Source: Bacteroidota bacterium (lineage in GTDB: Bacteria; Bacteroidota; Bacteroidia; Chitinophagales; LD1). From it: a stretch of 64,000 bases of DNA. A model generated the notes under the pieces. The model did no database searches. It was not told where the DNA came from and was given only the letters and a program-made list of their open reading frames with translations. Position numbers and translations under genes: made by a program. Shown in pieces: positions 1-64,000 of the stretch. Numbering within the stretch: the first letter of the stretch is position 1; every line of letters begins with the position of its first letter. The stretch covers positions 66,871 to 130,870 of the forward strand of contig CANJZE010000006.1 in the NCBI GenBank assembly GCA_947479455.1. The letters run 5' to 3'.

Positions 1-13
1 AACCACGCTATAC

Positions 14-1915
14 ATGAAACAGTTTCAAATTCTACTCATTCTTCTCTTTACAGTTATTACTTGTTCGTCTCAGTTAGTTATTAATGAGTTATCACAGGGT
101 CCAAGTGGTGCCAAAGAATATATAGAGTTACTGGTAACCGGCACTCCGATTTGCGGAGGAACAAATACGGTAGATTTACGAGGTTGGATAATTGATGACA
201 ATAACAGTTGGCATCGCAGTGGTTCAGGCACAGGTATAGCAGGCGGGCACGCACGCTTTGATAGCATTGCTCAATGGACAAATGTGAAAATTGGTGCTAT
301 CATACTAATTTTTAATGATGGCGACATGAACACCAATGTTTCTGGGCTTGCCATAGATACGAATGATGCGAATAACGATTGCGTGTATGTTATTCCTATA
401 AGTTCATCGGTTATTGAAAAGAATATTACCCTTCCGGTGAGCAACGGTTCTATGTCCACTTATGCTGTGCCGGGTACTACTTATACCAGTGCTGGAAATT
501 GGATTTGTCTGGGAATGGCAAATGGTGACGATGCGTTTCATACTGTTTCTCCCGCCAATTATGCGGTACCTTACCATGCCATTGGCTGGGGAAACGATAC
601 GGCTTTACTCAATATTTATTTTAACTCATCACAAGGTGGCAAAACAATTTGCATGGTTAATAGAATTGACAACAATCCTTTTAATGCTGCAAATTATATT
701 GACACCGCTGCCATTTTTGAAAGCCCCGGGGCACCTAACAACGCAGCCAATGCCGCTTGGATTAGTAGCATGAATAATAACTGCCAATCGTTTGCGCCAC
801 CAGTGGTTACTTTCAATACTCCAGCTGCACTTACTTGTAATAACAACACCACCGTTTTAATAGCGAGTTCTACTTCTGTTGGAGCTATCTTTAACTGGAG
901 TAACGGTGTTGCAGGAACAAACGACACGGTAAATTCAGGGGGGACTTATTATGTAACCGCAACGGATGCAGCTCAAATTTGCTCCACTATTGATTCTATT
1001 ATTGTAGCGCCTGCAACAGGTCTTTCAATTTCTTCTTCATCGATAAATACAACTTGTGGAAATAGCAATGGTTCCGCCAATGTAATCGTAACAGTAGGCA
1101 CCGCTACAGCTTTTCACTGGAGCAATGGTGATACTACTTCCACCATTACGAATCTTGGGGCTGGAAATTATTCAGTTACTGTAACCGGTGGAATTGGTTG
1201 CAGTGCCACCTCTTCTATTGCTGTAAACACAAGTAGCGTTTCACCGGTTAATGTAACCGTAGTTGATTCCATCTTTTGCAGTGGCGATAGTACACAAGTC
1301 TGCGCGCCTTCAGGGTTTGCAAATTATCTTTGGAACAATGGGACAACCTCTTCTTGTTTCTACGCAAAACAAGCTGGAAACTATTATGTTACCGTAACTG
1401 ATAACGCATCCTGTACGGCCACCTCTAATCATTTAACCGTGTCGGTTTACCCGCTTCCTCCGGTTTCTATATCAGTAAATGGCGACACACTTTCTGCCTA
1501 TAACGCGGTGACTTATCAGTGGTATTTGAATAACAGTATCATCAACGGGGCTAGCAATAATGTTTACATAGCGCAACAAACTGGTAGTTACACTGTGGCT
1601 ATCAGCGATTCGAATGGTTGTACTGTATTTTCAAATCCTGTGAATGTTACTATTTCAGGCATTAGCGAAACAAATGAGACCGAGCAATTTTATGTTTATC
1701 CTAATCCTATTTCTTCTTCAAACTGGAGTATAATAATGGGTGTTGAAGGCATTGGCGCCAGCATTAAAATTTTTGACAACACGGCACGGTTGATTTTTAA
1801 AACAACTCTACTGAATGAGAAAACAGAAGTTGACTTTAATTTACCTAAGGGTATTTATTGGATACAACTTATTGCCGGTGAAAAAATGTTTCAGAAAAAA
1901 ATTATTCGCTTGTAG
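14..1915 (+). CDS. T9SS-sorted secreted protein with N-terminal lamin-tail-like domain
   Basis: A 633-residue secreted protein. It opens with a signal peptide (about residues 1-19), then a stretch starting VINELSQGPSGAKEYIELL that resembles the lamin-tail domain found on many Bacteroidota surface proteins. From about residue 260 there are Ig-like or SprB-like repeats with the pattern WSNG...AGNYSVTVTG..GCSATS. The last 75 residues form a type A T9SS sorting domain (YVYPNP start, LPKGIYWIQL, ending KKIIRL), which is normally cleaved after export across the outer membrane. The substrate or ligand is unknown. The stop codon lies directly against the stop of the convergent gene that follows. The architecture is clear; the function is inferred only as surface attachment or secreted. 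Confidence 0.85.
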   Translation: MKQFQILLILLFTVITCSSQLVINELSQGPSGAKEYIELLVTGTPICGGTNTVDLRGWIIDDNNSWHRSGSGTGIAGGHARFDSIAQWTNVKIGAIILIFNDGDMNTNVSGLAIDTNDANNDCVYVIPISSSVIEKNITLPVSNGSMSTYAVPGTTYTSAGNWICLGMANGDDAFHTVSPANYAVPYHAIGWGNDTALLNIYFNSSQGGKTICMVNRIDNNPFNAANYIDTAAIFESPGAPNNAANAAWISSMNNNCQSFAPPVVTFNTPAALTCNNNTTVLIASSTSVGAIFNWSNGVAGTNDTVNSGGTYYVTATDAAQICSTIDSIIVAPATGLSISSSSINTTCGNSNGSANVIVTVGTATAFHWSNGDTTSTITNLGAGNYSVTVTGGIGCSATSSIAVNTSSVSPVNVTVVDSIFCSGDSTQVCAPSGFANYLWNNGTTSSCFYAKQAGNYYVTVTDNASCTATSNHLTVSVYPLPPVSISVNGDTLSAYNAVTYQWYLNNSIINGASNNVYIAQQTGSYTVAISDSNGCTVFSNPVNVTISGISETNETEQFYVYPNPISSSNWSIIMGVEGIGASIKIFDNTARLIFKTTLLNEKTEVDFNLPKGIYWIQLIAGEKMFQKKIIRL

Positions 1916-2521
1916 TTAATTCTGATTTGTTTGAATAATGTCGGTAGTAATTTTCGATGCAATCCAAGGCGGAACCGAAACATTTACATCGCGTAAATTT
2001 CCTTTCAAAGTAACAACAGGTTGCGATTCAAACGGAAATCCCTGTTTACGTAAATGAAATTCAAACTGTGCATCTAAAAGAAAGTACGATTTATCGGCAC
2101 TCCAATTTGTTTTAGAAATAACAAAATGATTTTCTTCCGGTAGAATATAGTAGTCTGCCATGTCGTAGTGCAGCTCGACCATAGCATTATTCATTTCTGG
2201 TTCCGATGAATTATTAAAATTGAATTCAATACTTAGGTTTTCGCTAAAAGGAGAATGGTCGGCAGTTGAAGTATCGTTTCCAAAAAAAGTAAGGCAAGCT
2301 ACCGTTCTGTTTTTTGATTCGGGGGAAGTGGCGAGCGGATTTGTTTTTTTAACCAGCATTGCTCTGTAAAAATCTTTTTCTCTTAATTCAAAACTATGTG
2401 CGTTAACTGTGGCATTTAGAAATCCTGTTTCTTTGTACGTGTCCATATACATACTAGGCTTAAACGCTAAACACATGATGAGCACACCTAACACAAAAGT
2501 TGTCGCAAAAAAAGTTTTCAT
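1916..2521 (-). CDS. Conserved secreted protein of unknown function (paralogue of the protein at 28.9 kb)
   Basis: A 201-residue protein with an N-terminal hydrophobic signal segment (residues about 5-20). I do not recognise a named family. The C-terminal 80 residues closely match the protein at 28879-29481: both carry a (E/E)(L/I)HYDM.DYY.(L/I)PE block, an NWSxD/TWSED block, and GFP.ESQPVV.LKG followed by (N/V)V(S/T).P(P/A)WI. The two therefore form a within-window paralogue pair. Family unknown; the repeated acidic/aromatic pattern suggests a beta-rich periplasmic or outer-membrane-associated domain, which is inference. Confidence 0.75.
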   Translation of the reverse strand: MKTFFATTFVLGVLIMCLAFKPSMYMDTYKETGFLNATVNAHSFELREKDFYRAMLVKKTNPLATSPESKNRTVACLTFFGNDTSTADHSPFSENLSIEFNFNNSSEPEMNNAMVELHYDMADYYILPEENHFVISKTNWSADKSYFLLDAQFEFHLRKQGFPFESQPVVTLKGNLRDVNVSVPPWIASKITTDIIQTNQN

Positions 2522-2650
2522 AGCTAATAGAATTGGTTAATCTACTTTACGAAGATTTCTATACAGCAACCGCGAATGCGATATTGTGATTAACAAGATA
2601 GAATAGATAAAGTTGAACCTATTGTTTTTGAAGCATCTTACCTGTGTTCC

Positions 2651-3958
2651 TTACTCAAACCTTATCGCCTTTACAGGCGAAATGCGCGATACGAGCATAG
2701 AAGGAATAATAAGCAGCACAATAGTGGTGAGCACTGTGCCTGCGTTAAGAAATAAAATCCAGCTCCAGTTAATAGCTACGGGCGCATACGAAAGGTAATA
2801 CGATTCCTGCGGCAGGGTAATAAAATGAAAATGCTGCTGCAACAAACACAAGCCAATACCAAAAGCATTACCCGCCAGCAAACCCACCGCTATAATTACC
2901 ACGCTGTAGAGCAAAAACAATCTGCGTATAGAAACATTGTTGGCACCAAGCGCTTTCATAATGCCAATCATATTGGTGCGCTCTAAAATTAAAATGAGCA
3001 AAGCGGTAATCATATTAATAGCCGCCACCACAATCATCAGCGAAAGAATAATCAACTCGTTCATGGTTTGTAAATCGAGCCAATCGAAAATGCCGGGTGT
3101 AATGCTCTTGATGGTTTGCACATCGAGCTTCGAATTTTCCATGCGCGAGTAAACCTCTTCGCCAATGGTTTCGAGCGGGTCGCGCTGCATTTCGTTATAT
3201 TTTTCTTTGCTGAGTAAACCGCCAAACACGGTGAGGAAATATGAACGCCAACGGTTTTTGAAAAGATTTTCCTCTTTCAAAAAAACTTCAAAACCGCCTA
3301 CGGTATCGCTGCCCCAGTTATTCAATTCCTGAATCAAGCCTATATCCACCATCGCATATTTCGAATCAAATTCTTCGAGCCCCGTTTCGTAAATTCCTTT
3401 CACCTTAAACGGTCGGTTGCGGATAGATCTGCCCATGAAAGTAACCACTACTTTATCGCCTGTTTTTAAAAGCAACCGTTTAGCGGTTTGTTTCGAAATC
3501 AAAATATCGCGCTGTGAATTTTCGGAACCCGTTTTAATAATCTCTCCGCTTTTGAGATAGGGCGTAAAGTTTTTCCAATCGTAATCATCGCCTACTCCCT
3601 TCAAAACAATTCCTTCAAAATCGTTATCGGTTTTAAGCAAGCCGCCTTTAAGCGCGCTTACCTGAATATGTTTTGCCTCGGGAATAATGTTTTGATTTTT
3701 GTAGAAATCCTGATACTTGTAAATGCCCTGTTCGTGCAGCGAGTTGGTGAGTGAGAACGGAGTAATTTCTAAATGCGACCAAAAGCTGAGCACTTTATTT
3801 CGAATCTCTTTTTGAAATCCGTTCACCATCGAAGTGGCAATAATCATAGTTGCTAAACTCAACGCTACAGCGAGTATCGCAATACGAATAATGAATGCCG
3901 AAAAGTTTTTCCGGTTGCTGAAAGCAATTTTGCGAACAATAAAGATTTCGAGATTCAC
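2651..3958 (-). CDS. FtsX/LolE-family ABC transporter permease
   Basis: A 435-residue inner-membrane protein of the MacB/FtsX/LolC-LolE type. One transmembrane segment lies at about residues 22-45, followed by a periplasmic domain of about 220 residues. Three more transmembrane segments follow in the C-terminal half, with the family signature ERTNMIGIMKALGANNVSIRR between the first and second of them. Such permeases work with a separate LolD-type ATPase to release lipoproteins or export substrates; no ATPase is adjacent here. The start is GTG. The 79-bp gap to the divergent lipoprotein gene is filled by a 7-bp-periodic repeat. The family call is firm; lipoprotein release is inferred. Confidence 0.88.
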   Translation of the reverse strand: MNLEIFIVRKIAFSNRKNFSAFIIRIAILAVALSLATMIIATSMVNGFQKEIRNKVLSFWSHLEITPFSLTNSLHEQGIYKYQDFYKNQNIIPEAKHIQVSALKGGLLKTDNDFEGIVLKGVGDDYDWKNFTPYLKSGEIIKTGSENSQRDILISKQTAKRLLLKTGDKVVVTFMGRSIRNRPFKVKGIYETGLEEFDSKYAMVDIGLIQELNNWGSDTVGGFEVFLKEENLFKNRWRSYFLTVFGGLLSKEKYNEMQRDPLETIGEEVYSRMENSKLDVQTIKSITPGIFDWLDLQTMNELIILSLMIVVAAINMITALLILILERTNMIGIMKALGANNVSIRRLFLLYSVVIIAVGLLAGNAFGIGLCLLQQHFHFITLPQESYYLSYAPVAINWSWILFLNAGTVLTTIVLLIIPSMLVSRISPVKAIRFE

Positions 3959-3961
3959 GGT

Positions 3962-4031
3962 TCGAGTTTAAAGTTTAAAGTTTGAAGTATCAAGTTATGG
4001 TTTGGAGTTTGTTGTTTTAAGTTGAATGTTT
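3962..4031. repeat. Heptad-periodic repeat filling a divergent promoter region
   Basis: Ten consecutive 7-bp units with consensus NNAAGTT (for example TAAAGTT, TGAAGTA, TCAAGTT, GGAGTTT) cover nearly the whole 79-bp space between two divergently transcribed genes. Units are degenerate but the 7-bp register is kept throughout. Confidence 0.8.
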
Positions 4032-4037
4032 GCATAG

Positions 4038-5231
4038 ATGATGAAATTGAAAATATCGCTCGCATTTATTTTTTTGTTGGTGTTGAATAGTTGCAACTCG
4101 CAATCGTCAACCGTCAACCGTCAACCGTTAACTAAAATCATTTGCGGTGCCGAGCGCATGCAGGAATATCTTCCGGTGCTTCAAAACAAAAATGTGGCGT
4201 TGCTCGTGAACCAGACTTCGATGGTAGGCGAAACGCATTTGGTAGATACTTTACTTACTCAACACGTTCGCATCAAAAAAATATTTGCACCCGAACACGG
4301 CTTTCGCGGAAGTGCCGATGCAGGTGAGCATGTGCGCGATAGTGTAGATGCAAAAACAAAAATCAAAATCATTTCACTCTATGGCGATAAGAAAAAACCA
4401 TCGAACGATGATTTGAAAAATGTGGATGTAATGATTTTTGATGTGCAGGATGTGGGCGCGCGTTTCTATACATTTATTTCAACGCTGCATTATTTGATGG
4501 AAGCCTGTGCCGATAATAATATTGAACTAGTTGTGCTCGACCGACCAAATCCAAACGGCTGGTATATTGATGGTCCTGTTTTGAAAAAGGAATTTCAATC
4601 TTTTGTGGGTGTTGACCCAATTCCTGTAGTGCATGGTTTAACCATTGCAGAATATGCGCAAATGGTGAATGGCGAAAACTGGTTACCGGATGGCAAACAA
4701 TGCAAGCTCAAAATAATTTCGTGTTTAAATTACGACCACTCGATGCGTTATAGTTTGCCCGTGAAGCCTTCACCTAACTTACCTAATGCAGGCGCAGTTT
4801 ATCTCTATCCCTCAATTTGTTTTTTTGAAGGCACCGATATTTCGGTGGGCAGAGGAACCGATGCTCCGTTTCAAATGATTGGCTCGCCAAATATTACGGT
4901 GCGCAATTTTTCTTTTCATCCCGAAAGCAAATCGGGAGCAAAAAGTCCACCGCATGTGAGCCAGATTTGTTTCGGTTACGATTTGCGTTGGATTGGTAAC
5001 GATGCACCGGGCATCAATCTTTCTTATTTACTAGATACCTACCAAGCTATTAACGATACTTCGAAATATTTTTTGCCGAATGGGTTCTTTGATAAACTGG
5101 CAGGCACCGATGAATTGCGCAAACAAATTATTGCGCACAAAACCGAAGCAGAAATTAAAGCAAGTTGGAAAGCTGATTTGGAAATTTACAAAGCGAAGCG
5201 CAAAAAATATTTGCTCTACAAAGACCTATAA
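4038..5231 (+). CDS. namZ: DUF1343 (NamZ-like) lipoprotein, candidate exo-beta-N-acetylmuramidase
   Basis: A 397-residue lipoprotein: a hydrophobic N terminus ends in the lipobox LNSC with Cys near residue 19. The body matches the DUF1343 family, with the conserved blocks FAPEHGFRGSADAGEHV and FDVQDVGARFYTF. Family member NamZ of Bacillus is an exo-beta-N-acetylmuramidase acting on peptidoglycan fragments, so a role in wall turnover is inferred from family knowledge. Immediately after the lipobox the coding sequence contains four 7-bp GTCAACC units read in frame (peptide STVNRQPLT), apparently tolerated in the linker. Two consecutive ATGs (4038, 4041) can serve as start. The stop overlaps the fmt start by one base (TAATG), implying translational coupling. 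Confidence 0.85.
   Translation: MMKLKISLAFIFLLVLNSCNSQSSTVNRQPLTKIICGAERMQEYLPVLQNKNVALLVNQTSMVGETHLVDTLLTQHVRIKKIFAPEHGFRGSADAGEHVRDSVDAKTKIKIISLYGDKKKPSNDDLKNVDVMIFDVQDVGARFYTFISTLHYLMEACADNNIELVVLDRPNPNGWYIDGPVLKKEFQSFVGVDPIPVVHGLTIAEYAQMVNGENWLPDGKQCKLKIISCLNYDHSMRYSLPVKPSPNLPNAGAVYLYPSICFFEGTDISVGRGTDAPFQMIGSPNITVRNFSFHPESKSGAKSPPHVSQICFGYDLRWIGNDAPGINLSYLLDTYQAINDTSKYFLPNGFFDKLAGTDELRKQIIAHKTEAEIKASWKADLEIYKAKRKKYLLYKDL
4106..4133 (+). repeat. In-frame GTCAACC heptad repeat inside the NamZ-like lipoprotein gene
   Basis: Three exact GTCAACC units plus a fourth GTTAACT lie in the lipoprotein linker just after the lipobox. A similar heptad is embedded in frame at 26104-26138 in an unrelated gene, in the same orientation relative to translation. 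Confidence 0.85.
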
Positions 5232-6172
5232 TGAAGAAGTTGAGAATAGTTTTTATGGGCACTCCTGAGTTTGCAGTTCCTATGCTTAGCGAACTCGTGA
5301 ACTCCACTCATGAAGTAGTGGGAGTAGTAACTGCACCCGATAAACCTGCGGGAAGAGGAATGCAGTTAAATGAAAGTGAGGTAAAGAAATTTGCGAAAGA
5401 AAAATCGCTGCACATTCTTCAACCTGAAAAACTGAAGAATGAAAATTTTTTGGCTGCATTGAAATCGTTGAATGCCGATTTATTTGTGGTGGTGGCGTTT
5501 CGCATGTTGCCCGAAGTGGTTTGGAATATGCCATCACTCGGCACTATTAATCTTCACGCCTCTTTATTGCCGCAGTATCGTGGTGCAGCGCCTATTAATT
5601 GGGCAATCATAAACGGAGAAAAAGAAACAGGTGTAACGACCTTCTTTATTCAACACGAAATTGATACAGGTAAAATAATTTTTCAGGAAAAGATTCCGAT
5701 TCGGGAAAACGAAACGGTTGGAGAATTGTATGTAGAGTTAATGCAATTAGGCGCAACAGTGTTGCGCAAAACAGTGGATGCCATTGCTGAGAATAACTAT
5801 CCGCAAATTCCACAGGACCATATCACCGATATTAAACACGCTCCAAAAATTTTTAAAGAAACCTGTAAAATAGATTGGAGTAAAACGGCTGAATACAATT
5901 ACGATTTCATTCGCGGCTTAAGTCCTTACCCTTGCGCATTCACTTTACTCAATGGAAAGGTGTTTAAGATTTTTTCATCGGTTAAAAGTTCCACTTCTTT
6001 AAGGAGAGGAACTTTTGAAAGTGGAACTTCTGAACAATACGAAACAGATGGCAAAACCTATCTGCGCTTTTATTGCAGCAATGGAGCTATTGATGTGAAA
6101 GAATGTCAGTTAGAGGGAAAAAAGAAAATGAGTGTAGAAGAGTTTTTGAGAGGGGGAATAAAAGGAAGTTAA
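5231..6172 (+). CDS. fmt: Methionyl-tRNA formyltransferase
   Basis: A 313-residue cytoplasmic enzyme that formylates initiator Met-tRNA. The N-terminal formyltransferase fold carries the signature INLHASLLPQYRGAAPINW (catalytic Asn and His) and HEIDTGK with the catalytic Asp. The C-terminal tRNA-binding domain contains ISPYPCAF-like GLSPYPCAFTLLNGK. Within this domain a stretch reading KSSTSLRRGTFESGTSEQ is encoded by a 45-bp palindromic element (5984-6028) that looks inserted. The gene overlaps the preceding stop codon by one base and is followed by a REP-like palindrome. Function is secure. Confidence 0.96.
   Translation: MKKLRIVFMGTPEFAVPMLSELVNSTHEVVGVVTAPDKPAGRGMQLNESEVKKFAKEKSLHILQPEKLKNENFLAALKSLNADLFVVVAFRMLPEVVWNMPSLGTINLHASLLPQYRGAAPINWAIINGEKETGVTTFFIQHEIDTGKIIFQEKIPIRENETVGELYVELMQLGATVLRKTVDAIAENNYPQIPQDHITDIKHAPKIFKETCKIDWSKTAEYNYDFIRGLSPYPCAFTLLNGKVFKIFSSVKSSTSLRRGTFESGTSEQYETDGKTYLRFYCSNGAIDVKECQLEGKKKMSVEEFLRGGIKGS
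5984..6028. repeat. Interlocked palindromic element within fmt
   Basis: Two overlapping inverted repeats: AAAAGTTCC (5984-5992) with GGAACTTTT (6008-6016), and AGTTCCACTT (5987-5996) with AAGTGGAACT (6019-6028). The element is read in frame in the C-terminal domain of methionyl-tRNA formyltransferase. Confidence 0.75.
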
Positions 6173-6184
6173 AAGGATGTCACC

Positions 6185-6231
6185 CTGAGCTTGTCGAACG
6201 GTTTTGGGAGAAGATGCTTCGACAAGCTCAG
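6185..6231. repeat. REP-like palindrome downstream of fmt
   Basis: A 14-bp perfect inverted repeat, CTGAGCTTGTCGAA (6185-6198) and TTCGACAAGCTCAG (6218-6231), with a 19-bp loop, sits in the 74-bp gap between convergent genes. The sequence matches a palindrome I recognise as recurring in intergenic regions of many bacteria. It may stabilise or end both transcripts. Confidence 0.85.
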
Positions 6232-6246
6232 CATGAAATACTGCAC

Positions 6247-6615
6247 CTATTTTTTTTTCTCACCTTCCTCTTTCAGCAAAATCTTTCTTGTTTTAGGAAA
6301 GTGCACCAAGTAGAAAATACTCACCACCACAATTCCTGCTATAAAAAAAATGATAGCGTATTGACGAAGACCATCCTCAAAGAAAAATTCACCCGTCATC
6401 CAGGTAGCGTTTGCACTTATCCAAAGGCAAACCGCAGTATTGTGAAATAAATCTGCAATGTTTTTGCGTGAACGCCAGGCAATGTGTATGGCAACTACAA
6501 GCGTGGGAATTATCATCGTCATTCCCGCAATCTTCCAATCCATTACCCAGCACGTATCTTTTATCAACCAAAAAACAATGTGCAAGTTTTCGTATTCGCG
6601 TATGTCTTTAAACAT
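6247..6615 (-). CDS. Small integral membrane protein of unknown function
   Basis: A 122-residue protein with three to four hydrophobic segments (about residues 28-46, 60-75, 84-106) and a strongly basic/acidic C-terminal tail rich in Lys and Glu. I do not recognise a family. It is divergent from the UbiA-like gene, with start codons about 70 bp apart, and convergent with fmt across a REP-like palindrome. The sequence has normal codon texture and aromatic-rich membrane helices, so it is likely a true gene; no function is proposed. Confidence 0.7.
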   Translation of the reverse strand: MFKDIREYENLHIVFWLIKDTCWVMDWKIAGMTMIIPTLVVAIHIAWRSRKNIADLFHNTAVCLWISANATWMTGEFFFEDGLRQYAIIFFIAGIVVVSIFYLVHFPKTRKILLKEEGEKKK

Positions 6616-6650
6616 CTGAATTATTTTGCGTGAATATATGATTCTTGGAA

Positions 6651-6671
6651 ATTGATTATTGTTGATTGTTC
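6651..6671. repeat. Short heptad tract before the UbiA-like gene
   Basis: Three 7-bp units ATTGATT, ATTGTTG and ATTGTTC occur in register just upstream of the ATG at 6686. Short, so weaker than the other tracts, but the same 7-bp pattern. Confidence 0.5.
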
Positions 6672-6685
6672 ATAAGCACATTGAA

Positions 6686-7546
6686 ATGATAGCCTTGCGT
6701 AAATTCAAAGACTTTATTCTGTACTCCAATATTTTTATTGGGGTGTGTGCATTGGCTTTGGCCTTTACTAATCAGGTTGCTATGGAAGGCGATATTCATT
6801 TTAATCACACGTATTGGTTTGTGTTTTTCTCCACCATGTTTACCTATTCATTTTTAAAATTCAGAAGAGTGGGCGAAGGACCAAGCGATACTTCGCACAG
6901 AACCTGGGCGCAGGAAAATCTGCAACTCTCCAAAAACATTCTAGTTATAACGCTAGTCGCAACGGTTAGTTTTTTCTTTATGCTCAGTCATCAACAGCAG
7001 ATAATCGTTGGTGTGTTAGCGGTGGTTACTCTGTTTTATGGCTTTGTAGATATTCCTTTTCTTAAACCCAGCAGAAAGCTTCGCGATTTTGGTTTGCTGA
7101 AAACATTTTTTGTAGCACTGGTTTGGTCGGTAACTACAGTTATTGTTCCACTATCAAACACTTTTGTTGAAAGCGACATGCTTGTTTTTCTCTTTCTCCG
7201 CAGATTTCTTTTTGTTATGGCGCTTACTATCGTGTTTGAAATAAAGGATTTAAAGAGCGATGAAGAATACAATCTGAAAACTATTCCAATGCGCCTTGGT
7301 ATCTCAAACACTAAACTGTTAGCACAAGGAGTTTTATTTTTGCTTATGCTGATTAACAGCGTACAGTATTTTTTCTTCGATGTTTCGTTACTAAATATGA
7401 TGGCGGTGAATCTTTCCTTGCTCGTTTCTATCCTTTGCATTCAACCAGTCAATGAAGAAACAAATGATTGGTGGTATTATTTCGTATTAGATGGCATGAT
7501 GATGCTCCAGTTTATTTTCGTTTACGGGGCTGCTAAATATCTGTAG
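6686..7546 (+). CDS. UbiA-like polytopic membrane protein
   Basis: A protein of 286 residues with about eight hydrophobic segments, resembling the UbiA prenyltransferase superfamily in overall layout. The second Asp-rich region is recognisable as EIKDLKSDEEYNLKTIPMRLG, where UbiA enzymes carry DxxxD and an xTxPxxLG-like sequence. The first NDxxDxxxD motif is not evident; the corresponding loop reads RRVGEGPSDTSHRTW. It may therefore be a divergent or non-canonical member. I chose the ATG at 6686 over an in-frame TTG at 6659, because the TTG lies inside a heptad repeat. The stop codon abuts the start of the SGNH gene, so the two are likely co-transcribed. Substrate unknown. Confidence 0.7.
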   Translation: MIALRKFKDFILYSNIFIGVCALALAFTNQVAMEGDIHFNHTYWFVFFSTMFTYSFLKFRRVGEGPSDTSHRTWAQENLQLSKNILVITLVATVSFFFMLSHQQQIIVGVLAVVTLFYGFVDIPFLKPSRKLRDFGLLKTFFVALVWSVTTVIVPLSNTFVESDMLVFLFLRRFLFVMALTIVFEIKDLKSDEEYNLKTIPMRLGISNTKLLAQGVLFLLMLINSVQYFFFDVSLLNMMAVNLSLLVSILCIQPVNEETNDWWYYFVLDGMMMLQFIFVYGAAKYL

Positions 7547-7548
7547 TG

Positions 7549-8478
7549 ATGAAAAAAATAGCTATCAATATCATTTCGATTGTTGTTCTGTTATCCGTCA
7601 TTGAAATTATCAGCAACAGAATCCTACGTAAAATCTACAACCGAAATTTTGATTCTTCCTTAGTCGTTAACAATAAATATTACACTTCATCAGGATTGAA
7701 AGAAAACACAATAGGAAAAGTTTGGGGAAAGGAATTTTATACTGATAATTTCGGTTGCAGAAAAAATAAAACTGCTTTTGATTCAAAGAAAAAAAAGTGG
7801 CTCTTCATTGGCGATTCTGTAACTGAAGGAGTAGGAGTGGAGGATTCTTCTACTTTTTCAAGTCTCTGTTCCGAAGTATTTACAGAGCATAATGTTTGCA
7901 ACTACTCGTTGATTGGTTATTCAACTGCTGACTATGTAAACGTGCTGAAATCAGTTTTGGAAAAAGATTCAACCACTGAGTTAGTCACTCTCTTTTATTG
8001 TTTGAACGATGTGTACGGAAGTACAAAGGCAAAAGATTTACCAATAATAGCTAAGCAGAACTTCATTGGTAAACTGAATGGTATGTTGCAAAATTCTTGC
8101 TCTACTTATAAACTGATAAAGCTTTTTTTCTATCGGCATTCGAATCGTTACTTCTGTTACGATTTGCAGTTTTATGAAAAAGACAAAGTGCATTTCGTTC
8201 AGGCGATGAATGATTTGCGTTTCTGTGATTCACTTTGTAAGATGAGAAATATCTATTTCAATGTGGTAATGCTCCCTTATCAATCGCAATTGCACGATAA
8301 GAATTTCGTACCACAGCAATTGGCAAGAGAATATTGCACGAAAGATTCCATAGAATTTTCAGATGCTTCAGAATATCTTTCCAAACAAACTAACGTCAAC
8401 TCTTTTTATCTTTTTGCCGATGAAATTCATTTTTCTGAGAAGGGTCATAAAGCGATTGCTGATTTTTTATCTCAGTAA
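7549..8478 (+). CDS. SGNH/GDSL-type hydrolase, membrane-anchored
   Basis: A 309-residue protein with an N-terminal membrane anchor or uncleaved signal (residues about 4-22). Block I of the SGNH family is present as FIGDSVTEG with the catalytic Ser at about residue 90; block III is LNDV; block V is ADEIHFSEKGH with Asp291 and His294. These are the catalytic residues of esterases or acyltransferases acting on lipids or glycans. A GTG overlaps the previous stop at 7546; the ATG directly after it (7549) is preferred. Its tight linkage to a UbiA-like protein hints at modification of a lipid-linked product, but that is inference. Confidence 0.82.
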   Translation: MKKIAINIISIVVLLSVIEIISNRILRKIYNRNFDSSLVVNNKYYTSSGLKENTIGKVWGKEFYTDNFGCRKNKTAFDSKKKKWLFIGDSVTEGVGVEDSSTFSSLCSEVFTEHNVCNYSLIGYSTADYVNVLKSVLEKDSTTELVTLFYCLNDVYGSTKAKDLPIIAKQNFIGKLNGMLQNSCSTYKLIKLFFYRHSNRYFCYDLQFYEKDKVHFVQAMNDLRFCDSLCKMRNIYFNVVMLPYQSQLHDKNFVPQQLAREYCTKDSIEFSDASEYLSKQTNVNSFYLFADEIHFSEKGHKAIADFLSQ

Positions 8479-8480
8479 AT

Positions 8481-8488
8481 TATATTTG
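8481..8488 (+). promoter_or_regulatory. Bacteroidota -7 promoter element for bioB
   Basis: TATATTTG matches the TAnnTTTG -7 consensus exactly, 70 bp upstream of the bioB start. The leader in between carries a CCCGATG/CATCGGG palindrome (about 8510-8527), which could fold in the mRNA. Confidence 0.6.
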
Positions 8489-8509
8489 CGACCAAGGTTT
8501 TCAATAATC

Positions 8510-8527
8510 TCCCGATGAAACATCGGG
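8510..8527. repeat. Short palindrome in the bioB leader
   Basis: CCCGATG and CATCGGG form a 7-bp inverted repeat around a few A residues. A variant with the same CATCGGGA arm lies at about 25715-25738, and a related CCCGATT/AATCGGG palindrome occupies the anticodon arm of the degenerate tRNA at 53.5 kb. Confidence 0.6.
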
Positions 8528-8535
8528 ATGAAACA

Positions 8536-8556
8536 AATAATCAATCATCAAATTAC
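8536..8556. repeat. Short heptad tract ending at the bioB start
   Basis: AATAATC, AATCATC and AAATTAC follow one another in a 7-bp register immediately before the bioB ATG at 8559. Only two to three units, so low confidence alone. Confidence 0.4.
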
Positions 8557-8558
8557 CA

Positions 8559-9545
8559 ATGATTAAAAACGACTGGTCTCTCGAAGAAATTAAGGAAATA
8601 TATTTTTCACCCGTGTTGGAATTGATTCTGCGTGGTGCTGAAATGCATAAGCAATATCAGGCAACAGGCGAAGTGCAGGTTTGCACATTACTTTCGGTAA
8701 AAACAGGTGGATGTTCTGAAGATTGTGCTTACTGCCCGCAGGCAGCTCGATACAACACAGGGGTGGAAGCGCACAAACTGATGAATTATGAAGAAGTAGT
8801 GGGCAAAGCGCTCGATGCGAAGAATGGCGGCTCCACACGTTTTTGTATGGGTGCGGCTTGGCGCAACGTGCGCGATAATTCAGATTTTGACAGAGTGATT
8901 GATATGGTGAAAGGAGTAAATGCCGTGGGCTTAGAAGTTTGTTGCACGCTCGGTATGTTGACCGAGCAACAAGCACAACGATTAAAGGAAGCAGGGCTCT
9001 ACGCATACAATCACAACCTGGATACAAGTGATGAGCACTACGGAGAAATTATTTCTACGCGTACTTACAAAGACCGTTTGGAGACGCTCGACAATGTAGA
9101 GAAAGCAGGCTTGAGTGTTTGTTGCGGTGGAATTATTGGTTTGGGAGAAACAGATGATGACCGGATAAAATTATTGCACACGCTTGCTACTCGCGAGCAA
9201 CACCCCGAGAGTGTTCCCGTGAATGCACTCGTTAGCGTGAAAGGAACTCCGCTTGAAGGAAGAGACCGCGTGAACGTGTGGGAAATGGTGCGCATGATTG
9301 CTACCGCTCGTATTCTTATGCCTAAGGCCATGGTGCGTTTAAGTGCCGGAAGAAATGAAATGAGTTTCGAACAACAGGCGTTGTGTTTTCTTGCCGGAGC
9401 TAATTCAATTTTTACAGGAGAAAAATTATTGACTACTCCTAATCCTGATTTTGATGCCGATAAAGAAATGTTTCACCTGCTTGGCTTAAAGCCACGCGAA
9501 TCATATAAGGCAGAAAAAGAAAAGAAATTACAAACGGTTGGTTAA
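8559..9545 (+). CDS. bioB: Biotin synthase
   Basis: A 328-residue radical SAM enzyme that inserts sulfur into dethiobiotin, the last step of biotin synthesis. The radical SAM cluster motif is CSEDCAYCPQ with Cys52, Cys56 and Cys59. Other family blocks are YNHNLDTS, CCGGIIGLGET and the C-terminal LSAGRNEMSFEQQALCFLAGANSIF with the conserved Arg that helps bind the auxiliary cluster. The length is typical. No other biotin gene is adjacent; the gene has its own predicted -7 element. Secure. Confidence 0.97.
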   Translation: MIKNDWSLEEIKEIYFSPVLELILRGAEMHKQYQATGEVQVCTLLSVKTGGCSEDCAYCPQAARYNTGVEAHKLMNYEEVVGKALDAKNGGSTRFCMGAAWRNVRDNSDFDRVIDMVKGVNAVGLEVCCTLGMLTEQQAQRLKEAGLYAYNHNLDTSDEHYGEIISTRTYKDRLETLDNVEKAGLSVCCGGIIGLGETDDDRIKLLHTLATREQHPESVPVNALVSVKGTPLEGRDRVNVWEMVRMIATARILMPKAMVRLSAGRNEMSFEQQALCFLAGANSIFTGEKLLTTPNPDFDADKEMFHLLGLKPRESYKAEKEKKLQTVG

Positions 9546-9705
9546 ATATAACGCCATCTTAGGTTTTGGGCAATGCACTTTTAGGTTGTTGAAAAAACAG
9601 ATTGCCAGGTTTCAATTACAAAATTACTTTCGGTTCGTAGCTGATATAAAATAATGTTCTTTTACAGTTACAAATGGAACTGATTCGTTCACGAAAAATG
9701 TTGCA

Positions 9706-11121
9706 ATGGAAGAAAATGAATCTCAAGAACCCTCTTTTGGCGAAATCATTGATCTGGTAAAACAATATGAAGAGGCTGAAAAATTGAAGCGACCTATTTA
9801 CTTAGATGAAGAACACTATGAGCAAATTATACAGTTTTATCAAGATAACCGTGCACCTCAAAAAGCATTGCGCGTAATAGAAGAAGCCCTCAATCAATAT
9901 TCTTTTTCCGGCTATTTTTATATTAAACAAGCCGAAATTTTAGCTAACGATAAAAAATTTGATGAGGCGCTTTTAGCTTTGGAAGAAGCACAAAAGTTAG
10001 ACCCCAGTGATATTAATATCTTTCTTATTCGTGCCGATGTGTATTTATGGCAAGGGAAACACGCACAAGCTTTGGCCGAAGCAGAGTTTGCTTTAACTCA
10101 AGCTACAGACCCTGAGGACAAATGCGAACTGTATTTGGAAATGGCAGATATACTCGAAGACCAGCAAAAATATCCTGAAGTTATTGAGGCGTTGAAAACA
10201 GCTGTCCGTTTTGATCCTAATAGTGAGGAAGCGCTAAATCGTTTTTGGTTTTGTGTAGAGTTGACACAAGATTATGAAGACAGCATTAAATTTCATGAAG
10301 AAATTATTGAGCAAAGTCCTTATGCTTATCTAGCTTGGTTCAACTTAGGTCATGCGCATGCAGGGTTGCAACAATATGAGAAGGCACTTGAAGCATTTGA
10401 ATATGTAATGGCCATTGATGAAAAATTTGACGGTGCGTACATCTGTTGCGGTGATGTGAAATTTAATATGGAGCAATATGAAGAAGCCCTTCATTATTAC
10501 ATGGATGCCATTAAGTTATCAAAGCCTAATAAGGAGCTATATCTTAAAACTGCCGAAGCTTACGAGATGTTGAATGATTTTTCAAAAGCACGCGCCTTCT
10601 TGCGTAAAGCTATTGCGGTAGATCCGTATTACGATGAAGCGTTTTTTCGCATTGGCGAAACTTACAGGGAGGAAGAAAAATGGCAAAAAGCAATTTCGTC
10701 TTTTGAACGAGCGGTAAAACTGAACAAAGAAAATATTGAATTTTTAGCCGCACTTGCCGATGCTTATTTGAGTGTAGATGAAGGCGAAAAAGCGGTAGAC
10801 ATTTTTGAACGTCTCTTTCAACTTGATACGCAGGATAAGCAGAACTGGATAAATTTAGCCACTGCGTATTTTAATATAGAAGATTGCCGCAAAGCATTTC
10901 AAGTGTTGCACGAAGCGGAACAGAAATTTGAAAACAGTGCCGATATTTTTTACATCAAATCGGTATTCTATTTGCAAGTGGGAAATAAACACGAAGCCAT
11001 TCTAAATCTTGAACGCGGCTTACTTACTAATTTCGATGAGCACACAATTATTTTTGACATGGACGATTCGTTACTCGATAACGAAACGGTGTTAAGTGTG
11101 ATTGAGCAGTACAGAAGTTGA
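9706..11121 (+). CDS. Cytoplasmic tetratricopeptide-repeat protein
   Basis: A 471-residue protein without a signal peptide. It is built from about ten to twelve TPR helix pairs from about residue 40 to the end (for example YYIKQAEIL..KKFDEALLALEEAQKLDPSD, AWFNLGHAHAGLQQYEKALEAFEYVMAIDEKFDGAY). The N terminus is acidic. TPR proteins of this kind act as protein-interaction scaffolds; the partner is unknown. It stands alone: 160 bp lie upstream, in which I see no clear element, and dedA follows after about 70 bp on the same strand. Confidence 0.85.
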   Translation: MEENESQEPSFGEIIDLVKQYEEAEKLKRPIYLDEEHYEQIIQFYQDNRAPQKALRVIEEALNQYSFSGYFYIKQAEILANDKKFDEALLALEEAQKLDPSDINIFLIRADVYLWQGKHAQALAEAEFALTQATDPEDKCELYLEMADILEDQQKYPEVIEALKTAVRFDPNSEEALNRFWFCVELTQDYEDSIKFHEEIIEQSPYAYLAWFNLGHAHAGLQQYEKALEAFEYVMAIDEKFDGAYICCGDVKFNMEQYEEALHYYMDAIKLSKPNKELYLKTAEAYEMLNDFSKARAFLRKAIAVDPYYDEAFFRIGETYREEEKWQKAISSFERAVKLNKENIEFLAALADAYLSVDEGEKAVDIFERLFQLDTQDKQNWINLATAYFNIEDCRKAFQVLHEAEQKFENSADIFYIKSVFYLQVGNKHEAILNLERGLLTNFDEHTIIFDMDDSLLDNETVLSVIEQYRS

Positions 11122-11177
11122 CTACCAATTTTAAGGTGAACTACCACACCATTGCTTTCATAAGCACACAATTATTT

Positions 11178-11185
11178 TACTTTCG
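11178..11185 (+). promoter_or_regulatory. Predicted -7 element of dedA, possibly leaderless
   Basis: TACTTTCG matches TAnnTTTG with one mismatch and ends 5 bp before the ATG at 11191. Transcription would then start at or next to the start codon. Confidence 0.45.
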
Positions 11186-11190
11186 CGGCT

Positions 11191-11841
11191 ATGGAATTTA
11201 TAAAACTTGCGCTCGACTTTTTTCTGCATTTAGATAAACATCTGGCAGATCTACTTACTCAATACGGAACCCTCACGTATGCAATTTTGTTCCTTATTAT
11301 TTTTGTAGAAACTGGTTTGATTGTGATGCCGCTTTTACCCGGTGATTCATTATTGTTTGCGGCCGGAGCCTTAGCCGCTGCCACCGGAAAATTAGAGTTA
11401 ATGGTTATTATTCCGCTGCTTATTACAGCTGCTTTACTTGGAGATAACGTAAATTATTTTGTAGGGAAATTTTTCAGCAAGCAAATAAAAGCACGCTACC
11501 GCATTTTATTTTTCAAACGCGAATACATTGCAGAGACTGAGGCCTTCTACGAAAAACACGGTGGCAAAACAGTTATCATGGCTCGCTTCATTCCTATTGT
11601 TAGAACTATTGCTCCGTTCGTAGCCGGTGCAGGCAGCATGAGTTACCCACGATATATTTTGTTTTGTTTGACAGGCGCAGTGCTTTGGGTGGCCGGTATT
11701 ACTTCACTTGGATACATGTTTGGAAATTATGAACTTGTAAAAAAGAATTTTGAATTGGTTCTGCTTGGAATCATTTTCGTTTCTGTTTTACCAATAGTAT
11801 GGCAAATGGTAAAGGTGAAGTTTCTTACAAAAGAAGCATGA
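11191..11841 (+). CDS. DedA-family membrane protein
   Basis: A 216-residue polytopic inner-membrane protein of the DedA/SNARE-associated family, which includes undecaprenyl-phosphate and other lipid flippases. Seen in the sequence are FVETGLIVMPLLPGDSLLFAAGALA (re-entrant helix with the conserved E and PGD), YEKHGGKTVIMARFIPIVRTIAPFVAGAGSM (the conserved F/RxxPxxR block), and a C-terminal pair of membrane helices. The stop overlaps the aroE start in an ATGA arrangement, so the two are probably translated together. Lipid transport is inferred from the family. Confidence 0.9.
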   Translation: MEFIKLALDFFLHLDKHLADLLTQYGTLTYAILFLIIFVETGLIVMPLLPGDSLLFAAGALAAATGKLELMVIIPLLITAALLGDNVNYFVGKFFSKQIKARYRILFFKREYIAETEAFYEKHGGKTVIMARFIPIVRTIAPFVAGAGSMSYPRYILFCLTGAVLWVAGITSLGYMFGNYELVKKNFELVLLGIIFVSVLPIVWQMVKVKFLTKEA

Positions 11842-12608
11842 AAAACTTTGGATTGATAGGATTTCCTCTCTCTCATTCTTTCTCAAAAAAATATTTTGAA
11901 AAAAAATTTCAACGCGAAAACATCGCTGATTGCAGCTACGATTTGTTTGAACTAAAATCAATTGAAGAAGTTCCCGATTTGCTTCAAGCAAAACCGAATC
12001 TTATTGGCTTAAACGTTACTGTACCTTTTAAAGAATCAGTGATGAAGTATTTAGATGATATCTCTGCCGAAGCAAAGGAAATAGGTGCCGTGAATTGTAT
12101 CAAAATTGTAAATGGAAAACTTAAAGGATACAATACAGATGCATTTGGATTTGAAACTTCATTTATTGAATTTATGAACGACAAATCCAACAATACTGAG
12201 ACTGTCTTCAAGTCCCCTTTAGGGGATTTAGGGGTATTTGTTCTCGGCAGTGGCGGTTCATCAAAAGCTGTTTGTTACATTTTAAAGAAACTGAATTTGC
12301 CTTTTATGAAAGTTTCGCGACATAAGAAAAGCGATTGCATTTGTTACGAAGAAATTTCTCTTTTAATGAAAGAGACTAATTTCTTCATCAACACCACTCC
12401 ATTAGGAATGTTTCCTAATGAAAATGATTGCCCGAAAATTCCTTATGATAAATTAAGTGACATGGATTTTCTCTTTGACCTAATTTACAATCCAACCGAA
12501 ACTTTGTTTTTGCAAAGAGGGAAACAGGCAGGGGCTAAAACGCAAAACGGTTTACAGATGCTGCAACTTCAGGGGGACAAGAGTTGGGAAATTTGGTACA
12601 ATGCATGA
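11838..12608 (+). CDS. aroE: Shikimate dehydrogenase
   Basis: About 256 residues, catalysing NADPH-dependent reduction of 3-dehydroshikimate. Motifs seen are GLIGFPLSHSFSKKYF (substrate-binding Ser residues), NVTVPFKESVMKYLD (catalytic Lys), AVNCIK, GYNTDAFGF (Asp), the nucleotide loop VLGSGGSSKA, and the C-terminal QNGLQMLQLQGDKSWEIW. I chose the ATG at 11838, inside the dedA stop, because the shikimate-binding motif begins a few residues later; an upstream ATG at 11799 lies within dedA. Between the Asp block and the nucleotide loop the sequence FKSPLGDLGVF is encoded by a palindromic repeat (12207-12237). Confidence 0.95.
   Translation: MKNFGLIGFPLSHSFSKKYFEKKFQRENIADCSYDLFELKSIEEVPDLLQAKPNLIGLNVTVPFKESVMKYLDDISAEAKEIGAVNCIKIVNGKLKGYNTDAFGFETSFIEFMNDKSNNTETVFKSPLGDLGVFVLGSGGSSKAVCYILKKLNLPFMKVSRHKKSDCICYEEISLLMKETNFFINTTPLGMFPNENDCPKIPYDKLSDMDFLFDLIYNPTETLFLQRGKQAGAKTQNGLQMLQLQGDKSWEIWYNA
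12207..12237. repeat. Palindromic repeat embedded in frame in aroE
   Basis: The core TCCCC-TTTA-GGGGA (12212-12225) is followed by a second TTTAGGGG unit. It is translated as FKSPLGDLGVF directly before the nucleotide-binding strand of AroE. I recognise this element type as recurrent in Bacteroidota intergenic DNA, so it looks like an element tolerated inside a coding sequence. Confidence 0.75.
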
Positions 12609-12641
12609 AACTTTTTTCAGCTTCAATCCGGAAATTATGCA

Positions 12642-14387
12642 TTACTCAATACGGATGTAATCAATTATTGATTTTTTATCCTGCTTTAAAAATGGAACAA
12701 AGGATTGGGTATAATAAGTTCCATCCTGATACATTGGAGTTCCAATCCATAAAAACATTTGCTTATCAGGTATTCGAGCTGCATCGGTATTAATGATGGC
12801 CTTCTCTACGCCATCGAGTAAGAATCGAACACTATCCGGGTACCAATACAAATCGTAGGTGTGCCACGATTCAAAAAAATGTTCATCCATTTCGCTACCA
12901 ATAACATTTGCCTGACGCTTATTGAAGCGTTCTATTTCGTACTTGCCAATTGTTTTTACTTCACCCGGTTTTACTTTTACCCAAGGTCCACGCATATAAT
13001 CAACAATAGAATAATTGATAAACGCATTGCGATTCCAAATGGTATTTTCATTGTAAGCTGAAGCACTCCAAATTTCAAAATCAATTTCATATGGTTTTAT
13101 ACCGCTGCCATCAACAATATCCGGATATGGATCATTGGCAGATACCGGTTCTAGAAAACGTTGATAGAGCCACAGGTTATGAACTTGTCCGTTAGGCGTT
13201 CCTTGTTTATTCAACATATCTGAAAACTTTGCCCGCACCGTTAGGTGCCCATATTTAAACGAAGGCTGCATAACCACTTCACCCCATGTTTTATTGTAAT
13301 TGCCTCGCGTTGATTTTGGACTGGTAAGTGTTATGCCATTGCTGTCAATCGTACAGTTCGATTCGCGCTGACCATAATTGGCCTTAACGAAATATGCCTT
13401 GCTCAGGTAACCATTGAAAAATTCTTCAGTGTTCCAGTTTTCTGTTATAACCGCGCGGTAGGTATCGGTACAAGTGTCGCATAGTTTTTTTTGCCAACCA
13501 TTCAAAGGAACGTAAAGATGATTCTTGTCTAAAGCATTCGTACCATCAAAAAATTCTTCCAGAAAAATAAATTTGAAATGTTTGGGTGGAACGTAAGCAA
13601 AGCGCTGAGCGTACAAACGGCTATTGTTTTTTAACTCATCCTTTTTTACTTCTGCAAACGGATTGATTTTTTTTAAGTCAACAGTATCGTTCATTAAAAC
13701 ATTTTTGATGTCAGGCAAAGCCAAAACCATAAACTCGTAATTGCCCGGGCGTGCAGGGTCTTTCCATTCTTTACCGGGGTTTTCGCGTTTTGGATCCATA
13801 CCTATCGTGTACGCAAATCTCACAATGGTTTTTTCATTTGCTGGCACTACAACTTTTTGGATCTGCGATACTCCATAATAATTATTAAGGTATTGCTCGT
13901 TGCTAAATTCGAGTTCATTATCAGTACGGTTCCAATAACTTGTGTTTTGATAAAACAAACGCACATAAAAAATTTTTGGTTGCGAAGATGAATTAGTAAG
14001 TGTTACTTCCCCTCGTGCGCTGTCCTTCGTTAAACACGTATTTGGAAAACAGACTTCGGCATATTTTAATGTGGTATCCAGAATATGGAAATCACATTCC
14101 TTACTATAAACATGGCGGTACTCTAAATTGAAATTTGGGTCGTAACCCAGTGGTTTAAAATCAGAAATAAAATCGGAGGAAACGTTTTCAAACGAATGAT
14201 GGAGGGGTTGGTCTTTATAAAAATTGTCATCCAGTTTATACAACAAATACTTTTGATCGAAGTAAGTGGTCATCCAATTACGGGGTTTATCGGGGTCAAG
14301 TGCGATTTTTGTGTCGTGCTTGCAACCAGATAAAACAGAAAGCACCACGGCAACAAATGAAAAACAAGTTTTACTAAACTGCGACAT
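12642..14387 (-). CDS. Glycoside hydrolase family 16-like lipoprotein with long N-terminal region
   Basis: A 581-residue protein with a lipoprotein signal (LSVLSGCKHD, Cys near 22), so it is probably anchored to the outer membrane. The C-terminal half (about residues 275-581) resembles GH16 beta-glucanase/laminarinase folds. The catalytic motif EIDFE appears at residues 434-438 (nucleophile Glu434, acid/base Glu438), followed by HTYDLYWYPDSVRFLLDGVE and a final IDYIRIE strand. Residues about 25-270 form a separate region I cannot assign, with mixed beta-rich sequence. It probably cleaves a beta-glucan or galactan-type polysaccharide. It starts 23 bp after the phosphoribosyltransferase gene on the same strand. 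Confidence 0.8.
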   Translation of the reverse strand: MSQFSKTCFSFVAVVLSVLSGCKHDTKIALDPDKPRNWMTTYFDQKYLLYKLDDNFYKDQPLHHSFENVSSDFISDFKPLGYDPNFNLEYRHVYSKECDFHILDTTLKYAEVCFPNTCLTKDSARGEVTLTNSSSQPKIFYVRLFYQNTSYWNRTDNELEFSNEQYLNNYYGVSQIQKVVVPANEKTIVRFAYTIGMDPKRENPGKEWKDPARPGNYEFMVLALPDIKNVLMNDTVDLKKINPFAEVKKDELKNNSRLYAQRFAYVPPKHFKFIFLEEFFDGTNALDKNHLYVPLNGWQKKLCDTCTDTYRAVITENWNTEEFFNGYLSKAYFVKANYGQRESNCTIDSNGITLTSPKSTRGNYNKTWGEVVMQPSFKYGHLTVRAKFSDMLNKQGTPNGQVHNLWLYQRFLEPVSANDPYPDIVDGSGIKPYEIDFEIWSASAYNENTIWNRNAFINYSIVDYMRGPWVKVKPGEVKTIGKYEIERFNKRQANVIGSEMDEHFFESWHTYDLYWYPDSVRFLLDGVEKAIINTDAARIPDKQMFLWIGTPMYQDGTYYTQSFVPFLKQDKKSIIDYIRIE

Positions 14388-14410
14388 AAAATGTATTGAT
14401 GAAATGATGT

Positions 14411-14914
14411 TTAAACTAAATAAGCATTGCTTTTTCCTTTGCTATCAAACTCTACACGTATTTGTTCCTGTAAGGTAGTGGAAAGAGAGAGTCCAACAAA
14501 ATCGGCAGTAACAGGAAAGAGTTTATGTTGGCGGTCAACCAAAACCGCTGCCTGAACTTTTTTTGGAGAAAAATCCATTATTGGTTTTAACGCGTAGTAA
14601 AGCGTTTTGCCCGTGTTGGCTACGTCATCAACGAGTAGAACTGTTTTGTTGTTTAACGATAATTTGCCCAGCGAAACAACTATTTTCTCTTCAAGTGGTT
14701 TCGATTTGTTGAGCGAAAGCTCCAGAAGAATAATTTTAATTCCACCAATAGCGTCAATTTCATTTTTCAAACTTTCGGCATACACATAGCCGTTGGGCTT
14801 TATACCTATCATCACTAATTCCTTTTCGTCATAATTATCCTCCACAATCTGATAGGCAATTCTGCGCGTTTTTTGTTGAATCTCTTCGTGGTTAAGAATC
14901 AAATTCTTTTTCAT
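14411..14914 (-). CDS. pyrR: PyrR-like phosphoribosyltransferase
   Basis: A protein of 167 residues of the type I phosphoribosyltransferase fold. The PRPP-binding loop is VLLVDDVANTGKTLYYAL. The flanking sequence VMIGIKPNGYVYAESL and the later VDRQHKLFPVTADFVGLSLSTT are typical of PyrR/uracil phosphoribosyltransferase-like proteins. I chose the ATG at 14914 rather than 14935, because a consensus -7 element at 14933-14940 would place transcription start between them. The exact substrate, and any RNA-binding role, cannot be settled from sequence; the symbol is tentative. Confidence 0.78.
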   Translation of the reverse strand: MKKNLILNHEEIQQKTRRIAYQIVEDNYDEKELVMIGIKPNGYVYAESLKNEIDAIGGIKIILLELSLNKSKPLEEKIVVSLGKLSLNNKTVLLVDDVANTGKTLYYALKPIMDFSPKKVQAAVLVDRQHKLFPVTADFVGLSLSTTLQEQIRVEFDSKGKSNAYLV

Positions 14915-14932
14915 GCTCTTAGTAATTAATTG

Positions 14933-14940
14933 CAAATATA
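14933..14940 (-). promoter_or_regulatory. Bacteroidota -7 element of the phosphoribosyltransferase gene
   Basis: On the minus strand the bases read TATATTTG, an exact TAnnTTTG match. It lies 19 bp upstream of the chosen ATG and so decides between two possible start codons. Confidence 0.6.
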
Positions 14941-15054
14941 ATTTTGCAGCTAATTCAAAGGCAGATATCGGGCAATGGTATCTTCAACCGCTTTTTTATA
15001 TTGCGACCGCTAATCTTTTTTGGTAACGAAAGGAGAAAACACAAAAGCCGTTAA

Positions 15055-15127
15055 TTCTAAAGTCTAAAAATCAATTGGCAACAAATCTGTAATTAGTAAA
15101 CCCATTATTAAAATCTAAAAACTAAAT
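15055..15127. repeat. Two short heptad tracts upstream of the secreted TPR gene
   Basis: TTCTAAA-GTCTAAA-AATCAAT (15055-15075) and ATTAAAA-TCTAAAA-ACTAAAT (15107-15127) keep a 7-bp register with a CTAAA core. The second ends one base before the start codon of the next gene. Confidence 0.55.
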
Positions 15128-15128
15128 T

Positions 15129-16271
15129 ATGAAGCAACTCACACTCGCTTTATTTCTATTGGCAACTTTTGCAGTTGCTTATGCACAAGACGGAAACAAT
15201 ATTTGTGTTTGGAATGGCATCAACAATTACAACCAGCAGGCAGGACCGGAAGAATTAGAGCACGGCATGAAGTGTTCCGATGAAGCCAGTTTAAATGAAT
15301 CTACCAGTGGAAAATGGAAAACATGGTTTTACCGCGGCCAGCTTTATACGCTCATTTTTATGGATAAAACCTTAAAACCCAAATATGGCACAGCTGCGTT
15401 TGAAGCAATAAAGGCGTTTAAGAAATTGTACGAAATAAACGATCCTAAGTTTAAAGATTGGGACGAAGCCTACAAATATATTATGCCATTAGCCACCAAC
15501 ACTTTTAACGAAGCGGTTGATTTGTATCAACAAAAAAATTATGCGCAGGCGTTTCAATATTTTTACGCTATAAAGGATATCAACGCTGTTCTTACTGGCA
15601 AAGGACAAAAACCAAACATTGATTTGACCGTGGCGTTGAAGAACGCAGCTATTTGCGCTGAGAACGCGGGCGATGTGGCAGGTGCTATGAATGTTTATCA
15701 GGATTGGTTGGCCATTGCACCCGAAGCCGCTGCTTATCGTAATTTGGCGGTTTCGTACAAGAAACAAGGCAAAGCAGATGACGCTAAAAAAACGGTGGAT
15801 GAAGGCTTGGCTAAATTTCCTAAGGATGCTAATTTATTAGTGGAGAAAATCAATTTCTTTTTGGAAACTACACAATATACCGAGGCACTTACATACGTAA
15901 ACAATTTGCTGGAAGTAGAACCAAATAATGATGGTGCTTTGTTCATTAAAGGGTTGGCTTATGAAAAAATAGGCAACGAAGACTCAGTGGTTTACTATTA
16001 TGTAAGAGCAAGTGACATCAACCCGAAGAATATTAAAACTTACAACAACCTCGGTGCATTGTATGTGGCTAAAGCAAATGCGCTTGTTGAGCCTATGAAT
16101 AAACTAGGCAACTCTGCTGATGATATGAAGAAGTATGATGCGCTTAAAAAACAACGTAGAGATTGGTATTTGAAGGCAAAGCCATACTTGGATAAAGCTC
16201 ATGAATTAGACCCTAGTGATGCACAAATTAATCGTGTACTAAAGCAAGTGGAATTGTATACCGCTGAGTAG
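15129..16271 (+). CDS. Secreted tetratricopeptide-repeat protein
   Basis: A 380-residue protein with a clear signal peptide (residues 1-19, cleavage after AYAQ). The N-terminal 110 residues contain two Cys and a conserved-looking block WKTWFYRGQLYTLIFMDKTLK. From about residue 110 there are several TPR pairs (AGAMNVYQDWLAIAPEAAAYRNLAVSYKKQGKADDAKK and similar). It is likely periplasmic. Such proteins are common in Bacteroidota as scaffolds of envelope complexes; a specific partner is not visible. It is followed by a strong hairpin. Confidence 0.85.
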   Translation: MKQLTLALFLLATFAVAYAQDGNNICVWNGINNYNQQAGPEELEHGMKCSDEASLNESTSGKWKTWFYRGQLYTLIFMDKTLKPKYGTAAFEAIKAFKKLYEINDPKFKDWDEAYKYIMPLATNTFNEAVDLYQQKNYAQAFQYFYAIKDINAVLTGKGQKPNIDLTVALKNAAICAENAGDVAGAMNVYQDWLAIAPEAAAYRNLAVSYKKQGKADDAKKTVDEGLAKFPKDANLLVEKINFFLETTQYTEALTYVNNLLEVEPNNDGALFIKGLAYEKIGNEDSVVYYYVRASDINPKNIKTYNNLGALYVAKANALVEPMNKLGNSADDMKKYDALKKQRRDWYLKAKPYLDKAHELDPSDAQINRVLKQVELYTAE

Positions 16272-16292
16272 ATTTCAACACCCAAGTTTGAT

Positions 16293-16330
16293 AATAGCTG
16301 ATGGAATATTCTATCAGCTATTGTTGTTTT
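16293..16330 (+). terminator. Hairpin terminator after the secreted TPR gene
   Basis: AATAGCTGAT (16293-16302) pairs with ATCAGCTATT (16313-16322), and the loop itself is nearly palindromic. A T-rich stretch follows. Confidence 0.75.
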
Positions 16331-16387
16331 AGTTCAAATATTTTCACCACGAACTCCTACATAACAATAGCAATTCACTTAGTCTAA

Positions 16388-16395
16388 TACATTTG
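16388..16395 (+). promoter_or_regulatory. Bacteroidota -7 element of the ABC exporter gene
   Basis: TACATTTG is an exact TAnnTTTG match, 43 bp before the ATG at 16438. It argues against the in-frame TTG at 16393, which overlaps it. Confidence 0.6.
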
Positions 16396-16437
16396 CAGCC
16401 GCTTCATTTCAGTAAGCACAATTTTTTAAAAAAAAAT

Positions 16438-18321
16438 ATGTCGAAATCCGAAGAAAAAATTAAACGGAAATTAATCAGCCGAAAAGAAATTGTCGAAGCC
16501 TTGCGCATCTATCGTTTCATACTTCCTTACAAATGGCAATTCAGTATTGGTATGCTATGTCTTGTGGTTTCTACCGGTGTGGTAAGTTTTATACCCGGTG
16601 GGTTTGGTAAATTGATTGATGCCGCTACACCTGCAAAGGAAGTTATTAGCAAAGTTGCTTCGGTAGTAAAATCCACTGCTTTGCCTGAAGATAAGTTAGT
16701 GCAAATATCTTCGCTCGTTAGTCATTATTCTTCCGAAATTTCTCCCGAAAAATTAAAAGAGATTGGCGTTATTCTCGGTATTGTGTTGTTGATTCAGGCC
16801 GTGCTTTCATTCTTCCGTATTTATTTGTTTGAATATGTAGCACAACATGCCATGAGTTCCATACGCAGATCGCTCTATGAAAAAATAATTACGCTTCCTG
16901 TTCAGTTTTTTGAAGAGAATCGTGTAGGTAATTTAACCTCACGAATTTCTAGTGATGTAACACAATTGCAAGATGCACTCACCAATCAACTTGCATTTTT
17001 TGTTCGTCAATTGGTTTTACCTATCGTTTGTATCCCTTTCATTTTTGCTATTTCGGTAAAGTTAACCTTCATTATTCTTGCCTTGCTTCCTATTTTGCTG
17101 GTGGCGGCTGTGGTGTTTGGAAGATTCATTCGTAATATTTCGCGCAAGGCACAGGATGAGTTAGCGGAGAGCAATACCATTGTAGAAGAAACTTTTCAAG
17201 CGGCTGATGTGGTAAAAGCCTTTACCAACGAAGCATACGAAACCAGAAGGTACTCCAAAATTAGTATAAGCGTAGCCACCATTGGTATGTATGCCGCTAA
17301 GTATCGTGCAGCATTTGTTTCGTTTATCATTTTCGCCATGTTTGGTACAGTAGTGTTTATAGTATATGCAGGATTGAATGAAGTAGCTAAAGGGAGCATG
17401 ACCATGGGTGAATTGATACAGTTTTTCTTACTGACTCTTTTTATTGGAAGTTCGTTGGGCGGGTTAAGCGAGAGCTATAGTGTGTTGCAAAAAACAATTG
17501 GTGCATCGGAACGCATCAATGAAATTTTAGGTGAAACGAGCGAAACCCGAACAGCAGATGAACATCTCTCCACATTAATAAAAGGGGATGTGGAATTTAA
17601 AGGAGTTCATTTTTCTTATCCATCACGAAAAGAAACAAAGCTGTTTCATGACCTTTCATTCCAGGTAAATGCTGGACAAAAAATTGCATTGGTTGGCCCT
17701 AGCGGCTCCGGTAAATCAACTATTATTAAACTATTGAGCGGTCTCTATCCATTTGAACAGGGAGATATTTTGATTGATGGCAAAAGCATTCGCGATTACA
17801 ATGTTACCGCGTTGAGAAAAAATTTCGGAACCGTTCCGCAGGATACTATTTTGTTTGGCGGAACCATTCGCGAAAACATTGCTTATGGTAAAACAGATGC
17901 CACCGAAGAGGAAATTGTTACGGCTGCACGAAAAGCAAATGCATTTAGTTTCATTGATTCGTTTCCTGAAAAGTTTGAAACTATAGTAGGAGAGCGAGGT
18001 GTAAAAATTTCGGGTGGACAGAAACAACGCATTGCCATTGCACGCGCTATTCTACGTGACCCCAAAATTTTAATTCTTGACGAAGCAACTTCTGCGCTTG
18101 ATTCTGAAAGTGAGAAACTGGTAAAGGAAGCTTTAGATGAATTGATGAAGAACCGCACCACATTTATTATTGCGCATCGTTTATCTACCATTCGCGAGGC
18201 CGATGTAATTTTAGTTATTAGCAAGGGCAAAATTGTGGAACAAGGAACACATACAGATTTAAGCAAGCTACAAGACGGACTCTATTCTAATTTGCTGAAG
18301 TTGCAGTACGATTTAGAATAA
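16438..18321 (+). CDS. ABC exporter, fused permease and ATPase (MsbA-like)
   Basis: A 627-residue half-transporter that works as a homodimer. An N-terminal six-helix exporter domain spans about residues 25-355, with an extended loop near residues 70-110. The ATPase domain has Walker A GPSGSGKST at about residue 420, the signature ISGGQKQRIAIARA at about 525, Walker B ILILDEATSALDSE and the switch His in FIIAHRLSTI. Lipid A, a lipid-linked glycan or a drug could be the substrate. The start at 16438 is supported by the -7 element upstream and the Lys-rich N terminus. A bidirectional terminator follows. Confidence 0.92.
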   Translation: MSKSEEKIKRKLISRKEIVEALRIYRFILPYKWQFSIGMLCLVVSTGVVSFIPGGFGKLIDAATPAKEVISKVASVVKSTALPEDKLVQISSLVSHYSSEISPEKLKEIGVILGIVLLIQAVLSFFRIYLFEYVAQHAMSSIRRSLYEKIITLPVQFFEENRVGNLTSRISSDVTQLQDALTNQLAFFVRQLVLPIVCIPFIFAISVKLTFIILALLPILLVAAVVFGRFIRNISRKAQDELAESNTIVEETFQAADVVKAFTNEAYETRRYSKISISVATIGMYAAKYRAAFVSFIIFAMFGTVVFIVYAGLNEVAKGSMTMGELIQFFLLTLFIGSSLGGLSESYSVLQKTIGASERINEILGETSETRTADEHLSTLIKGDVEFKGVHFSYPSRKETKLFHDLSFQVNAGQKIALVGPSGSGKSTIIKLLSGLYPFEQGDILIDGKSIRDYNVTALRKNFGTVPQDTILFGGTIRENIAYGKTDATEEEIVTAARKANAFSFIDSFPEKFETIVGERGVKISGGQKQRIAIARAILRDPKILILDEATSALDSESEKLVKEALDELMKNRTTFIIAHRLSTIREADVILVISKGKIVEQGTHTDLSKLQDGLYSNLLKLQYDLE

Positions 18322-18346
18322 GCATTGGTTTAGTAATGCCTTAAAA

Positions 18347-18382
18347 AAAATGCCCGATGTTTTAAAGCATCAGGCATTTTCT
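18347..18382. terminator. Bidirectional terminator between convergent genes
   Basis: AAAATGCC-GATG pairs with CATC-GGCATTTT with one mismatch around a short loop, giving A- and T-rich flanks on both strands. It serves both the ABC exporter and the SprB-repeat gene. Confidence 0.8.
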
Positions 18383-18403
18383 TTTAAACGGTTCAGTAAT
18401 TTT

Positions 18404-20635
18404 CTATCGCTGTATCTGTAATTTTCCGGTCTTTTTATCTCCCGAAACAGTTTCTTTCAATTGATAAGAGTAAAATCCTTCAGCAAGCTGTTTTACATCA
18501 ACTGTAATTTTTCCTCCGCTGATAATTTGTTCAGTCATCAATTTACCTTCTATATTAAAAATGGAGAAACTGAATTTGCTGTTTGCAGAATTTGTTTCTA
18601 TCATAATCTGATTGTTTGCAGGATTAGGATAGAGCGTAACTTTGTCAATGGAAACATTTCCAATTGCTGAAGTAAAACTTACTGTTCCACATGCGGTAGT
18701 TGTGCATGAATTGTTATCAGTAACGGTAACACAGTAAGTTCCTACAACCAGCGATAAAGCGGTACTTGTTGAACTCACATTCGGATTCCAATTGTAAGAG
18801 TAAGTTGGCGTTCCACCCGTAGCAGAAATTGTTATTGACCCATCAGTTGCTACTGCAGAACTGGCATCCGTTGCATTGGCTTGAGCGTTAACCGCAGTTG
18901 GTTCTGTAACAGTAACACTTATAGAAGTTGAACAGCTATTGTTATCTGTAACCGTAACAGCATAAGTGCCAGCTGTTAGATTGCTTCCAATTAAAGGAAG
19001 CGAATTATAGGTGTAAGGAAGTGTTCCTCCTGTTGAGGTTACTTGTATACTCCCATCATTTCCGCCATTGCACAAAACATTATTATGAGTTTCTGAAAGC
19101 ATTAACTGCGCAGGTTCATTTACGGTTGCCGCAATAGTGAACGAGCAATTATTCCCGTCAGTAATAGTCAGCGTGTAATTGCCACCGGGTAATGCACTAA
19201 TATCTTCTGTTGATGCAGTAGGATTCCACAGATAAATGATAGTACCCGTTCCACCTGTGGTAGTAACGTTAATTGCACCATTCGCTGCGCCATTACAAGT
19301 TACATCTGTAGTTACCTGCGTTGCCGATGGACCGCCCGGAGCTGTAACGTTTGTTGTTGCTGTTCCTGAACAACCATTGGCATCAGTAATAGTGACCTGA
19401 TAGCCGCCTGCACCTAACCCCGTTATTGCATCGGTGGTGCCACCGCTGTTCCATACATAAGAATAATTGGCTATGCCATTAGTTGGAGTTACCGTAGCGC
19501 TACCTGTATTAGCACCACAAGTAGTGGCGGTAGAAGTAATGGTAGAAGTAATTGCAGTGGTAGTTGCGCTCACTGTTGCCGAAGCAGTTCCGGTGCATCC
19601 GTCATTATCAGTAACGGTTACCAAATAAGTTCCGGCTGCAAGATTACTAATGCTGAAAGTTGTAGCACCAGTTGACCACAGGTAAGTAAAAGGAGAAGAA
19701 CCTGCAGTAGTACCGGTTTCTGCTGCTCCCAAACTTGCCGTGCAAATCGTATTGGTTGAAGAAGCACTTGCTCCAATGTTTACTGCCGAAGCGCCAACCA
19801 CAGGCGAAGCCGTTGCGGTACATCCATTAAAATCGGTAGCGGTTACGGTATACGTTCCCGCAACAATATTCGTGAGCGAAGCAGAAGTTGAAGCATTTGA
19901 CCAAAGGTAAGTAGAAGCTAAAGTTCCATTTGTAGTAACTACACTTGCAGAGCCAGTGGCACTTGTGCAAGTTGCAATAGTAGAACTTGGTGTAGCCGTG
20001 TAGCCCGAACACATAACCAAATCTAAATCATCAACCCACAATTCACTTCCCAAAGGAAAACCTGTCGTACGCGTGCTGGTCAATAAAATCACCACCAAGG
20101 TATCGGGAATATTTGAAGAAGAGTAAGTAAAGTTTACAGAGAACTGCGTGTAACTTCCCACCGTTGCATTCTTCGTAAATTGTGCATGACCAACCTCTTC
20201 GCGCACATGTGTGTTGCTATTCCATTTAGAAAGAGTCGCTTCAATAGAACCGGTATCTGTTCCTGTAACAGTGTATTTATACCAACCGGTCAAAGCAATT
20301 GGTCGTTTGTTGTAAGCTAAACCGCCATCCACATAGCCTCCTGTATTGAAAGTTCCTGTAGCGGCAACACCTGGCGCGTTTCCTTGAAAAGGAATATTAA
20401 GCGATTCTAGTTTTATAGCGGCACTGCCACCATGTACATCACCCGCTAGAGTAGCTTTAGTTACTGTTCTTGCTCCTAAAAAATAAGTTAGTCCGTTAAT
20501 GGTCCCCCAATCGGCAGGGTCATCATAGTTAGGGTTAGCATTCCAAATTTCGAAGCCAGGATTTGGAATCGGATTTTGTGCTTGGGCAAAATTAAGCGTT
20601 GCCAAAAAGGTAATGGCGAGTAAAACTTTTTTCAT
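18404..20635 (-). CDS. T9SS-sorted SprB-repeat protein with N-terminal PCMD-like jelly-roll domain
   Basis: A 743-residue secreted protein. The signal peptide covers residues 1-19 (ending NFAQA). The N-terminal domain (about residues 20-210) begins IPNPGFEIWN and resembles the putative carbohydrate-metabolism (PCMD) or carbohydrate-binding jelly rolls of Bacteroidota. Six SprB-type repeats follow, typified by VTCNGAANGAINV...GTGTIIYLWNPTASTEDISALPGGNYTLTITD; the last lacks the usual Cys pair. The C-terminal 80 residues are a type A T9SS sorting domain (TLYPNPANNQIMIET...GFYSYQLK...GKLQIQR). Likely a surface or secreted polysaccharide-binding adhesin. Related repeats occur in the giant gene at 45-53 kb. 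Confidence 0.88.
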   Translation of the reverse strand: MKKVLLAITFLATLNFAQAQNPIPNPGFEIWNANPNYDDPADWGTINGLTYFLGARTVTKATLAGDVHGGSAAIKLESLNIPFQGNAPGVAATGTFNTGGYVDGGLAYNKRPIALTGWYKYTVTGTDTGSIEATLSKWNSNTHVREEVGHAQFTKNATVGSYTQFSVNFTYSSSNIPDTLVVILLTSTRTTGFPLGSELWVDDLDLVMCSGYTATPSSTIATCTSATGSASVVTTNGTLASTYLWSNASTSASLTNIVAGTYTVTATDFNGCTATASPVVGASAVNIGASASSTNTICTASLGAAETGTTAGSSPFTYLWSTGATTFSISNLAAGTYLVTVTDNDGCTGTASATVSATTTAITSTITSTATTCGANTGSATVTPTNGIANYSYVWNSGGTTDAITGLGAGGYQVTITDANGCSGTATTNVTAPGGPSATQVTTDVTCNGAANGAINVTTTGGTGTIIYLWNPTASTEDISALPGGNYTLTITDGNNCSFTIAATVNEPAQLMLSETHNNVLCNGGNDGSIQVTSTGGTLPYTYNSLPLIGSNLTAGTYAVTVTDNNSCSTSISVTVTEPTAVNAQANATDASSAVATDGSITISATGGTPTYSYNWNPNVSSTSTALSLVVGTYCVTVTDNNSCTTTACGTVSFTSAIGNVSIDKVTLYPNPANNQIMIETNSANSKFSFSIFNIEGKLMTEQIISGGKITVDVKQLAEGFYSYQLKETVSGDKKTGKLQIQR

Positions 20636-20683
20636 GGTCAGGGGTTTTTGGGTTAAGATTTTTGATGTGATAAATGGGGAAGA

Positions 20684-20732
20684 AAAAATGCCGCTCGTTC
20701 GTTAATGTATTCTGCATAAAACGAAAGAGCAG
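20684..20732 (-). terminator. Terminator of the copper monooxygenase gene
   Basis: GCTC-TTCGTT (20693-20703) pairs with AACGAA-GAGC (20720-20730) with one bulge on each side. On the minus strand it is followed by a run of six T residues. Confidence 0.7.
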
Positions 20733-20757
20733 CACTGTTTTTTGTTTTCGAAAAAAA

Positions 20758-22425
20758 TTATTCAATCACAATTTTGCGTGTGGTTACTGCATTCTTTGTG
20801 CGGAAGATTATATTATACATACCTGCCGACAGGTGATGTTTTAAATCCACTTCTTCTAAATAATTTCCTGCAGGCTTATTTTTTTGTTCCAAGGCAAAAG
20901 CAGTTTCACCCAATAGATTGGTGAACTCAATTCGAATATCTGATGCTTGTTCCAAAACATAATTCAAATGCACCGCATCAATAGCTGGATTAGGAAACAC
21001 CTTGAATTGAATATTTTCTTTATCGTTTTTAGCAATAGAAAGTGGCGCTAAAACATCCCCTTGAATATATTGAAAGCCCATCACCATCATTTCTTCGGCA
21101 GACGTTAATCCCCAAATAATCGGGTCGGGTCCATTGGTGTTTCTCCATTTTGCACGGTGCACTAAACCAATGCGTGGGTCAATCTCTAACAATGAATCGT
21201 CTGGAAAATATTCAAACGTAACATCTACACCTGTGCGGTAATATCCCACCATATAATCTTGCTCGTAACTATACCAGCCTTCATACAATTGGTCGCCTGT
21301 TGTCCCGTTTGCATTTCTGCGGAACACATCGTAGTCGGTTCCATATTTGTGGGTGTGCGTGTACAATTGCCATATCTTCCACATGTGGGTTTCATTCGTA
21401 TCATTAGCTACTTCTACATCTTCATGCTCTTGCCCATCTTGCGGAATAGAAATGGTAAACACCGGGAAATTGCGTATTAGCATAAAGTGTTGTGCAGTGC
21501 CCACTGGCTGTGTAAGCACATTGAAATAAAGGTCGGTAGCCAATACAGAATCGCTTGTGTTTTTGATGTGCAAATTAAAATCAAGCGCAGTATTTGCTGG
21601 CCAGAAGTAGGCGCAATTTGGAGGCAAATTATAATCCCATAATCCTTTGCCCATGCCTATTCCATCCAACACATCGGCATGTGAAGTTTGTTCTTCCGGT
21701 CTCAAACCTTCGCTGTAATTATTTTCTCCGCCCGGTAAAAATTTATAGATAACCATGTGGTGCGTTGCCTGCGGCATCATACCGATAATACGCGGTATCT
21801 CAATGTTACCGCTGAACTCAGGTTTGTGTTTAATGTAGTAATAAACTTCTGTGTGAGGTGCAATAAATATTTTGCCAGCATACATTTGGAAGCCCGTGCC
21901 TGCGGCTGGTGCAGCATGTACAGGATAGGTATCATCAATTCCACCCTCGCGATAATATTTATTGATAATAGCCGTGTCCACTACAGTGCCATGCAATGGC
22001 GCACCAAACAAAATCCATTGACGAATTAGCTCTGCTTCCTGTGGAGCTAAATGATTAGGATACACATCAGGCATTACGTTTCCTTCATTAGCGGTTAAAG
22101 CTAATCGGTCACTTACGTTTGGAATGCTATGTGCAATTTTGCGCAGTAAAAAACTTCTGTCAGGATAGCCCGGCACAACCTGCTTATTGGCTTTAGCTGC
22201 AGCGGCTGGATTTAATGGCGCTACATTAACCAATTGGTTGTAGAGCAATGAATCGGAAAGTGTAACATTAAATGCCGGTGAGCCACTACCATCGTGACAG
22301 CCAGAGCCGCCACAGTTAGTTTGTAATAAATAATGAATATCAGAGAAAGTGCTTTGCGCATTACTGTTTATGAAAGCGAAGCAAAAACAAAGGACGATTG
22401 AACTGGTCGTGTAAATTTTTTTCAT
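20758..22425 (-). CDS. Fused cytochrome c-like and PHM-type copper monooxygenase, T9SS-sorted
   Basis: A 555-residue secreted protein in four parts. (1) Signal peptide, residues 1-23. (2) A cytochrome c-like domain with Cys38-GGSG-Cys43-His44 (a CX4CH spacing, not the usual CX2CH) and Met118 in VMPD as a possible axial ligand. (3) A region matching copper type II ascorbate-dependent monooxygenases such as peptidylglycine alpha-hydroxylating monooxygenase: HHM at 222-224, His286, HTH at 357-359 and EEMMVMG at 444-450 sit in the order of the two copper sites. (4) A type A T9SS sorting domain (VFPNPAIDAVHL...RKIVIE). An oxidative enzyme on the cell surface is inferred; the substrate is unknown. 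It has its own terminator. Confidence 0.8.
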   Translation of the reverse strand: MKKIYTTSSIVLCFCFAFINSNAQSTFSDIHYLLQTNCGGSGCHDGSGSPAFNVTLSDSLLYNQLVNVAPLNPAAAAKANKQVVPGYPDRSFLLRKIAHSIPNVSDRLALTANEGNVMPDVYPNHLAPQEAELIRQWILFGAPLHGTVVDTAIINKYYREGGIDDTYPVHAAPAAGTGFQMYAGKIFIAPHTEVYYYIKHKPEFSGNIEIPRIIGMMPQATHHMVIYKFLPGGENNYSEGLRPEEQTSHADVLDGIGMGKGLWDYNLPPNCAYFWPANTALDFNLHIKNTSDSVLATDLYFNVLTQPVGTAQHFMLIRNFPVFTISIPQDGQEHEDVEVANDTNETHMWKIWQLYTHTHKYGTDYDVFRRNANGTTGDQLYEGWYSYEQDYMVGYYRTGVDVTFEYFPDDSLLEIDPRIGLVHRAKWRNTNGPDPIIWGLTSAEEMMVMGFQYIQGDVLAPLSIAKNDKENIQFKVFPNPAIDAVHLNYVLEQASDIRIEFTNLLGETAFALEQKNKPAGNYLEEVDLKHHLSAGMYNIIFRTKNAVTTRKIVIE

Positions 22426-22511
22426 GAGGTAATTTTATGCAGCTAATGTAGCAATTCCAAAACAGCAATAAATTATTTTCTCTCCATAGAAATTAAAAGG
22501 TTAAACCGAGT

Positions 22512-23804
22512 TTAGGCCAACAGGTAATCTTTCAATTCTTGGTAATTTGCGTTAAGCGAAACACTCGTTTTATGTAGATGAAGTAATTGTTGCAAGGCAG
22601 AAGGAATAGTAACAGGAACTCCCGTTGCTTCGCTCACCACATTTTCAAATTTTACAGGATGGGCGGTTTCAAAAAACATCCCTTTACTTTCAACGTGCAC
22701 TTGCAAATACTTCTCTAACGAAGCAAAACCAACAGCTCCATGTGGGTCTAGTAAATAATGGTGTTGCTCAAAAACACGCGCCATTGTTTTTCGCGTTTCG
22801 TTATCATCAATGCTGTAAGCATTAATGAAGTTTTTTATTTTTTTGAAATCGTGCGTGAACAATTCTAACACCCGAACAAAATTACTTGGGTTACCTACGT
22901 CCATTGCGTTTGAAATGGTGGCTACTGCAGGTTGTGCAACAAAATTTTCCGTTGCTAAAAAATTTACAAAAGCATTGTTGTTGTTGCACGCTGCTACAAA
23001 ATGTTTGATTGGCAAACCTGAAACTGCGGCAATCAATCCCGCACAAATATTCCCAAAGTTTCCGCTGGGTACTGAAATAATGGGCGGTTCATCATGGCGC
23101 CATTGTTGCAAGGCAAAGAAATAATAGAACTGTTGAGGCAACCAACGAGCCACGTTAATAGAATTGGCTGAGGTGAGAAATATTTTCTCGTTAACTTCTG
23201 CATCGGTAAATGCCTGCTTCACCATTTGTTGACAATCATCAAAAGTTCCTTGCACTTCGAGCGCGGTTATGTTTTGTCCGAGTGTGGTCAGTTGCAACTC
23301 TTGAATTTTACTCACCTTCCCCGAAGGATAAAGGATAACTACTTTCACGCCTTCAACGCCTAGAAAGCCATTGGCAACCGCACTGCCTGTATCGCCTGAA
23401 GTTGCAACAAGCACGGTAATCTCGCGCTTATTATCTTTTGAAAAATAACCTAGACAGCGACTCATGAAACGCGCGCCTACATCTTTAAATGCAAGTGTTG
23501 GTCCATGAAATAATTCGAGAGAGGAAATTGAATCAGTAATTTTTACCAATGGGAAATCGAAATTGGAAGTGTGTTCACAGATTTGATACAAATCGTCATC
23601 AGCTATACAATTTCCTACATAAGGTTTTATAACTTCAAATGCAATTGCCGCTTTAGACTTGTTTTTGAATTCCTTCAAAAAAGTTTTATCCAATTGCGGA
23701 ATACGCTCAGGAAAATACAATCCTTTATCGGGTGCTTGTCCTTTAATGGTAGCTTCACGAAAATCTACTTTAGCAGAATTTTTATTGGTGCTGTAATACA
23801 ACAT
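22512..23804 (-). CDS. thrC: Threonine synthase
   Basis: A 430-residue PLP enzyme converting O-phosphohomoserine to threonine. Seen are the N-terminal MLYYSTN block, the PLP-lysine motif HGPTLAFKDVGARF (Lys107), the ATSGDTGSAVANGF phosphate-binding loop, and SVPSGNFGNICAGL. Length matches the family. It lies 87 bp downstream of thrB on the same strand and probably shares its transcript. The intervening gap contains two similar ATT.CACAGATAA segments. Confidence 0.96.
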   Translation of the reverse strand: MLYYSTNKNSAKVDFREATIKGQAPDKGLYFPERIPQLDKTFLKEFKNKSKAAIAFEVIKPYVGNCIADDDLYQICEHTSNFDFPLVKITDSISSLELFHGPTLAFKDVGARFMSRCLGYFSKDNKREITVLVATSGDTGSAVANGFLGVEGVKVVILYPSGKVSKIQELQLTTLGQNITALEVQGTFDDCQQMVKQAFTDAEVNEKIFLTSANSINVARWLPQQFYYFFALQQWRHDEPPIISVPSGNFGNICAGLIAAVSGLPIKHFVAACNNNNAFVNFLATENFVAQPAVATISNAMDVGNPSNFVRVLELFTHDFKKIKNFINAYSIDDNETRKTMARVFEQHHYLLDPHGAVGFASLEKYLQVHVESKGMFFETAHPVKFENVVSEATGVPVTIPSALQQLLHLHKTSVSLNANYQELKDYLLA

Positions 23805-23891
23805 GATGCTTCACAACGATTTTAGGATGAATACAAATGATATGCTTCGCAATGATTTCACAGATAAAGGCAATTGATTACACAGATAATA

Positions 23892-24809
23892 CTAAACCAC
23901 ATGAACTCCCTTTTGACTGATTGTAGTTACATGCGTATGAAACTCCACACCAACTTTATTGTAAACATCTTTCATTGCGACTTCCACTTTTTTTGCGGTC
24001 TTTAAATCTTTACTCAGCATAAATACCGAAGGACCAGAACCGGAAATTCCTCCGCCTAATGCTCCTGCTTCTTTGCTTTTTGTTTTCAGTTCAGCGAACG
24101 CAGGAATGAGAATGCTTCGCACAGGTTCTACAATAACATCTTCAAGCGAACGAGAAATTAAATCGTAATCACCCTTCATAAAACCGGTAATCAATGCCGC
24201 TACATTTGCCCATTGCGTTATCGCATCCTTTAAAGGAACATTTCGTTTTAATATTTGCCTTGCCTCGCTGGTCTTAACTTCAATTTGCGGATGAATTACT
24301 GTAACGAATAATTCGGGTGCGGGAATGGAAATAATATCGAGCGGATTCAAACTTCGGATGAGTGTAACGCCACCATAAATACAAGGTGCAATATTATCGG
24401 CATGTCGCGAACCGGACGCCACCACCTCACCGCACATAGCAAACTCTACTAATTGCTCCTTTGAAAAACGATTATTTAATAAATGATTGGCCGCTACCAC
24501 AACTCCTGCTGCACTTGCAGCGCTTGAACCAATTCCGCTACCGGGTTTTATAATTTTGTTGCTGATTATTTCGAAACCAATTTCATCATTCATTTCTTGT
24601 AATAAGGCAAGCAAGGCTACACCTGCTACATTTTTTTCGGATTCGGTAGGTAAATTAAAATTGTCTTGGTTGGTAATTGTAACTCCTTTCTTTGCTGTTT
24701 TACGCAGTGTAAACGTGTCACATGGTTCAGCAATAGCAAAGCCCAAAACATCAAACGCGCAAACCACGTTCGAAACAGTAGCAGGAGAGTAGACCGTTAC
24801 TTTATTCAT
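23892..24809 (-). CDS. thrB: Homoserine kinase
   Basis: A 305-residue GHMP-family kinase that phosphorylates homoserine using ATP. The ATP-binding loop is PGSGIGSSAASAAGVV, preceded by the N-terminal VYSPATVSNVVCAFDVLGFAI block and followed by GSGPSVFMLSK, the third GHMP motif. It heads a thrB-thrC pair. The aspartokinase-homoserine dehydrogenase gene often seen first in such operons is absent; the upstream neighbour is divergent. Confidence 0.95.
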   Translation of the reverse strand: MNKVTVYSPATVSNVVCAFDVLGFAIAEPCDTFTLRKTAKKGVTITNQDNFNLPTESEKNVAGVALLALLQEMNDEIGFEIISNKIIKPGSGIGSSAASAAGVVVAANHLLNNRFSKEQLVEFAMCGEVVASGSRHADNIAPCIYGGVTLIRSLNPLDIISIPAPELFVTVIHPQIEVKTSEARQILKRNVPLKDAITQWANVAALITGFMKGDYDLISRSLEDVIVEPVRSILIPAFAELKTKSKEAGALGGGISGSGPSVFMLSKDLKTAKKVEVAMKDVYNKVGVEFHTHVTTISQKGVHVV

Positions 24810-24971
24810 TCATTTTCAATTGATGTTGTAATGAAAAACAAAAAAATACACTAATCCGAATTATACCAACGAACATACAGTTGCCGCCATGCTGTTTATA
24901 TTACAAATCTTCGCGAGTAAGTTCCTCTAACCTATTATCCTATTTTTCGTTTAAGTTCAGTAGAGCTTGTT

Positions 24972-25697
24972 ATGAAATTTAGATTCTCCATCCTCTTATT
25001 GTTTTCAATTTGTCTTCAACAAAATATTTTTTGTCAAAAGATAAATGGTGAAATTTTTATTCCCCTCAACAACAGAAGTGAAATTTGGTTGAAACCCAAA
25101 TTAGATACACTCGACAATAAGCACGATTATGAATTTAAAATACGTGTATCTCCAGACTTCAAAATTTCCCAGTTTTTATTCGAAAAAGGTTTAGCAGTAC
25201 AAAACGACAGTCTATTGGTCATTACTCCAAACAGTTCTAAATGGGGAGATTTTGATACAGCTACACTTCGTGTTATAGTAACAAGTACCACCGGCTCGCG
25301 CATAATGCTTTTTCAAAAGCAGTTTATTATTCGTGTGCCTGAGAAGATGTATCCGGTAATTACCAACCCTAAAATAAATTTGGTGAAGTTGAACGACAAA
25401 ATATTTTTAGAAAGGAACAAACCCTACTCCAAGGAATTGTTTACTCGCACGCAACCTTGGGTTAGTATGTATGATAATCAGGTTACCATGAATAAAATGG
25501 AAGTGAAAGAAGTAACCATTGCGCTTTATGAAAAGGAAGGAAAGAATTATATTTCGAAAGGCGATACAATTAGTTCAGAAGCTATTCATGAGATTAAAAA
25601 AATAAAAGACCCTACTCCGGTTTTTATAAAAGTAGATGCTCTCAAAGGCAAATCGAAGAAGAGTGTTTGGAACAGGATAATTATTTATAACGATTAA
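24972..25697 (+). CDS. Secreted protein of unknown function
   Basis: A 241-residue protein with a signal peptide (residues about 1-21, ending NIFCQ). The rest is predicted beta-rich, with alternating charged and hydrophobic residues and a central KMYPVITNPKINLVKLNDKIFLERN block. I considered a resemblance to the periplasmic C-terminal domains of GldM-type gliding proteins, but it is too weak to name. It is convergent with the receptor gene, separated by a palindromic element. No function is proposed. Confidence 0.7.
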   Translation: MKFRFSILLLFSICLQQNIFCQKINGEIFIPLNNRSEIWLKPKLDTLDNKHDYEFKIRVSPDFKISQFLFEKGLAVQNDSLLVITPNSSKWGDFDTATLRVIVTSTTGSRIMLFQKQFIIRVPEKMYPVITNPKINLVKLNDKIFLERNKPYSKELFTRTQPWVSMYDNQVTMNKMEVKEVTIALYEKEGKNYISKGDTISSEAIHEIKKIKDPTPVFIKVDALKGKSKKSVWNRIIIYND

Positions 25698-25705
25698 TAG
25701 CCACC

Positions 25706-25758
25706 TCATCCGTCCCGCTGAAGAAACATCGGGACCCCTTTTCCGAAGGAGAAGGAAA
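25706..25758. repeat. Double-palindrome element between convergent genes
   Basis: The first part has GTCCCG and CGGGAC arms. The second has CCTT-TCC and GGA-AAGG around GAA. It fills the 75-bp gap between two convergent genes and could act as terminator for both. The CATCGGGA arm is shared with the bioB leader palindrome. Confidence 0.65.
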
Positions 25759-25772
25759 ATGCAAAAGACAAC

Positions 25773-26582
25773 TTAGGCGTTTAGTGCTTGTTTTAATTCT
25801 TCAAAATACTTTGCCGCATATTTCAAACGGCTGCCAAACCAACTAAACATTTCGCCATCCACTAAAACAACTTTTGCTTTTGGATAGAATTCTTTGAATT
25901 CATCGAAATGTTTTTCGGAAAAGGAATACGGTTCGCTTGAAAGAAAAATAAAATCGGGCTTTCGCTCAGCTAGTTGTGCCGGATTAATTTCAGGATAACG
26001 TTCTAAATCTTTAAACACATTTTTAACTCCCACTACATGAAGCATGAAATCAATGAATGTGTTTTTTGCTGCCACCATATACGGTTTGCGCCAAATGAAG
26101 TAGGCAACAGTTGACGGTTGACAGTTGACAGTTGACAGTTTGGAAAAACTACTCTTAATTTCATCAATTATTTCCTGTCCTTGTTTTTCACGATACGTAA
26201 TTCTCGCTACTTCGTTCATCATCTTACACGAATCTTCGAGCGTAAAAATATCGCTCATCCAAACCGGAAAGTGTTTTTTTAATTCAATAATTCCTTCTTC
26301 GTAGTTCTCTTCTTTATTGCCAATAATTAAATCGGGTTGAAGCGATTTTATTTTTTTAAAGTCGAAATTCTTAGTGCCGCCTATAGTCGCTTTGCTTTTT
26401 ACTTTCTCCTTTGGATGAATACAAAAACGAGTAATGCCGACAACCTCTTCATCTAATCCTAAATCAAAAAGTAACTCGGTTTGCGATGGAACTAAAGATA
26501 TGATTCGCTTAGGAGGAAAACTGATTTTGATTTTATTGCCTAGTTGGTCAATAGAAGTAAAAGTATTCACGTGTTTTTCCAT
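25773..26582 (-). CDS. Helical-backbone metal/cobalamin receptor (BtuF-like), no signal peptide
   Basis: A 269-residue protein of the periplasmic binding protein-like fold III, as in BtuF and siderophore-binding proteins: KRIISLVPSQTELLFDLGLDEEVVGITRFCIHP, LQPDLIIGNKEENYEE, and the C-terminal KPDFIFLSSEPYSF...VVLVDGEMFSWFGSRL. There is no signal peptide, unlike true BtuF. Many Bacteroidota homologues share this form, so a cytoplasmic or atypically located role is possible. The peptide STVNCQPSTV is encoded by a 7-bp repeat. It follows the CBS-like gene by 32 bp and is probably co-transcribed. Confidence 0.8.
   Translation of the reverse strand: MEKHVNTFTSIDQLGNKIKISFPPKRIISLVPSQTELLFDLGLDEEVVGITRFCIHPKEKVKSKATIGGTKNFDFKKIKSLQPDLIIGNKEENYEEGIIELKKHFPVWMSDIFTLEDSCKMMNEVARITYREKQGQEIIDEIKSSFSKLSTVNCQPSTVAYFIWRKPYMVAAKNTFIDFMLHVVGVKNVFKDLERYPEINPAQLAERKPDFIFLSSEPYSFSEKHFDEFKEFYPKAKVVLVDGEMFSWFGSRLKYAAKYFEELKQALNA
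26104..26138 (-). repeat. In-frame heptad repeat inside the receptor gene
   Basis: Five units, TTGACAG or close variants on the + strand (CTGTCAA in coding orientation), are read as LSTVNCQPSTV between two helices. This is the same heptad family and orientation as at 4106-4133. Confidence 0.85.
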
Positions 26583-26614
26583 TTCGTAATTCTTACTTCG
26601 TGTTTCATATTTGG

Positions 26615-27976
26615 CTATGCCATTGCCTCTATCAAGTCAAACTCGGTAATAATGTGCAGCATGCCCGAATTAGCTTTCACCAACACGGCTGTATTTTCTT
26701 TTGAAATGTATTTTGAAATATCGGTTGCAGTTTCATTTAGGTTTACAAATGGAAAGGGTTTGCCCATTACATTGCCCACTTCATCTTCGCGGTGGTAAGG
26801 ATTTTCCATCAACAATTGCAAGATGCCATGCTCGGTTAAGCTACCCAAATTAATTTCGCCCTCCATAACCGGCAATTGTGTTAAAGCCATTTCTTTCATT
26901 TTTTTGAAAGCACTTGCAATGGTTTCATGGGGTTCGGCAAAAACGAGCTTCGTTATTTTCTTCCGCTCAATAATTGTTTTAGCGGTAACCACTTCATCCG
27001 TCAAAAATCCGCGTTCGCGCATCCAATCATCGTTGTAAATTTTTGCCACATAACGACTGCCGTGGTCGTGTAAAATAATTACTACCACATCATCTTTGGT
27101 AAATTTATCTTTTAACTGAATCAATCCCTGCAAAACAGTTCCGGCACTATAGCCACAAAAAATTCCTTCCTCACGGGCTAATCTGCGCGCCATTACTGCC
27201 CCTTCCTTATCGGTAACCTGTTCAATGTGGTCAATGTATTTCATGTCATAATTTTGCGGCACAAAATCTTCGCCTATACCTTCCGTCATGTAGGGATAAA
27301 CTTCGTTCATATCCAACTCTCCGGTGTCGTGATATTTTTTTAGCAACGAACCGTACACATCAATGCCGTACACTTTTACTGCCGGATTTTTTTCTTTCAA
27401 ATACATGGCTACACCCATCACGGTTCCACCCGTGCCAATGGTGGTAACATAGTGAGTTACTTTCCCCTCGGTTTGTTCCCAAATTTCGGGACCGGTAGTT
27501 TCGTAATGCGCCTGACGATTGCTCAGATTATCGTACTGATTCATGTGAATTGAATTCGGAATTTCTTTGTTCAATCTTTTTGCCACAGAATAATAAGAAC
27601 GAGGGTCTTCGGGCTCCACGTTTGTTGGACAAACAATTACTTCGGCTCCCAACGAGCGAAGAATATCGAGTTTGGTTTTCGATTGCTTATCGGTTGTAGT
27701 AAAAATACATTTGTAACCTTTTACCACGGCACCGAGAGCAAGTCCCATGCCGGTGTTTCCGCTGGTGCATTCAATAATTGTTCCTCCGGGTTTCAACTTG
27801 CCGCTCGTCTCGGCATCTTCAATCATTTTAATTCCAATGCGGTCTTTGATGGAATTGCCTGGATTGAAATACTCTACTTTTGCGAGAAATAAGCCGGGAA
27901 TATCTTTCGTTATTTTATTGAGTTTAACCAATGGCGTGTTCCCTACTGTATCAATAATGCTTTCGAAGTACTTCAT
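26615..27976 (-). CDS. Cystathionine beta-synthase-like PLP enzyme with CBS domain pair
   Basis: A 453-residue enzyme of the fold-type II cysteine synthase/cystathionine beta-synthase family. Seen are VGNTPLVKL, FNPGNSIKDRIG with PLP-Lys44, ECTSGNTGMGLAL (substrate loop), GTGGTVMGVAMYL (phosphate loop) and EEGIFCGYSAGTVL. A C-terminal regulatory region of about 120 residues has two CBS motifs (KMKEMALTQLPVMEGE and ENTAVLVKANSGMLHIITEFDLI). It condenses serine or O-acetylserine with a thiol; whether the product is cystathionine or cysteine cannot be told from sequence. The -7 candidate TAAACTTG lies just upstream. Confidence 0.9.
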   Translation of the reverse strand: MKYFESIIDTVGNTPLVKLNKITKDIPGLFLAKVEYFNPGNSIKDRIGIKMIEDAETSGKLKPGGTIIECTSGNTGMGLALGAVVKGYKCIFTTTDKQSKTKLDILRSLGAEVIVCPTNVEPEDPRSYYSVAKRLNKEIPNSIHMNQYDNLSNRQAHYETTGPEIWEQTEGKVTHYVTTIGTGGTVMGVAMYLKEKNPAVKVYGIDVYGSLLKKYHDTGELDMNEVYPYMTEGIGEDFVPQNYDMKYIDHIEQVTDKEGAVMARRLAREEGIFCGYSAGTVLQGLIQLKDKFTKDDVVVIILHDHGSRYVAKIYNDDWMRERGFLTDEVVTAKTIIERKKITKLVFAEPHETIASAFKKMKEMALTQLPVMEGEINLGSLTEHGILQLLMENPYHREDEVGNVMGKPFPFVNLNETATDISKYISKENTAVLVKANSGMLHIITEFDLIEAMA

Positions 27977-28179
27977 CGTTTTTTATTTGGCGCAAGTTTA
28001 ATTTTTTCTGATAAAGTGATTTTCGAGGGTTACAAACATTTAGGCTATTGTCGATTAGTAAGCCGCCTCAATTCAAAGCACAATACAAATTTTGAATTTA
28101 GTACAATCAAAAAAAATATTGTAGCCGATTGAAAACGAGAAATTGTTTTTAATTGAGAACCAAATTTCCAACCCATCAC

Positions 28180-28761
28180 ATGACTCCAAAAGAATCTGAA
28201 ACCTTCTACCCTTCCTCTGTTAAACAATGGAGAAATTGGTTGCACAAAAATCATGAAACCAAGACATCAGTTTGGCTCATCTGTAATAAAATTAAATCGG
28301 GTAAGCCAACCATTAGTTGGAGCGATGCTGTAGATGAAGCACTCTGTTTTGGTTGGATAGACAGCACGAGAAAAACGGTTGATGCTGAAAAATTTATGCA
28401 GCTTTTTGGTAAGCGTAAAAAGAATAGTGTTTGGTCAAAGGTGAACAAAGAAAAAGTAACGCGGCTGATAGCCGAAGAACGCATGACACCTGCCGGTTTT
28501 GCAACCATTGAAGCGGCCAAGCAAAACGGTTCCTGGACCATTTTAGATGCCGTAGAAGAATTAATAATACCGGCTGACCTCCACAAAGAATTTAAAACCA
28601 AACACGGGTCTAAGGAATTCTTTTTAGGTTTAAATAAATCAACACGAAAAGCCATTTTACAATGGCTGGTGCTAGCCAAACAAAAAGAAACCCGCCAAAA
28701 ACGTATCAGCGAAATAGCGATGCTCGCGGCAAGTCAGCAAAAACCAAAACAGTTTAGATAA
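28180..28761 (+). CDS. YdeI/OmpD-associated family protein
   Basis: A 193-residue cytoplasmic protein. It matches the YdeI/OmpD-associated family (sometimes called bacteriocin-protection proteins): FYPSSVKQWRNWLHKNH, WSDAVDEALCFGWIDSTRK, RKKNSVWSKVNKEKVTRL, and a C-terminal KSTRKAILQWLVLAKQKETRQKRISE block. I chose the ATG at 28180; an in-frame TTG at 28153 adds nine unlikely residues. The molecular function of the family is not established. Confidence 0.85.
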   Translation: MTPKESETFYPSSVKQWRNWLHKNHETKTSVWLICNKIKSGKPTISWSDAVDEALCFGWIDSTRKTVDAEKFMQLFGKRKKNSVWSKVNKEKVTRLIAEERMTPAGFATIEAAKQNGSWTILDAVEELIIPADLHKEFKTKHGSKEFFLGLNKSTRKAILQWLVLAKQKETRQKRISEIAMLAASQQKPKQFR

Positions 28762-28878
28762 GGTTGTTTCAAAACTAGCTGGCAGCCATACAAGTCCTGT
28801 ACTGTATCTTTTCAATTTTACTTGCGTATGAGAGTGAAGCCATAAGTGTTTTTATGGCGCACTACTAAACTTAGGAAC

Positions 28879-29481
28879 ATGAGAAATTTTACACTGCCTG
28901 TAATGCTTATAGCTATTTTTTGTCTCAGCAGTTCGTTCACCAGATTACCTGAAGATGGTAACGGGCATTACAAAAACAACGGTTACTTTTTTGCCATACT
29001 CAACGGCACCATGTTCGAAATGCGTGATGATGATAAGTACCGTGCTGAACTCATCAACAAAACAGGAACGATGAGCAATAGTAGTAGCGGCTTAAGCCGT
29101 GTGGCTAATTCATTAATTTTTTATGGTAATGAATTTCGTGACGAAAAAGGAAAACTCTTTGATGAGAATATCGATTTTGAATACACCTTCGATGAAGGTT
29201 CGTTAGGTGAACCAAAAGATTTGAAGATTGAAATTCACTACGATATGCACGATTATTATCAAATTCCGGAATTGACCAAGTTTGTAGTAAAGAATGTAAC
29301 GTGGAGCGAAGATCGAAAAGAATTTATCATGACTGCTGATTTTGATTGCCGTATGCGCAGGTGGGGTTTCCCTGCCGAAAGCCAACCGGTGGTTCGTTTA
29401 AAAGGAAGAATGGTGAACATCAATGTAACTGCACCGGCTTGGATAAAAATTAAAGACCCGAGACAAGTGGCGGGGAATTAA
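28879..29481 (+). CDS. Conserved secreted protein, paralogue of the protein at 1.9 kb
   Basis: A 200-residue protein with a signal peptide (residues about 1-20). The C-terminal part matches the protein at 1916-2521 block by block: EIHYDMHDYYQIPE, TWSEDRKEFIMTADFDCRMRRWGFPAESQPVV and LKGRMVNINVTAPAWIK. The ATG at 28879 is preferred to an upstream GTG at 28846, as it places the hydrophobic segment at the very N terminus. Its stop overlaps the stop of the convergent CAP gene in a shared TTAA. Function unknown. Confidence 0.75.
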   Translation: MRNFTLPVMLIAIFCLSSSFTRLPEDGNGHYKNNGYFFAILNGTMFEMRDDDKYRAELINKTGTMSNSSSGLSRVANSLIFYGNEFRDEKGKLFDENIDFEYTFDEGSLGEPKDLKIEIHYDMHDYYQIPELTKFVVKNVTWSEDRKEFIMTADFDCRMRRWGFPAESQPVVRLKGRMVNINVTAPAWIKIKDPRQVAGN

Positions 29482-30101
29482 TTCGAAAAATCTTGAGTAG
29501 CTTTTACATACCGTGCTCCATTCTTGTTTTTTGTTTCAAAAAAAGATCCGCATCCTAATGCTCCGAAATTTTTATTGAGCATATTTTTCTTGTGAGGCGC
29601 AGAATGAAACCAGTCATCTACAATCAGTTCACCTAATTGCACATAAGTAGTTTGAGAAGGCATAGCAATATGTGTGTAATCAATATTCTCCCCCGCTGCA
29701 TTGGCAAAGGTTCCGAATAACTGAATGCGATTATCAGGAGTTCGCAATGGAATACTTCGTTTGTTGAAATGGTCGAAGAATTTTTTGTCAACCATCTGAT
29801 AACTATGCACCAAAGCTGCATCGCGTAGCTTCGGTGAATAGCTAAACTGTTTCATATTCTTTTTTTCGCGTAGCTTATTGGTAGAAAAGAAAACTGCCGC
29901 ATTAAGCAAATGCAAATCGTAATTATCGGGATTTACAATTTCGTTGGCTTCCTTCAGTTGCATAAAACTTTTCCAATCGTGTTCTGCATAAACTTTCTCT
30001 TTGAAAAAAGAATCGTTGTTGTAGGAGGGAACCTCATTCAGAAATTTTTCGGCATTGCCCGAACCAAGAAAAAGGAATAAAAGCAGAAGTGGAGTTTTCA
30101 T
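29478..30101 (-). CDS. CAP-domain (SCP/PR-1-like) secreted protein
   Basis: A 207-residue protein with a signal peptide (residues 1-17). A CAP domain follows from about residue 66, with the cavity residues His99, Glu138 (AGENI) and His166/His170 (VDDWFHSAPHKKNML). CAP proteins bind sterols or lipids, or act on peptides; the substrate is not predictable here. It is divergent from the DUF899 gene across 40 bp. A candidate minus-strand -7 (TAATTTTA) lies in that gap, along with a plus-strand TTATTTTG. Confidence 0.88.
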   Translation of the reverse strand: MKTPLLLLFLFLGSGNAEKFLNEVPSYNNDSFFKEKVYAEHDWKSFMQLKEANEIVNPDNYDLHLLNAAVFFSTNKLREKKNMKQFSYSPKLRDAALVHSYQMVDKKFFDHFNKRSIPLRTPDNRIQLFGTFANAAGENIDYTHIAMPSQTTYVQLGELIVDDWFHSAPHKKNMLNKNFGALGCGSFFETKNKNGARYVKATQDFSN

Positions 30102-30141
30102 CTTAAAAGGTTAACGTTATTTTGGCGGTAAAATTATAAGT

Positions 30142-30711
30142 ATGAACGAAACTATCTACGAACAAATTACAGCGGCACAAAAAGAAATTGAAACAAGCAG
30201 AAACAAAATACTTGAACTGCGCACACAATTAGAGCAAGAACCAATAAACGATTATACGTTGAAAGATTGGAACGGAAATGAAGTCATGCTTTCTTCCTTG
30301 TTCGATGAGCGTAACGAATTACTGGTGGTGCACAACATGGGTAAGAAATGTGTTTACTGCACTTTATGGGCCGATGGTTTCAGCGGCTTTGTTCTCCCGC
30401 TCAATGACAGAATGCCCTTTGTAGTTGTATCGCCCGATTCACCTGAGGAGCAAAAAGAATTTGCTGAAAGTAGAGGTTGGAAATTTAAAATGCTTTCGAG
30501 TGATGGAAGTACATTTACAAAAGATATGGGTTTTGAGCCTAAACCAAAATCATACTGGCCTGGTGTCTCTGCCTTCATTCGTAAGGAGGGCAAAATCTAT
30601 CGCACATCTTACGACTACTTTGGCCCCGGAGATTTTTATTGCTCGCCTTGGCATTTGTTCGATTTGTTTCCTGCCAATGCGAAAGAATGGCAACCGAAGT
30701 ACAACTATTGA
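30142..30711 (+). CDS. DUF899 thioredoxin-like protein
   Basis: A 189-residue cytoplasmic protein of the DUF899 family, which adopts a thioredoxin-like fold. The block NMGKKCVYCTLWADGFSG carries a CxxC at the expected place, after a helical N terminus (residues about 1-38). A later block, YFGPGDFYCSPWHLFDLFP, is also conserved in the family. It is probably a redox-active protein with unknown partners. It is divergent from the CAP gene with a 40-bp gap. Confidence 0.85.
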   Translation: MNETIYEQITAAQKEIETSRNKILELRTQLEQEPINDYTLKDWNGNEVMLSSLFDERNELLVVHNMGKKCVYCTLWADGFSGFVLPLNDRMPFVVVSPDSPEEQKEFAESRGWKFKMLSSDGSTFTKDMGFEPKPKSYWPGVSAFIRKEGKIYRTSYDYFGPGDFYCSPWHLFDLFPANAKEWQPKYNY

Positions 30712-30728
30712 TACTTTCTTACAGCAAA

Positions 30729-31322
30729 TCAATCTCGCTTTAGCCAGCCTGTAATACTTAAACGTGGTTTATGCGTAAGTAAAACTTCGTGCAATAGCGT
30801 ATTGCTTTTGAAGAAAACACATTTGCCATTTGAAGGTGAAATGTTTTGCAAACGGTTGTGGTGATGAATACATAATTCACCGCCATGGCTCGGCTGCCAA
30901 TTCTCATTCAAATACATAATCATAGAATAAGCGCGGCTGCTATTGTTCTTAAAGCGGTCAATATGTTTTTTATAAAAGCTTCCTTCCTCGTAGAGCGTAT
31001 AATGAAATTCATAACCGGTAATACCGGTGTAGCAGGTAGCATTTAAATAGATGATGAAACTATCCAGCAGTTTTAAAAAACTGTTCTCGTGAATGTTTTT
31101 ATGCTTGGCATCAAGCCAATAAATTTTATCGTTGCGTGTAGTTTTATCGTGTGTAACAAGTTTATTATTTCCGGTGCCAGCAAATTCCAGTTTTTCAGTT
31201 TTATATAGCAACTCTAAATTTTGTTTTAGGAATGACGCTAACTCGTCAGTCAAAAAATGATTTGCAATGCCTACTTCGTTTTCAATAAAACTATTGATAA
31301 GGGTATCGAATATGGCTTGCAA
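30729..31322 (-). CDS. 2-oxoglutarate/Fe(II)-dependent oxygenase (prolyl hydroxylase-like)
   Basis: A 197-residue protein with the double-stranded beta-helix of 2OG-Fe(II) oxygenases. The iron ligands are His120 and Asp122 (KKHIDRF) and His178 (LLHEV), and Arg187 (HKPRLSITGW) would bind the 2-oxoglutarate carboxylate. YSMIMYLNENWQPSHGGEL is typical of the prolyl 4-hydroxylase-like group. The protein or small-molecule substrate is unknown. No signal peptide. It is convergent with the DUF899 gene. Confidence 0.88.
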   Translation of the reverse strand: MQAIFDTLINSFIENEVGIANHFLTDELASFLKQNLELLYKTEKLEFAGTGNNKLVTHDKTTRNDKIYWLDAKHKNIHENSFLKLLDSFIIYLNATCYTGITGYEFHYTLYEEGSFYKKHIDRFKNNSSRAYSMIMYLNENWQPSHGGELCIHHHNRLQNISPSNGKCVFFKSNTLLHEVLLTHKPRLSITGWLKRD

Positions 31323-31481
31323 TAGGTAAGTTTTGTGCTACCGCAGAATGCCAATAGGGTTTGAAGGTAGTTTTAATTGATGGTGCTTCGCATTTTAAAT
31401 AATAAGTCGAAACTATTTTCAGTGGCAGACTTAAGTATCGGCAGATTCTATTAGTCTTGCCGCCTTAAAAAAAATAGAACA

Positions 31482-31862
31482 ATGAAAGTTGGAAGAAAAG
31501 TAAACTTGGGTGAGTCGCGCATTGAAGGAGCCGGTATAGGATTGTTTGCGGCTGAAGATATTAAGCGTGGGCATTTAATTGTGAACGTAACCGGCCCTCG
31601 GTTTTCTGTAGCGCAAATAGAAGAATCCGAATCGGCAAATGATTATTTGCTCGAATTAAACGATGGCACCGGAGATTGTATTGAAGTGCAGGGCGAAGCT
31701 CGCTATGCTAATGATGCAAAAGGAAAAACAACCACACCAGGTATAGTCAACAACGCACAGTTTTGTTCTGCTGATGACCACTCTATGTATTTAGAAGCTA
31801 CACGCAGCATAAAAAGCGGAGAGGAGATTTTAGTAAACTATGGTAAGGGATATTGGATATAG
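31482..31862 (+). CDS. SET-domain protein, candidate lysine methyltransferase
   Basis: A 126-residue protein consisting only of a SET domain: GAGIGLFAAEDIKRG (SAM-binding start), then VNNAQF at 89-94 matching the NHS/N.xx core, and GEEILVNYGKGYW with the catalytic Tyr120. Bacterial SET proteins methylate lysines of target proteins; the target is unknown. A -7-like TAGTCTTG lies at 31452-31459. It is followed by a strong bidirectional terminator. Confidence 0.85.
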   Translation: MKVGRKVNLGESRIEGAGIGLFAAEDIKRGHLIVNVTGPRFSVAQIEESESANDYLLELNDGTGDCIEVQGEARYANDAKGKTTTPGIVNNAQFCSADDHSMYLEATRSIKSGEEILVNYGKGYWI

Positions 31863-31900
31863 TTTTTCGTGGCATAGTCGGGAGAAGACTAAAGTTGACT

Positions 31901-31942
31901 CCATAAAAAAACGCTGTGGGCATAAGGTCCACAGCGTTTTTT
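31901..31942. terminator. Bidirectional terminator
   Basis: AAACGCTGTGG and CCACAGCGTTT pair perfectly around a 9-base loop, with A-run and T-run flanks on both strands. It separates the convergent SET gene and TonB receptor. Confidence 0.92.
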
Positions 31943-31963
31943 TATTCTGCATATCGAAACTTC

Positions 31964-34531
31964 TTATTCGCTTTTCTTTTTGCCTACCCCACCAAAAACA
32001 TAACTCAACTGAATGGTATAGTTGCGAGGTGCTTCTAAATAAGCAGGGCGAGGAGTGTATTCCCAGTTCAATAAATTTTTTACGATAAATGCGATACGCA
32101 CACCTTGTTTGAAGTTATAAGCCCAGTGCATGTTCCAAACAATATCGCCACGACCTTTGCCTATAGCAATAGACTCTTTATAGTTTCTGTATTGTTCTAA
32201 ACCACCAAAAGCAGATCTTCCGAACAATTTAAACACAGGGCTTTGGAAAGCGTAATCAACGTTCTCCATGTAACTTGCATATTGCAGATTGGTGTTCCAC
32301 TCAATACCTTTCCATTTCATGGTAAAATCAAATTTGAAAGTATGGCGGTTGCGATATTTCAAAACGTTAGCGGTAGAACTCGATGTCATACCATAACTGA
32401 TAGCAGTATAAGGTGAATCTGGTGTATTTAATTGATTGTATGCTCCGGAGATGTTAACGAGTTTTTCTCCTTTATAGTTGAACAGATCTAAAGAGTCGTT
32501 GCGATTAAGTGAACGAGGGTCAATGAAAGTATATCCTGCAAGAATTGATAACTCAACCTGTCCAATCTTCCCTTGCCCGGCTATAACAATCTCCGTTCCC
32601 AGGATTCTGGTTTTGCCTATGTTTTGTGATGAGAAACCAAAACCTGCTGTTCCGTTATTGAGATCACCAAACTGACCGAAGGTAAACTCCATCATGTTCT
32701 CATACTGATTCCAGAAACCGGCAAGGTCTGCATAACCAACCCAACCTTTTCCTAAATTGAATCCTTGTTTGATACCCACCTCTGCACTGTAACCTCTTTC
32801 GGGTTTTAAGTTAGGATTAGAAGCAATGAATAATGGTCCCACACTGGTTGTTATATACCGCTCGGCAATGGTAGGGTAACGGAAACCTTGACCAAATGAG
32901 GCGCGAATGTATGTAGCTTCTGCCGCTTGATAGTTAATTCCAATACGGAAGAGAGGATATTTCAAATCGTTCAATGAATTTTGAGTAAGGGCTAACTGTG
33001 GGGTATGAGTAGTATCAGTTCCGTTGATGACTGTGTCATTTTCATAATGACGCATTTGGAAATATTCCCAACGAGCACCTAAGGTAATGTTCAGTTTTTT
33101 AAAGAATTTTAAATCGGTTTGTGCATATGCCGAAAAATTATAGCTGTTGTTTTTGCCAAACAAACTTCCAATTGCACCTTTGGGAGGATTTACATCATCA
33201 TATACATTTACTATACCACCCACCACGTTGAAATCAAATTTTTTGAACTCAATTTTGCGATGAAATTGCAGTTCGGCATAGTAGCGATTAGGCACTGAAC
33301 CCTGACCGGTGTTGTTGGTATTAGTTGCGTTAAAAAATCTGCCATTGAACTTAAATTGATTTCCCTTTTTATCTGTATAATCAATAAAAGGGTCAACCGT
33401 ATAACGATACGATTTGTATTCGGTAATAGTACCGGGATATGGTCTATAAGCAAGTGAATCAAAATTCTGAAACTTTGGATTTGCTGCAGTTCCAATATTT
33501 ACATCCTTGATTCCATTCCAGAAGAAAAAAGTTTTTCCCCAGCTGTAATAGCCGCTTACATTAATACCCATGTTTAAACCGGGAACACTTTTTACACGGT
33601 ACCGGTATTTGATATTACCACGCACGGCATGTCCATCGCTTGAGTCTAAATAGCCCGTGCTCATGTCAAATGCACCTCCGAACACTAAATCGTGTTGACC
33701 AAATTTTTGACGGTGAGCAAAATTGAATCCACCTGACATCGGATTTTTGCTTCCCCACCAAACATATTTCTTGTTTTTAGGTGCGCCAAAAATGCCTGTA
33801 TAAACAGTAGCCTTTGTAACCGGTTCGTTGATAGGATAAGCTGTTCTTACGTTGATAATTCCGTTCAAAGCACCCGAACCGTAAAGAGCCGAAGCAGCTC
33901 CTTTAATTACTTCCACTTGTTCTACATTTTCCATTGGCACAATGCTCCATTTAGCATCAGATGCATCAGCAGAAAGTAAGGGTAGGTCATCTACCAAAAC
34001 CAATACACGACTACCTGCCCCGTAACTCCATCCTGCACCTCCGCGAATATTCACTTGTCCATCGGCAATAGTTACTCCAGGCACACGAGTCATTCCACCA
34101 TCTAAACTGGTAATATTTTGGCTGGTAAGTGAACTTCCCTTAATTACATCCATCGAAACAGTTTCTTCGCCTAATTTCTTTTCGTATTTACTTCCAGTTA
34201 CCACCACCACATCAATCATTTGTTGTCTTTCCTTCAACACTACATTCAATGTCTTTTTTTCGCCAGCAGCAAGTGTAATTTTATGCTTCTGCTCTTCTTT
34301 ACCAATGTAACGAATGGTTACTTCGTAACTCCCTGCGGGAATACTGAGTTCGTATTTGCCGTCAAAATCGGTTACTGTTCCTTGCCCTTTGCTGGCATCA
34401 ATAACCACGTTTGCGCTTATAACGGCTTCCCCGTTTTCCTGTGTAACAGTGCCGCTCAGTTTGGCATCCTGCGAAAACAATTGAACCGAGATAAAACAAA
34501 AGGAGAGAAGTAGGTAATGATTTAACTTCAT
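31964..34531 (-). CDS. TonB-dependent outer-membrane receptor
   Basis: An 855-residue receptor. It has a signal peptide (residues 1-20), a carboxypeptidase-like regulatory domain (about 24-105) containing VTDFDGKYELSIPAGSYEVTIRYIG, then a plug domain. The plug has VVVTGSKYEKKLGEETVSMDVI, VNIRGGAGWSYGAGSRVLVLVDDLPL and VEVIKGAASALYGSGALNGIINVRT. A long beta-barrel follows. It imports an unknown ligand with energy from TonB. No SusD-like partner is adjacent, so it is not a typical SusC. A perfect -7 element lies upstream, and the neighbouring receptor is divergent. Confidence 0.92.
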   Translation of the reverse strand: MKLNHYLLLSFCFISVQLFSQDAKLSGTVTQENGEAVISANVVIDASKGQGTVTDFDGKYELSIPAGSYEVTIRYIGKEEQKHKITLAAGEKKTLNVVLKERQQMIDVVVVTGSKYEKKLGEETVSMDVIKGSSLTSQNITSLDGGMTRVPGVTIADGQVNIRGGAGWSYGAGSRVLVLVDDLPLLSADASDAKWSIVPMENVEQVEVIKGAASALYGSGALNGIINVRTAYPINEPVTKATVYTGIFGAPKNKKYVWWGSKNPMSGGFNFAHRQKFGQHDLVFGGAFDMSTGYLDSSDGHAVRGNIKYRYRVKSVPGLNMGINVSGYYSWGKTFFFWNGIKDVNIGTAANPKFQNFDSLAYRPYPGTITEYKSYRYTVDPFIDYTDKKGNQFKFNGRFFNATNTNNTGQGSVPNRYYAELQFHRKIEFKKFDFNVVGGIVNVYDDVNPPKGAIGSLFGKNNSYNFSAYAQTDLKFFKKLNITLGARWEYFQMRHYENDTVINGTDTTHTPQLALTQNSLNDLKYPLFRIGINYQAAEATYIRASFGQGFRYPTIAERYITTSVGPLFIASNPNLKPERGYSAEVGIKQGFNLGKGWVGYADLAGFWNQYENMMEFTFGQFGDLNNGTAGFGFSSQNIGKTRILGTEIVIAGQGKIGQVELSILAGYTFIDPRSLNRNDSLDLFNYKGEKLVNISGAYNQLNTPDSPYTAISYGMTSSSTANVLKYRNRHTFKFDFTMKWKGIEWNTNLQYASYMENVDYAFQSPVFKLFGRSAFGGLEQYRNYKESIAIGKGRGDIVWNMHWAYNFKQGVRIAFIVKNLLNWEYTPRPAYLEAPRNYTIQLSYVFGGVGKKKSE

Positions 34532-34553
34532 GGGTTTGATTTTTTAGTGCGAC

Positions 34554-34561
34554 CAAAAATA
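34554..34561 (-). promoter_or_regulatory. Bacteroidota -7 element of the TonB receptor
   Basis: The minus strand reads TATTTTTG, an exact TAnnTTTG match, 22 bp upstream of the receptor start codon. Confidence 0.6.
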
Positions 34562-34845
34562 GATTTTTTTTAAAGCGGTGCAATTTTCATTTAGATACTA
34601 AAATTGGAGTGCGTAATACTGAGCAGACAAAAATTAATTCTCTTAAGTAGCATATAACTTAATTATTGTGACGAGGGTGTGTTAGGCCTTTACGCGGCAA
34701 TGCGCTTGCCCTTTGCAAACTCATTAATATTGAGCGGTATGTGTATTTTACTTCCCTCTGCTATCTTCGGTCTTCTGACTTCCTACTCGCTTCTCTCTGT
34801 TTCAATCCTTTCTATATATTGCGCCCCGCTTAACCTTTTCTATTC
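34562..34845. other. Intergenic region between divergent TonB receptor genes
   Basis: The gap between the two divergent receptor starts is 314 bp. I see no ORF worth calling and no riboswitch motif such as a cobalamin box. It holds the minus-strand -7 element, a seven-unit CTTCNNN heptad tract (34751-34799), and a plus-strand TATATATTG stretch before the second receptor. Confidence 0.6.
34751..34799. repeat. CTTCNNN heptad tract upstream of the second TonB receptor
   Basis: Seven consecutive 7-bp units begin CTTC, CTGC or CTCG: CTTCCCT, CTGCTAT, CTTCGGT, CTTCTGA, CTTCCTA, CTCGCTT, CTCTCTG. The register is unbroken although the last three bases of each unit vary. Confidence 0.75.
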
Positions 34846-37116
34846 ATGAAAAAATTTATAACAGCCGTTTTTGTTTGTGTTTCTGTATTTGCGTTTGCTC
34901 AAAAAGGAAACGTAAAGGGATTTATTTACGACAAAGCAAATGGCGAGCCTATACCATACGCTACAGTAAGAATTGAAACCACCGATTTTGGTGCCGCTAC
35001 CGATGACCAGGGTTTTTTTAATATTCCTAATGTGCCGGTGGGCAGTTACAAAATTAACCTCTCCTATATTGGTTACGAAACCCAAGTGCAGGATATTGAA
35101 ATAGGAAAAAGCAAAACGGTGAACCTTAAAATTTCGTTGGGTGTTAAATCAACTGAATTAAAAGATGTAGAGATTAGTGCCGAAAAACAACGGAAAGTTA
35201 CGGAAACACGGGTGTCTGTAATTTCAATTTCGCCTATGGAAATGCGCAAAATGCCTTCGGTAGGTGGTGAAGCAGATATTGCGCAGTACTTACAAGTGTT
35301 GCCTGGGGTAATATCAACCGGTGACCAAGGCGGACAAGTAGTTATCAGAGGCGGTACTCCGATTCAAACCAAATTCTTACTCGATGGTATTACGGTGTAT
35401 AATCCATTTCACTCTATCGGGCTTTTCTCTACTTACGAAACCGATATTATTAAGAACGTAGATGTTTATACCGGAGGTTTTCCAGCACAATACGGAGGAA
35501 GAATTTCGGCAGTGGTAGATGTAACCACTCGCGATGGGAACAAAAAGAAGGTGAGCGGAAAGATAACAGCAAGCCCGTTTATGGCGCATGCGCTTTTAGA
35601 AATTCCTGTCATTAAGTTTAGGGAAGATAAAAACAGCAGCGCTTCACTTATTCTAAATACTAAAGTTTCGTATCTCGACCAAAGTTCGAAAGTACTTTAT
35701 CCTTATGTAGGTAAAGAAGGTTTACCTTATTCGTTTTACGATGTGTATGGAAAGTTTTCGGTAACAGCCGGTAAAGGAATTAAGCTCAATCTTTCGGGCT
35801 TTAATTTTACCGATAAAGCAAACTTTGCAGCCGCAAGTTATAAGTGGAACACCTTTGGTGTGGGAATGAATTTTTACGTTACTCCGGCAAACTCTAACTT
35901 ATCGCTCAACACTCACGTTAGTTATTCGCAGTATAAAATTACTTTGGCCGAAGCCGATGGTTTATCGCGAAGCAGTTTGGTTGGTGGCTTTGATATTGGA
36001 ATGGACTTTGCCTATTACATTAAAAGTGGAGAAGTGAAATACGGATTAGATGTAGAAGGCACTCGCACTAATTTTGATTTCACTAATCCATTTAAACAAC
36101 GTGTGGTGCAGGATCAAAACACCACTGACCTTAGCGTGTATTTCATGGTGCACAAATACGTAAAGAAGTTTGTGGTAGAAGCCGGTGGACGTTTTCAATA
36201 CTATGGAAAGATTGGTGGTATTTCGCCCGAGCCGCGTTTCAGTATGAAGTATAATGCTACTGATTATTTACGTTTTAAAGTGGCGGCAGGTATGTATTCA
36301 CAAAACCTTATTAGCAGCAAAAGCGACCGCGATGTGGTGAACTTGTTCACCGGTTTTCTTACCGGTCCCGATGAAACGGCACAAGATGCTACCGGAAAGA
36401 AGTACGATAAAATCAGAAACATGCAACGTTCAGTGCATGCCATTTTTGGTGTGGAGTTAGATTTACCTAAAAACATAACCGTAAATATTGAGCCTTACTA
36501 CAAATACTTTTGGCATTTGTTCAACCTCAACAGATACAAACAATTTAATGAAGAGTCGAATTATTTGATTGAGAAAGGCGATGCCTTTGGTTTAGATATT
36601 ATGTTCAACTGGAAGTACAAAGGGGTTTATCTCTATGCAACTTACTCGCTTGCTTACTCACACCGCAACGATGGTGTGCAAACTTATGCACCACACTTCG
36701 ACCGAAGACATAATGTGAATTTGATAGCTGCTTACACATTTGGCAAAAAGAGCGATTGGGAAATTAGTGCCCGTTGGAATATGGGTAGCGGTTTTCCGTT
36801 TACACAAACACAGGGTTTTTATGAGCCTAATTATTTATCGAATGGTATTACCTCCAACTATACTCAAACAAACAACAATAACGTAGGTATTATTTACGAC
36901 ACAAAATTGAATGCCGGTCGTTTGCCGTACTACCACCGCTTAGATATGGGTATCAAAAAAATATTCAACATTAAAGACAAGTTGAAGATTGAAATCAATT
37001 TAAGTGTATCGAACGTTTACAATCGCAAAAATATTTTCTACTTCGACCGGGTGCATTACACAAGAGTTAATCAGTTGCCGATTCTTCCAAGTTTATCGGT
37101 GTCGTTTGCGTTTTAA
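34846..37116 (+). CDS. TonB-dependent outer-membrane receptor
   Basis: A 756-residue receptor with a signal peptide (residues 1-18) and a carboxypeptidase-like regulatory domain (GFIYDKANGEPIPYATVRIETTD). The plug domain contains AQYLQVLPGVISTGDQGGQVVIRGG, FLLDGITVYNPFHSIGLFSTYETDIIKNVDVYTGG and GRISAVVDVTTRDG. A beta-barrel of about 520 residues ends in Phe (LSVSFAF), as is usual for barrel assembly. Ligand unknown. It is not closely similar to the divergent neighbour apart from shared domains. The -7 element is not clear. Confidence 0.92.
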   Translation: MKKFITAVFVCVSVFAFAQKGNVKGFIYDKANGEPIPYATVRIETTDFGAATDDQGFFNIPNVPVGSYKINLSYIGYETQVQDIEIGKSKTVNLKISLGVKSTELKDVEISAEKQRKVTETRVSVISISPMEMRKMPSVGGEADIAQYLQVLPGVISTGDQGGQVVIRGGTPIQTKFLLDGITVYNPFHSIGLFSTYETDIIKNVDVYTGGFPAQYGGRISAVVDVTTRDGNKKKVSGKITASPFMAHALLEIPVIKFREDKNSSASLILNTKVSYLDQSSKVLYPYVGKEGLPYSFYDVYGKFSVTAGKGIKLNLSGFNFTDKANFAAASYKWNTFGVGMNFYVTPANSNLSLNTHVSYSQYKITLAEADGLSRSSLVGGFDIGMDFAYYIKSGEVKYGLDVEGTRTNFDFTNPFKQRVVQDQNTTDLSVYFMVHKYVKKFVVEAGGRFQYYGKIGGISPEPRFSMKYNATDYLRFKVAAGMYSQNLISSKSDRDVVNLFTGFLTGPDETAQDATGKKYDKIRNMQRSVHAIFGVELDLPKNITVNIEPYYKYFWHLFNLNRYKQFNEESNYLIEKGDAFGLDIMFNWKYKGVYLYATYSLAYSHRNDGVQTYAPHFDRRHNVNLIAAYTFGKKSDWEISARWNMGSGFPFTQTQGFYEPNYLSNGITSNYTQTNNNNVGIIYDTKLNAGRLPYYHRLDMGIKKIFNIKDKLKIEINLSVSNVYNRKNIFYFDRVHYTRVNQLPILPSLSVSFAF

Positions 37117-37139
37117 ATAAATGAGCAACCTTGTTTCAA

Positions 37140-37160
37140 TCTTCCATCTTCGACCTTACA
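37140..37160. repeat. Short heptad tract between a receptor and xerD
   Basis: TCTTCCA, TCTTCGA and CCTTACA occur in register in the 48-bp gap between convergent genes. Short, but same 7-bp pattern. Confidence 0.5.
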
Positions 37161-37164
37161 GATT

Positions 37165-38067
37165 TTACTTATACCTCGGATGAAACTGCATAATAGTACT
37201 GCGAAGAAAATCGCGGTCTAAATGCGTGTAAATTTCAGTAGTAGTAATAGAAGCGTGACCAAGCATTTCCTGCACCGCTCTTAGGTCGGCTCCACCTTCA
37301 ATTAAATGCGTGGCAAACGAATGCCGAAAAGTATGCGGTGAAATAATTTTCTTTAAACCAATAGTTGCCGCGCATTCTTTTATCACCAGGAAAACATACA
37401 TGCGCGTAAGGTGCTTTCCTCTGCGGTTCAAAAACAAAATATCTTCTTCTCCCTTTTGAATAGGAACATGACAGCGAACTTGTTCGTTATACATCGTAAT
37501 GTATTTCACCGCCTGCGAACCAATGGGAACCAGACGTTCTTTATTTCCTTTGCCTATTACTTTTATAAAATCATCTTCAAAAAAAAGGTTAGAGATTTTG
37601 AGATTCACCAATTCGGTTACCCGCAAACCACAACCGTAAAGCACTTCGAGCATAGCGCGGTTGCGCATGCCTTCGGGGGTGCTTAAATCAATAGTGGCGA
37701 ACAGCGCGTTTATTTCTTCAACCGAAAGTGTATCGGGTAATTTGAGTGAGCGTTTGGGAGTGGTTAAAAGTTCGGTGGGGTTGATGGACAGAATATCTTC
37801 CATCAACAAATACCGATAGAACGCCCGTATGCCCGCAACTATGCGCGCCTGTGAAGTAGCATCAAATCCTAATTCACTAATGGCTTTTACAAAACCTTCG
37901 AAGTGTTTCAGTTCAACTTCATCTACATTAAGTTTAAGATTTTCTGTTTCGAGGTAGTTGACAAATTTGCCAATGTCGCGCAGGTATGCTTCCACCGTAT
38001 TTGCCGACAGCGATTTCTCTAACTGTAAATAACTTTTAAATCCTTTGATATAACTAGGCCAACTCAT
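37165..38067 (-). CDS. xerD: Site-specific tyrosine recombinase XerD
   Basis: A 300-residue tyrosine recombinase that resolves chromosome dimers with XerC. The N-terminal SAM-like core-binding domain spans about residues 1-85. The catalytic domain contains Arg149 (CGLRVTEL), Lys173 (GKGNKER), His245-xx-Arg248 (HTFRHSFATHLIEGG), His271 (LGHASITTTEIYTHL) and nucleophile Tyr280. Length is that of chromosomal Xer enzymes rather than an integrase, and there is no flanking attachment site. The promoter side carries a heptad repeat. Confidence 0.93.
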   Translation of the reverse strand: MSWPSYIKGFKSYLQLEKSLSANTVEAYLRDIGKFVNYLETENLKLNVDEVELKHFEGFVKAISELGFDATSQARIVAGIRAFYRYLLMEDILSINPTELLTTPKRSLKLPDTLSVEEINALFATIDLSTPEGMRNRAMLEVLYGCGLRVTELVNLKISNLFFEDDFIKVIGKGNKERLVPIGSQAVKYITMYNEQVRCHVPIQKGEEDILFLNRRGKHLTRMYVFLVIKECAATIGLKKIISPHTFRHSFATHLIEGGADLRAVQEMLGHASITTTEIYTHLDRDFLRSTIMQFHPRYK

Positions 38068-38072
38068 GCAAC

Positions 38073-38107
38073 GATTTTAGTTTTTACATTTTAGATTTTA
38101 GATTGCA
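38073..38107. repeat. Heptad tract between xerD and aroQ
   Basis: Five units, GATTTTA, GTTTTTA, CATTTTA, GATTTTA and GATTGCA, lie in register in the 72-bp divergent gap between xerD and aroQ. Confidence 0.75.
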
Positions 38108-38139
38108 ACCGCACAATTCTATCAACTACCAAAAGTGTA

Positions 38140-38565
38140 ATGAGCAAAAAGAAAATCATCATCATCAACGGTCCCAACTTAAATTTGGTAGGTATACGCG
38201 AACCCGATATTTACGGCAGTATGAGTTTCGATGAATTTTTCAACGATGTAAAAGATGTTTACAGCGATGAAATTCAACTCAGCAGTTTTCAGTCGAATGT
38301 AGAAGGAGAGTTGATTGATAAAATTCAGGAAGTTGGTTTTACTTACCACGGAATAATTCTGAATGCAGGTGGATACACACATACAAGCGTTGCGCTGCGC
38401 GATGCCGTAGCTGCTATAAAAACTCCGGTAATTGAAGTGCATATCAGCAATCCTTACAGTCGCGAAGAGTTTCGGCATACTTCATTAATCAGTGGAGTGT
38501 GTAAGGGGGTTATTGCGGGCTTCGGAATGGAAAGCTATGTGCTTGCTTTGGATAGTTTTCTGTAG
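38140..38565 (+). CDS. aroQ: Type II 3-dehydroquinate dehydratase
   Basis: A 141-residue dodecameric enzyme of the shikimate pathway. Its motifs are IINGPNLNLVGIREPDIYG (substrate loop with catalytic Tyr), SFQSNVEGELIDKIQE, GIILNAGGYTHTSVALRDA (the family NPGAYTHTSVALRDA block) and EVHISNPYSREEFRHTSLIS with the catalytic His and closing Arg. Its sister enzyme aroE is in this window about 26 kb away. Secure. Confidence 0.96.
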   Translation: MSKKKIIIINGPNLNLVGIREPDIYGSMSFDEFFNDVKDVYSDEIQLSSFQSNVEGELIDKIQEVGFTYHGIILNAGGYTHTSVALRDAVAAIKTPVIEVHISNPYSREEFRHTSLISGVCKGVIAGFGMESYVLALDSFL

Positions 38566-38756
38566 TACTTGCCTCCGAGTTTTTTTAATTCTACTATTTG
38601 GTTTATTCTCTTACACTTCCTTATTTGGAATAATGGAAGGATAGAATAGTGGATGAAAACAATGGTTTTCTTTTTCAACATTCCAATATTCCATTTATCC
38701 AGCTCGCTACTCTACTACGAAAATATTTTGCATTTAAACGAACGAACTCTCAATCG

Positions 38757-39473
38757 TTACTTGATAATACCGCTCTCTCTTCCATACTTATTGTATAACT
38801 CAATAACCGTTTTGGTAATTTCGTAATCGGTGCTGTATTTAAGGAAATCGGGAGGCAGATTGCAGTAGCTGATGAACTCTTCAAAATTACGCTCAGGTAA
38901 ATCAGTGAAACCGTTTTCGTTGTAGTAGCGCAGTAACTCTTTGAAAATTTTTCTGAACTCATCGTCCTTCATTTGCTCTTTCAACTTCTCACGCTCTTTA
39001 GCTCTGCCGCTCAGCAATTCATAAATAGCACTAATAGGACTGCTGAAAGAAAGTTCGGGACGGTCTAATTCACGTGGAGTAATACCCATCTTCTTCCGGT
39101 CTTCTTCAATTTGCTCTAACGTTTTTGGTGCTTTAATAATTACGTTTTGCGATAAGCCTGTAACGAGCGGGTCTAATGAAAAACGCAAGGTATATTCCTT
39201 ATTTATAACCGAATCAGCTAATGAAAACCGAATGGTTTTGTATCCGGGATAAAATAGAAACAACGTATCATGGTGACTCATATCAGGCCGTACTTCGCCA
39301 CGCGCATCGGTAGAAAGAGTCAAACTTGTTTTAGGATTGATAACACTTACACCACTCATGGGGCGTTTAGTGTAGCTATCTAGCACCGTTACTTTAACTT
39401 TAAGTGAATCTGGTTGCGCAACAACAAAAGAGGATAAAAAGCAAAGTAGAAAACCAATAACAGCTAACCTCAT
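38757..39473 (-). CDS. Secreted protein with carboxypeptidase-like regulatory domain
   Basis: A 238-residue protein with a signal peptide (residues 1-19, ending VVAQ). Residues about 25-105 resemble the carboxypeptidase regulatory-like beta-sandwich (VTVLDSYTKRPMSGVSVINPKTSLTLSTDARGEV). The rest is helical and charged, with TLEQIEEDRKKMGITPREL and EREKLKEQMKDDEFRKIFKEL. Homologues are common in Bacteroidota but unnamed. Its -7 candidate ends 4 bp before the ATG, so the mRNA may be leaderless. About 190 bp downstream, to aroQ, hold no clear gene. Confidence 0.75.
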   Translation of the reverse strand: MRLAVIGFLLCFLSSFVVAQPDSLKVKVTVLDSYTKRPMSGVSVINPKTSLTLSTDARGEVRPDMSHHDTLFLFYPGYKTIRFSLADSVINKEYTLRFSLDPLVTGLSQNVIIKAPKTLEQIEEDRKKMGITPRELDRPELSFSSPISAIYELLSGRAKEREKLKEQMKDDEFRKIFKELLRYYNENGFTDLPERNFEEFISYCNLPPDFLKYSTDYEITKTVIELYNKYGRESGIIK

Positions 39474-39477
39474 GGCG

Positions 39478-39485
39478 CGAATATA
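39478..39485 (-). promoter_or_regulatory. Predicted -7 element giving a leaderless mRNA
   Basis: The minus strand reads TATATTCG (one mismatch to TAnnTTTG), 4 bp before the ATG. A start site about 5 bp downstream would fall on the A of the start codon. Confidence 0.45.
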
Positions 39486-39647
39486 ACTTTGAGAACTAAA
39501 ACGCGCTTGCGTTTGAAAAAGTATTGACCTTAAAAAAAGTTAAGCAGTAATAGTCCGATGTTACAAGCCTTATCTCGTTTTAGTTTTCTGTTTTATCTTC
39601 TTTCCCTTTATTTGCGGTCCAATTTTAATCATTCAAAAGAACAAACA

Positions 39648-41039
39648 ATGAATTACGACTTACTTGTTATTGGCAGTGGTCCCGGAGGATATGTAGCAGC
39701 GATTCGCGCATCGCAATTGGGTTTAAAAACTGCCATTGTAGAGCGCGATACACTTGGAGGAATTTGTTTGAACTGGGGTTGCATTCCTACAAAAGCATTA
39801 TTGAAAAGCGCACAAGTTTTTGAATACATCAATCACGCTGCTGATTACGGCATTACACTAAATGATCCGAAAGCAGATTTTAGTGCAGTAATAAAACGCA
39901 GCAGAGGAGTAGCCGATGCTATGAGCAAGGGCGTTCAGTTTTTGATGAAGAAAAATAAAATTGATGTCATTAGTGGTACAGGAAAATTGAAAAAAGCAGG
40001 AGTAGTAGAGGTAACCGATGCAGCGGGAAAGAAAGAAGAACATTCGGCAAAACACATCATACTCGCTACCGGAGCACGCAGTAAAGAATTACCCAATGTA
40101 AAACAGGATGGAAAAAAAATTATTGGCTATCGCGAAGCCATGAATCTAACCACACAACCTAAAAGTTTAGTGGTAATGGGAAGCGGTGCTATTGGAATTG
40201 AGTTTGCTTATTTCTATGCAGCCCTTGGAACCAAAGTTACCGTGGTAGAATTTCTCGATAGCATTTTGCCTCGCGAAGACAAAGATGTTTCTAAAGAAAT
40301 GGAGCGCGTGTTTCGTAAAAAAGGAATTACCTCACTTACTTCTACTTCGGTAGAAAGTGTAGATACCAAAGGCAAAGGTTGTGTGGTGAATATTAAAAAG
40401 AAGGATGGTTCACTCGATAAAATCGAATGCGATGTCGTTTTATCTGCCGTGGGTATTGCAACTAATATTGAAGGGCTTGGGTTAGAAGAAGTCGGAATAA
40501 AAACGGAGAAAGGTTTAGTGCTTACCAATGATTTCTACCAAACAAATATAACAGGCGTTTATGCCATTGGAGATATTACAAAAGGACCTGCATTGGCCCA
40601 CGTTGCCAGTGCCGAAGGCATTACTTGCGTAGAGAAAATTGCGGGTAAAAACCCTGAAGCAATTGATTATGGAAATATTCCTTCGTGTACATATTGCAGT
40701 CCTGAGGTGGCTAGTGTGGGTTTAACTGAAGAGGAAGCCAAGGCAAAAGGAATAGAAATTAAAGTAGGTAAGTTTCCTTTTACTGCATCAGGCAAAGCAA
40801 AAGCTGCCGGTGCGGCAGAAGGCTTTGTGAAGGTAATTTTTGATGCGAAATATGGCGAGTGGCTCGGTTGCCATATGGTAGGTTATAATGTAACTGAGCT
40901 AATTGCTGAGGTGGTTGTAGCTCGTAAATTAGAAACTACCGGTCACGAAATAATTAAGTCCATCCATCCACACCCCACTATGAGCGAAGCTATTATGGAA
41001 GCTGCTGCTGCTGCTTATGGAGAAGTGATTCATTTGTAA
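39648..41039 (+). CDS. lpdA: Dihydrolipoyl dehydrogenase
   Basis: A 463-residue flavoprotein, the E3 component of 2-oxo acid dehydrogenase complexes. FAD loop GSGPGGYVAAIRASQLG; redox disulfide in GGICLNWGCIPTK (Cys pair five apart); NAD loop VMGSGAIGIEFAYFYAALG; and the C-terminal HPHPTMSEAIMEA with the catalytic His-Glu. I chose the ATG at 39648 because it sits just before the FAD motif; an upstream in-frame ATG at 39558 would add 30 hydrophobic residues. No E1 or E2 gene is adjacent. Confidence 0.95.
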   Translation: MNYDLLVIGSGPGGYVAAIRASQLGLKTAIVERDTLGGICLNWGCIPTKALLKSAQVFEYINHAADYGITLNDPKADFSAVIKRSRGVADAMSKGVQFLMKKNKIDVISGTGKLKKAGVVEVTDAAGKKEEHSAKHIILATGARSKELPNVKQDGKKIIGYREAMNLTTQPKSLVVMGSGAIGIEFAYFYAALGTKVTVVEFLDSILPREDKDVSKEMERVFRKKGITSLTSTSVESVDTKGKGCVVNIKKKDGSLDKIECDVVLSAVGIATNIEGLGLEEVGIKTEKGLVLTNDFYQTNITGVYAIGDITKGPALAHVASAEGITCVEKIAGKNPEAIDYGNIPSCTYCSPEVASVGLTEEEAKAKGIEIKVGKFPFTASGKAKAAGAAEGFVKVIFDAKYGEWLGCHMVGYNVTELIAEVVVARKLETTGHEIIKSIHPHPTMSEAIMEAAAAAYGEVIHL

Positions 41040-41043
41040 AGCC

Positions 41044-41071
41044 GGAAGTTAGAAGACGAAAGTCCAAAGGA
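41044..41071. repeat. Heptad tract after lpdA
   Basis: Units GGAAGTT, AGAAGAC, GAAAGTC and CAAAGGA share an NNAAGNN core at exact 7-bp spacing, immediately before the next gene. Confidence 0.6.
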
Positions 41072-41093
41072 TAAATACAAAGATGTGATGTCA

Positions 41094-41498
41094 ATGAAAT
41101 TTTATATCCCTGTTGCTTTGTTGTTTTTTGCGGCTTGTAGTTCTCCGCAAAAATTACTACTCAAATCGTGGAAGATTGATGAGGTTATATTCATTGACTC
41201 AGTCAATACATTCACCCCACAACAAAAGCAAAACATTAGTTCGGAGTTAAAAAATGCATTTGATCTTACCTTTTTAGCCGATAGTACTTTTCACGTGCAT
41301 CACAATGGCAAACTGTTAAAGGGCACTTGGTATTACGATGTTAAGCAAAAACTTCTTTACAGCAATACGCCTGATGAAGGTAGGGCGGTTTCAAAAGTTT
41401 ACGAGCTAAAAAAGGATTTATTAACGTTCGAAACTGGAAACGCTGATCATCAACGTTTCATTTATAGCTGTTCGCCAGCAAGCATGCAAACCAAGTAA
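41094..41498 (+). CDS. Small lipoprotein with lipocalin-like domain
   Basis: A 134-residue lipoprotein. The signal ends in a lipobox (FFAACSS, Cys near residue 15). The mature part begins KLLLKSWKIDEVIF and includes FLADSTFHVHHNGKLLKGTWYYDVKQKLLYSN, the pattern of lipocalin-like single-domain lipoproteins of Bacteroidota. The ATG at 41094 is the closest to the signal; GTG at 41085 and ATG at 41088 are also possible. Ligand unknown. A perfect bidirectional terminator follows. Confidence 0.75.
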   Translation: MKFYIPVALLFFAACSSPQKLLLKSWKIDEVIFIDSVNTFTPQQKQNISSELKNAFDLTFLADSTFHVHHNGKLLKGTWYYDVKQKLLYSNTPDEGRAVSKVYELKKDLLTFETGNADHQRFIYSCSPASMQTK

Positions 41499-41506
41499 TT
41501 TTCAAA

Positions 41507-41541
41507 AAACAAAAGCTCCGAAATTTCGGAGCTTTTGTTTT
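41507..41541. terminator. Bidirectional terminator
   Basis: ACAAAAGCTCCGAAA and TTTCGGAGCTTTTGT form a near-continuous perfect hairpin with A and T runs on both strands, between a lipoprotein gene and rplS. Confidence 0.92.
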
Positions 41542-41562
41542 ATATCAATTTCTGTTTCAATA

Positions 41563-41940
41563 TTATTCTGCAACAGGGGCTTCTGTTTCGAGCATTCTTT
41601 TTTCCTGAATACGCGATGCCTTACCAGTTCTTTTGCGTTGATAGAACAACTTAGCTCTGCGCACACGACCAGTCTTGTTCACCAAAATTGCATCAACAAA
41701 CGGAGAGGATAAAGGAAATACTCTTTCCACACCAACACCATTGCTCATTTTGCGAACGGTAAATGATTTAGTAGCACCGCTTCCGCGCAATTGAATTACA
41801 TCGCCACGGAACTCTTGAATACGCTCCTTGTTACCTTCAGTAATTTTATATGATACTGTAATGTTATCTCCGGGACCAAACTGTGGATGCTTGTTTACAG
41901 GGTAAAGAGCATCTTCTACGGCTTTTAATTTTGCATTCAT
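41563..41940 (-). CDS. rplS: 50S ribosomal protein L19
   Basis: A 125-residue ribosomal protein: FGPGDNITVSYKITEGNKERIQEFRGDVIQLRGSG, FTVRKMSNGVGVERVFPLSSPFVDAILVNKTGRVRRAKLFYQRKRTGKASRIQEKR. These are all L19 signatures at the interface of the subunits. The C terminus has a short acidic extension (TEAPVAE). I chose the ATG at 41940 over one at 41976, because a perfect -7 element at 41974-41981 overlaps the latter. It is not adjacent to rpsP-rimM-trmD as in many genomes. Confidence 0.96.
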   Translation of the reverse strand: MNAKLKAVEDALYPVNKHPQFGPGDNITVSYKITEGNKERIQEFRGDVIQLRGSGATKSFTVRKMSNGVGVERVFPLSSPFVDAILVNKTGRVRRAKLFYQRKRTGKASRIQEKRMLETEAPVAE

Positions 41941-41973
41941 GATTATTCGCTTTTGTTTTTTTCTAAAGGCACG

Positions 41974-41981
41974 CAAAAATA
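41974..41981 (-). promoter_or_regulatory. Bacteroidota -7 element of rplS
   Basis: The minus strand reads TATTTTTG, an exact TAnnTTTG match, 33 bp upstream of the rplS ATG. It decides between two candidate start codons. Confidence 0.6.
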
Positions 41982-42020
41982 TAAATGTTTACGACAAATG
42001 AAAGTGATGCAAAAGAGCAT

Positions 42021-43199
42021 TTACTTAAAGGCATCAAGGCCTGTAACATCCATACCGGTAATGAGCAAATGAATATCGTGTGTGCCTTCATATGTAACTA
42101 CCGTTTCTAAGTTCATTAAGTGACGCATAACCGGAAACTCACCAGTAATTCCCATTCCACCCAGCATCTGCCTGGCATTGCGAGCCACTTCCAACGCCAT
42201 ATCGCAACTGTTTCGCTTAGCCATTGATATTTGTGCAGGTGTAGCCTTGCCTTCATTCTTTAAAGTGCCTAATCGCCAAACCATTAATTGTGCTTTGGTA
42301 ATTTCCGTAATCATTTCGGCTAGCTTTTTTTGTTGCAATTGAAATTGACCGATGGGTTTGCCGAATTGAATTCTTTCTTTGGAGTACCTTAATGCAGTAT
42401 CGTAACAATCCAGCGCTGAACCAATAGCGCCCCAGGCTATGCCATAACGTGCTGTAGATAAACAACCGAGTGGTCCTTTAATTCCGGAAACATTCGGCAA
42501 CAAATTTTCTTTCGGCACTTTTACGTTATTGAATACTAATTCACCCGTGCACGAAGCCCGTAAGCTCCATTTACCATGAGTAGTGGGAGTAGAGAAACCT
42601 TCCATTCCTCTTTCTACAATTAAACCTTGAATTTTCCCCGCTTCGTTTCTTGCCCACACCACTGCTAAATCTGCCAAAGGAGAATTGCTAATCCACATTT
42701 TTGCTCCGTTCAATAAGTAATGGTCGCCTTTATCTTTAAAATTAGTTTCCATGCCCGCAGGATTCGATCCGTGGTTGGGTTCTGTTAATCCAAAGCATCC
42801 AAACAATTCGCCTGTGCCTAGTTTCGGCAGATACTTTTTCCGTTGCTCTTCGCTTCCGTATTTGTAAATTGGATACATTACCAACGAACCTTGAACTGAA
42901 GCCGTTGAACGAATTCCCGCATCGCCTCTTTCGAGTTCCTGCATAATTATGCCGTACGAAATTTCATCCAAACCGCCACCACCGTAGGCTGCCGGTAAAC
43001 TTGGACCGAAAGCGCCAATCTCTCCTAACTCTTTCACCAAATGCTTTGGAAATTCAGCGCGCTGTGCATAGTCTTCAATTATTGGACTCACACTTTTCTT
43101 TACAAAATTGCGAACCGTTTCCCGAATCAGTTTATGCTCTGTTGTTAGCAAATCGTCAATGTTGTAGTAGTCGTGTCCGTTGTATAAATCGCTTCTCAT
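42021..43199 (-). CDS. gcdH: Acyl-CoA dehydrogenase of the glutaryl-CoA dehydrogenase type
   Basis: A 392-residue flavoenzyme. The blocks IRSTASVQGSLVMYPIYKYGSEEQRKKYLPKLGTGELFGCFGLTEPNHGSNPAGMET and NGAKMWISNSPLADLAVVWA are typical of acyl-CoA dehydrogenases. The SVQxSLVMxPIY segment and the catalytic Glu in VTYEGTHDIHLLITG are characteristic of glutaryl-CoA dehydrogenases. It would convert glutaryl-CoA to crotonyl-CoA in lysine or tryptophan breakdown. No neighbouring gene of that pathway is seen. Acyl-CoA family is secure, glutaryl specificity likely. Confidence 0.88.
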   Translation of the reverse strand: MRSDLYNGHDYYNIDDLLTTEHKLIRETVRNFVKKSVSPIIEDYAQRAEFPKHLVKELGEIGAFGPSLPAAYGGGGLDEISYGIIMQELERGDAGIRSTASVQGSLVMYPIYKYGSEEQRKKYLPKLGTGELFGCFGLTEPNHGSNPAGMETNFKDKGDHYLLNGAKMWISNSPLADLAVVWARNEAGKIQGLIVERGMEGFSTPTTHGKWSLRASCTGELVFNNVKVPKENLLPNVSGIKGPLGCLSTARYGIAWGAIGSALDCYDTALRYSKERIQFGKPIGQFQLQQKKLAEMITEITKAQLMVWRLGTLKNEGKATPAQISMAKRNSCDMALEVARNARQMLGGMGITGEFPVMRHLMNLETVVTYEGTHDIHLLITGMDVTGLDAFK

Positions 43200-43266
43200 T
43201 TTGTTTAGTAATTAGTTGAGTGGCGAAAATAAAAACAAATAGAAAGGGACGAATTGAAAATTGGAT

Positions 43267-43312
43267 GGAACAAAAAAAATCCCGCACAAGTTAATGTGCA
43301 GGATTCTTTTTT
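43267..43312 (-). terminator. Terminator of the lipoprotein gene at 43.3 kb
   Basis: AAATCC-GCAC pairs with GTGC-GGATT around an 8-base loop with one mismatch. A- and T-rich flanks follow on both strands, between this gene and gcdH. Confidence 0.75.
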
Positions 43313-43323
43313 GAAATGTTTTT

Positions 43324-44172
43324 TTAGTGAAGTGAAATAGTGCGCGTTGTTCCACCGCTTGTAATCGTTGCTTTGTTATCGCACGTGCCGGTACCATAGT
43401 CAATCGTGCGGCTTCGAATTCCGGGAGCTGTTAATAAGAGGGTGCCCGCTACAAAAAACTCGCTACAACTTTGGTCTACCAAAAGTAGAGGGGTAGTTAC
43501 TGTTTGTGTATAGGTACTACCTCCGTTGGTAATTACTGTGCCGCCACCTGTTATTCTTACCTGGTCATCTGAACTTGTAGTTGAGTCGCGCAAGAACGTT
43601 TCAGATTGGAAGGTGTTTTCACCGTTGATAGGTATAGCGTTTGAACTGGTGTTACTACGCACGTTAAAATACAAGGTAGTTGTCTCATTACCGTTTCCAT
43701 TTATTCCATTGTAAGTAAAGCGCATGTCACCATTCATAACTACCGTATCTTGACGGAAGTTACGGAAATTGAAAGAGAACCAGTCACCGGGTTGATCCAT
43801 GTTTTCATTTATGAATTGAGCGGTCACATTGCCTGAATAAAAAATTCCATCAGAACCTCTGCAGCCTGTAAGACCAAAATCAAAGTAAGCTATGAAAGGC
43901 GAAGAAGAACTGTCAATGGTTATTGTGGCACAATCCATTTCACCAATCAATCCTTCGTTTTTAAAACTGCCTGTTTTTTGTGCAATTAATTTTGGTAGTA
44001 AAGATTGCATTTTGAACATGGTAGTATTCATCGCCATTTGACTTTCCACTACAGCAGCGGCTAAATTATCTGTGCTATCATTTACTAAGGTTTCCTCTTT
44101 CTTACAAGAGTTAAGAAAAAATACAGCGGCTATTAACGTTGCCGAAACGATTTTGTGTGTTTTAAATTTCAT
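43324..44172 (-). CDS. Lipoprotein of unknown function
   Basis: A 282-residue lipoprotein; the signal ends in a lipobox (FFLNSCKKEE, Cys near 23). The mature part is Ser/Thr/Asn-rich and probably beta-rich, with several repeated-sounding strands and two Cys pairs (LIGEMDCATITIDSSSSP..GLTGCRG; DQSCSEFF..GTGTCDNK). I do not recognise a family. The composition resembles surface-exposed lipoproteins of Bacteroidota. It has its own terminator and stands between gcdH and folB. Confidence 0.75.
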   Translation of the reverse strand: MKFKTHKIVSATLIAAVFFLNSCKKEETLVNDSTDNLAAAVVESQMAMNTTMFKMQSLLPKLIAQKTGSFKNEGLIGEMDCATITIDSSSSPFIAYFDFGLTGCRGSDGIFYSGNVTAQFINENMDQPGDWFSFNFRNFRQDTVVMNGDMRFTYNGINGNGNETTTLYFNVRSNTSSNAIPINGENTFQSETFLRDSTTSSDDQVRITGGGTVITNGGSTYTQTVTTPLLLVDQSCSEFFVAGTLLLTAPGIRSRTIDYGTGTCDNKATITSGGTTRTISLH

Positions 44173-44369
44173 TGTTTATTTTTTAGAATACAACACTTTA
44201 CGGCAGCAAACAAATGGAGGTTACAAGTGTACCGACTTATCCTCATTTTTTTGACCATTTACAGAATGCAGGATGTGGAATTCAATGTGCAGGTTAAAGA
44301 AACAGAATTGAGAATTTGAAAATGAATGGTAGTTCAGCAATAGTTTTTTTCTTTGCTTAAAATAATTCT

Positions 44370-44726
44370 ATGGGACTTATAGTTGTGGAAGGCCTTCAAT
44401 TTTATTCGCATCACGGGTACTATAAAGAGGAGCAGGTGCTTGGCGGTAAATACACCGTAGATATTTATATGAATCTAAATTTAGACCTAGCCGCTGCTAC
44501 CGATGATTTAAAGAAGACGATTAACTACGAAGAGATTTATTTACTCACCAAGGCCGAAATGGAAGTTCACGCGAAGTTGATAGAACATGTGTGTCAACGA
44601 ATACTCAACAAGGTGAAATCTAAATACGCGAACATTGATTATGTGAAAGTGCGCGTGAGCAAATACAATCCACCGTTGAAAGGAAGCGTGGAACGGGTTT
44701 ATGTGGAGCTAGAATCAAAGGCTTAA
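44370..44726 (+). CDS. folB: Dihydroneopterin aldolase
   Basis: A 118-residue enzyme of folate synthesis that cleaves dihydroneopterin to 6-hydroxymethyl-dihydropterin. It has the family blocks GLQFYSHHGYYKEEQVLGGKYTVDIYM, TINYEEIYLL, and LIEHVCQRIL with the conserved Glu, and a C-terminal VKVRVSKYNPPLKGSVERVYVEL. A -7-like TTTCTTTG lies at 44348-44355. Typical length. No other folate gene is adjacent. Confidence 0.95.
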   Translation: MGLIVVEGLQFYSHHGYYKEEQVLGGKYTVDIYMNLNLDLAAATDDLKKTINYEEIYLLTKAEMEVHAKLIEHVCQRILNKVKSKYANIDYVKVRVSKYNPPLKGSVERVYVELESKA

Positions 44727-44854
44727 GTAACTGCTTTGTTTGGTAGTTCCTGTCTATTAATAGTTAGGGTTGAATCAAACATGAGCTCCTTTTTGATTTA
44801 CATGGCCTTCAACTTGCACTTTTACCTACGTATTTACAGCATCTTGCGTATAAA

Positions 44855-44890
44855 ACAAAAAAGCGACCCACTTAAGGACCGCTTTCTGTT
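44855..44890 (+). terminator. Imperfect hairpin after folB
   Basis: AAAGCG and CGCTTT pair, with a shorter CC/GG segment inside, followed by a pyrimidine-rich stretch. Weaker than the other terminators in the window. Confidence 0.45.
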
Positions 44891-44941
44891 GAAGGTAAAA
44901 CCGGAAATGAAAACTTTATTGCTCTTTGTATTCTGTATTTA

Positions 44942-44983
44942 GTCTGATGTCTAAAGTCTAATGTCTAGTGTCTAACTTCTATT
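44942..44983. repeat. GTCTNNN heptad tract at the end of the giant SprB-repeat gene
   Basis: Six units in register: GTCTGAT, GTCTAAA, GTCTAAT, GTCTAGT, GTCTAAC, TTCTATT. The tract abuts and slightly overlaps the 3' end of the giant gene. Confidence 0.8.
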
Positions 44984-47900
44984 TAATCACCGTCAAACTT
45001 CCTTTGTAATCGCGCGAGTAACCGTTAATGAATACCGCTTTCATAGTATAGATGAATACTCCCTTAGGAAGTGCTTCGCCTTGGTACGTTCCATCCCAAC
45101 TAAAGTTAGCATTCATTGATTCGAATACTTTCTCTCCCCAACGATTGAATACAGCGAAATCTAAATACACGATGGTGTTTACATCGCCATAAATTTTTAA
45201 CTCATCATTGTTACCATCACCGTTTGGTGTAAAAGCATTTGGAACAAAAATATCGGTAATAGAATTTACTTCAACAGTCAACGTATCCGAAGCTTTGCAA
45301 CCGTTGGCATCCATCACATTTACTGTGTAGTGAGTTGTAAAGGTTGGAACCACATCAGTAGTTTGACAGTTAGTACAAATTACATTTTGTGTAGGTGTCC
45401 ATGAATAAACGTTAGCGTGGTCAGTATTAGTTGTTGCAGTCAACTTCAACGATTCACCTAAATTTATAGTAGTTGAATTGGTAGCATCTACTTGTAAATC
45501 GTAATCGTAAGTTACAGTAAAGTTTGCCTGAGCCGAACAGTTACGAGAATCAGCAATAGTCACATCGTAGTTACCCTGTGCCAGGTCGTTGATAGATGGA
45601 GTTGTTTCTCCATTGCTCCAACGGAAAACATACGAAGGTGTTCCACCGCTTACGGTCAAATCAATTTGACCATTCTGTACTTGTGCGCACGCAGTGTTCT
45701 TTACTGTTGAAGTAACCGATAGGGCAGGAGCCATACCTACTATTTCCATTTTGCTCATTACACAACTGTTGTTGTCAGTCACTGTAACTCCGTAGTTTCC
45801 TACCGGCAGGTTCAATAAATCTTTGTCGCTGTGAGCAGTATTCCACATGAAAGAGTACGGTGGAGTTCCACCACTTGCGCTCATATGAATTTCACCATCG
45901 TTACGACCGCTGCAACCTACCGGAATAATATTTTCTGTTAATTCTAATGCCGAAGGTTGGTTTACCGCTATAGAAGGAATAGTAGTTGCACAACTGTTTG
46001 CATCTACCACTGTTACCGCATAGTTAGCGGCTAAAAGTGATGAAACGCTTGTTGTAGAGCTATTGTTACTCCAGGCAAAAGTATAAGGCGAAACTCCGCC
46101 TGTTGTTGAAAGACTGATAGAACCGTTGTTTCCGCCAAAACAACTTACGTGATTAATTGTTGGATTAATCGCTAAAGCGCTCGGTTCAGTTATTATAGAA
46201 GAAGCTGAAGACGAACAGTTGTTGGCATCCACTACCACCACAGAATAGATACCAGCAGTAACATTGTTCAAGTTTTGTGTTAACGAACCGTTTGTCCAGT
46301 TGTAACTGAAAGGCATAGTTCCACCGGTAACATAAACACTTACAGCGCCAGTTGCTGCACCATTGCACAATACATCTGTTTTACTCAAGGAAGTCGAAAT
46401 AGAAACCAGTGCAGTTATTGAAACGCTTGTAGTAGAAGTGCAAGCATTAGCATCGGTAACTACTACTGTATAATTTGCTGCCGCAAGATTGTTGATATCT
46501 TGAGTGGTGGCCGCGTTTGTCCAGTTGTAAGTATATGGAGTTGTTCCACCGGCAACAGTTAAATCAATTGCACCTGCGTTAGTTGAACAAGCAAAAGCTG
46601 TATGCGTTTCGCTAAGTGAAAGAATAGCAGGTTGTGTTATTGCAATGGTTTTTGTCGTAGTGCAAGAGTTAGCATCGGCAATAGTTACGGTGTATGATCC
46701 TGCATTTAAACCATTCACATTTTGAGAAACTGCAGCGTTGCTCCAGCTAAAGGAGTAAGCTCCAGTTCCACCCGCTGGTGTAATGTTTATCGATGCATTG
46801 TTTCCGCCATTGCACGATACATTTACATGTGTTTCGGTAGTGGTAACCTGTGTAGGTTGTGCAACTGCTATAGAAGAAACTACAGAACAATTAGAAGCAT
46901 CCATTACGGTTACAGTATATGTTGCCGCTGCAAGGTTGCCGATGTTTTGTGTAATGGCACCATTGCTCCAGTTAAAAGTATATCCAGCGTTTCCACCGCT
47001 TACTGTTGTAGTAATGCTTCCGTTTGAATTGCCAAAACACGTAGCATCTGTTTTAGAAAGGGAAACAGAAATGGCTGTAGCTTGAGTAATGGTAGAGGAA
47101 GAAACTGCTGAACACGCATTGGCATCCGTTACAGTTACCGAATAATTTCCGGCAATTACATTTGAAATGTTCGAAGTAGTAGCGTTGTTAATCCAATTAT
47201 AAACGTAAGGTGAAGTTCCTCCGCTTACCGTTGAACTTACCGCACCGGTACTTGCTCCGTTACAAACTACATTGGTGGCCGAAGTAGAAACTGATAAAGT
47301 CGCAGGCTCAGTAATAGTTGCAGTTAATGAAGCGGTGCATGAATTACCATCGGTAACAATAACGCTATAATTTCCAGATGTGATTGAGCTTATATCTTGT
47401 GAAGTAGCACTGTTGCTCCAGTTATAAAAATAAGGAGTTGTTCCACCGTTAACGCTCAGGTTTATTGCTCCGTTGTTTCCACCGTTACATAAAATGTTCG
47501 TGTGCGTTTCGGTTAAAACAATTTGCGATGGTTGAGTAATGCTTAATGAAAGCGTAGTAGCACAAGCCGCTGCATCGCTCAATGAAAGTGTATATGAACC
47601 TCCGCTTAGGTTAGTGATAGTGGCAGTATTACCACCATTGCTCCAGTTGAAAATATAACCTCCGTTTCCACCGCTTGCGTTAGCTGTAATTGCACCGTTT
47701 GTTCCACCATAGCAGTTTACATTGGTTTGAATTACGCTTACCGTTAATGGACTTGGCTGCACAATAGCTACAGAAACAGCAGATGAACAAGCGTTGGCAT
47801 CGGTAATAGTTACCCCATAAGTTCCTGCACCTGCATTCCATAAATCTTGCATAGTAGCGTTGTTGTTCCAGTGATAAACATAAGGAGTAGCTCCACCGCT

Positions 47901-50900
47901 TACGCTTACATCAATACTTCCGCTGATGGCTCCGTTGCATACCACATCTGTTTTTACATAAGTTACTACCAATGGTGCAGGCTGAGTAATGCTGGTAGAA
48001 GAATTAACTGAGCAAGCATTTGCATCGGTAACAATTACCGAGTAGTTTCCCGCTGTAAGCGAAGTTCTGTTTGGTGTAACTACTCCACCGCCCCAGTTAT
48101 AGTTGAATGGCGATGTTCCTCCCGCTACAGTTAAAGTAATGCTTCCGTTGTTTCCACCACTGCACGAAACGTTTGTTTGTGCAGCTATAACAGTAAGTAA
48201 AGCCGGTTGAGAAATAACGATGCTTGAAGAAGCACTGCACCAGTTATTATCGTTTACCGAAACAGTATAGGTTCCGGCAATCAATGTTGAAATATCTTGT
48301 GAGGTAGCCGCATTGCTCCAAGCATAAGTAAATGGACTACTTCCACCTGTTACGGTCAAATCAATGCTCGCATTGTTTCCTCCGTTACAAAGCACATTTA
48401 CTTTTGTATTGCTAAGAACTATTTGCGTTGGTTGAGTGATAGTAGCATTTGCTAATACGGTGCAGTTAGATGCATCTTTAACAGTAACCGTGTAAGTATT
48501 AGCTGCTACACTAGTAACATCTTGAGTAGTTGCCGCGTTGCTCCACACGTAAGTGTATGCACCTGTTCCACCACTCACGCTCAAATCAATACTTCCTGTA
48601 TTTGAACCAAAGCAACTTGCATTGATACTGGAAACCGAAGTAGTAATTTGAGTGGCCTGTGAAATAGAAGCAGAGGTTGTAGCGGTGCAAGAGTTAGCAT
48701 CGTTCACCGTTACCGAATATGAATTGGCAACAAGTGAAGAAATGTTTTGTGTTTGCGCTGCGTTGGTCCAAAGGTAAGTATAAGGACTTGTTCCTCCAGC
48801 CACTGTTAAGTTTATACTTCCGGTTGCGGCACCAAAACAGGCAACATCAACTTTTGTAGTGCTCAAAGAAATTACTGCAGGCTGAGTCACAGTAGCAGAA
48901 GTAGCGAAGGTGCAAGAGTTATTGTCTGTAATAGTTACAGCATAAGAACCTTGCGCAAGAGCCACTCTGTTTTGTGTAACTGCCCCACCTGCCCAAGCAA
49001 AAGAATATGGACTTGTTCCGCCATTTGCAGTTAAAGCAATTGCTCCGTTGTTTCCGCCATTGCACGAAACATTCGTAATATTTGCAGTAGCAGAAATTGC
49101 CGAAGGTTGAGTTACAACGCTGCTGTTTGTTCCTGAGCAACCTGCATTGTCAATCACTGTTACTGTGTAAGTAGCCGCTGAAAGGTTTGTTCTGTTTTGT
49201 GTAAACACTCCACCACCCCAGTTATAAGTGTACGGAGCCGTTCCGCCATTGGCAGTAATGGTTATTGCTCCGTTGTTTCCACCGTTGCAACTAACATTAG
49301 TTACCACCGGTGTTACTGCTAATGCAGCTAATTGAATTACTGTAGAAGTATTCGTTGCCGTGCAACTTGCGTTATCAGTTACAGTAACTGAATAATTTCC
49401 TGCTGCAACACTTGTTCTGTTTTGCGAAATAATTCCACCGCCCCAGTTAAAGGTATAAGGACTAGTTCCTCCATTTACCGAAATATTTACTGCTCCTGTA
49501 TTACCACCTACACAGGCTACATTTGTTACTGTTGGTGTAATGGTAATCGCAATTGGTTGACCCACTACGGCTGTGTTTGCCGAAGTGCAACCCGCGTTGT
49601 CACTAACTGTTACGGTATAGCTTCCCGCTAAAAGCGCAGTTCTGTTTTGCGAAATAATTCCACCGCCCCAGTTATAACTGTAAGGTGTGGTGCCGCCTGT
49701 TGTTGTAATAGTTATAGCTCCGTTGTTTCCTCCATTACAAGTTGAATTAGTAACTGTTGAAGAAACACTCAATGAAGTAGTTTGCGAAATAGTAGCCGTG
49801 TGCGTAGAAGTGCAGCTTGCATTATCAGTAATGGTAACAGTATAAGAACCCGAAATTAAATTCGTTCTGTTTTGTGTAAGCACACCACCACCCCAGTTAA
49901 AAGTGAAAGGCGAAGTTCCACCGGTTACAGTTAAAGTTATAGCTCCGTTATTTCCACCGTTGCATGCAACGTTTGTAGTAGTTGATGAAGCAGAAATTGC
50001 AGAAGGCTGATTTATGCTTGAAGATGATGAGGCGGTGCAAGATGAATTATCAGTTACTGTAACTACATAATTTCCTGCAAGCAACGAAGTTCTGTTTTGC
50101 GTTACAATTCCACCACCCCAGTTGAAAGTATAAGGAGAAACTCCACCGTTTACGCCTATGTTTATTGCGCCAGTGCTACCACCATTACAGGTTGCATTGG
50201 TTACCGTTGGTGAAATTACAATGGCTGTTCCTTGCGAAACCGTTGATGAATTTGTAGTTGTGCATCCTGCATTATCAGTAACAATTACTGTATAATTTCC
50301 GGCAAGCAATGTATTTCTGTTTTGAGAAATAATTCCACCGCCCCAGTTGAAAGCGTAGGGTGAAGTTCCACCGCTTACTCCTATAATGATGCTTCCGTTA
50401 GTTCCACCAAAACAAGTTGCGTTAGTTACAGTCGAAGTAACTGCTATTGCGGTTGGTTGAGTAAGGTTGCTACTGTTCGAAGCTGTGCATCCTGCATTAT
50501 CCGTAACGGTTACTACATAATTCCCCGATGAAAGAGTCGTTCTATTTTGTGTTACCACACCGCCACCCCAGTTAAAGCTATAAGGTGCAGTTGCTCCCGT
50601 TACTGTTAAAGTGATTGCTCCGTTTGTTCCGCTATTGCACGATACATTCGTTACTACGGGAATAATACTTAATGAAGTAGCCTGACCAACTGTAGCTGTG
50701 TGTGCGGCTGTGCATCCGGTATAATCAGTTACAGTTACACTATATGCTGCGGCTGAAAGGTTCGTTCTGTTTTGCGCTATAGCTCCACTGTTCCAAAGAT
50801 AAGTATAAGGCGAAGTGCCTCCCGTTACAGCTAAATTTATTGCCCCATTGTTTCCACCAAAGCAAGAGGCATTTGTAATAGAAGAAGAAACGTTGATAGC

Positions 50901-53228
50901 AGCCGGTTGATTGATAACAGCCGATGCGGAGTAAGTGCATCCCGCGTTATCCATGACGGTTACCGAGTAAGTTCCTGCACCTAACGCACTTCTGTTTTGA
51001 GAAGTAATACCACCGCCCCAGTTATAGTTATACGGACTACTTCCGCCACTCACAGCTAAATTCACCCAGCCGTTGTTTGAATTGAAACAAGTTAAATCAC
51101 CAACACTCACATTAAGGTTTGCCAAAGTTGGTTGACTGATAGTAGCAGAAGAAGTAGCGGTACAAGAGCGATTATCAGTAACAGTTACAGAATAATTTCC
51201 GGCAAAAAGGCCCGTTCTGTTTTGTGTTGTAATTCCGCCATTCCAGCTATAAGTGTAGGGAGCAAAACTTCCTGAAACCGCTAAGTTTATAGCACCTGTG
51301 TTTGCACCAAAACAAGTGGCGTTGGTAACAGTAGGTGAAACAGAAATAGCATTGGGTTGATTTACCGCAATGCTAGAACTTATAGAGCAACCTGAATTAT
51401 CAGTAACGGTTACTACATAGTTACCCGATGCAAGTGCCGTTCGGTTTTGCGTAAGAATACCACCACCCCAGTTATAAGAGTAAGGTGTGGCACCGTTGGT
51501 AACGGTAATATTTATAGTTCCGTTAGTGTAACCAAAACAGGCAGCGTCTACCACCGTAGAACTAATGTTCATTCCAAAGGCAGGTTGTGTTATGGTTACG
51601 GTTTTAGTAATGCTGCAAACTAAGTTATCGGAAATAGTAACGGTGTAAGTTCCTGCAACAAGTCCCGAAGGGTCTTGCACCACAGCGCCATTGCTCCAAG
51701 TGTATGAATAGGGAGTCCATCCGTTACTTACCGTTAAGTTGATGGAACCTGAAGCAGCACCAAAGCAGGTAACGTTTGCCTGAGTGGTGGTTGCGGTCAT
51801 AGGAGTGTACGGCAATACAGTGGCCGAGGCTACAGAAGAACATCCGTGCGCATCGGTAACTGTTACCGTATACGTTCCCGAGTTTACATTCACCCGATTC
51901 GGAGTAACCACTCCACTTCCCCACCAATAGGTGTAAGGTCCAGTTCCGCCTATAATGTTTGTCATTACTGAACCCGTTGGACCTCCGGTGCAAGCTAAAG
52001 GTGATGGAACTGCAGTTGCAGTTAAAACCAATGGTTCTGGAACAAAGGCGCTTGCAGTTGCAGTGCAGCTTTTAAAATCAGTAACCGTTACTGTAAAAGT
52101 TCCTGAAGCAAGACCTGTTCTGTTTTGTGTAAACACACCACCACCCCAGTTATAGGTATAAGGTGATGTTCCACCTGTAGAAGTTGTATTGATAGCTCCG
52201 TTGTTACTTCCAAAACAGGTTAAGGCAACCACGTTTAAGGTTACATTCAATGCTGTCGGCTGACTAACATTTACTGTAGCAGCTGCTGTGCATCCTGTAG
52301 TTGAAGTAGCTGTAACGGTATATGAACCTGCAGAAATACCTGTGCGGTTTTGAGTGGTTGGTCCATCGTTCCATGCAAAAGTATAAGGCCCTACACTGCC
52401 AGTTACCGAGGTAACATTTATGGTTCCATTACTTCCACCATTACAAGAAGGCTGTGCCGATGAGGTATTTACAGTCATACCGGCACCTGATTGAGATACG
52501 GTTGCTGTAAGACTTGCTGTGCATCCACTTGCATCTGTAACTGTAACTACATAATTGCCTGCTGCAATTCCTGTGCGGTCTTCTGTATTAGCTCCATCAT
52601 TCCATAAATAAGTATAGCCTGGAACCCCGAATAATACTGTCAAATTTATTGCCCCGTTAGCACCACTTCCACAAGTAACGTTTGTAGTTGTTCTAGAAAG
52701 AACCATTCCCGCAGGTTGCGTAACATTAGCTGAATCAACTTTTGTGCAGCCTCTGGAATCAGTTATAGTAACGTAATATACAGCTGCAGTTAGTGAACTT
52801 CTGTTTTGTGTAGTTATACCATCGTTCCATAAATAAGTATAACCGGCTGTGCCGCCACTTACCGTTAGTGCTATTGCTCCTGTATTACCTCCCCCACAAA
52901 ATACGCCTGTTATAGATTTAGAAACACTAATTACTGTGGGTTCCGTAACTGTGATAGAAGCAGAAGCTGTAACGCCAAAAAAATCGGCAACTGTTACGGT
53001 ATAGGTTCCCGCAGCAATTCCGGTTCTGTCTTGTGTGGTAGTTCCACCATTCCAAAGATAAGTGTAAGGAGCAGAGCCGCCCGATGGGGTAATGTCTATG
53101 CTGCCGTTGGTTCCGCCATTGCAACTAACATTTACATGCGTTTCAGCTATAAAAACAGCTGCGAATGTCTGCGCGCTAAGCGCAGTAAAAAATGTAAGTA
53201 ATACAATGGCACGTGTAAAGTTTTTCAT
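44979..53228 (-). CDS. Giant SprB-repeat adhesin with gliding-associated C-terminal domain (type B T9SS)
   Basis: About 2749 residues. The signal peptide starts at MKNFTRAIV; an upstream in-frame ATG at 53318 is less likely because it precedes a long non-signal stretch. I count 34 consecutive SprB-type repeats of about 74 residues with the pattern TNVxCNGGNNGAIxL..GGTSPYTYNWGGG...TQNRTxLxAGxYxVTVTDNxxCT. The C-terminal 190 residues contain an Ig-like domain and FVPNAFTPNGDGNNDELKIYG...FNRWGEKVFES...GVFIYTMKA, the gliding-motility-associated C-terminal domain used for type B T9SS export. A cell-surface adhesin involved in gliding or attachment is inferred. Neighbouring repeats are highly similar, especially 12-19, and so prone to recombination. 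Confidence 0.92.
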   Translation of the reverse strand: MKNFTRAIVLLTFFTALSAQTFAAVFIAETHVNVSCNGGTNGSIDITPSGGSAPYTYLWNGGTTTQDRTGIAAGTYTVTVADFFGVTASASITVTEPTVISVSKSITGVFCGGGNTGAIALTVSGGTAGYTYLWNDGITTQNRSSLTAAVYYVTITDSRGCTKVDSANVTQPAGMVLSRTTTNVTCGSGANGAINLTVLFGVPGYTYLWNDGANTEDRTGIAAGNYVVTVTDASGCTASLTATVSQSGAGMTVNTSSAQPSCNGGSNGTINVTSVTGSVGPYTFAWNDGPTTQNRTGISAGSYTVTATSTTGCTAAATVNVSQPTALNVTLNVVALTCFGSNNGAINTTSTGGTSPYTYNWGGGVFTQNRTGLASGTFTVTVTDFKSCTATASAFVPEPLVLTATAVPSPLACTGGPTGSVMTNIIGGTGPYTYWWGSGVVTPNRVNVNSGTYTVTVTDAHGCSSVASATVLPYTPMTATTTQANVTCFGAASGSINLTVSNGWTPYSYTWSNGAVVQDPSGLVAGTYTVTISDNLVCSITKTVTITQPAFGMNISSTVVDAACFGYTNGTINITVTNGATPYSYNWGGGILTQNRTALASGNYVVTVTDNSGCSISSSIAVNQPNAISVSPTVTNATCFGANTGAINLAVSGSFAPYTYSWNGGITTQNRTGLFAGNYSVTVTDNRSCTATSSATISQPTLANLNVSVGDLTCFNSNNGWVNLAVSGGSSPYNYNWGGGITSQNRSALGAGTYSVTVMDNAGCTYSASAVINQPAAINVSSSITNASCFGGNNGAINLAVTGGTSPYTYLWNSGAIAQNRTNLSAAAYSVTVTDYTGCTAAHTATVGQATSLSIIPVVTNVSCNSGTNGAITLTVTGATAPYSFNWGGGVVTQNRTTLSSGNYVVTVTDNAGCTASNSSNLTQPTAIAVTSTVTNATCFGGTNGSIIIGVSGGTSPYAFNWGGGIISQNRNTLLAGNYTVIVTDNAGCTTTNSSTVSQGTAIVISPTVTNATCNGGSTGAINIGVNGGVSPYTFNWGGGIVTQNRTSLLAGNYVVTVTDNSSCTASSSSSINQPSAISASSTTTNVACNGGNNGAITLTVTGGTSPFTFNWGGGVLTQNRTNLISGSYTVTITDNASCTSTHTATISQTTSLSVSSTVTNSTCNGGNNGAITITTTGGTTPYSYNWGGGIISQNRTALLAGSYTVTVSDNAGCTSANTAVVGQPIAITITPTVTNVACVGGNTGAVNISVNGGTSPYTFNWGGGIISQNRTSVAAGNYSVTVTDNASCTATNTSTVIQLAALAVTPVVTNVSCNGGNNGAITITANGGTAPYTYNWGGGVFTQNRTNLSAATYTVTVIDNAGCSGTNSSVVTQPSAISATANITNVSCNGGNNGAIALTANGGTSPYSFAWAGGAVTQNRVALAQGSYAVTITDNNSCTFATSATVTQPAVISLSTTKVDVACFGAATGSINLTVAGGTSPYTYLWTNAAQTQNISSLVANSYSVTVNDANSCTATTSASISQATQITTSVSSINASCFGSNTGSIDLSVSGGTGAYTYVWSNAATTQDVTSVAANTYTVTVKDASNCTVLANATITQPTQIVLSNTKVNVLCNGGNNASIDLTVTGGSSPFTYAWSNAATSQDISTLIAGTYTVSVNDNNWCSASSSIVISQPALLTVIAAQTNVSCSGGNNGSITLTVAGGTSPFNYNWGGGVVTPNRTSLTAGNYSVIVTDANACSVNSSTSITQPAPLVVTYVKTDVVCNGAISGSIDVSVSGGATPYVYHWNNNATMQDLWNAGAGTYGVTITDANACSSAVSVAIVQPSPLTVSVIQTNVNCYGGTNGAITANASGGNGGYIFNWSNGGNTATITNLSGGSYTLSLSDAAACATTLSLSITQPSQIVLTETHTNILCNGGNNGAINLSVNGGTTPYFYNWSNSATSQDISSITSGNYSVIVTDGNSCTASLTATITEPATLSVSTSATNVVCNGASTGAVSSTVSGGTSPYVYNWINNATTSNISNVIAGNYSVTVTDANACSAVSSSTITQATAISVSLSKTDATCFGNSNGSITTTVSGGNAGYTFNWSNGAITQNIGNLAAATYTVTVMDASNCSVVSSIAVAQPTQVTTTETHVNVSCNGGNNASINITPAGGTGAYSFSWSNAAVSQNVNGLNAGSYTVTIADANSCTTTKTIAITQPAILSLSETHTAFACSTNAGAIDLTVAGGTTPYTYNWTNAATTQDINNLAAANYTVVVTDANACTSTTSVSITALVSISTSLSKTDVLCNGAATGAVSVYVTGGTMPFSYNWTNGSLTQNLNNVTAGIYSVVVVDANNCSSSASSIITEPSALAINPTINHVSCFGGNNGSISLSTTGGVSPYTFAWSNNSSTTSVSSLLAANYAVTVVDANSCATTIPSIAVNQPSALELTENIIPVGCSGRNDGEIHMSASGGTPPYSFMWNTAHSDKDLLNLPVGNYGVTVTDNNSCVMSKMEIVGMAPALSVTSTVKNTACAQVQNGQIDLTVSGGTPSYVFRWSNGETTPSINDLAQGNYDVTIADSRNCSAQANFTVTYDYDLQVDATNSTTINLGESLKLTATTNTDHANVYSWTPTQNVICTNCQTTDVVPTFTTHYTVNVMDANGCKASDTLTVEVNSITDIFVPNAFTPNGDGNNDELKIYGDVNTIVYLDFAVFNRWGEKVFESMNANFSWDGTYQGEALPKGVFIYTMKAVFINGYSRDYKGSLTVIK

Positions 53229-53416
53229 GCCTGGTTCCGGTTTTAGTTTAATGCTGCACAGAACCTTCAATTCCATGCAACAAATTAATATACGAAAACA
53301 AGTCTTAGTTTGTTTCAATCCTTACACATTGTACGTCTTGAATTACACGGTTTTGCTGTGTAAGACAAAAGGAAATCCTTGTTATAAGCAGAGAACTAAC
53401 GAAGTTACTCTACACC

Positions 53417-53503
53417 TAAAATGAAAAAATCCTGTTCGGTTGAACAAGATTTTTACTGGCGGAGGGAGAGGGATTCGAACCCACGGTAAGCTCATCACCT
53501 ACG
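53417..53503. repeat. 87-bp direct repeat, copy 1 (tRNA-Ser 3' half and terminator)
   Basis: Identical as read to 53542-53628, 125 bp away. It spans the 3' end of a tRNA-Ser-like sequence and the hairpin after it. Confidence 0.9.
53425..53454 (-). terminator. Terminator of the degenerate tRNA-Ser copy
   Basis: AAAAATC-TGTTC pairs with GAACA-GATTTTT with one C/A mismatch around GGTT. It is the same hairpin as the terminator at 53550-53579. Confidence 0.8.
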
Positions 53504-53538
53504 TCCCGATTTCGAATCGGGATCTATAAAACCGCTCG
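53457..53538 (-). pseudogene. Truncated tRNA-Ser-like copy, CGA-type anticodon loop, 5' acceptor strand missing
   Basis: From the 3' end it keeps the CCA, acceptor 3' strand, T arm and long variable arm of tRNA-Ser. The anticodon position holds a CCCGA/TCGGG stem with loop TTCGAAA, which would give anticodon CGA. The D arm is recognisable, but the 5' acceptor strand GGAGGGA is replaced by unrelated bases, so it cannot form a normal acceptor stem. Either a decaying tRNA-Ser(CGA), or a palindromic insertion in a partial duplicate. Confidence 0.6.
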
Positions 53539-53541
53539 TTG

Positions 53542-53628
53542 TAAAATGAAAAAATCCTGTTCGGTTGAACAAGATTTTTACTGGCGGAGGGAGAGGGATT
53601 CGAACCCACGGTAAGCTCATCACCTACG
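53542..53628. repeat. 87-bp direct repeat, copy 2
   Basis: Second copy of 53417-53503, covering the terminator and 3' half of the intact tRNA-Ser(TGA). Confidence 0.9.
53550..53579 (-). terminator. Terminator of tRNA-Ser
   Basis: Same hairpin as the terminator at 53425-53454, placed directly after the intact tRNA on the minus strand. Confidence 0.85.
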
Positions 53629-53672
53629 ACTGTTTTCAAGACAGTTCCATTAAACCGCTCTGGCATCCCTCC
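53582..53672 (-). tRNA. tRNA-Ser (anticodon TGA), CCA encoded
   Basis: On the minus strand GGAGGGA starts the acceptor stem and TCCCTCC ends it, followed by the discriminator G and an encoded CCA. The anticodon loop is CTTGAAA with anticodon TGA on an ACTGT/ACAGT stem. The long variable arm (about 20 bases) and the T loop GGGTTCGAATCCC are typical of a class II serine tRNA. It decodes UCA, and by wobble other UCN codons. Confidence 0.93.
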
Positions 53673-53788
53673 GCGGGCAAAAATAGAAACTCAAAGAACT
53701 TTTCAAAACATTTTCAACATTCATCGCAAAACTATCTTCCGTAAAACATGATTAAATCTATTTTCGCCTCGCAAAAACAAAAACATTT

Positions 53789-56017
53789 ATGAGCGCAGCA
53801 GCACATCTTGAAATTGCTACAGTAGAACAGGCCAAACAATTAGGTCTTCGCGAAGAAGAATTCGAAAAAATAAAACTAATACTCGGTCGCACTCCAAACT
53901 TTAATGAGTTGAGTATTTACAGCGTTATGTGGAGCGAACACTGCTCTTACAAAAACTCTATTAAATGGTTAAAGACCTTGCCACGCAAAGGCAAACATTT
54001 ACTCGTAGAAGCAGGAGAGGAGAACGCGGGGCTTGTTGACTTAGGTGATGGACTTGCCTGCGCCTTCAAAATTGAATCGCATAATCACCCGAGCGCGCTG
54101 GAACCTTATCAGGGTGCAGCTACGGGAGTGGGAGGAATTCACCGCGATATTTTTACCATGGGCGCGCGACCAATCTGTTCGCTCAACTCGCTTCGCTTTG
54201 GAAATTTGGAAAACGATCGTACAAAATATTTGCTCAAAGGCGTGGTAAAAGGAATTGGCGATTACGGAAACTGTTTCGGTGTGCCTACCGTTGGAGGTGA
54301 AGTTTATTTCGATTCGGTTTACACCACTAATCCATTGGTAAACGCCATGAGTGTAGGAATTGTGAAGACGGGCGAAACGGTTTCTGCTATTTCGCAAGGC
54401 GCGGGAAATCCTGTTTACATTGTTGGTTCTTCAACAGGCAAAGACGGAATACACGGAGCCGCTTTTGCTTCGAAAGATATAACCGAAGACAGCGCAAAAG
54501 ATTTACCTGCGGTTCAGGTAGGTGACCCTTTTCAGGAAAAATTATTGTTGGAAGCTTCGCTTGAAGTAATTAAAACAGGAGCGGTTGTAGGTATGCAGGA
54601 CATGGGTGCTGCGGGTATTACCTGTTCTACTTCCGAAATGAGTGCGAAAGGAAAAAGCGGAATGAAAATATGGTTAGATAAAGTTCCTACGCGTCAACAA
54701 AACATGAAGCCGTGGGAAATTCTCTTGAGCGAATCGCAGGAGCGCATGTTGATTATTGTGAAAAAGGGAATGGAAAAAGAAGTGGAAGCGGTTTTCGAAA
54801 AATGGGATTTGCATTGCGCTATCATTGGTGAAGTTACCGATGGCGAGCGTCTTCAATATTTCATGGGCACTGAATTGGTAGCTGATGTTCCTGCCGAAAG
54901 TTTAGTGCTGGGTGGTGGTGCTCCGGTTTATGAAAGAGAATACAAAGAGCCCGCTTATTTCGCTGAGAACAAAAAATTCAATATTGATTCGGTTGAACAA
55001 CCCGAAGATTTGAAGAAAGCGGGAAGAGCATTGATTCAGCGATTGAATATTGCTTCGAAGCGTTGGGTGTTTCAGCAATACGATTCAATGGTAGGTGTGG
55101 CAAATACTTCTACTAACCGTCCGAGCGATGCAGCTATTGTTCGCATTCACGACAGCACAAAATCATTGGCTGTTACCGTTGATTGCAATGCACGTTATGT
55201 ATGGGCCGACCCATTCGTAGGCGCACAAATTGCAGTAGCAGAAGCTGCGCGAAACATTGTTTGCAGTGGCGGTGAGCCAAGCGCGGTCACTAACTGTTTG
55301 AATTTCGGTAATCCTTATTTACCTGAAGTTTTCTGGCAGTTTGTAAACGCCATTCAGGGAATGGGCAAAGCATGTGAAGCATTCGGAACTCCTGTTACAG
55401 GCGGAAACGTTTCGTTTTACAATCAATCAACTGATGGTGGCGCAGTGTTTCCAACCCCTACTATCGGAATGATTGGTGTGGTGGAAGACAAAGAAATTGT
55501 GATGACCCTCAATTTCAAAAACAGTGGCGACCGCATTTATGTAATTGGCGAAATGAAGAATGATATTTCTTCTTCCGAATATTTAGTGAGTCAGCACGAA
55601 ATAGAAAATTCTCCTGCACCATATTTTGATTTAGAAACCGAAGTGAAAGTGCAGAACGCGGTGAAGGAATTGATTTACGAACAGGTATTAGCGAGCGCGC
55701 ATGATATAAGCGAAGGCGGTTTGTTTACCACACTGCTTGAAAGTGCAATGGCTGGCGGCAAAGGTTTTGAAATTGAAACCGAAGATGATTTGCGCAAAGA
55801 TGCTTTCCTGTTTGGCGAAGCACAAAGCCGCGTAGTGGTTTCGGTAAAGCCCGATAAAGAAGATGCGTTCTTAGACATCATTACCAAACACGATGTAGAG
55901 TTTTCAAACATTGGTGTGGTTACTTCTTCCTTAATGTTTGTCGACAAAGTTCGTTGGGGCAATGTGGGCGAATGGAGAGATTTATATGAAGGCGCGCTTG
56001 AGAAAGCTTTAAGCTAA
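53789..56017 (+). CDS. purL: Phosphoribosylformylglycinamidine synthase, small PurL subunit
   Basis: A 742-residue enzyme of purine synthesis that converts FGAR to FGAM. It is the short PurL form that works with separate PurQ (glutaminase) and PurS. Seen are the N-terminal NELSIYSVMWSEHCSYKNS, the catalytic His block, IESHNHPSALEPYQGAATGVGGIHRDIF, GAAGITCSTSEMSAKG, NCLNFGNPYLPEVFWQF, and AHDISEGGLFTTLLESAMAG. No purQ or purS is adjacent. A candidate -7 (TATTTTCG) lies about 25 bp upstream. Only 4 bp separate it from the next gene. Confidence 0.97.
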   Translation: MSAAAHLEIATVEQAKQLGLREEEFEKIKLILGRTPNFNELSIYSVMWSEHCSYKNSIKWLKTLPRKGKHLLVEAGEENAGLVDLGDGLACAFKIESHNHPSALEPYQGAATGVGGIHRDIFTMGARPICSLNSLRFGNLENDRTKYLLKGVVKGIGDYGNCFGVPTVGGEVYFDSVYTTNPLVNAMSVGIVKTGETVSAISQGAGNPVYIVGSSTGKDGIHGAAFASKDITEDSAKDLPAVQVGDPFQEKLLLEASLEVIKTGAVVGMQDMGAAGITCSTSEMSAKGKSGMKIWLDKVPTRQQNMKPWEILLSESQERMLIIVKKGMEKEVEAVFEKWDLHCAIIGEVTDGERLQYFMGTELVADVPAESLVLGGGAPVYEREYKEPAYFAENKKFNIDSVEQPEDLKKAGRALIQRLNIASKRWVFQQYDSMVGVANTSTNRPSDAAIVRIHDSTKSLAVTVDCNARYVWADPFVGAQIAVAEAARNIVCSGGEPSAVTNCLNFGNPYLPEVFWQFVNAIQGMGKACEAFGTPVTGGNVSFYNQSTDGGAVFPTPTIGMIGVVEDKEIVMTLNFKNSGDRIYVIGEMKNDISSSEYLVSQHEIENSPAPYFDLETEVKVQNAVKELIYEQVLASAHDISEGGLFTTLLESAMAGGKGFEIETEDDLRKDAFLFGEAQSRVVVSVKPDKEDAFLDIITKHDVEFSNIGVVTSSLMFVDKVRWGNVGEWRDLYEGALEKALS

Positions 56018-56021
56018 TACA

Positions 56022-58079
56022 GTGATTAAGCAGGCTGAAACAAATCTTCGTTATGCGCTCATTGGTGCATGCTTTGCTTTTCTGCTTTATGCAAATACTA
56101 TTCCGCACGATTATGTTTTAGATGATAAGGGTGTAATTACCCAAAATCAATTTGTAATGCAGGGCTTTGCCGGCATCAAAAACATTTTCACTTCCGATGT
56201 GTGGCATTTTCAAAATCTCAATCTCGGTTATTATCGTCCTTTATCGTTAGTGAGTTTTGCTATTGAGCAGCAATTGTTTCCGAACAATGCGCATGTAAGT
56301 CATTTGATGAACGTGCTTTTGTATGCGCTCACCGCATTTCTGCTTTACTTTCTGTTGCTAAAAATTTTCAATCGCAAACATCCGCTGTTTTCGTTGGTGG
56401 TTACTTTACTGTTTATTGCCCATCCACTTCACACCGAAGTTGTAGCCAATATCAAAAGTCGCGATGAAATTCTTTCGTTCCTCAATCTGATTGCTGCGCT
56501 CTATGTTTTTCTTCCTGTTTTGGAAAGAACCAAAATAGAATCGAAAGAAGCTTTTCGAATTCTTGTCTCATGTTTTCTTTTTTATCTGGCTTTGCTTTCA
56601 AAGGAAACTGCCATTATTGGAATGCTTCTGTTGCCCGTTATCATTTTTTTCCAAAAGGAAACTCCAATCAAGAGAATTGTATTACTCTGCATTCCGTTTG
56701 TTGTAATGCTTCTGATTTTTCAATTTCATAAGTATGAAGTGTTTGGTTCTCTTTCTTCACCTGTATTAAAAGACCTGCTGAACTATCCTTACACCGATTC
56801 TGAATTGAAGCTGCCTTCTATGCTAATGATTTTTGCGTGGTGCGTGAAACTGATTCTTGTTCCGTATCCGCTTTCCTACAGCTATGCCTACAATCAATTG
56901 CCCGCTGTTTCATGGGCATCGCTCAATGCTATTGTTGGTGTTGCTCTTTTAGTTGCAATTCTTTATTTCTCAGTTAATGAGTTTCGTAAAAAAACATCTT
57001 TAGGTTTTGGAGGCATTTTTTTCATCATCACTTTGTTGCCGTTGCTTGCATTCATTTATCTCAAGGGAGGAATTTTTGCAGAACGTTTTCTGTATGCAAC
57101 CGTTCTCGGTTTCAGTGTTGCAGTTACAAGTCTTCTGTTTTCGTTTTCGAAAATTTCTTTCGAAAAGAAAGAGGATGGTATTACCTCGCTGTTGAAGCAA
57201 AATAAATTTTCAACCCCGTTTTTGTTGCTGCTCGTTTTGTATTCAGCACAGACTATATCAAGAAATACCGATTGGAAAAATGATGAAACGCTTTTTACGC
57301 ACGATGTAAATGTTTCTGTAAATAGCAGTCAAACACATTTTCATTACGGTGCTATCTTAATCAACAAAGCCATGACTGAGCGAAGCTCAGAAATAAAAAA
57401 CGGTTATCTCCATTCAGGATTAGCTGAACTGTATACCGCAGTTTCTATTCACCCGCATTATGCTGCAACTTACAATGAATTAGGTCTTGCACACGAACGG
57501 CTTACACAAAATTTTGATTCAGCTGTTTATTATTACAACCGCGCTATTATGGATGGCTCAAACGACCCTTTTAGTTATATCGGTCTGGGGGAAATTTACG
57601 AACAGCGCGGCAAAAAGGAATTTGCTTCTTACTACTATAACAAAGCAGTGGAAGCAAATCCATTCATATCTGAAGTAACTGCACTGAGCGATGCTTATAA
57701 AGCGCGCACGGGTTTAGATGTAAAAGAATTTCCTAAGGAGAATATTGCTATTGATGATTCATCTGAAACCCAACACGATTTCAATTATTATAATCAACTA
57801 GGCATGCAATACGGTCAGCAGGGTGATTATGAAAATGCTTTGCGTTGTTTGAACAAAGCGGCAGACATGAATAGAAGTTCAGAAGAGGTGCTAATCAATC
57901 TTGCAGTTTGTTACGGCATGACTAAGCAAAATGAAAAGGCTATTGAAACACTTCAACGTGTTTTGTTGATTAATTCGGCAAACAAAACTGCCCTCCAAAA
58001 TTTGGTGGTAATGTATGACCACATCGGCAAAACAGATGTAGCTAACGATTACAGAAGAAAATTAAAAGAGGTAGAGTAA
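56022..58079 (+). CDS. TMTC-like GT-C mannosyltransferase with TPR repeats
   Basis: A 685-residue membrane protein with a GTG start. It begins with a transmembrane helix, then NTIPHDYVLDDKGVITQNQFV, in which the DD is the expected GT-C acidic motif. The next blocks are GYYRPLSLVSFAIEQQLFPNNAHVSHLMNVLLYALTAFLL and FIAHPLHTEVVANIKSRDEILSFLNLI, as in TMTC/DUF1736 O-mannosyltransferases. About ten membrane helices cover residues 10-410; TPR repeats cover the C-terminal 270 residues. It probably glycosylates exported proteins with a lipid-linked sugar. Its start lies 4 bp after purL, so it is likely co-transcribed. Confidence 0.85.
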   Translation: MIKQAETNLRYALIGACFAFLLYANTIPHDYVLDDKGVITQNQFVMQGFAGIKNIFTSDVWHFQNLNLGYYRPLSLVSFAIEQQLFPNNAHVSHLMNVLLYALTAFLLYFLLLKIFNRKHPLFSLVVTLLFIAHPLHTEVVANIKSRDEILSFLNLIAALYVFLPVLERTKIESKEAFRILVSCFLFYLALLSKETAIIGMLLLPVIIFFQKETPIKRIVLLCIPFVVMLLIFQFHKYEVFGSLSSPVLKDLLNYPYTDSELKLPSMLMIFAWCVKLILVPYPLSYSYAYNQLPAVSWASLNAIVGVALLVAILYFSVNEFRKKTSLGFGGIFFIITLLPLLAFIYLKGGIFAERFLYATVLGFSVAVTSLLFSFSKISFEKKEDGITSLLKQNKFSTPFLLLLVLYSAQTISRNTDWKNDETLFTHDVNVSVNSSQTHFHYGAILINKAMTERSSEIKNGYLHSGLAELYTAVSIHPHYAATYNELGLAHERLTQNFDSAVYYYNRAIMDGSNDPFSYIGLGEIYEQRGKKEFASYYYNKAVEANPFISEVTALSDAYKARTGLDVKEFPKENIAIDDSSETQHDFNYYNQLGMQYGQQGDYENALRCLNKAADMNRSSEEVLINLAVCYGMTKQNEKAIETLQRVLLINSANKTALQNLVVMYDHIGKTDVANDYRRKLKEVE

Positions 58080-58083
58080 AAAT

Positions 58084-58599
58084 TTAGCGCGGGTCAACAA
58101 CAATTGGTGTTGTTGTAGTTAAATTGCTAAAATGACCTGCCATATCACGAAGAACAATGGTGTAAGAAACGGTATCAAGCGGACAAGTGGGGTCAGGTAT
58201 ATTCAAACACTTTTTAGAATCTATTCCACGAATTACTTCAAAATAACCTGAGATACCGGGAAACTTGCTGGTGTTAACCACATAAGGCGAAGCAAAATAA
58301 GTAACACAATCATCGCGACTGTCAATCAAAAAAACATTGAATGATTGCATACGCAAGCACGCTGAGTCGCCATGTTGCAACGAGCACTGGTCACAACTGT
58401 CACCATCTCTGCGTATCACGCCAATATCACCATCCCCATCGGTAAATGAAAATGAAATAGTATCTACCTTGCCGCTATATACATACGAAGAAGAAACAGA
58501 TTTAAACTCAATATGCGGCTCAATAGGATAACTGGGTGCCTTTACACAAGCAGATAGGGAGGAGATGAGTAGGATGAGAAAAATGAAATGCATTTTCAT
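58084..58599 (-). CDS. Cys-rich lipoprotein of unknown function
   Basis: A 171-residue lipoprotein. Its signal ends in a lipobox (SSLSACVKAP). The mature part is Cys-rich, with RRDGDSCDQCSLQHGDSACLRMQ and DSKKCLNIPDPTCPLD, and has a SFTDGDGDIGVIRR stretch that may bind calcium. I do not recognise a family. The ATG at 58599 places the signal at the N terminus; an upstream ATG at 58680 would add 27 residues without that property. It is convergent with the TMTC-like gene and divergent from the LuxE-like gene. Confidence 0.72.
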   Translation of the reverse strand: MKMHFIFLILLISSLSACVKAPSYPIEPHIEFKSVSSSYVYSGKVDTISFSFTDGDGDIGVIRRDGDSCDQCSLQHGDSACLRMQSFNVFLIDSRDDCVTYFASPYVVNTSKFPGISGYFEVIRGIDSKKCLNIPDPTCPLDTVSYTIVLRDMAGHFSNLTTTTPIVVDPR

Positions 58600-58661
58600 T
58601 GCGTCAAATAAACTTAAAATTGAACTGTTTATTGCATTTTTAGCCGTACAAAATAATTCTA

Positions 58662-59642
58662 GTGAATTCACTTTACTCAAAAATTTTTACGGTTACAGAT
58701 TTAAATTTTGAAGAAACAACTCTCGAGGTTTTTGCTTTTCAATATGAACACGTGAAAGTCTACCGACAGTTTTGCGATTCACTGAAACAGAATCCCGCAA
58801 ATGTCAAAAGCATTTCGCAAATTCCTTTTTTGCCTATTGAGTTTTTTAAAACACATGCTGTAATTGCTGAAGGTGAAACTGCGTCAAAGACTTTTGAAAG
58901 CAGTGGAACAACAGGGCAAATTACTTCTAAGCATCATGTTGTTGATTTGAATGTGTTTGAAGAAAGTTTTTTGAAATGTTTTGAGCAATTTTATGGAGAT
59001 GTAAATCAGTATGTGATTATAGCACTGCTTCCTTCTTATCTGGAGCGAAATAATTCTTCGCTTGTTTACATGGCGAAAGACTTGATGGAAAGAAGCAGAC
59101 AAAACGCCAGCGGGTTTTTTCTCAATGATTTCGATAAACTTTACGACTGGCTGGATGTGCTCAAAACCAGTAAACGAAAAGTGATATTGCTCGGAGTAAC
59201 TTTTGCTTTACTTGATTTTGCCGCACAGTATAAAATTGATTTTCCTGATTTAATTGTAATGGAAACAGGTGGTATGAAGGGAAGAAGAGAGGAACTTACC
59301 CGACAGGCAGTTCATCTGCAATTGAAAAATTCATTTGGTGTAAAGAACATTCACAGTGAATACGGAATGACAGAACTCCTGTCGCAAGCCTATTCTAAAG
59401 GGGATGGAATTTTTCAATCTCCACCTTGGCTTAAAATTTTTACCCGTGATATGTATGACCCATTGCGGTTGCAGGAAGAAAATAAAACGGGAGTAATCAA
59501 TGTGATTGACCTGGCTAATTTGTATTCATGTTCATTTATTGCCACTGGAGATTTAGGAAAAGTAAACTTCAACGGAACCTTTGAAGTGTTGGGTAGAATG
59601 GCAGATGCCGAAGTGCGCGGATGTAATTTGATGGTAGTATAG
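58662..59642 (+). CDS. LuxE/PaaK-like acyl-adenylating ligase
   Basis: A 326-residue protein of the ANL superfamily, closest to LuxE acyl-protein synthetases. The AMP-binding loop is FESSGTTGQITSKHHV; later blocks are VMETGGMKGRREELTR and SEYGMTELLSQAYSKG (the YGMTE motif of LuxE). LuxE-type enzymes activate a carboxylate as acyl-AMP and pass it to a Cys. The start is GTG, as there is no ATG close by. It is followed by two membrane-protein genes with very short or overlapping junctions, suggesting one operon. Substrate unknown; an envelope or lipid role is inferred from the neighbours. Confidence 0.82.
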   Translation: MNSLYSKIFTVTDLNFEETTLEVFAFQYEHVKVYRQFCDSLKQNPANVKSISQIPFLPIEFFKTHAVIAEGETASKTFESSGTTGQITSKHHVVDLNVFEESFLKCFEQFYGDVNQYVIIALLPSYLERNNSSLVYMAKDLMERSRQNASGFFLNDFDKLYDWLDVLKTSKRKVILLGVTFALLDFAAQYKIDFPDLIVMETGGMKGRREELTRQAVHLQLKNSFGVKNIHSEYGMTELLSQAYSKGDGIFQSPPWLKIFTRDMYDPLRLQEENKTGVINVIDLANLYSCSFIATGDLGKVNFNGTFEVLGRMADAEVRGCNLMVV

Positions 59643-59657
59643 TTTTCAAAAGCGAAA

Positions 59658-60083
59658 ATGAAATTCATTCAGCATACGTATTTGTTTCGGTTGTATGCGG
59701 AGTTTAAACTTCTCTTGGTGGTAGTGTGTATTTTTGTTTTAGCTACTACTTGGTTTGCTTTACACAACCATGAGGAATTTCCGTTTCTGCTTTATGGAAT
59801 GTATTCACTACAGGAAGGTGCCAACGAAACTTATACTGCCTATTCCATTCTGGTTGATGGCAAAGAGTTGAAATATGCCGATATGCGCGATACGCGCGAA
59901 GAATTGATTTCTTCCCTGATTCGTGAATTGGATTCTCCTGCAACTGAAGTGAAAGAAGATTGGCTCTGCAACAAAATTTCTTCTACTGCAAAGCAAATTC
60001 AGATTTATAAACTTACCTGTAATTATTCGGCCGATGGCTCGTCTCATGTTCTCCAAAAACAATTGATGTATGAGTGCCGTTGA
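59658..60083 (+). CDS. Small membrane-anchored protein of unknown function
   Basis: A 141-residue protein with one N-terminal transmembrane segment (residues about 14-35), followed by a soluble domain of about 100 residues with two Cys. I do not recognise a family. It starts 15 bp after the LuxE-like gene and overlaps the next gene by 14 bp, so it is almost certainly translated as part of the same operon and may work with the membrane protein that follows. Confidence 0.72.
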   Translation: MKFIQHTYLFRLYAEFKLLLVVVCIFVLATTWFALHNHEEFPFLLYGMYSLQEGANETYTAYSILVDGKELKYADMRDTREELISSLIRELDSPATEVKEDWLCNKISSTAKQIQIYKLTCNYSADGSSHVLQKQLMYECR

Positions 60084-60918
60084 AAATTTTGAAAAGAGTT
60101 TTCGTGCAAAAGCAATCGCAGTCTTTGTCTGTGTTTTGTTGGTGTTGCTCTATCGTTTCATCAGCGGTACGCTCTTTACAGGTCTTTATGGTTTCTGTTG
60201 CGGTTTAGAATACGGCAATGTTTTCTATCACCTGTTTATTAAAACCGGAATACCTGCATTTATACTTTCCTCTCATTCTTTGTCTCTCTCTTTCGATTTG
60301 TGTTTGTTCGTGTTGCCTGTTTTTTTTTTACTAACGCGGAAGAGAATGTTTGCGATTCTGTTTACTGCTGTAGCAGTAATTTATTTTCTATTGTTCAATA
60401 TGGTAACCGCACATTTCTATCACGGTTTCTTTACGGTTATTATTATCTCCATTCCTTTTTGGTGTAAAAACGAAACGCGTTTTAATCTTTTATGGGAAGG
60501 CGCACGTTACTATCTGCTTTATGTTTTTGCATCGGCAGCTTTATGGAAAATATTCCGCGGTTCAGTTTTCTATACAGAACAACTTTCCAATATTCTAAAG
60601 CATCAGCAGCTCGATATGTTTTTGCAACAACCAATGAGTTATCAAGCGAGTTGCGTGCAATACTTAATTGCGCATCCCGAAACTTCGCATGTGATGCTGA
60701 TAATGAACGTTGTTGTGCAGTTGTTTTTTATCCTTGGCTTTTTTACAAAGAAGTTTGATTCCCTTCTTTTTGTATTGGCAATTGTTTTTTGTGCTGCCAA
60801 CTACTTTGTAATGGGAATTACTTCAACTGAATTGTTGGTATTGAATTTAACGCTTCTGAATTGGAAGAAAATAGAAGCACTACTTCCGAACAAAATGCTG
60901 TTTCAACAGAGCAGCTAA
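60070..60918 (+). CDS. Polytopic membrane protein (possibly HTTM/DoxX-like)
   Basis: A 282-residue protein with seven or eight hydrophobic segments. The block WEGARYYLLYVFASAALWKIFRGSVFY resembles the ALWK core seen in DoxX/HTTM-type membrane proteins, but the match is too weak to name. It overlaps the previous gene by 14 bp and the convergent UbiA-glycosyltransferase gene by 39 bp. Third gene of a likely LuxE-like operon. Function unknown. Confidence 0.75.
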   Translation: MSAVENFEKSFRAKAIAVFVCVLLVLLYRFISGTLFTGLYGFCCGLEYGNVFYHLFIKTGIPAFILSSHSLSLSFDLCLFVLPVFFLLTRKRMFAILFTAVAVIYFLLFNMVTAHFYHGFFTVIIISIPFWCKNETRFNLLWEGARYYLLYVFASAALWKIFRGSVFYTEQLSNILKHQQLDMFLQQPMSYQASCVQYLIAHPETSHVMLIMNVVVQLFFILGFFTKKFDSLLFVLAIVFCAANYFVMGITSTELLVLNLTLLNWKKIEALLPNKMLFQQSS

Positions 60919-63189
60919 GTTCTCTGTATAGTTTTTGAATAGCGGATTCGAATGAATGCTTACGCTTGCTCGCTTACCGGTTTCAAAAACAAGATTGCTA
61001 TCAGCAACTAAACGCAACATCGCGTTCGCCATTCCATCCACATCATATTCATCAACTAAGAACCCCGTTTCGTTTTCTGTTATTACTTCTTTAATCCCTC
61101 CATGGCGTGTGGAAACAACGGGCAAGCCTGCTGCCATGGCTTCGAGCACAGCAATTGGTGTTCCTTCTTTATCTTTATTAACTGGCGTGGTAACCGAGTG
61201 TTGAACAAAGACCTTTGCCTTCTTCATTTCTACATATACTTCTTCTGGTGAAAGAATTTCTTTGAATTCTACGTTGTTTTCAAGCTGAAGCGAGCGCACA
61301 AGAATTTTACAAGCTTCGAACAATTCACCACCACCATCTTTGCCTATCATTATCAATTTGGCATCCGGAATTGTCTGTAATACTTTTGTAAAAGCAAGAA
61401 TGGTGAGATGGGGACTCTTGGTTTCTGAAAACCTTCCTACGCTTAAAAACACAGGAGCGTTTTTACTTACATCGCAGTATTGAAACAATTCAAGATCAAC
61501 GAATGCGGGTTGATAAATAATTTTGTATTCATCGGCTCCCATCGAAATCAATTCATCTTTCATCTGTCTTGAAACAGCAATTAGCGCAGCCGCGTTTTTG
61601 AAAAGACTTTTATATGATTCCTTGAATTCGTTTTTAATTTTTTGATGATACACATCGTAGCCGTGGAAATTAACCACTAATGGAATTCCTGTATCTTTTG
61701 CAATTTCCATTAGCTGCACACCTACAGGTCCATACTCAGCAAGAATCAATTCAATTTTGTTTTTAATAAGGTAGCGAACAATTGCCTTCTTCAGAAAGAA
61801 GTTTTTCGGTTTCTTCAAAACCGTTTCAAGAAAGTTCACCCAGTTTAAAATGCGTTCATCATTACTAAGCAAAGGTTCACCACCATCAAAATATTTAGGC
61901 AACTCTCCTCCATATAAATAATGTGCTTCAAAAGGCAATTGCCCGAGCATTTTGTAAATGAAGGTTTCAGTGTATTTGCGCTCGTGAATATTAACTACAG
62001 CAATTCTTCCTGTATCACTTTTCTGTTTTAGTGCAGCTACAGATTTTTCATAGTTAATATGTCGCTCGTAATCTTTACCACGCGCTTGTGCTTCATTGTA
62101 ACGCAAAACAATTTTGCGGAAAAAGTAAATAGAAAAGTTGAGCAGGAGAGAAGCCGGTTTGAAAATTAAGACATGAAAAAAAAGAGAGGCAAATTTGCTC
62201 AGCCAATAACAAGTGAACTTTGAAAACTCCCATGTTCGTTCGAGCAAACGATGAAACAAAAACAGGTGGGCAAACAAAAGCAGCACATACGTTCTGTCAG
62301 CCAGGCATAGCATAATAATGCTGAGCAACGGAAAAACCTGCTGATAAAAATCGTCTAACGAAATGCGTTTAAAGTTGTAGGTAAAACGAAACGTTGCAGT
62401 GAGTATGGGTTCAAGAAAGAAAACAAATAGGGCAAGAGGCATGAACAGAAAGGCATACGAATGAAAATTTGCACCTGCATAAAGCAGAAGCAAAAGCAAA
62501 GCGGAGAATTCAACAGGTAGTAAATACTTTGATGCAAGACGATAGACAAAATTATTTCCTCGTTCAGTTGCCAGCGTTGTATGAATCGACAGTAAATCAT
62601 TCTCGCGGTCAAGTGCAATATGATTGAGATAGTAACGAATGCCGCTGCAAATTTTCCAGATAACTAGCAGCGAAATAAAAACTAAATCAACATTTCGTCC
62701 ATTGATGAGAAAAAGAATTCCTGCAAACAAGCCTGCGGGAATTACGTGTGAGTAAAGCGCATCGGCAATGGGAGCCATGAGCGGTTTCGTTTTTAACCGA
62801 AAAGGAGAGAAGGAGTATGTGATGAACAAAATCAACTCTGCCGCAATAAGCGAAAGCGAATAGATATAATGCTGAAAGAAAACCCAGGGAGCGAGAGATA
62901 GGATGGTGAAGAGCGCAACAACTAGAAATTTTTTGAAAGGATGAAGGAGAGCAACTATGTTTTGCTTGCTTGCTTTTCTATCGGTTTCTATATCGGCCCA
63001 ATCGTTTAAAAAATAACCCAGCGAGGCAAAACCCGTAATGCTTAAAAATAAGCGCACCACAATGCGCAACGAATCGTGCGCATAAAAACCAAGAATAAAC
63101 AACATGAAATATGCTACACCCAATAAAGGAGCTGCGGTGTATTTCCACCAGTTTTTGTAACGCGTAATTTGTGAAAGCGACTGGAACAT
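60880..63189 (-). CDS. Fusion of a UbiA-type prenyltransferase and a GT4 glycosyltransferase
   Basis: A 769-residue protein. Residues 1-300 form a polytopic UbiA-type domain, with the first Asp motif NDWADIETD (Asn62, Asp63, Asp66, Asp70) and second motif LDRENDLL (Asp194, Asp198). A membrane-linker region follows to about residue 390. Residues 395-769 are a GT4 glycosyltransferase: VGRFSETKSPH, then EGTPIAVLEAMAAGLPVVSTRHGG with the EX7E motif. This pairs a polyprenyl transferase with a glycosyltransferase in one chain, which suggests synthesis of a prenylated or lipid-linked glycoconjugate. Substrate unknown. It overlaps the convergent neighbour by 39 bp. Confidence 0.85.
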   Translation of the reverse strand: MFQSLSQITRYKNWWKYTAAPLLGVAYFMLFILGFYAHDSLRIVVRLFLSITGFASLGYFLNDWADIETDRKASKQNIVALLHPFKKFLVVALFTILSLAPWVFFQHYIYSLSLIAAELILFITYSFSPFRLKTKPLMAPIADALYSHVIPAGLFAGILFLINGRNVDLVFISLLVIWKICSGIRYYLNHIALDRENDLLSIHTTLATERGNNFVYRLASKYLLPVEFSALLLLLLYAGANFHSYAFLFMPLALFVFFLEPILTATFRFTYNFKRISLDDFYQQVFPLLSIIMLCLADRTYVLLLFAHLFLFHRLLERTWEFSKFTCYWLSKFASLFFHVLIFKPASLLLNFSIYFFRKIVLRYNEAQARGKDYERHINYEKSVAALKQKSDTGRIAVVNIHERKYTETFIYKMLGQLPFEAHYLYGGELPKYFDGGEPLLSNDERILNWVNFLETVLKKPKNFFLKKAIVRYLIKNKIELILAEYGPVGVQLMEIAKDTGIPLVVNFHGYDVYHQKIKNEFKESYKSLFKNAAALIAVSRQMKDELISMGADEYKIIYQPAFVDLELFQYCDVSKNAPVFLSVGRFSETKSPHLTILAFTKVLQTIPDAKLIMIGKDGGGELFEACKILVRSLQLENNVEFKEILSPEEVYVEMKKAKVFVQHSVTTPVNKDKEGTPIAVLEAMAAGLPVVSTRHGGIKEVITENETGFLVDEYDVDGMANAMLRLVADSNLVFETGKRASVSIHSNPLFKNYTENLAALLKQHFVRK

Positions 63190-63228
63190 TTAGAATTTCA
63201 AACCTAAGTGAATTTGTAATACTGCAAA

Positions 63229-63258
63229 ACAAAAACCCTTCCGAAGAAGGGTTTTTTA
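63229..63258 (-). terminator. Terminator of the chalcone-isomerase-like gene
   Basis: AAACCCTTC and GAAGGGTTT pair around CGAA, with A- and T-runs on both sides. It separates this gene from the UbiA-GT4 gene. Confidence 0.88.
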
Positions 63259-63278
63259 AAAGAGTTGTCACAAATAAT

Positions 63279-63845
63279 TTAACTGCCTAACAAAGCTGTT
63301 TTCAAATCAGCGTCAACCGGGTCTTCACCCAACCAAATACCGAATAATGCTTTCTTGAAATCAAGACCTTGAATAGTATTTTTCAACTTACCGTTCTTGT
63401 ACGCTTTTACGCCTTCGCCCGGTACGTATGAAAGTTCGAACATATCGCCTTCCTTAATCTCTTCGCTTTTAAAAGTTGAAACCAACACATTGATTTTTTC
63501 CTGAAGTGGTGCGGTATTTCCTTTCATAGATTTTGTAAAACCTTCTTCTACAGCTTCGCTTAGATTGCCGCTGTTAATTACACCTGAGGTAATCGTCAAG
63601 CGAAATGAGGTTGGCTTATCGGCACTTACTATATCGGCTCCGTTTTTATTTTTTGCCGATAAATACAAACCACCTGTATAAAGCTTAAAGAATAATTTTT
63701 TACGAATACCTCCACCGTTCAAAACTAAATCGGTGGTACCTTGCTTAATTGTTGCAGGTAGTGTAATGCCGTTAATGGTGAGTTGTGCATCAGCCATAAA
63801 ACAGACATACATTGCTACTAAAAGTGTGATTAATTTCAATTTCAT
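63279..63845 (-). CDS. Chalcone-isomerase-like periplasmic protein
   Basis: A 188-residue protein with a signal peptide (residues 1-20, ending MADAQ). The mature part matches the chalcone isomerase-like family of bacteria: INGITLPATIKQGTTDLVLNGGGIRKKLFFKLYTGGLYL, then KGNTAPLQEKINVLVSTFKSEEIKEGDMFELSYVPGEGV and KALFGIWLGEDPVD. These proteins probably bind lipid-like ligands; they lack flavonoid chemistry. It lies about 36 bp downstream of a gene that runs off the window and may be co-transcribed. It is followed by a strong terminator. Confidence 0.88.
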   Translation of the reverse strand: MKLKLITLLVAMYVCFMADAQLTINGITLPATIKQGTTDLVLNGGGIRKKLFFKLYTGGLYLSAKNKNGADIVSADKPTSFRLTITSGVINSGNLSEAVEEGFTKSMKGNTAPLQEKINVLVSTFKSEEIKEGDMFELSYVPGEGVKAYKNGKLKNTIQGLDFKKALFGIWLGEDPVDADLKTALLGS

Positions 63846-63881
63846 AAAAGGGTTTTTTGTTTTTGAAAAATTTGTAACTGA

Positions 63882-64000
63882 TTATTCTTTCTTTTTGCCT
63901 TTTGCTTTATCAGCTTCTAAGGCTTCTTGTAAACTGGCAGGTTCTTTCTTGCCGGCATACTTAGGATTTTTACTCCATTCGTAAACACGCTGTCCGTCTA
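63882..64000 (-). CDS. Partial gene, C-terminal 39 residues only
   Basis: The visible reading frame ends at a TAA at 63882-63884 and runs off the end of the window without a start. The residues include VYEWSKNPKYAGKKEPASL and a Lys-rich tail KAKGKKKE. Only the tail is seen, so no family can be assigned. Probably the gene before the chalcone-isomerase-like gene on the same strand. Confidence 0.65.
   Translation of the reverse strand, partial: DGQRVYEWSKNPKYAGKKEPASLQEALEADKAKGKKKE

Follow-up and report, generated by a model that had tools for sequence, protein, structure and literature searches.

The window (the whole 64,000-nucleotide stretch of Bacteroidota DNA analysed here) encodes a single chain in which a UbiA-type domain with both of its aspartate motifs is joined to a complete GT4 glycosyltransferase domain, and this architecture is conserved. 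The sequence-only reading of this DNA had already placed the two domains in one chain, and the comparison with homologues bears it out, since both catalytic motif sets are conserved and the pairing recurs.

Architecture of the fusion protein

The open reading frame of the fusion begins with ATG and has no internal stops in the list of reading frames of the window; its domains, motifs and neighbours are given in Table 1.

Table 1. Features of the fusion gene and the adjoining genes (window coordinates)
Feature	Position	Strand	Basis or remark
LuxE-like acyl-protein synthetase gene	58662..59642	+	Pfam LuxE 2.2e-13; kept in the window's species, G004 and G015
141-aa neighbour	59658..60083	+	Kept in the window's species, G004 and G015
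Convergent neighbour, 282-aa membrane protein	60070..60918	+	Overlaps the 3' end of the fusion by 39 bp
UbiA-GT4 fusion gene, 769 aa	60880..63189	-	ORF; full-length orthologues
GT4 (GT-B) glycosyltransferase domain, residues 391-769	60883..62019	-	Pfam; fold match to BshA
GT4 motif EGTPIAVLE, residues 675-683	61141..61167	-	E675 and E683 invariant in 9/9 fused chains
UbiA C-terminal tail forming the linker, residues 331-390	62020..62199	-	Includes NFSIYFFRKIVL
UbiA-type membrane prenyltransferase domain, residues about 1-330	62200..63189	-	Alignment with 22 other UbiA domains
Second Asp-rich motif DREND, residues 194-198	62596..62610	-	D194 and D198 invariant in 23/23
RLK, residues 131-133	62791..62799	-	R131 and K133 invariant in 23/23
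First Asp-rich motif NDWADIETD, residues 62-70	62980..63006	-	N62, D66 and D70 invariant in 23/23

The N-terminal half is predicted to be helical and hydrophobic and is divergent: the Pfam UbiA model (PF01040) scores 27.5 bits on the window protein against a cut-off of 34.2, and the first Pfam scan of this protein returned glycosyltransferase families only and no UbiA. Of six fused relatives scanned, four (L061, L062, L097, L100) pass this cut-off on the chain that also bears GT4 and two (L095, L148) do not; the split UbiA homologues of L025 and L026 pass it too. The first aspartate motif has the form NDxxDxxxD, with D63 kept in at least 90% of the 23 aligned UbiA domains, and the second has the DxxxD form of the prenyl-diphosphate type, D194 and D198 being also kept in all 31 clade rows; in this 31-sequence set, L036 has another residue in place of R131. 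Loss of catalytic residues in homologues, which would have counted against the sequence-only reading, was not observed: the UbiA positions N62, D66, D70, D194 and D198, together with E675 and E683 of the GT4 half, are invariant in the aligned sets.

Among solved structures, the UbiA profile comes closest to digeranylgeranylglyceryl phosphate synthase (PDB code 6m31), in a weak match (E 2.3e-5, 27 bits). A comparison with five paralogue groups using hhalign placed the DGGGP-like group first (probability 92) and the DPPRS-like group second (probability 63), where both labels are our own and that of the DPPRS-like group derives from motifs. Geranylgeranylglycerol-phosphate models were absent from the NCBIfam matches of the window UbiA half at E 0.01; the NCBIfam DGGGP-type models score 17 to 30 bits on L061 and L096, against cut-offs of 278 to 353, and chlorophyll-synthase and homogentisate-type models match some clade members weakly. 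The Pfam scan found no HAD phosphatase domain in the window protein. The UbiA half falls within a clade of Bacteroidota sequences, separate from the 15 other UbiA-family paralogues tested; the clade profile also brought up related UbiA proteins joined to a sulfotransferase in L037 and to a DXD glycosyltransferase in L156, neither of which is included in the tree.

The GT4 half is clearly recognised by Pfam, with Glycos_transf_1 (3.9e-36, 124.6 bits) and Glyco_transf_4 (3.2e-13, 50.5 bits) above their cut-offs in the window protein. The predicted model of residues 391-769 has a GT-B fold similar to that of BshA (PDB code 3mbo; Z-score 35.4, rmsd 3.1 over 343 residues), and the fold searches, made with the whole chain, listed GT4-type enzymes alone. 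E675 and E683 correspond to the E-x7-E motif of the GT4 C-terminal domain. The best NCBIfam match, WcaL (TIGR04005), reached 108 bits, far under its cut-off of 537.6.

A tail similar to the linker is found in the alignment at the end of several stand-alone UbiA proteins and forms the start of three GT4 proteins that have no UbiA core. Promoter-like sites numbered 13, against 15.6 in shuffles, and terminator-like sites numbered 9, against 4.7; neither count enters the argument.

Conservation and history of the fusion

An uninterrupted full-length fusion is present in ten other genomes (G004, 87%; G015, 86%; G010, 66%; G176, 42%; G191, 37%; L094, 38%; L095, 36%; L097, 36%; L100, 40%; and G448); the fusion of G003 (44%) is incomplete, being cut by the contig end. 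Counted from the common start codon, the fusions of the window, G004 and G015 are of equal length, and simple counting on these three sequences gave dN/dS values of 0.08 and 0.10 for the UbiA part, 0.08 and 0.08 for the GT4 part, and 0.08 and 0.27 for the linker, which, judged by this codon comparison, is under purifying selection. Because full-length orthologues exist elsewhere and the linker is selected in this manner, the fusion is not an artefact of assembly or frameshift: the intact chain in the ten other genomes upholds its reality, and the orthologues and the codon comparison rule out a frameshift or a missing stop as its origin.

The search for the domain pairing across genomes, suggested by the sequence-only reading, showed that the fusion recurs and that its halves adjoin as separate genes in two genomes, G019 (7-bp gap) and G008 (4-bp overlap). 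Among 396 genomes of the order, the GT4 orthologue occurs in 35, the UbiA clade in 60 and both in 18 (Fisher p 1e-7, without correction for relatedness and treating the two genome draws as identical sets). In the remaining 17 of the 35 genomes having the GT4 orthologue, nothing matched the UbiA clade at the chosen threshold, so the GT4 enzyme can work without UbiA. A UbiA gene is absent from the fetched stretch, some stretches being short, at 22 of the 35 GT4-orthologue loci, and three loci encode a GT4 with merely a membrane helix and a UbiA-like tail. Since GT4 proteins without the UbiA core exist, the tether is not essential, and the 22 loci and the three tail-only proteins count against an obligatory coupling of prenylation and glycosylation.

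In the GT4 tree, the fused domains fall into a single group of 12 (SH-aLRT 98) that also takes in L096, which retains the UbiA-like tail, and L098, whose reading frame leaves the contig just upstream of the tail. An exclusive clade of the ten fused GT4 rows was rejected (AU p 0.0003) because L096 and L098 fall inside the group; a single clade of the UbiA halves of the fusions was not rejected (p 0.0655). The trees, from which the later-fetched L148, L150 and L151 were left out, make one fusion event followed by losses possible. Fused chains span the family codes f1, f17, f25 and f31, and this distribution, together with the grouping of the fused GT4 domains with L096 and L098 inside, indicates that the fusion has been long kept.

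Genomic context

Conservation of the neighbours, raised as a check in the sequence-only reading, was found in part: one gene order is common to the window's species, G004 and G015, a different type of cluster surrounds eight distant fused loci, and little is common to both. The gene of the 282-aa membrane protein adjoins the fusion in G004, G015 and the window's species, but not in G010. Neighbour families were assigned by scanning representatives. Genes of surface-glycan type surround eight of the 12 fused loci; within 9 kb, PhyH-type genes occur at eight, an ABC-transporter ATPase gene at seven, a gene for the membrane protein c16 at five and a sugar epimerase gene at four. Genes for TPR membrane proteins (c7), which we take to be GT-C-like and whose match to TMTC is below threshold, lie within 9 kb of four of the 12, the window included. 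The four fused loci without an adjoining glycan cluster all belong to the window's genus, and in the window's species the fusion gene is located away from glycan clusters. Around 31 other UbiA loci (near-copies, L037 and L156 included), an AsnB-type gene lies within 9 kb in 15 and a DXD-glycosyltransferase-type gene in 21, and the majority of the examined loci of the UbiA clade are situated among surface-glycan genes.

No isoprenoid-synthase genes were found among the neighbour representatives scanned with Pfam. The protein c16 had no matches among PDB sequences or in Pfam; its predicted model is poor (pLDDT 55.6), and the top nine PDB matches of this model in Foldseek were all GGCX (best E 1.6e-3, TM 0.22), so that c16 may, as a lead only, be a relative of vitamin-K carboxylase. 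Profile comparison did not support the 282-aa and 141-aa neighbours as a split c16 (probability 0.4 and 3).

Possible function of the fusion

Tentatively, and with somewhat less than even confidence, we propose that the fusion is a two-domain membrane enzyme taking part in the assembly of surface glycans or glycolipids, whose UbiA half prenylates a polar acceptor and whose GT4 half glycosylates the same lipid-bound molecule or its precursor. At the cytoplasmic face of the membrane, the UbiA domain would take the isoprenoid chain of a prenyl diphosphate and attach it to a polar acceptor, which is probably a sugar or glycan building block, giving a prenyl anchor of the ether or ester type. The GT4 domain tethered to it would then add a sugar from an NDP-sugar to this lipid-bound molecule, or would itself make the acceptor in the preceding step. 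The prenyl-anchored intermediate would be built into a glycan that is decorated by other enzymes and that an ABC transporter may export in lineages having the cluster; the partner genes of the window's species would work in trans. The substrates, the order of the steps and the product are those that we infer, and the coupling of the two activities, as put forward in the sequence-only reading, is plausible. Motif invariance, the split pairs, the glycan-type neighbours, the related UbiA fusions of L037 and L156, the DGGGP-type profile match and the co-occurrence were counted in support of this role; the GT4 enzymes without UbiA, those without the UbiA core and the loci of the window's genus without a cluster were counted against it.

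It is unlikely that the UbiA half does no more than hold an ordinary glycan GT4 at the membrane, as an anchor or scaffold, or that its activity is unrelated to the GT4 step. The many GT4 orthologues without UbiA, the three that retain a helix and a tail sufficient for anchoring and the divergence of the window UbiA half from Pfam all point in that direction; however, the UbiA motif positions are invariant throughout the aligned set, and the dN/dS of this half, nearly as low as that of the GT4 half, exceeds the constraint expected of an anchor. Rather less probable is a joining of two glycan-cluster genes through simple adjacency, with both halves active on different molecules: adjacent gene pairs do exist and some lineages seem to have lost the UbiA half again, but the fusion has long been retained and, in the window's genus, persists away from glycan clusters.

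We consider it improbable that the UbiA half is a DPPRS/PPPRS-like polyprenyl-phosphate pentosyl transferase that supplies a periplasmic enzyme with a polyprenyl-phosphate sugar as donor, with the GT4 half carrying out a separate cytoplasmic step. The c7 genes near four fused loci, if GT-C-like as assumed, would suit such a pathway, as would the second rank of the DPPRS-like paralogues in the profile comparison. The sole characterised fusion of UbiA with a glycan enzyme that we found is also of this kind and comes from an O-antigen locus, and its report places an R and an E (RxxE) in the cytoplasmic loop IV of PPPRS and DPPRS (PMC11127046). Against this, the R column of loop IV holds R in all three DPPRS-like paralogues but in no clade row (0 of 31), every clade row and one of those three paralogues have D198, the three are placed elsewhere in the tree, and PPPRS/DPPRS enzymes carry lysines near the pyrophosphate (Rv3806c). 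Judged from the alignment, loop IV fits prenyl-diphosphate enzymes better, which disfavours a phosphoribosyl activity; this test is made less sharp by the DPPRS-like paralogue L121, in which both aspartates of the second motif are present as well. Least probable of all is the prenylation of a quinone or another aromatic compound with glycosylation of the product by GT4, perhaps tied to the vitamin-K-carboxylase-like neighbour: classical UbiA acceptors are aromatic, c16 lies near five fused loci with its GGCX matches, and some clade members weakly match the chlorophyll-synthase and homogentisate-type models, but the nearest profile is of the DGGGP type, the c16 model is poor and aromatic-pathway genes are absent among the scanned representatives, which cover part of the neighbours.

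Comparison with known systems and implications

Literature searches on UbiA with glycosyltransferases and surface glycans found no UbiA and GT4 fusion. The statement of the sequence-only reading that no characterised example was known stands for this pairing but not for UbiA-glycan-enzyme fusions in general, one of which, that of a HAD phosphatase and PPPRS, has been characterised (PMC11127046). This protein, ORF15 of Citrobacter youngae O1, likewise joins a UbiA-family domain to a glycan-modifying enzyme in a surface-polysaccharide locus; its partner is a phosphatase, its loop IV carries RxxE and its donor is PRPP (PMC11127046), whereas the fusion described here has GT4, DxxxD and no R in the column. 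Ubi-297 of marine Flavobacteria is another UbiA-like prenyltransferase of Bacteroidota, but it is part of the ebo cluster, the acceptors that it prenylates are quinoline derivatives, and the available text mentions no glycosyltransferase (PMC9235831). The IspH-UbiA fusions, as they are described in the available text, unite a UbiA-family domain with an enzyme of the isoprenoid pathway and not with a glycan enzyme (PMC4746011). Digeranylgeranylglyceryl phosphate synthase, which the UbiA profile matches weakly, is a stand-alone prenyl-ether enzyme, and BshA and WcaL share the GT4 type of the fusion, neither being fused to a membrane enzyme. In the moenomycin pathway, a prenylated polar core is acted on by glycosyltransferases, a sugar epimerase and AsnB-type amidotransferases; its prenyltransferase is not of the UbiA type, its product is a secreted antibiotic, and its likeness to the fusion loci is an analogy only.

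More doubtful than the role proposed for the fusion itself is the wider suggestion that this Bacteroidota UbiA clade is dedicated to placing isoprenoid anchors on sugars and has repeatedly been fused to the next-acting enzyme, be it GT4, the sulfotransferase of L037 or the DXD glycosyltransferase of L156. The UbiA enzymes characterised so far work on quinones, hemes, chlorophylls, ether lipids, carotenoids or phosphoribosyl donors; a glycan-tied clade, if real, would represent a new substrate class for the family, isoprenoid attachment would be a new way of anchoring bacterial glycans in the membrane, and the surface glycans or glycolipids prenylated by the clade would make up a class of their own. 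The fusion offers a direct handle on this question, the product of one half being likely the substrate of the other, and it hints at an unstudied route to lipid-bearing surface sugars in some Bacteroidota.

The fusion protein and its orthologues

The sequence-only reading placed a UbiA-type membrane domain and a GT4 glycosyltransferase in one chain, and this is upheld by a single stop-free ORF, invariant UbiA motif residues and a complete GT4 half. The latter spans residues 391–769 (Pfam; structure match to BshA, Z-score 35.4), and a divergent UbiA domain occupies residues about 1–330. In the window protein, Pfam UbiA went unreported in one scan and reached 27.5 bits, below the 34.2-bit cut-off, in another; four of the six fused relatives that were scanned, and two split homologues, exceeded that cut-off. 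Residues N62, D66, D70, R131, K133, H190, D194 and D198 are invariant in 23 aligned UbiA domains; in a larger set of 31 rows, L036 lacks R131 and D63 is replaced by E in six rows. AlphaFold 2 modelling gave a mean pLDDT of 79.9 and a pTM score of 0.50, so the relative placement of the two domains is unsure.

A missing stop or frameshift joining two separate genes is contradicted by uninterrupted full-length fused orthologues in related genomes G004 (87%), G015 (86%), G010 (66%), G176 (42%) and G191 (37%), and by one in G003 (44%) uninterrupted as far as the contig end. Codon comparisons of the window gene with those of G004 and G015 showed equal lengths and purifying selection running through the linker, where it is weaker in the G015 comparison; the fusion is real. 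The pairing also recurs across genomes: a named collection added loci L094, L095, L097 and L100 (36–40%), and a class-level search added G448. L091, L092, L093, L094 and L096 were taken as the same records as G015, G010, G004, G444 and G484, and L097, L098, L099 and L100 as G546, G628, G191 and G398, since their contigs are equally long; merging these duplicates leaves 12 fused loci, the window's included and one cut by a contig end.

Locations of the fusion and of other features discussed
Feature	Location	Strand	Length	Remark
UbiA-GT4 fusion ORF	window 60880–63189	−	769 aa	no stop
Overlap with convergent gene	window 60880–60918		39 bp	3′ ends
Second UbiA-family gene	window 6659–7546	+	295 aa	another branch
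Tandem-repeat protein	window 44979–53318	−	2779 aa	
UbiA + galactose-3-O-sulfotransferase-like fusion	L037:849–2660	−	603 aa	genome G022
UbiA + DXD (Gly_transf_sug) glycosyltransferase fusion	L156:100–2136	+	678 aa	genome G088
De-fused-looking GT4 protein	L096:7611–8981			membrane helix and UbiA-like tail kept
De-fused-looking GT4 protein	L150:8877–10247			membrane helix and UbiA-like tail kept
De-fused-looking GT4 protein	L151:9095–10465			membrane helix and UbiA-like tail kept
UbiA protein with extra hydrophobic part	L154:8687–10483	+	~600 aa	
UbiA protein with extra hydrophobic part	L155:8045–9880	−	~600 aa	
GT4 orthologue within longer ORF	L153:7880–10135	−	751 aa	genome G951; GT4 at residues 376–732
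Membrane protein of group c16 (example)	L100:9755–11626	+	600 aa	

Distribution, split forms and apparent loss

At family level, 8 of 30 genomes matched the window protein (E 1e-50), and at order level 35 of 396 did; the latter comprise six with the full-length fusion, G003 with the cut one and 28 whose match covers the GT4 half alone. The fused profile (E 1e-100) matched 13 of 395 class genomes, five at full length, and 3 of 395 phylum genomes, at full length only in the window's. Adjacent split UbiA and GT4 genes occur in G019 (7-bp gap) and G008 (4-bp overlap), with starts taken mechanically. The stretches retrieved around 35 GT4-orthologue loci, some of them short, show a fusion in 6 cases, a UbiA-clade gene apart from GT4 in 7 and no such gene in 22. 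The GT4 proteins of L096, L150 and L151 lack the UbiA core, and at their N-terminus stand only a hydrophobic helix and the UbiA-like tail; their UbiA half was apparently lost after fusion. In L153, the part of the ORF ahead of GT4 is sulfotransferase-like by eye.

The UbiA half and its other partners

In a quick tree, 31 UbiA-clade rows separated from 15 UbiA-family paralogues of G000 (the window's genome), G019 and G176 at 99 SH-aLRT, several branches being long. Loop IV of the phosphoribosyl-transferring enzymes PPPRS and DPPRS contains RxxE, according to PMC11127046 (compare PMC10994848). The R of this column is present in all three paralogues L121–L123, labelled DPPRS-like from their motifs, and in none of the 31 clade rows; D198 is found in all 31 of the latter and in one of these three paralogues. 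The closest solved relative of the UbiA profile is digeranylgeranylglyceryl phosphate (DGGGP) synthase, followed by chlorophyll synthase (E 0.005), and profile comparison ranked the paralogues labelled DGGGP-like first (probability 92) and DPPRS-like second (63). Therefore the UbiA half resembles, suggestively, a prenyl-diphosphate-type enzyme.

The clade's profile also found, outside the tree, the fusions of L037 and L156; in L037, a similar SIYYFRK tail lies between the UbiA and the same-chain sulfotransferase-like domain. Two further UbiA proteins (L154, L155) carry an extra hydrophobic part.

Gene neighbourhoods

Around each of the 12 fused loci, neighbours were counted out to 9 kb, or to the contig end where that came first, and labelled by similarity grouping, with Pfam run on representatives only. 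PhyH-type genes occur near 8 loci, ABC ATPases near 7, the membrane protein c16 near 5, the sugar epimerase c17 and TPR membrane proteins c7 near 4 each, and GDSL proteins c29 near 3; Pfam on representatives gave PhyH, epimerase, ABC transporter parts, UDP-glucose dehydrogenase, DegT, MBOAT and radical SAM. At other UbiA loci, at least one labelled gene lies nearby in 28 of 31. A weak structure model of c16 had best PDB matches that were all vitamin K-dependent gamma-carboxylase.

Neighbour conservation around the fusion held in part. The gene order is common to the window, G004 and G015: a convergent gene for a 282-aa membrane protein, whose 3′ overlap with the fusion recurs in both relatives, then genes for a 141-aa product and a LuxE-like protein. 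The glycan-type setting is absent from the fused loci of G000, G004, G015 and G010, where labelled neighbours amount to one c7, one c7, none and one AsnB-grouped gene, respectively. Partner genes of the window species could act in trans, since its genome has 14 PhyH matches, an epimerase 67% identical to c17 and, on other contigs, ABC transporter-like genes. PhyH-type matches number 23 in G010 and 17 in G019, and some are in tandem (contigs C2, C9 and C15 of G000); 1 of 14 control genomes had any. The window's tandem-repeat protein closes with a putative gliding/T9SS-type C-terminal domain.

Putative function

Motif conservation in both halves argues against the UbiA half being a mere anchor. 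Evidence against a strict form of the coupling of prenylation to glycosyl transfer read from the sequence comes from GT4 orthologues lacking UbiA, from tail-only GT4 proteins and from the isolated position of the gene in the window's genus. Searches of open-licence PMC papers turned up no UbiA-GT4 fusion, an absence that is weak evidence. The main argument on function is that UbiA repeatedly lies beside, or is fused to, glycan-modifying enzymes, so its product would be a glycan or its lipid anchor. Tentatively, and with rather less than even confidence, the fusion may prenylate and glycosylate in successive steps when a glycan anchor is made.
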